Shown: positions 1 through 13,949 of the stretch, piece by piece
Layout: every line of letters begins with the position of its first letter
Numbering within the stretch: position 1 is the stretch's first letter
Assembly: GCA_030698575.1 (NCBI GenBank)
Contig: JAUYMQ010000162.1
Coordinates: 1 to 13,949 of the forward strand
Origin: Deltaproteobacteria bacterium
Lineage (GTDB): Bacteria > JAUYMQ01
Direction of reading: 5' to 3'
Length of the DNA: 13,949 bases
Translations under genes and position numbers: made by a program
The notes under the pieces: generated by a model
Told to the model about the DNA's origin: nothing
Seen by the model: only the letters and a program-made list of their open reading frames with translations
Databases searched by the model: none

Positions 1-1341
1 CTTGTCCTTGCGACCGTCCTGCTGGCGGTCTGGGCGAACCTGCACGCCGGCTGGATTCAGGGGATGCTGGCGCTCGGCGCTTTCGCAGGCGCCACAACCA
101 TCATTTCAATTCGCTGGCGCGCCGGCTTGGTGCGCGGAGCGCACCCGCCCTCGAGCGCGCGTGCTCTCTGGGCGGCCTGGGCCTCGGCCCTCGCGCTTTC
201 GGTGGGAACGCTCGCCATATTCAACCCCGTTGGCCCGCGCGTTCTCATGATTCCATTCACGATGGCGAGGAGCGATTTCTTTCGCACCAGGGTCACCGAG
301 TTCCTTCCCCTGCCGGCGGATAACTTCCACGCCGTGTGGGCGCTCCTGCTCCTGACCAGTGGCGCGATCTTGATCGCCGCGGCGCGCCGCCGGGCCCGGC
401 TCGACGACACGCTTGTCTTCGTCGTGTTCGCATGGAGCGCGCTGCAGGTGAACCGGCAAATGCTTCCGCTCTCCGTGATAGCGCCCGCCATCCTGGCCTC
501 TCACGCCAGGCCTCTGCTGGATGACCTGGCCGCGCGCCAGCTTCCGCGGCGGTTGGGGCGGCTGGCGGCGCCGGCGCTCCTCGTGGCGATGGCGCTGGTA
601 GCCTGGTCCGGATTCGTGCAGGGCGATCGGTTCCGTTTCGGTTTTGGGATCGACACCCGGAGCACGCCGGTGGGCGCCTTCCGTTTCATCGCGGACAACG
701 AACTTCCGGGCGAGGTGTGGAACGAGGACGCCTGGGGAGGGGCCTTCCTCTGGCGTTTCTGGCCCGAGCGCAGAAACTTTGTGGACAACCGGCTCGACGT
801 GTTCGACGAAGCGTTCTTCCGCGACGTATATCTTCCGGTACGGGACGGCCGCGAGGACTGGGAGGACATCCTCGCCCGGTACGGCGTCCGCACGCTGCTC
901 ATGGAAATCACCGAAAAGCCGATAGGAATTCAGGCACTCGCCTTCCGGAGCCCGGACTGGGCCCTGGTTTACTGGGACGATATCAGCATGATTTACGTCC
1001 GGCGGGACGCCGCGCGGGGGGCGCTGCTCGGCCGGTTCGAATACCGGACAGTCAACCCGAACGATCTCATGGCGAGCCTCGTGCACGGCGCCGCATTGCC
1101 GGATGCCATCGCCGAACTGGAGCGTGCCGCCGGTTCGACCGGGTCCTGGCGGAGCCTGAACGGGCTGGGGGTGGCTTACGGCATGGCGGGCCGTTATGCG
1201 GACGCCGCCGCTGCGTTCCGGCGAACCCTGGCGCTTCATCCCGGCTCCGACTCGGCGCGCGCCAATCTGGAGATCGCGGAGCGCCGTCTGGCGGAACGCG
1301 CTGCATCGAAGGCGGTTCGGCGCAGTGAGAAGGGATCATGA
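1..1341 (+). CDS. 5'-truncated multi-pass membrane protein with C-terminal TPR
   Basis: The reading frame is open from base 1, so the true start lies upstream; 446 residues are visible. The first ~190 residues are mostly hydrophobic with about five membrane spans. They include an N-L-H-A-G-W motif (residues 14-19) and a 'VNRQMLPL' stretch like those in polytopic membrane proteins of the glycosyltransferase/TPR type. A soluble region follows, with 'EDAWGGAFLWRFWP' and 'FVDNRLDVF' near residues 242-268. This resembles the conserved 'WGGyliWrl...DgR.DvY' block of bacterial membrane proteins with an exported C-terminal half. About residues 381-430 form one or two TPR helical repeats (GLGVAYGMAGRYADAAAAFR). 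The stop overlaps the next start by 4 nt (ATGA), so it belongs to the downstream operon. Its function is unknown. A role in envelope glycan or lipid-linked sugar transfer is only an inference; no catalytic motif is visible in the retained part. Confidence 0.85.
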   Translation, partial: LVLATVLLAVWANLHAGWIQGMLALGAFAGATTIISIRWRAGLVRGAHPPSSARALWAAWASALALSVGTLAIFNPVGPRVLMIPFTMARSDFFRTRVTEFLPLPADNFHAVWALLLLTSGAILIAAARRRARLDDTLVFVVFAWSALQVNRQMLPLSVIAPAILASHARPLLDDLAARQLPRRLGRLAAPALLVAMALVAWSGFVQGDRFRFGFGIDTRSTPVGAFRFIADNELPGEVWNEDAWGGAFLWRFWPERRNFVDNRLDVFDEAFFRDVYLPVRDGREDWEDILARYGVRTLLMEITEKPIGIQALAFRSPDWALVYWDDISMIYVRRDAARGALLGRFEYRTVNPNDLMASLVHGAALPDAIAELERAAGSTGSWRSLNGLGVAYGMAGRYADAAAAFRRTLALHPGSDSARANLEIAERRLAERAASKAVRRSEKGS

Positions 1342-2078
1342 ACGGGGACGCAGAGAAGACGAGCGTACTCTTGCACTCTGCGCCCAAGCGGGCGCCCCGG
1401 TGGGGGGTTGTCCTGATTCTATTCCTGGTCGTGGGCCTGATTCAGGCGGAGGTGGACCGCAGCGCGCCCGGGAACGACGTTCCGGTTCATATGCTCTACG
1501 TACCCTCGGGCGCGTTCCTGAAACAGAGCGCCCTCGGCTACGAGCAGGCCTGGGCCGATCTGCTCTGGTTCCGGACGATTGGCTACTACGCAGACCAGGT
1601 GACGGATAAGGGGAAGTTCGACTACCTCTACCACATGCTTGACATCATCACGACGCTCGACCCGAAGTGGCTCTACCCGCATCTGTTCGGGGGCATCACG
1701 CTCTCCCTGGAGCTGAATCGCCCCGATCTCGCGAACCAGCTGCTCGAAAAGGCGCTCTCCGAACATCCGGACGACTGGAAGGTGCCGTTTCTGATCGGCT
1801 TCAACGCTTACTTCGGCATGGGAGACCCCGCGACGGCCGCCAACTACATCGAGCGGGCCTCCCGCCTTCCGCGTTCGCCCAACTACCTGAAGGGCTTCGC
1901 CTCCCGGCTTCACGTCATGGGCGGCGGCAAGGATCGAGCGCTCCAGTTTCTGAAGGAGGTCATCCAGCAGACGGAGGATCCCGCTCTCAGGGAGCAACTC
2001 GAGAAGCGATACGAGGACATTCTCCACGGCCGGCTCGCCGGTCCTGCGGGGAACGTGAAAAGGGGAGGGGCGGGTTGA
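1338..2078 (+). CDS. Membrane-anchored TPR protein, PilG-like position
   Basis: This 246-aa protein has a basic N-terminus, one membrane anchor (about residues 22-38) and then an extracytoplasmic helical-repeat domain. Residues 54-84 carry the block 'YVPSGAFLKQSALGYEQAW' followed by ADLLWFRTIGYY, which I recognise as typical of a delta-proteobacterial family found beside ABC-2 transporters. The remainder reads as TPR-like helices (LFGGITLSLELNRPDLANQL; FGMGDPATAANYIERASRLP). The start ATG overlaps the upstream stop and has GAGAAGG a few bases before it. The stop overlaps the ABC ATPase start by one base (TGATG). Its place directly before an ABC ATPase, a permease and pilD matches pilG of Myxococcus xanthus, an accessory gene needed for pilus assembly. 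That assignment rests on gene order, not on a recognised PilG signature. Confidence 0.88.
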   Translation: MNGDAEKTSVLLHSAPKRAPRWGVVLILFLVVGLIQAEVDRSAPGNDVPVHMLYVPSGAFLKQSALGYEQAWADLLWFRTIGYYADQVTDKGKFDYLYHMLDIITTLDPKWLYPHLFGGITLSLELNRPDLANQLLEKALSEHPDDWKVPFLIGFNAYFGMGDPATAANYIERASRLPRSPNYLKGFASRLHVMGGGKDRALQFLKEVIQQTEDPALREQLEKRYEDILHGRLAGPAGNVKRGGAG

Positions 2079-3037
2079 TGGTCGCACTGAAGGTCGAGAA
2101 TCTGGTCAAGGATTTCAAGCGTTCCATCACGCTCCGGAAGGTCCGCGTGGTGGACGGGCTGAATCTCGAGATCCGCCAGGGGGAGACCTTCGGGTTCCTG
2201 GGGCCGAACGGCGCGGGCAAGACGACGACCCTCAAGTTGATCAACGGGCTGTTGCATCCCACCTCCGGCAGCATCCGGATCTTCGGTCAGGATCATCGAA
2301 ACGTCGCCGTGAAGGGGCGGGTGGGCTTCCTGCCGGAGAATCCCTACTTCTACGACTACCTGACGGCCGAGGAGTTCCTCGACTTCTATGCGCAGCTCTT
2401 CGGGATAAGGCGCGCCGACCGCAGGGTACGGGTGCGGCGCCTCCTGGAGCGAGTCGGCCTCGCGGCGCGCGCCGCCGAGCCGCTCCGCAAGTTCTCCAAG
2501 GGGATGACGCAGCGGCTGGGCATGGCGCAGGCGCTGATCAACGAGCCCGAACTGGTGATCCTCGATGAGCCGATGTCGGGGCTCGATCCGATCGGGCGGA
2601 GGGACGTGAGGAACATCATCGTGGAACTGAAGCGGGAGGGGCGGACGGTGTTCTTCAGCTCCCATCTCATTCCCGATGTCGAGATGATCTGCGATCGGGT
2701 GGGCATACTGGTGAGCGGGCGGCTCAGCGAGCAGGCCGATCTCCACCAGCGGCTCGAGATGACGAGCCCCGCCAGTGATTTGCGCGTTTCGGGAATCTCC
2801 GAGGAGACCTTCGAGCGCCTGGACGCCCTCTCGATCAGAACCGTCGTCCGCGGCCCGGAAATACTGGCGGAAGTCCCCGGCGACGGCAGCGTCGAGAAGC
2901 TCATCGACCTGGTGAGAGCGGACGGAGGCCGGATCATCTCGATCGTGCCCAAGCGCGAATCGCTCGAGTCGATCTTCCTGCGCGAGGCCGCGCCGGAGTG
3001 CACGGAAAGCTCCGAACTGGAGGTAGATAGATTTTGA
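2078..3037 (+). CDS. pilH: ABC-2 type transporter ATP-binding protein (PilH-like)
   Basis: This is a 319-aa cytoplasmic ATPase subunit. It has Walker A GPNGAGKT (residues 42-49), signature FSKGM (139-143) in place of LSGGQ, Walker B LVILDEP (159-165, catalytic E164) and H-loop SSH (194-196). The Q-loop position reads 'LPENPYFYDYLT', with Glu in place of Gln, which is common in this branch. Residues from about 225 on form the accessory C-terminal domain usual for ABC-2 exporters. The open frame extends upstream, but ATG 2078 is the start: it follows GGGGAGGGG (2062-2070) with a 7-nt spacer and overlaps the upstream stop. It pairs with the permease that overlaps its 3' end. In M. xanthus, PilH is an ABC ATPase homologue required for pilus-dependent motility and lies in the same order before pilI and pilD. 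Its transported substrate is not known from sequence. Confidence 0.95.
   Translation: MVALKVENLVKDFKRSITLRKVRVVDGLNLEIRQGETFGFLGPNGAGKTTTLKLINGLLHPTSGSIRIFGQDHRNVAVKGRVGFLPENPYFYDYLTAEEFLDFYAQLFGIRRADRRVRVRRLLERVGLAARAAEPLRKFSKGMTQRLGMAQALINEPELVILDEPMSGLDPIGRRDVRNIIVELKREGRTVFFSSHLIPDVEMICDRVGILVSGRLSEQADLHQRLEMTSPASDLRVSGISEETFERLDALSIRTVVRGPEILAEVPGDGSVEKLIDLVRADGGRIISIVPKRESLESIFLREAAPECTESSELEVDRF
3019..3023 (+). promoter_or_regulatory. Ribosome binding site selecting a TTG start
   Basis: GGAGG lies 10 nt before TTG 3034. The alternative in-frame GTG at 3040 would be 16 nt away, so the TTG that overlaps the ATPase stop (TTGA) is the better start for the permease. Confidence 0.65.
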
Positions 3038-3795
3038 AGGTGCAGGCGATAGCCGTTAACACATTTCGCGAGGCCGTCCGGGACAAGGTTCTCTACAGCC
3101 TCCTGTTCTTCGCCATCGCCCTCATCGGGGCATCGGTGGTGCTGAACCGGCTGGCCATCGGACAGCAGACGAAAATTATCACTGATCTCGGCCTTGCGAG
3201 CATCTCGATCTTCGGCACGCTGATCGCCGCGTTTGTCGGCATAGGCCTGGTCTCGAAGGAGATCGAGCGGCGAACGATCTTCACTATCGTCTCCAAACCC
3301 GTGAGCCGCGGCTGCTTCATCCTGGGGAAGTATCTGGGGCTCGTGCTGACACTGGCCGTCGAGGTCGCCATCATGTCGGCCTGCTTCCTCACAATGCTCG
3401 CGATCTATGCGGACGATCTCGTGATCCCGGCGCTCTGGGCCATCGGGCTCATCTTCATGGAGCTTTCCGTTGTAACGGCGGTGGCCATCTTCTTTTCCAG
3501 CTTCTCCACGGCTTTCCTTTCCGGACTCTTCACTATGGCTGTGTGGCTGATTGGCCACTTCACGCCGGACCTGCGTGTCTTCGGCGAGCGATCAGGGACC
3601 GCGATGCGCTGGCTCACGGAGTTCCTTTACTACGCACTGCCGAATCTGAGGAACTTCAACATCAAGGAGCAGGTGGTACACGGGATTCCGGTTGCGGCCG
3701 AGTTCATGGCACTCTCGGTAGTCTACGGCCTGGTCTATGTGTCGGTTCTCCTGGTGGTCGCGACGCTGGTATTCGAGCGGAGAGATTTCGTATGA
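3034..3795 (+). CDS. pilI: ABC-2 type transporter permease (PilI-like)
   Basis: This 253-aa integral inner-membrane protein has about six predicted spans (near residues 20-37, 54-73, 100-122, 130-153, 158-175 and 226-247). The cytoplasmic segment 'SKEIERRTIFTIVSKPVSR' (74-92) after the second span is typical of ABC-2/NosY-type permeases, as is the N-terminal amphipathic stretch 'NTFREAVRDKVLY'. It starts at TTG, overlapping the ATPase stop by 4 nt, and ends in an ATGA overlap with the next gene, so subunit stoichiometry is probably set by translational coupling. With the preceding ATPase it forms the membrane pore of the transporter. Its position corresponds to pilI of the M. xanthus pilGHI cluster. 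The symbol is given on synteny and domain type, and is less certain than the family assignment. Confidence 0.92.
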   Translation: MKVQAIAVNTFREAVRDKVLYSLLFFAIALIGASVVLNRLAIGQQTKIITDLGLASISIFGTLIAAFVGIGLVSKEIERRTIFTIVSKPVSRGCFILGKYLGLVLTLAVEVAIMSACFLTMLAIYADDLVIPALWAIGLIFMELSVVTAVAIFFSSFSTAFLSGLFTMAVWLIGHFTPDLRVFGERSGTAMRWLTEFLYYALPNLRNFNIKEQVVHGIPVAAEFMALSVVYGLVYVSVLLVVATLVFERRDFV

Positions 3796-4382
3796 CCCGG
3801 TTTCGCGGTTTCAGCGCCGCCACCCTGGTCTGCGCCGCCGGTCTGCTGCTTGTCTGGACGATCTTCCTGATGCGCGCCGAGCTGTCATGGCGGCGCGCGG
3901 AGTCGCTCATGTCAGCCGGTGAGCCGATTGCGGCCGGATCGGCTGCCCGGGGTGTGTTCGATCTTTACGTGCCCGGGAGCCCGAGGCTCGAGGACGCCTC
4001 GCACCTCATCTGGAACGCCGCGCGCGCGCAGGAGGCAGGCGGTAACGGGGACGGCGCGCTTGCCGCATACCGCGAGCTTCGGAGCGCCTGGATCGGGGCT
4101 GCTCCTCTCGGAGGCGATGGAGGATGGATCGCGCGGTGCGAGGAACGGATCGCGCGCCTGGGCGAGGAGGGCGCCCACGCGACCATGCGCGCCCCGACGC
4201 GTCCCAATGGATTCTGGGGAGTCGTCGGAGCGCTGAGCTTCGCTGCGTGGATCTGCGCGGCTGTGGGGCTGATCGCCGGGGGGATCCGGCGGGACGGTCG
4301 TCTGCGGCTCGCTGCCCTGGGCTGGGCGGGCGTGCTCGTCGCGGGCTACGCCGTCTGGATTCTGGGACTGATGCGTGCCTGA
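3792..4382 (+). CDS. Small membrane protein with TPR-like periplasmic loop
   Basis: This 196-aa protein is of unrecognised function. It has an N-terminal membrane span (about residues 8-27), a hydrophilic helical middle (about 28-138) and two C-terminal spans (about 142-161 and 170-192). The middle region has an alanine-rich helical-repeat character (RRAESLMSAGEPIAAGSAAR; HLIWNAARAQEAGGNGDGAL; AAYRELRSAW). It matches the pattern of a family I associate with the same ABC-2 pair in Geobacter-type genomes. The frame is open further upstream, but ATG 3792 is chosen because it overlaps the permease stop (ATGA) and has GGAGAG (3779-3784) 7 nt before it. Co-translation with the transporter suggests it is an accessory or scaffold subunit of that complex (inference). 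Confidence 0.85.
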   Translation: MTRFRGFSAATLVCAAGLLLVWTIFLMRAELSWRRAESLMSAGEPIAAGSAARGVFDLYVPGSPRLEDASHLIWNAARAQEAGGNGDGALAAYRELRSAWIGAAPLGGDGGWIARCEERIARLGEEGAHATMRAPTRPNGFWGVVGALSFAAWICAAVGLIAGGIRRDGRLRLAALGWAGVLVAGYAVWILGLMRA

Positions 4383-4400
4383 CGCAGTTCGGTGGGTGTG

Positions 4401-4409
4401 TGCTATAGC
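4401..4409 (+). promoter_or_regulatory. Possible extended -10 promoter before pilD (weak)
   Basis: The 71-nt gap between the small membrane protein and pilD contains TGCTATAGC, which fits an extended -10 element (TGn followed by TATAGC). No convincing -35 is present. Read-through from the upstream operon would also explain pilD expression. Nothing else is recognisable in the gap apart from the pilD ribosome site (GGAG at 4445-4448). Confidence 0.2.
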
Positions 4410-4453
4410 TGACGGGCGCATCCCCCCGTTGTGTAGCTCCTCCGGGAGAGAAC

Positions 4454-5227
4454 ATGGCCTGGCCGTTCGTGACTGTTGCCGCCATTTTCGGCGCGATCAT
4501 CGGAAGCTTTCTGAATGTCGTCATTGCGAGGCTCCCGGCCGACGAGTCCATTGTGCGCCCGGGGTCGCGGTGCCCCGGATGCGGTCGCCCGATTGCCTCG
4601 CACGACAACATTCCAGTTCTCTCCTATTTGCTGCTGAGGGGCCGCTGCAGAAACTGCCGGACGCGCATCTCGATCCGCTACCCGCTGGTCGAGCTGCTTA
4701 CGGCGGCCGCCTTCGCGTTCTCGTACCACTGGTTCGGACCGACGCTGGATCTCGCCGCGGCGCTCGTTCTTCTGTCGGCGCTCATCGCGATCACCTTCAT
4801 TGATCTCGATCATCGCATCATTCCGAACGAGATCAGTCTTCCCGGAATCCCGGTGGGCTTCCTCTTCGGCTCGATGCGCCCGTCGGTCGGATTCGCCGAC
4901 GCCGGCCTGGGGGTCCTTCTCGGCGGAGGCGCGTTGTTCGCCCTGGCCTACGGCTACGAGAAGATTCGCGGGCGGGAAGGAATGGGAATGGGCGACGTCA
5001 AGCTTCTGGCGATGATCGGCGGCTTCATGGGGTGGCAGGGAGTCCTGGTGACCCTCGTGGTGGGTTCCTTCGTGGGATCGGCGGTCGGCATCGCGTTCAT
5101 GATCCGGGAGCGCGGGACCCTGCAGTACGCCGTTCCCTTCGGGCCCTTCCTGGCGCTGGGGGCCGCGTTTTACCTCTTCTGGGGTGCGGAGCTCTTCGAA
5201 TGGTACCTTCAGGCGACTCACCTGTAA
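4454..5227 (+). CDS. pilD: Type IV prepilin peptidase / N-methyltransferase
   Basis: This 257-aa polytopic inner-membrane aspartic protease (peptidase A24 family) cleaves prepilin leaders after Gly and methylates the new N-terminus. The N-terminal region has the GSFLNVVI(A)R motif (17-26) and a zinc-type four-cysteine cluster, C40-x2-C43 and C65-x2-C68, typical of bifunctional PilD enzymes. The catalytic aspartates lie in 'TFIDLDHRIIPN' (D117/D119) and in the G-x-G-D motif 'GMGMGDVKL' (D181). Its length is normal for the family. It ends inside the histidine kinase gene (28-nt overlap), so peptidase and regulators are probably co-expressed. Its substrates are plausibly the four pilin-like proteins encoded 3-8 kb downstream, all of which carry Gly-plus-hydrophobic-helix cleavage sites. 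Confidence 0.97.
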   Translation: MAWPFVTVAAIFGAIIGSFLNVVIARLPADESIVRPGSRCPGCGRPIASHDNIPVLSYLLLRGRCRNCRTRISIRYPLVELLTAAAFAFSYHWFGPTLDLAAALVLLSALIAITFIDLDHRIIPNEISLPGIPVGFLFGSMRPSVGFADAGLGVLLGGGALFALAYGYEKIRGREGMGMGDVKLLAMIGGFMGWQGVLVTLVVGSFVGSAVGIAFMIRERGTLQYAVPFGPFLALGAAFYLFWGAELFEWYLQATHL

Positions 5228-6870
5228 GCGTCTGGTCGAGTCTTCGCACGGAGATCGTGCTCAAGGTCATCGTGCTCACAGTCACGACCGTGCTGCTCGT
5301 GTCGGTTGTCGCTTTCAAGATTCTCGAGCTGGAGGTATTTCGCCAGCGCCTCGACGCCGCGCGGCAGGTCATCGTGACCCTGCACCACGAGCTGACCAAC
5401 CGGGATCCGATGGGAGGCGCCTCCCAAGCGGAGAACCTGGCCGAGGCCCGGCGGATCACGACGCAGCTCCTGCGGGCGGGCAATCTCCAGTCGCTCTATC
5501 TCGTTGATCCCGCCGGCCGTGTGATCGCCCACTCCGATCCCGAGCGCCTGAAGGAGTTTGCCCGCGATCCGCTTGTGGCGCGGGCGCTCGAGACGGGCGC
5601 CACGGTCACGACGCTGCGCGATAGTCCCGCCTGGTTCCTCGGGATGCTGACAAACCTCACGGTGGACGAGGACGTTCAGATCGCCATGCCGCTGGCCACA
5701 CCGTCCGGAGAGACCATCGTGGGCGTGGCGGTGGTCCCCCTGGGAGATGTGAAGCGGTCGGTGACGCAGAGCCTCAAGGTTCTCATCGCCTTCATTGCCC
5801 TTGATGCCTTCATCGTCGTGATCTTCGGAAGCTGGTTTCTCTCACGCGCGCTCGTGCGCCCGCTCGACCACCTTTCCTCGGCAGCGAATGCGATTGCGGG
5901 AGGGAATCTCCGCCAGAAGGTCGGCGCAGGGAAACGAAACGAGATCGGGGCCCTGGGAAGAGCCTTCAACCTCATGACGGACAGACTGCGGGAGAGCAGT
6001 GATCGCATCGATGAGCAGATAGAACGCCTGCAGGAGGCCAACGCCGAGTTGGCGCGCGCGCAGGCGGATCTTATTCGGAGCGAGAAGCTGGCCTCGGTCG
6101 GGCGCCTGGCGGCGGGTGTGGCGCACGAGGTGGGCAACCCTCTCAGCTCGATCCTCGGGCTGACCGATATTCTCCTGAAGGGCGGCGGCACCGGATTCGA
6201 GCTGCCCGACGAAGCGCGGGAACATGCGGCGCAGATCCGCAACGAGACCGAGCGGATCCACCGGATCATCCGCCGGCTTCTCGACTTCTCCCGCCCTTCA
6301 CAAGCGGAGATTCTCGAGGTGAGCGTGAACGACGTTGTCCAGGAAACGCTGGCCCTGACGGAGCCAATGGCGGATCTGTGGGAGGTGAGGGTGCGCCTCG
6401 ATCTGGACCGTTCGGCGCCGAAGGCCATGACCGATACGGCGCTGCTGCAGCAGGCGCTCATGAACCTGATTGTCAACGCCGCCCAGGCGATGCCGGACGG
6501 CGGAACGCTCTCGATCTCGAGCCGGGCCATTGTCTTCGAAGGCGCGGAAAGGGCGTTGGCCCGGCGTGCCGACGATCCCCCCGCGGCCGACTACGGCGTG
6601 CGGCGGCGATCCGGGAGCGGGCTGCGGCCCGGCGATGCCGCCGTTGAGCTGGTAGTGGCTGACACGGGACACGGAATCCCGCCCGAGCTGCTCCCCCACG
6701 TGTTCGACCCCTTCGTCACGACGAAGGAGCCGGGGCGGGGTACGGGCCTCGGTCTCGCCGTCGTACACAGCATCGTCGACATGCTTCAGGGCAAGGTGCG
6801 CGTGAAAAGCGATGCGGGCAAGGGCGCGGTCTTCACGCTGATGCTGCCGGGTGTGAGGGAGACCTCATGA
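5200..6870 (+). CDS. Membrane sensor histidine kinase (cache-like sensor, HAMP, HisKA, HATPase)
   Basis: This 556-aa kinase has TM1 (about 19-39), an extracytoplasmic sensor of about 150 residues and TM2 (about 194-214). These are followed by HAMP (about 216-266), a coiled-coil linker, DHp with the phospho-acceptor in 'AAGVAHEVGNPLSS' (H309), and the ATPase domain. ATPase motifs are the N-box 'MNLIVNAAQAM' (N426), G1 'DTGHGIP' (D488), F-box 'FDPFVTTKEPG' and G2 GTGLGL (514-519). The sensor contains 'LYLVDPAGRVIAHSDP' and 'GETIVGVAVVPLGDV', as in Cache-type domains. ATG 5200 is chosen over the longer open frame because GGAG (5188-5191) precedes it by 8 nt; it overlaps pilD by 28 nt. The stop overlaps the response regulator start (ATGA). 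The likely role is as cognate kinase of that regulator. Canonical PilS has six TM segments, so this is PilS-like by context, not by architecture. Confidence 0.95.
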   Translation: MVPSGDSPVSVWSSLRTEIVLKVIVLTVTTVLLVSVVAFKILELEVFRQRLDAARQVIVTLHHELTNRDPMGGASQAENLAEARRITTQLLRAGNLQSLYLVDPAGRVIAHSDPERLKEFARDPLVARALETGATVTTLRDSPAWFLGMLTNLTVDEDVQIAMPLATPSGETIVGVAVVPLGDVKRSVTQSLKVLIAFIALDAFIVVIFGSWFLSRALVRPLDHLSSAANAIAGGNLRQKVGAGKRNEIGALGRAFNLMTDRLRESSDRIDEQIERLQEANAELARAQADLIRSEKLASVGRLAAGVAHEVGNPLSSILGLTDILLKGGGTGFELPDEAREHAAQIRNETERIHRIIRRLLDFSRPSQAEILEVSVNDVVQETLALTEPMADLWEVRVRLDLDRSAPKAMTDTALLQQALMNLIVNAAQAMPDGGTLSISSRAIVFEGAERALARRADDPPAADYGVRRRSGSGLRPGDAAVELVVADTGHGIPPELLPHVFDPFVTTKEPGRGTGLGLAVVHSIVDMLQGKVRVKSDAGKGAVFTLMLPGVRETS

Positions 6871-8219
6871 GAGGCGCCAGGATCCTGCTCGTTGACGACG
6901 AGGAGAATTTTCGCCGCTCGCTGGCGATCATGCTCCACCAGGCGGGCTACGAGGTGGACGGCCTGGCCGACGGACAGGAGGCCCTTCGTTGCCTGGCGGG
7001 CGAGATCTACGATTTCGTAATCACCGATCTTCGCATGCCGGGCATCGATGGCATGGCGTTGCTGGAAGAAGTCAAACGCATCCATCCCGAGTCGCTCGTA
7101 GTGATGATGTCGGCCTACGGCTCGTCGGATCTGGCCGTCGAGGCGGTCAAACGGGGCGCAACCGACTACATCGCAAAACCGTTTTCCTCTGATGAGCTCC
7201 TCCTGCTGCTCCGCAAAGCAGAGGAAAGGGAGCGGCTTCGCCGCGAGAACGTCCTCCTTCGACGCGAGGTCGACCGCCGCCACGGGAGCGACAGCCTGAT
7301 CGCGGAGAGTCCCGCCATGCGCGAGGTGCTGTCCATGGCCGGGAAGGTGGCGGACCACCGGACGACCGTTCTCGTCACCGGCGAGAGCGGCTGTGGCAAG
7401 GAGATGGTCGCGCGGGCCATCCATCAGATGAGCCTCCGCCGCGAGGGCCCCTTCGTGCCGCTGAACTGCGGGGCGATTCCGGAGAATCTCCTCGAGAGCG
7501 AGCTGTTCGGCTACGTGCGCGGCGCCTTTACCGACGCGGGGCGCAACAAGCGAGGGCTTTTCGAGGAGAGCGACGGGGGGACCATTTTTCTCGACGAGAT
7601 CGGCGACCTCCAGCCCTCGCTTCAGGTGAAGCTCCTTCGCGTGCTCCAGGAAGGAGAGGTGAGGCGCCTCGGCGATACGCGGACCATCCCCGTGGATGTT
7701 CGGACCATCGCAGCCACGTCGAAGAACCTCGACGACGAGATGCGAGAGGGGCGGTTCCGGGAAGATCTCTTCTACCGGCTCAACGTGGTGCGCATCGAAA
7801 TCCCGCCGCTCCGCGAGCGGCGGGAGGATATCGCCCCCCTGGCCGGGCACTTCCTTCGTTATCACGCCGAGCGGCTCGGGCGCTCCGTGGCGTCCATCGC
7901 GCCGGAGGCGATGTCGGCGCTCGTCGAGGCGCCCTGGCCGGGCAACGTGCGGGAGCTGGAGAACGCCATCGAACGCGCGGTGGTACTGGCCGAGGGGGGG
8001 CGTGTCGAGGCGGCCCTGCTGCCGATCGCTCCCGGCGCATCCCGGACGGAAACCACTCCATCCGAGCTCTCCATCAAGCGCGCCACGGCGCGCATCGAGG
8101 CGGAGCTCATCCGCCAGGCGCTCGCCCGCACCCGCGGCAACCGGACCCAGGCCTCACGCCTGCTCGAGATCAGCCACCGGGCGCTCCTCTACAAGCTGAA
8201 GCGCTACGGCCTCGACTGA
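6867..8219 (+). CDS. Sigma-54-dependent response regulator, NtrC family (PilR-like)
   Basis: This 450-aa cytoplasmic transcription activator has a receiver domain (about 4-120) with the acidic pair D10/D11, phospho-acceptor D54 ('VITDLRMPG') and the conserved Lys in 'IAKPF'. Its AAA+ domain (about 145-380) has Walker A GESGCGKE (172-179), the sigma-54 contact loop GAFTDA (219-224, a natural variant of GAFTGA) and Walker B 'TIFLDEIGD' (D243/E244). Other AAA+ motifs are 'FREDLFYRLNVV' and 'WPGNVREL'. A Fis-type helix-turn-helix occupies about 421-450 ('RGNRTQASRLLEISHRALLY'). The start ATG overlaps the kinase stop, with GAGGGAG 5 nt upstream. It is very likely phosphorylated by the adjacent kinase and acts on sigma-54 promoters. 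One such promoter lies 131 bp downstream of its stop, before the minor-pilin operon, which supports a PilR-like role. Other NtrC-family paralogues cannot be ruled out by sequence alone. Confidence 0.96.
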   Translation: MRGARILLVDDEENFRRSLAIMLHQAGYEVDGLADGQEALRCLAGEIYDFVITDLRMPGIDGMALLEEVKRIHPESLVVMMSAYGSSDLAVEAVKRGATDYIAKPFSSDELLLLLRKAEERERLRRENVLLRREVDRRHGSDSLIAESPAMREVLSMAGKVADHRTTVLVTGESGCGKEMVARAIHQMSLRREGPFVPLNCGAIPENLLESELFGYVRGAFTDAGRNKRGLFEESDGGTIFLDEIGDLQPSLQVKLLRVLQEGEVRRLGDTRTIPVDVRTIAATSKNLDDEMREGRFREDLFYRLNVVRIEIPPLRERREDIAPLAGHFLRYHAERLGRSVASIAPEAMSALVEAPWPGNVRELENAIERAVVLAEGGRVEAALLPIAPGASRTETTPSELSIKRATARIEAELIRQALARTRGNRTQASRLLEISHRALLYKLKRYGLD

Positions 8220-8238
8220 CCCCCAACCTCGCTCACTC

Positions 8239-8271
8239 CGCAACTTCTTGCGCACCTGACAAAAAACGTCA
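8239..8271 (+). promoter_or_regulatory. Two short dyads, candidate activator-binding (UAS) sites
   Basis: CGCAA-cttc-TTGCG (8239-8252) and TGAC-aaaaaac-GTCA (8257-8271) lie about 80-110 bp upstream of the sigma-54 promoter. This is a usual distance for enhancer sites of NtrC-family activators. The stems are only 4-5 bp, so chance occurrence is possible. Confidence 0.3.
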
Positions 8272-8289
8272 CCCCCCGGAGTCCGCATC

Positions 8290-8323
8290 CGGCGCCCGGC
8301 CGGGCGCCGCGTTTCTTGATTTT
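8290..8323 (+). terminator. Perfect 20-bp GC palindrome followed by T-rich tract, probable terminator
   Basis: Positions 8290-8309 form a perfect palindrome (stem CGGCGCCC, loop GGCC, stem GGGCGCCG). A mixed T-rich stretch (GTTTCTTGATTTT) follows. It lies 70 nt after the response regulator stop and before the sigma-54 promoter, so it probably ends the pilD/kinase/regulator transcript. The U-tract is interrupted. A role as a protein-binding palindrome is the alternative. Confidence 0.5.
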
Positions 8324-8349
8324 CCGCCTTTTTCCGAGGTTACGGGGAG

Positions 8350-8365
8350 CGGCACGCACATTGCA
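8350..8365 (+). promoter_or_regulatory. Sigma-54 (RpoN) promoter of the minor-pilin operon
   Basis: The sequence CGGCACGCACATTGCA matches the consensus TGGCACG-N4-TTGCA at every defined position except the first base. The invariant GG (8351-8352) and GC (8363-8364) have the exact -24/-12 spacing. Transcription should start near 8376, giving a leader of about 43 nt before the ATG at 8419. The gene immediately upstream encodes a sigma-54 activator and the gene immediately downstream encodes a pseudopilin. This is the arrangement expected of a PilR-controlled pilin promoter. Confidence 0.88.
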
Positions 8366-8418
8366 CAGAAGGGGGGCTGGAAGGGTCACACAGACCGCGA
8401 TCAGAGGGAGAGACACGG

Positions 8419-8913
8419 ATGAGAAAGCAGGCCGGAGGGGAGAGCGGGCTCACGCTGCTGGAACTGGCCGTCACGCTGGCGGTGATCGGGCTCATAGCCG
8501 CCATCGCTGTGCCGAGCATGGGCAAGGTCATTCCGCACGTGAAGCTCAACAGCGCGGTGTCGCAGCTGACCAACGATCTGAACATCGCCCGCTATCGCGG
8601 CATTTCGGGGAATTTCAAGACGCGCGTCGTCTTCAATACGGGCGCCAGCACCTACACCCGCTGGATCGACAAGAACCGGAACGGCGCCTTCGACGCAGGT
8701 GAGGAAGACATTCTTAACCGAACCATGCCAAGCGGCGTGACCTTCGTCACGGCGAGCACCTCTCCCCACGTGGGTTTCGATCCCGTGGGCACGGCCGAGG
8801 ACGGAACCGCCAGCGTCACCGATATCCCGGTCACCCTGGCGGGGTCGCAGAACCCGCCGGAAACGCGGCAGATCACGGTCAACCGGGCGATGGGTCTGGT
8901 GAAGCTCAACTGA
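8419..8913 (+). CDS. GspH/FimT-like minor pseudopilin
   Basis: This is a 164-aa prepilin with a 10-residue leader ending in G10, then L11-T-L-L-E15 (Glu at +5) and the hydrophobic helix 'LAVTLAVIGLIAAIAVP'. The globular part fits GspH/FimT: a short N-terminal helix with 'LTNDLNIARYRGIS', a beta-rich core, and a C-terminal strand 'RQITVNRAMGLVKLN' typical of this family. Residues 84-95 (DKNRNGAFDAGE) fit an EF-hand-like calcium loop. It is the first gene of the sigma-54-driven operon; AGAGGGAG (8403-8410) lies 8 nt before the ATG. In T4P systems FimT/FimU-type minor pilins prime pilus assembly in the inner membrane and end up near the pilus tip, which is the likely role here. Confidence 0.93.
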   Translation: MRKQAGGESGLTLLELAVTLAVIGLIAAIAVPSMGKVIPHVKLNSAVSQLTNDLNIARYRGISGNFKTRVVFNTGASTYTRWIDKNRNGAFDAGEEDILNRTMPSGVTFVTASTSPHVGFDPVGTAEDGTASVTDIPVTLAGSQNPPETRQITVNRAMGLVKLN

Positions 8914-8930
8914 CAGGAGCGGGGTGAGAC

Positions 8931-9407
8931 ATGCATCGGTTCACGGGAAGGAAAGGCACGAAGGGTTTCACGCTGATCGAGATGATGGTGGCGACCGTCG
9001 TTTTCGCCGTCGGCATGATCGGCATCCTGAAGCTCCTTCACACCGCTGTGGTTGCCAACCGCTACGCCAAGGACCTCAGCTCCGCGAACGCCATTATGCA
9101 GGAGCATCTCGAGATGGTCACGCGCGAGTCCTTCAACAGCGTTGTGAACGGCACCACGGGCGGGAGCCAGCCGTTCTTCGACAACGCCACCAACGGCGAC
9201 GTCACGGCCGCCGACGGGATCTTCACGCGGCAGTTGACGATGAACAACGTGACCTACACCGCGACGCTCCGGCGGCAGGCGGACTTGCCTCGGGCGAACA
9301 TCGACACCATCACCGGTACCGTCAGCTGGACGGACATGGGCGGCCGGGGGGTGGCGATGAAGCAGAAGGCGCGGACGGTCTCCTTCGTGACCTTCAGGAA
9401 CAGCTAG
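8931..9407 (+). CDS. pilV: PilV-like minor pilin
   Basis: This 158-aa prepilin has a basic 12-residue leader ending KG12, then F13-T-L-I-E17 (canonical Glu+5) and 'MMVATVVFAVGMIGILKLLH'. The GMIGILKLL run and the following 'ANAIMQEHLEMV' match the PilV pattern (AvGmlGl..l followed by AxxxAxxxxE). The C-terminal part is beta-rich and ends with 'KARTVSFVTFRNS'. The start follows AGGAG (8915-8919) and lies 17 nt after the pseudopilin stop. Its place between a FimT-like gene and pilW is the usual order of minor-pilin operons. It is predicted to be processed by PilD and to join the priming/tip complex. Confidence 0.9.
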   Translation: MHRFTGRKGTKGFTLIEMMVATVVFAVGMIGILKLLHTAVVANRYAKDLSSANAIMQEHLEMVTRESFNSVVNGTTGGSQPFFDNATNGDVTAADGIFTRQLTMNNVTYTATLRRQADLPRANIDTITGTVSWTDMGGRGVAMKQKARTVSFVTFRNS

Positions 9408-9439
9408 GGCTCGAAAGGTTTGATCCATAGAGACTCTTT

Positions 9440-9444
9440 GGAGG
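9440..9444 (+). promoter_or_regulatory. Ribosome binding site deciding the PilW start
   Basis: GGAGG lies 5 nt before ATG 9450. The frame opens earlier at TTG 9420, but that codon has no comparable site. ATG 9450 is therefore preferred, giving a 36-residue prepilin leader. Confidence 0.75.
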
Positions 9445-9449
9445 AACTG

Positions 9450-12400
9450 ATGAACGGCGGAAAATCAAAGATCGGCAACGCCCAGGTCCCCGGTTCAGCC
9501 CAGTACGTCGGCGCGGCGGCGGCAGCCCCGCGGCGGCGCGGGTGGGGAAGGGGCGGGTTCACCCTGATCGAGCTGATGATCACCGTCGTCATCCTTTCGA
9601 TTGTCACCGCGGGTGTCTACCAGCTGTACCTCACGCAGTACCGGCAATCCATCAGCCAGGAGCTGCGCAGCGAGATGCTGCAGCGCGTGCGCGTTGCGAT
9701 GAGCGACATGACGCGAGAGATGCAGATGGCGGGGTTCAAGCCGCGAGTGGACGCCGTCAACACGGCTAGCTCGACCCAGCTTACCTGCGAGCTCCTGAAC
9801 AATCTCCTTCCGGCCCAGCCCGTGGGCTACACGAAGGATCGGCGGATCACCTACAGGTTCGACGCCGCGAACAAGCAGATCAAGAAGCGGGTCCAGGTCT
9901 GGAACACGACCGATCCGAATCCGGACAAGTTCACGAATACCGCTGAGGTCGTCTATCTCGACAGCATCACGAACTTGGGCTTCACCTACTTCGATAAGGC
10001 GGGCGCGGCCATGGCGACCCCGGTTGCGGCAGGGTCTCTCGGCGATATCCGGCGCATCGATGTGACGCTGACGGCAGAGACGAGCAAGATCGATCCGATC
10101 ACCAAGGACAAGCGGACGATCACGCTTGCCTCGCAGATCTACCCACGTAATTTGGGAATCGAGGAATCCACCCTGGACCAGACCTGCCCGGCGACGCCGA
10201 CGGGCCTCTCACCCACCGACCCCCAGGCCTGCGGGCAGATTGATCTCGCCTGGAACTCCAACGCGGAGGCCGACCTGGCGGGGTACCGGATTCACTACGG
10301 TGTGGCTCCGGGGCTCTATTCGGGGACCCTGACCGTGGGCGAGGTCACGAGCGCGACCCTGGATGGCCTGGCGAACAGCGTTACCCACTACATCGCGATC
10401 GGCTCCTTCGACGAATCGTCGAACTCCTGCGCACTCTCGGCCGAGGCGTCGGGGACCGGGCCGGGGGCGCCGGACAGCCGGCCAGATCCGGGTCTGCCCC
10501 AGAAGACCCTGAATCTCGACGCGACATCCTCTCCCGCCGGCGTCAATCTGACCTGGGCCAAGAACCAGGACAGCTACCCCGGTATCCGGCCGGACACCGA
10601 CGTCAACGTGATCGGCTACAACGTCTACCGCAGCACCGACAGCGGCTCGACCTACACGAAGATTGCCGACAAGGCGAGCGGCTCGAGCTATCTCGACGTT
10701 CCAGGGTCCAGCCTCTCCTGCAAGAAGCTCTGGTACAAGGTCGAGCCCGTGAACTGCCTCGATCTGGCGGGTCCGTTCTCGTCGGAGGTCTATGGCGACG
10801 GAAGCGGCCTCCCCACGGGCGTCAACGACGTTGACGTGCCCCAGAACGGCGTGACTTCGACCGCCGTGGTCGACAACACGATTCCTGCGCCGCCGAGCGG
10901 CCTGCTCTCGAAATCGGGCTATCAGCGGAACTTCCTGGTCTGGGACAATCCGAACGACACCGACTTCAGCCATACCGTTGTCCGCTACAGCACTTCCGGC
11001 TTCCCCTCGACGCCGATCGACGGAACGGCGGTCGAGAGCGCGCCCGGCGGGAACGGCCGCTTCGACGGCAACCCCGGCCAGACGATGACCTTCACGCACG
11101 ACGGCGGCGGTGTCACACCCAACCTCACCGTGAACACGACCTACTACTACACGATCTTCGCGTACGATCTTTGCGGGAACGTGAGCTCCGCCCAGGCCAG
11201 CGCCCAGACGGCCGCGGCCCAGTGCGGCGACGAGCCCTCGGGGCCCAGCAGCGGGCCGCCGCCGGCGCCCACGCTTCCGAATCCGTACTACACGAACTCC
11301 TGTGCGGCCAGCCAGGCGACGATCCAGTGGGATCTGGTCGACGACGGCTTTCCCGCGGGGATCTTCGACCTGGCCGGATACAACATCTACCGGGCCACGA
11401 ACAACCTCGCGGGCCCCTACACCAAGCAAAACGCATCGATCCTCTTCGGCGGCTATCCCGGCCTGCGCACCTACACCGATACGACCGTGGTGCCGGGCAA
11501 CACCTACTACTACAAGATCACGACGACCGACTGCGACTGGGAGGTCAACGGCGGCGTCAACGGCGGCGGCGAGAGCGTGGCCTCCAGCATCATCAAGGTC
11601 ACCCCGGGCGCCCTCATCCGGAGCGTGGCCAACCCGCAGGTTCTTTCGCGGGGCAACAGCCACGAGAAGGTGATCTTCTGGATCAAGAACGCGAAGGACG
11701 ATCCGCCGCAGACCTCGCTGGGGCAGATCCGGCTTGAGACGTTGACTGTCGAGTACGCGAACGCGCTGGTGCGCGTGGCCAAGGTCACCCTGCTGCATGA
11801 CATCAACGACTCGACTGACGACGAAGTGCTCTACAGCAACAGCTCGGCACCGGTCACGGCCGGTTCTGGCACGAACATCGCGCTCACGCCGGCGATACTC
11901 GACGGGCAGGTAGAAACCCCCGTGGAGGTCGAGTTCCGGACTGCGGGAGGGGCGGTTTCGGGCACGGTCGACATGCGCGCCGAAAGCATCCTGGCCACCT
12001 GGGGCTACGAGAACGTCGCAACGACGCTCGACGACTGCGATTCGGTGATGACCGTCAGGGTTCCCTTCAGCCCGGATGTCAAGGCGGTTGTGCAGGACAA
12101 GCCGTTCGCGCCGACGTCTTCGAGCCTCACGCCGGGCGTGATCACGGTGGCCAAGGACAACCATGTGAACGTGATTGCGACCGTGGCCGATCCGGATGCT
12201 GTGGGGATAACAAGTGCGAAGCTCTACTGGGCGGAGTCGAACAAGAGCGACTCGACTCCTCCCACCTCGGGCTGGAACGAGATCACCATGATCTCGCTCG
12301 GCGGCGGCATCTATGCTGCGGACGACAACCCGCTCGTGGGCGGCGACTCGCGCATTCCGGACGAGAACGACAAGCGCATCTGGTTCTACCTCATCGTGAC

Positions 12401-12473
12401 CGACGCGCTCGGCAACTTTGACCGATCGCCGGAGCCCGATCAGGGCGCCTTTGTCTACTACCAGAGCAACTAG
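9450..12473 (+). CDS. pilW: Giant PilW-like minor pilin with four fibronectin type III-like domains
   Basis: This protein has 1007 residues, whereas PilW proteins usually have about 200-350. A long Ala/Arg/Gly-rich leader ends at G36, then F37-T-L-I-E41 and 'LMITVVILSIVTAGVYQLYL'. 'MTREMQMAGFKPR' (about 87-99) is the PilW hallmark. After the pilin head (to about 240) come four FnIII-like domains at about 248-337, 350-448, 478-588 and 603-720. Each has strand motifs such as 'DLAGYRIHYG', 'VIGYNVYRS' and 'DLAGYNIYRA', and 'YYYTIFAYDLCGN' or 'YYYKITTTDCDW'. Residues about 721-880 form another beta-rich region, and 885-1007 an Ig-like terminal domain ('KLYWAESNKSD', 'IWFYLIVTDALGNFDRSPEP'). Eleven cysteines, several placed as strand-B/FG-loop pairs (for example C261/C327), suggest disulfide-stabilised surface domains. 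It is probably displayed at the pilus tip for adhesion or substrate binding (inference). Confidence 0.93.
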   Translation: MNGGKSKIGNAQVPGSAQYVGAAAAAPRRRGWGRGGFTLIELMITVVILSIVTAGVYQLYLTQYRQSISQELRSEMLQRVRVAMSDMTREMQMAGFKPRVDAVNTASSTQLTCELLNNLLPAQPVGYTKDRRITYRFDAANKQIKKRVQVWNTTDPNPDKFTNTAEVVYLDSITNLGFTYFDKAGAAMATPVAAGSLGDIRRIDVTLTAETSKIDPITKDKRTITLASQIYPRNLGIEESTLDQTCPATPTGLSPTDPQACGQIDLAWNSNAEADLAGYRIHYGVAPGLYSGTLTVGEVTSATLDGLANSVTHYIAIGSFDESSNSCALSAEASGTGPGAPDSRPDPGLPQKTLNLDATSSPAGVNLTWAKNQDSYPGIRPDTDVNVIGYNVYRSTDSGSTYTKIADKASGSSYLDVPGSSLSCKKLWYKVEPVNCLDLAGPFSSEVYGDGSGLPTGVNDVDVPQNGVTSTAVVDNTIPAPPSGLLSKSGYQRNFLVWDNPNDTDFSHTVVRYSTSGFPSTPIDGTAVESAPGGNGRFDGNPGQTMTFTHDGGGVTPNLTVNTTYYYTIFAYDLCGNVSSAQASAQTAAAQCGDEPSGPSSGPPPAPTLPNPYYTNSCAASQATIQWDLVDDGFPAGIFDLAGYNIYRATNNLAGPYTKQNASILFGGYPGLRTYTDTTVVPGNTYYYKITTTDCDWEVNGGVNGGGESVASSIIKVTPGALIRSVANPQVLSRGNSHEKVIFWIKNAKDDPPQTSLGQIRLETLTVEYANALVRVAKVTLLHDINDSTDDEVLYSNSSAPVTAGSGTNIALTPAILDGQVETPVEVEFRTAGGAVSGTVDMRAESILATWGYENVATTLDDCDSVMTVRVPFSPDVKAVVQDKPFAPTSSSLTPGVITVAKDNHVNVIATVADPDAVGITSAKLYWAESNKSDSTPPTSGWNEITMISLGGGIYAADDNPLVGGDSRIPDENDKRIWFYLIVTDALGNFDRSPEPDQGAFVYYQSN

Positions 12474-12493
12474 CCGAAGATCGGCCGAGGCCG

Positions 12494-12512
12494 GGCCCCG
12501 CTGGCAGGGGCC
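12494..12512 (+). other. Intercistronic hairpin between pilW and pilX
   Basis: GGCCCC (12494-12499) and GGGGCC (12507-12512) form a 6-bp stem with a 7-nt loop in the 62-nt pilW-pilX gap. No T-run follows, so it is not an intrinsic terminator. It could stabilise or attenuate the transcript. The 9-mer GGGCCCCGC at its left side recurs in the operon terminator. Confidence 0.35.
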
Positions 12513-12522
12513 GTGGCAAACC

Positions 12523-12530
12523 AGGAGGAA
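12523..12530 (+). promoter_or_regulatory. Strong ribosome binding site of pilX
   Basis: AGGAGGAA lies 5 nt before ATG 12536 and fixes that start. The alternative GTG at 12599 has only a poorly spaced GGAAGG before it. A long (41-residue) leader therefore seems real. Confidence 0.75.
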
Positions 12531-12535
12531 GACAG

Positions 12536-13825
12536 ATGAGCCCTCGTGAACAGAGAGTCACCCGCTGTGCGGCTCTCGATGGAGACCAGCCGGAAGGCGT
12601 GCGGCGCCCGGAGGGAAGGGCGGGGGGGCAGAGCCGCGGCCTGGCGGACGAGAGTGGCATCGCGCTCGTCATCACCCTCCTGATCCTGGTCACGCTGACC
12701 TTCATCGGGCTCGCGAGCTTCTTTAATTCGAGCACCGACGTCATGATCACGGGGAACCAGAAGGGCACCAGCCAGGCGCTCTACGTGGCCGAGGCGGGTA
12801 TCGCCGACATGATCGACGCGCTGAACAGCAACGGGGCCTACGCGCCGCCAACGCCTTACACGACTGCCTGGGCGCCGGCCGACGTGACCTCGACCGCCGG
12901 CGGCTTCAGCTATACCGTCCGGGTACGCCACAAGGTCGACACGGACGATTGCGACGGTGACAGCGTCACGGCCGAGGTGGTCCAGTACGACAAAGCCTGC
13001 TATCCGGGCAGCCCCATCCCTGCGGGCGGCGCCAGCGCCTATCCGGTCGAGGTGGTCACGTCGACAGCCACCACCGATCGCTATCACAACCAGACCGTGC
13101 TCGAGGTCACGAAGCAAAAGTTCACCTACAAGGTGACCGGCGCCCTGACGGCCCAGTCGAACGTCCAGCTCAACGGTAACATCACGGTGGACGGCAACAC
13201 CCACGACATCAACGGGAATCCCTCGGCCACGGCCTGCGGCGGCGCGCTGCCATCCATCTCCACGATCGTGGGCAAGACGGTCACAACGAGCGGCTCGCCC
13301 ACGACAACGCCGGCCGCCGACAACACCAAGGCCGACGCGGATCAGCCCGACACGCCCTGTGAAGCGCTCGGCCTGGCCGCCGATTGCGAGACCACGACGC
13401 TCGTCGACTACATCACGGCGGCCGCGAATGTGTCGCCGATGAGCGGCGACATCAAGTGGGTGCAGGGAAACTACGCGAGCGCCTGCCTCGGCGGCACCGG
13501 AATGCTGATCGTGCACACGCCGGGCTTCGATCCCAAGAAGTGCAACCCGGCCGATGCGGCCTACGATGTGGCCTGGTGCGCCGCGCACCCGCCGGCGAAC
13601 CTCGGGAACATCACGGGCAACTGCACCTTCAAGGGGCTCATCATCGCCGACAGCATCGACAAGCTGGCCGGGAGCGGCACGATTATCGGCGCGGTGATCT
13701 CCATGACCGAGATCCAGGCCGACAAGGTCGGCGCGGGAACGTTGACGCTCAAGTACTCCTGCGCCGCGCTCGACGAATTCGTCGGCGGCAAGATCAACCA
13801 CAAGCTCGCCTGGGAACGGAAGTAG
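12536..13825 (+). CDS. pilX: PilX-like minor pilin with large C-terminal domain
   Basis: This 429-aa protein has an unusually long, charged leader ending S40-G41, then I42-A-L-V-I-T and 'LLILVTLTFIGLASFF'. The lack of Glu at +5 is normal for PilX. The region 'MITGNQKGTSQALYVAEAGI' (ending at residue 89) is the PilX N-terminal signature (GN...AL..AEAGI). The remaining ~340 residues are polar, beta-rich and Thr/Asn/Asp-rich. They include a repeat-like stretch 'LTAQSNVQLNGNITVDGN' (204-221), found in large PilX-type proteins, and 'FKGLIIADSIDKLAGSGTII' near the C-terminus. Ten cysteines in the mature part suggest disulfides. It is the last gene before a strong terminator. It is predicted to be PilD-processed and to act with PilW and PilV in the pilus-priming/tip complex. 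No PilY1 gene follows within the window. Confidence 0.88.
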   Translation: MSPREQRVTRCAALDGDQPEGVRRPEGRAGGQSRGLADESGIALVITLLILVTLTFIGLASFFNSSTDVMITGNQKGTSQALYVAEAGIADMIDALNSNGAYAPPTPYTTAWAPADVTSTAGGFSYTVRVRHKVDTDDCDGDSVTAEVVQYDKACYPGSPIPAGGASAYPVEVVTSTATTDRYHNQTVLEVTKQKFTYKVTGALTAQSNVQLNGNITVDGNTHDINGNPSATACGGALPSISTIVGKTVTTSGSPTTTPAADNTKADADQPDTPCEALGLAADCETTTLVDYITAAANVSPMSGDIKWVQGNYASACLGGTGMLIVHTPGFDPKKCNPADAAYDVAWCAAHPPANLGNITGNCTFKGLIIADSIDKLAGSGTIIGAVISMTEIQADKVGAGTLTLKYSCAALDEFVGGKINHKLAWERK

Positions 13826-13857
13826 GGATCCGTCAGGGAATGAGCAGTCCTCAGGAG

Positions 13858-13885
13858 GGGCCCCGCGACGGCGGGGCCCTTTTTT
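13858..13885 (+). terminator. Strong intrinsic terminator of the minor-pilin operon
   Basis: The perfect 9-bp stem GGGCCCCGC / GCGGGGCCC (13858-13866 and 13871-13879) with tetraloop GACG is followed directly by six T residues (13880-13885). It lies 32 nt after the pilX stop and closes the operon. Confidence 0.94.
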
Positions 13886-13899
13886 CATCTCCGCCTGCC

Positions 13900-13936
13900 G
13901 TCACGCATCCGTGACAGGGGTTACGATTCTGTAACC
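13900..13936. promoter_or_regulatory. Two adjacent inverted repeats downstream of the terminator
   Basis: GTCACG-catc-CGTGAC (13900-13915) and GGTTAC-gattct-GTAACC (13919-13936) are both perfect 6-bp dyads separated by 3 nt. Neither is followed by a T-tract. They may be operators or a regulatory RNA element for the next transcription unit, whose genes lie beyond the window. Confidence 0.4.
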
Positions 13937-13949
13937 GGCGAATTTCCCC

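Follow-up and report, generated by a model that had tools for sequence, protein, structure and literature searches.

In diderm bacteria, PilY1 is considered to be the adhesin at the tip of type IVa pili. PilY1/PilC is a non-pilin protein with a C-terminal beta-propeller (PF05567). H-I-J-K pilin sets occur in both T2SS and type IVa pili, and many secreted glycosidases contain fibronectin type III (FnIII) domains. The minor pilins FimU/T, PilV, PilW and PilX make up, together with PilY1, the priming or tip complex of type IVa pili (PMC7541494; PMC10191384). Modelling indicates that PilX contacts PilY1 by strand complementation (PMC13190605). Moreover, a bulky C-terminal sfGFP on PilW3 abolished function in M. 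xanthus (PMC7541494). Modular pilins, including those with FnIII domains, are already known. Raynaud et al. (2021) surveyed 264 architectures, and FnIII (IPR003961) was among the 15 modules that are most commonly added (PMC8179133).

Here, we describe a PilW minor pilin of 1007 amino acids with a C-terminal array of domains (array PilW; 9450..12473), which is encoded in a stretch of 13,949 nucleotides (the window; contig JAUYMQ010000162.1) from a Deltaproteobacteria MAG. All features of the window given below lie on the forward strand. Like the modular pilins PilB and PilC of Streptococcus sanguinis, the protein consists of an N-terminal pilin and C-terminal non-pilus domains, and a location at the pilus tip is proposed for them as for the array PilW (PMC8179133). 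However, the best-studied modular pilins come from monoderm bacteria and carry one or two modules, whereas the arm described here has six domains and is borne by a core minor pilin, the PilW of a FimT-PilV-PilW-PilX set, in a genome that also encodes secretins; moreover, other phyla share the complete architecture. PilY1/PilC resembles the array PilW in its expected role, that of a big, modular adhesin which the same set of four minor pilins displays, but it is a non-pilin with a C-terminal beta-propeller, and the array PilW has no PF05567 match. In the ComZ/PilA2 competence cassette of Thermus thermophilus, a large tip pilin also stands beside ordinary minor pilins; ComZ binds DNA and has been proposed to sit at the tip (PMC6561018). 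There, ComZ has a beta-solenoid insertion as its big domain, whereas here PilW also bears a C-terminal FnIII arm. CofB of the type IVb pili of ETEC is likewise a minor pilin of large size, whose beta domains follow the pilin on its C-terminal side (PMC8179133), but it belongs to a type IVb system, acts as a trimeric adapter for a secreted adhesin and has no FnIII array. In the open-access literature, we found no report that combines PilW with FnIII or in which PilW replaces PilY1. Thus, what looks new is a core PilW carrier that is conserved across phyla, its distribution complementary to that of PilY1 and the coupled length of PilX.

The PilW head and its C-terminal arm

The open reading frame starts with ATG, ends with TAG and has no internal stop. 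A Shine-Dalgarno sequence, GGAGG (9440..9444), lies 5 nt upstream of the start codon. Residues 1-36 (9450..9557) are assigned to the leader, with the N_methyl match beginning at residue 34. The prepilin site is a class III signal peptide, GRGG/FTLIELM, with Glu at +5, and Pfam N_methyl is matched with an E-value of 1.7e-7; the prepilin cleavage site is intact, as originally predicted. The pilin head comprises residues 37-240 (9558..10169), a helix (39-93) followed by beta strands. Residues 34-240 match the PilW-head profile end to end (A4 profile positions 2-198; E 9.2e-63, a value that is inflated because the window sequence itself is among the 19 profile rows). This profile is common to ordinary PilW proteins of 200-230 aa and to array-bearing ones, and its best PDB match is the type IV-like pilin TTHA1219 of Thermus (1.3e-5). 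In the full-length model, the pLDDT of the head is mostly 63-83 over residues 41-230, and lower in the loops. The full-length homology of the head and the position of the gene between those of PilV and PilX identify the protein as a PilW/PilJ core minor pilin, and the head is an ordinary one, in agreement with the prediction.

The frame was also predicted to continue unbroken from the head into an arm of about 770 residues. The GC3 of the gene is 0.84-0.92 throughout 9450 to ~12450, so no frameshift seam is visible, and DNA repeats inside the frame are trivial. Moreover, colinear relatives cross the same head-arm junction, and the continuity of head and arm was borne out. Searches with the single protein against Pfam, NCBIfam and PDB returned the pilin motif only and no fn3; orthologue profiles were needed to recognise the arm. 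Indeed, Pfam fn3 has no match in the window PilW or anywhere in its genome. Per-domain profiles were built from five to seven colinear proteins and searched against PDB chains. The profiles of D1, D2 and D4 matched solved FnIII chains: D1 (residues 241-340; 10170..10469) fibronectin (2.8e-19), D2 (341-460; 10470..10829) titin (2.1e-15) and the Fn3-like protein 3mpc (4.3e-8), and the FnIII-like domain D4 (600-722; 11247..11615) again 3mpc (4.8e-6). The profile match of D3 (468-592; 10851..11225) was weak (0.003), and this domain was assigned by its fold: modelled with 39 rows, it reached a mean pLDDT of 94.1, and the top PDB folds found by Foldseek were FnIII. The FnIII domain of chitinase A1 (1k85) was among the matches of the D1/D2 profiles and of the D3 fold search. 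D5 (722-882; 11613..12095) and D6 (875-1007; 12072..12470) are conserved in relatives and beta-rich in a low-confidence model, and their profiles gave no PDB sequence match. A full-length AF2 model from 4 rows had a mean pLDDT of 42.8 and was poor except for the head and, less so, D1, so that its Foldseek matches were set aside. No catalytic or carbohydrate-binding domain was recognised in the array PilW with Pfam.

Four FnIII-like and two further domains, as predicted, were thus recovered past residue 240 by domain profiles and structure prediction, with D1, D2 and D4 assigned by profile and D3 by fold, although the protein stays below the Pfam fn3 cutoff. The relatives L056, L058, L060, L061, L062 and L076 pass this curated cutoff. 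As in modular pilins, a class III signal peptide with N_methyl is combined with C-terminal non-pilus domains, here FnIII by profile and fold. The regularities that had suggested a domain array hold in part. GYxxYR-like motifs are present in D1, D2 and D4 and absent from D3. The recurring cysteine near strand F or the FG loop is conserved in D2 (C436), D3 (C575) and D4 (C695), but that of D1 (C327) is not; in D2, Cys424 and Cys436 are invariant in seven relatives.

The pilus cassette and its relatives

The array PilW belongs to a cassette with the gene order PilD-PilS-PilR-FimT-PilV-PilW-PilX. It begins with a PilD-type prepilin peptidase (4454..5227; Pfam A24_N_bact 1.9e-35, Peptidase_A24 1.5e-21), which is followed by a PilS-like sensor kinase with a putative start (5227..6870; HAMP, HisKA, HATPase_c) and a PilR-like sigma-54 response regulator (6867..8219; Response_reg, Sigma54_activat 1.4e-70, HTH_8). 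The FimT/GspH minor pilin (8419..8913; Pfam GspH 6.4e-8) and the PilV-like minor pilin (8931..9407; N_methyl 3.3e-8; NCBIfam type_IV_pilV 1.8e-6, below the cutoff) precede PilW. Downstream lies a long form of the minor pilin PilX (12536..13825; PilX_N 1.4e-8), which has 429 aa (405 aa in the comparison of cassettes given below). A strong hairpin with a U-tract (13853..13884; -27.7 kcal/mol, z -4.4 upon folding) begins 28 nt past the PilX stop codon and is likely to be the terminator that ends the operon; a consensus terminator scan did not list it. The contig stops 124 nt past PilX. The MAG is 91.6% complete and consists of 653 contigs, and its genes for PilM-Q, secretins and ATPases of the PilB/PilT type lie on other contigs. 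PilM-Q lie on contig C299, which starts ~285 nt before PilM and has no sequence overlap with the window, so that a gap remains there. Contig C571 bears a separate T2SS-like locus, which has J- and K-like pilins, an ATPase and a secretin of its own.

FimT, PilV and PilW also have sub-threshold NCBIfam matches to the Verru_Chthon cassette proteins D, B and C, respectively, which suggests that the Verru_Chthon cassettes of Verrucomicrobia may be related minor-pilin sets. Near-alike pilin genes of 169 and 167 aa with equal N_methyl scores were observed at L178 (G000:C253) and L179 (G000:C347); they reflect either duplication of a pilin or a fork in the assembly.

Relatives of the array PilW were sought in 386 genomes, which include no other member of the phylum of the window genome, and in a scan of named genomes. 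Scanning genome contigs with the single protein gave nothing, and an alignment-based scan recovered the relatives. L076, from a Deltaproteobacteria MAG, is a colinear full-length relative (residues 28-1005, 30% identity); its genes are arranged as in the window from PilD to PilX and then continue into PilM and onward. Further relatives are found in a Rokuibacteriota MAG (L077, on the same contig as G147/L056 and cut by the contig end), a Nitrospirae MAG (L078) and other families. This search for the PilW-FnIII fusion and its spread had been proposed together with the prediction. The order FimT-PilV-array PilW recurs in L056-L061, L066, L067 and L069, where it is mostly followed by PilX; in L062, L181 and L182, a PilX-like gene lies upstream of PilW. 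Elsewhere, the PilW slot holds arrays of Big_7/Big_13, Calx-beta, SdrD_B with FG-GAP or ConA-like domains. For instance, a ConA-like domain, matched under the Pfam cutoff, forms the C-terminal end of three relatives from one family. Since the same slot is filled in many lineages, the architecture is a recurring one and not a local oddity. The original prediction had stressed how demanding a pilin of about 1000 residues must be. The protein is indeed large, but array-bearing PilWs of about 650-1900 aa recur in many families and modular FnIII pilins were catalogued in 2021, which tempers the surprise.

The Big_13/Big_7 proteins L066 (G107; 1628 aa) and L069 (G372; 1927 aa) are among the largest array PilWs examined. 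In L059 (G315:C18), a stop codon (1 TAG within the match to the head) severs the N-terminal pilin helix from the listed frame, and the gene may thus be broken or mis-assembled. L189 (G207:C197) has an ordinary-length head (899-1525) followed by a separate FnIII-bearing frame of 642 aa (1525-3450); this is either an array PilW split in two or the result of a frameshift.

Distribution of PilY1 and length of PilX

PilY1 was detected with one Pfam model, PF05567, which may miss diverged proteins, and in genomes that are mostly drafts. At an E-value of 0.001, it was present in 57 of the 386 genomes. No PF05567 match was obtained in the window PilW or in its genome, at the completeness given above. 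For the comparison of loci, array-bearing PilWs were defined as frames of at least 600 codons and the neighbourhood as 20 kb, both cut-offs being our own choice. Among complete heads, none of 17 array loci but 9 of 44 ordinary loci had PilY1 within 20 kb (p 0.051, a borderline value in the strictest test). With every listed head counted, the figures were 0 of 36 and 17 of 73 (p 0.0006), and with PilY1 anywhere in the genome and the best complete head taken as the one locus of each genome, 0 of 16 and 10 of 33 (p 0.02); the genomes in these counts are not phylogenetically independent, and the ordinary class may include T2SS or other pilins. PilW frames that adjoin PilY1 have 197-463 codons. PF05567 was also searched in seven of the 12 genomes of the phylum of G372 and in the genomes of L076, L077 and L078, with G025 as positive control, and no PilY1 was found in the genomes of L076-L078. 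Furthermore, PilX is followed by PilM in L069 and L076, and PilW by PilM in L181 and L182, with no PilY1-sized gene in between. Both arrangements occur in G240, where an ordinary PilW and a PilX of 182 aa stand beside a PilY1 of 2483 aa (L188), and another contig, on which PilY1 is absent, bears an array PilW and a pair of long PilX-like genes (L187). Many PilW-like loci have neither PilY1 nor an array, so that loci without PilY1 do not need an array.

PilX has 396-704 aa in 16 array cassettes (the window, L057-L060, L062, L067-L069, L076, L078, L181-L184 and L187) and 107-240 aa in 15 PilY1 cassettes (Mann-Whitney p 2e-6). Because the cassettes were hand-picked, one per genome with the array cassette of G240 counted separately, and the comparison was made post hoc, this difference serves as a hypothesis for new genomes. 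A long PilX also accompanies an ordinary PilW in three more cassettes (in G214, one of those in G084 and one of those in G360), and the length of PilX may therefore track the absence of PilY1 as well as that of PilW does. In the PDB, the long-PilX profile has a single significant match, ComZ of Thermus (6qvi, 4.8e-6). The alignment is good only at profile positions 59-177, and ComZ carries the large beta-solenoid insertion. At L191 (G214:C53), two ordinary PilW genes have four PilX-like genes in their vicinity, all long and similar, and PilY1 was not found.

Proposed role of the array PilW

The array PilW, together with the long PilX, probably serves as the tip adhesin in a type IVa pilus that lacks PilY1. 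This reading fits the order of the genes and the homology, and PilY1 is apparently absent. As PilY1 was not found at array loci, it is probably the arm that grips in its place. PilD would process the array PilW, and its head would dock with FimT, PilV and PilX in the priming or tip complex. The arm would traverse the secretin, project from the pilus tip and bind a surface or polymer. Together with the long ComZ-like PilX, which would cap the tip complex, it would assume the adhesive tip role of PilY1, and the adhesin would thus belong covalently to the priming pilins. That a long arm can pass is not to be taken for granted, because sfGFP on PilW3 blocks function in M. xanthus; conceivably, a narrow FnIII string may traverse where one globular add-on plus PilY1 does not. 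More tentatively, these loci could represent a distinct cross-phylum class of type IVa pilus tips, in which an exchangeable PilW array and a long ComZ-like PilX cap exclude PilY1, perhaps because the secretin or the tip cannot hold both.

The array PilW might also be a tip adhesin unrelated to the loss of PilY1, its arm being an accessory and PilY1 being diverged, unlinked or hidden in assembly gaps. PF05567 is the sole PilY1 model, many ordinary PilW loci also give no PilY1 match, and the fragmented window genome has its contig end right after PilX. However, PilY1 is missing within 20 kb of all 36 listed array loci and from all 16 array genomes, no gene of its size precedes PilM in L069, L076, L181 and L182, a strong putative terminator follows PilX in the window, and the size of PilX shifts in step, which makes this explanation rather unlikely. 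The arm could instead be a substrate-capture fibre for polysaccharide, cellulose, chitin or DNA, and not an adhesin for surface attachment, with retraction bringing the substrate to the cell. FnIII domains are frequent in secreted glycosidases, 1k85 is among the matches and three relatives of one family have the sub-cutoff ConA-like C-terminal domain; ComZ, the PDB match of the long PilX, binds DNA (PMC6561018). But the array PilW has no recognised catalytic or carbohydrate-binding domain and no PDB sequence matches D5 or D6, and we consider a capture function unlikely.

The weak NCBIfam gspJ match (3.3e-4) and the H-I-J-K sets common to T2SS and type IVa pili would agree with a periplasmic GspJ-like pseudopilin of T2SS type that recruits a secreted substrate. 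This assignment was rejected as very improbable, given the separate T2SS-like locus on C571 with its own J/K-like pilins, ATPase and secretin and the cassette context of PilD-PilS-PilR, which in L069 and L076 leads into PilM and the following type IVa pilus genes. A fusion of two neighbouring genes by a missed stop or an assembly error has almost no probability left: nothing was found in its favour, GC3 is constant over the frame, and L076, L077, L057 and L058 contradict it, with colinear relatives in other phyla crossing the same junction.

Many genomes with FimT-PilV-PilW-PilX cassettes give no PilY1 match. If the proposed adhesive tip of array PilW and long PilX is correct, the two proteins would explain surface grip in lineages without PilY1, and gene length would be a simple marker for classing tip complexes from sequence. 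Moreover, whether the secretin passes one long tip appendage but not two would become testable.
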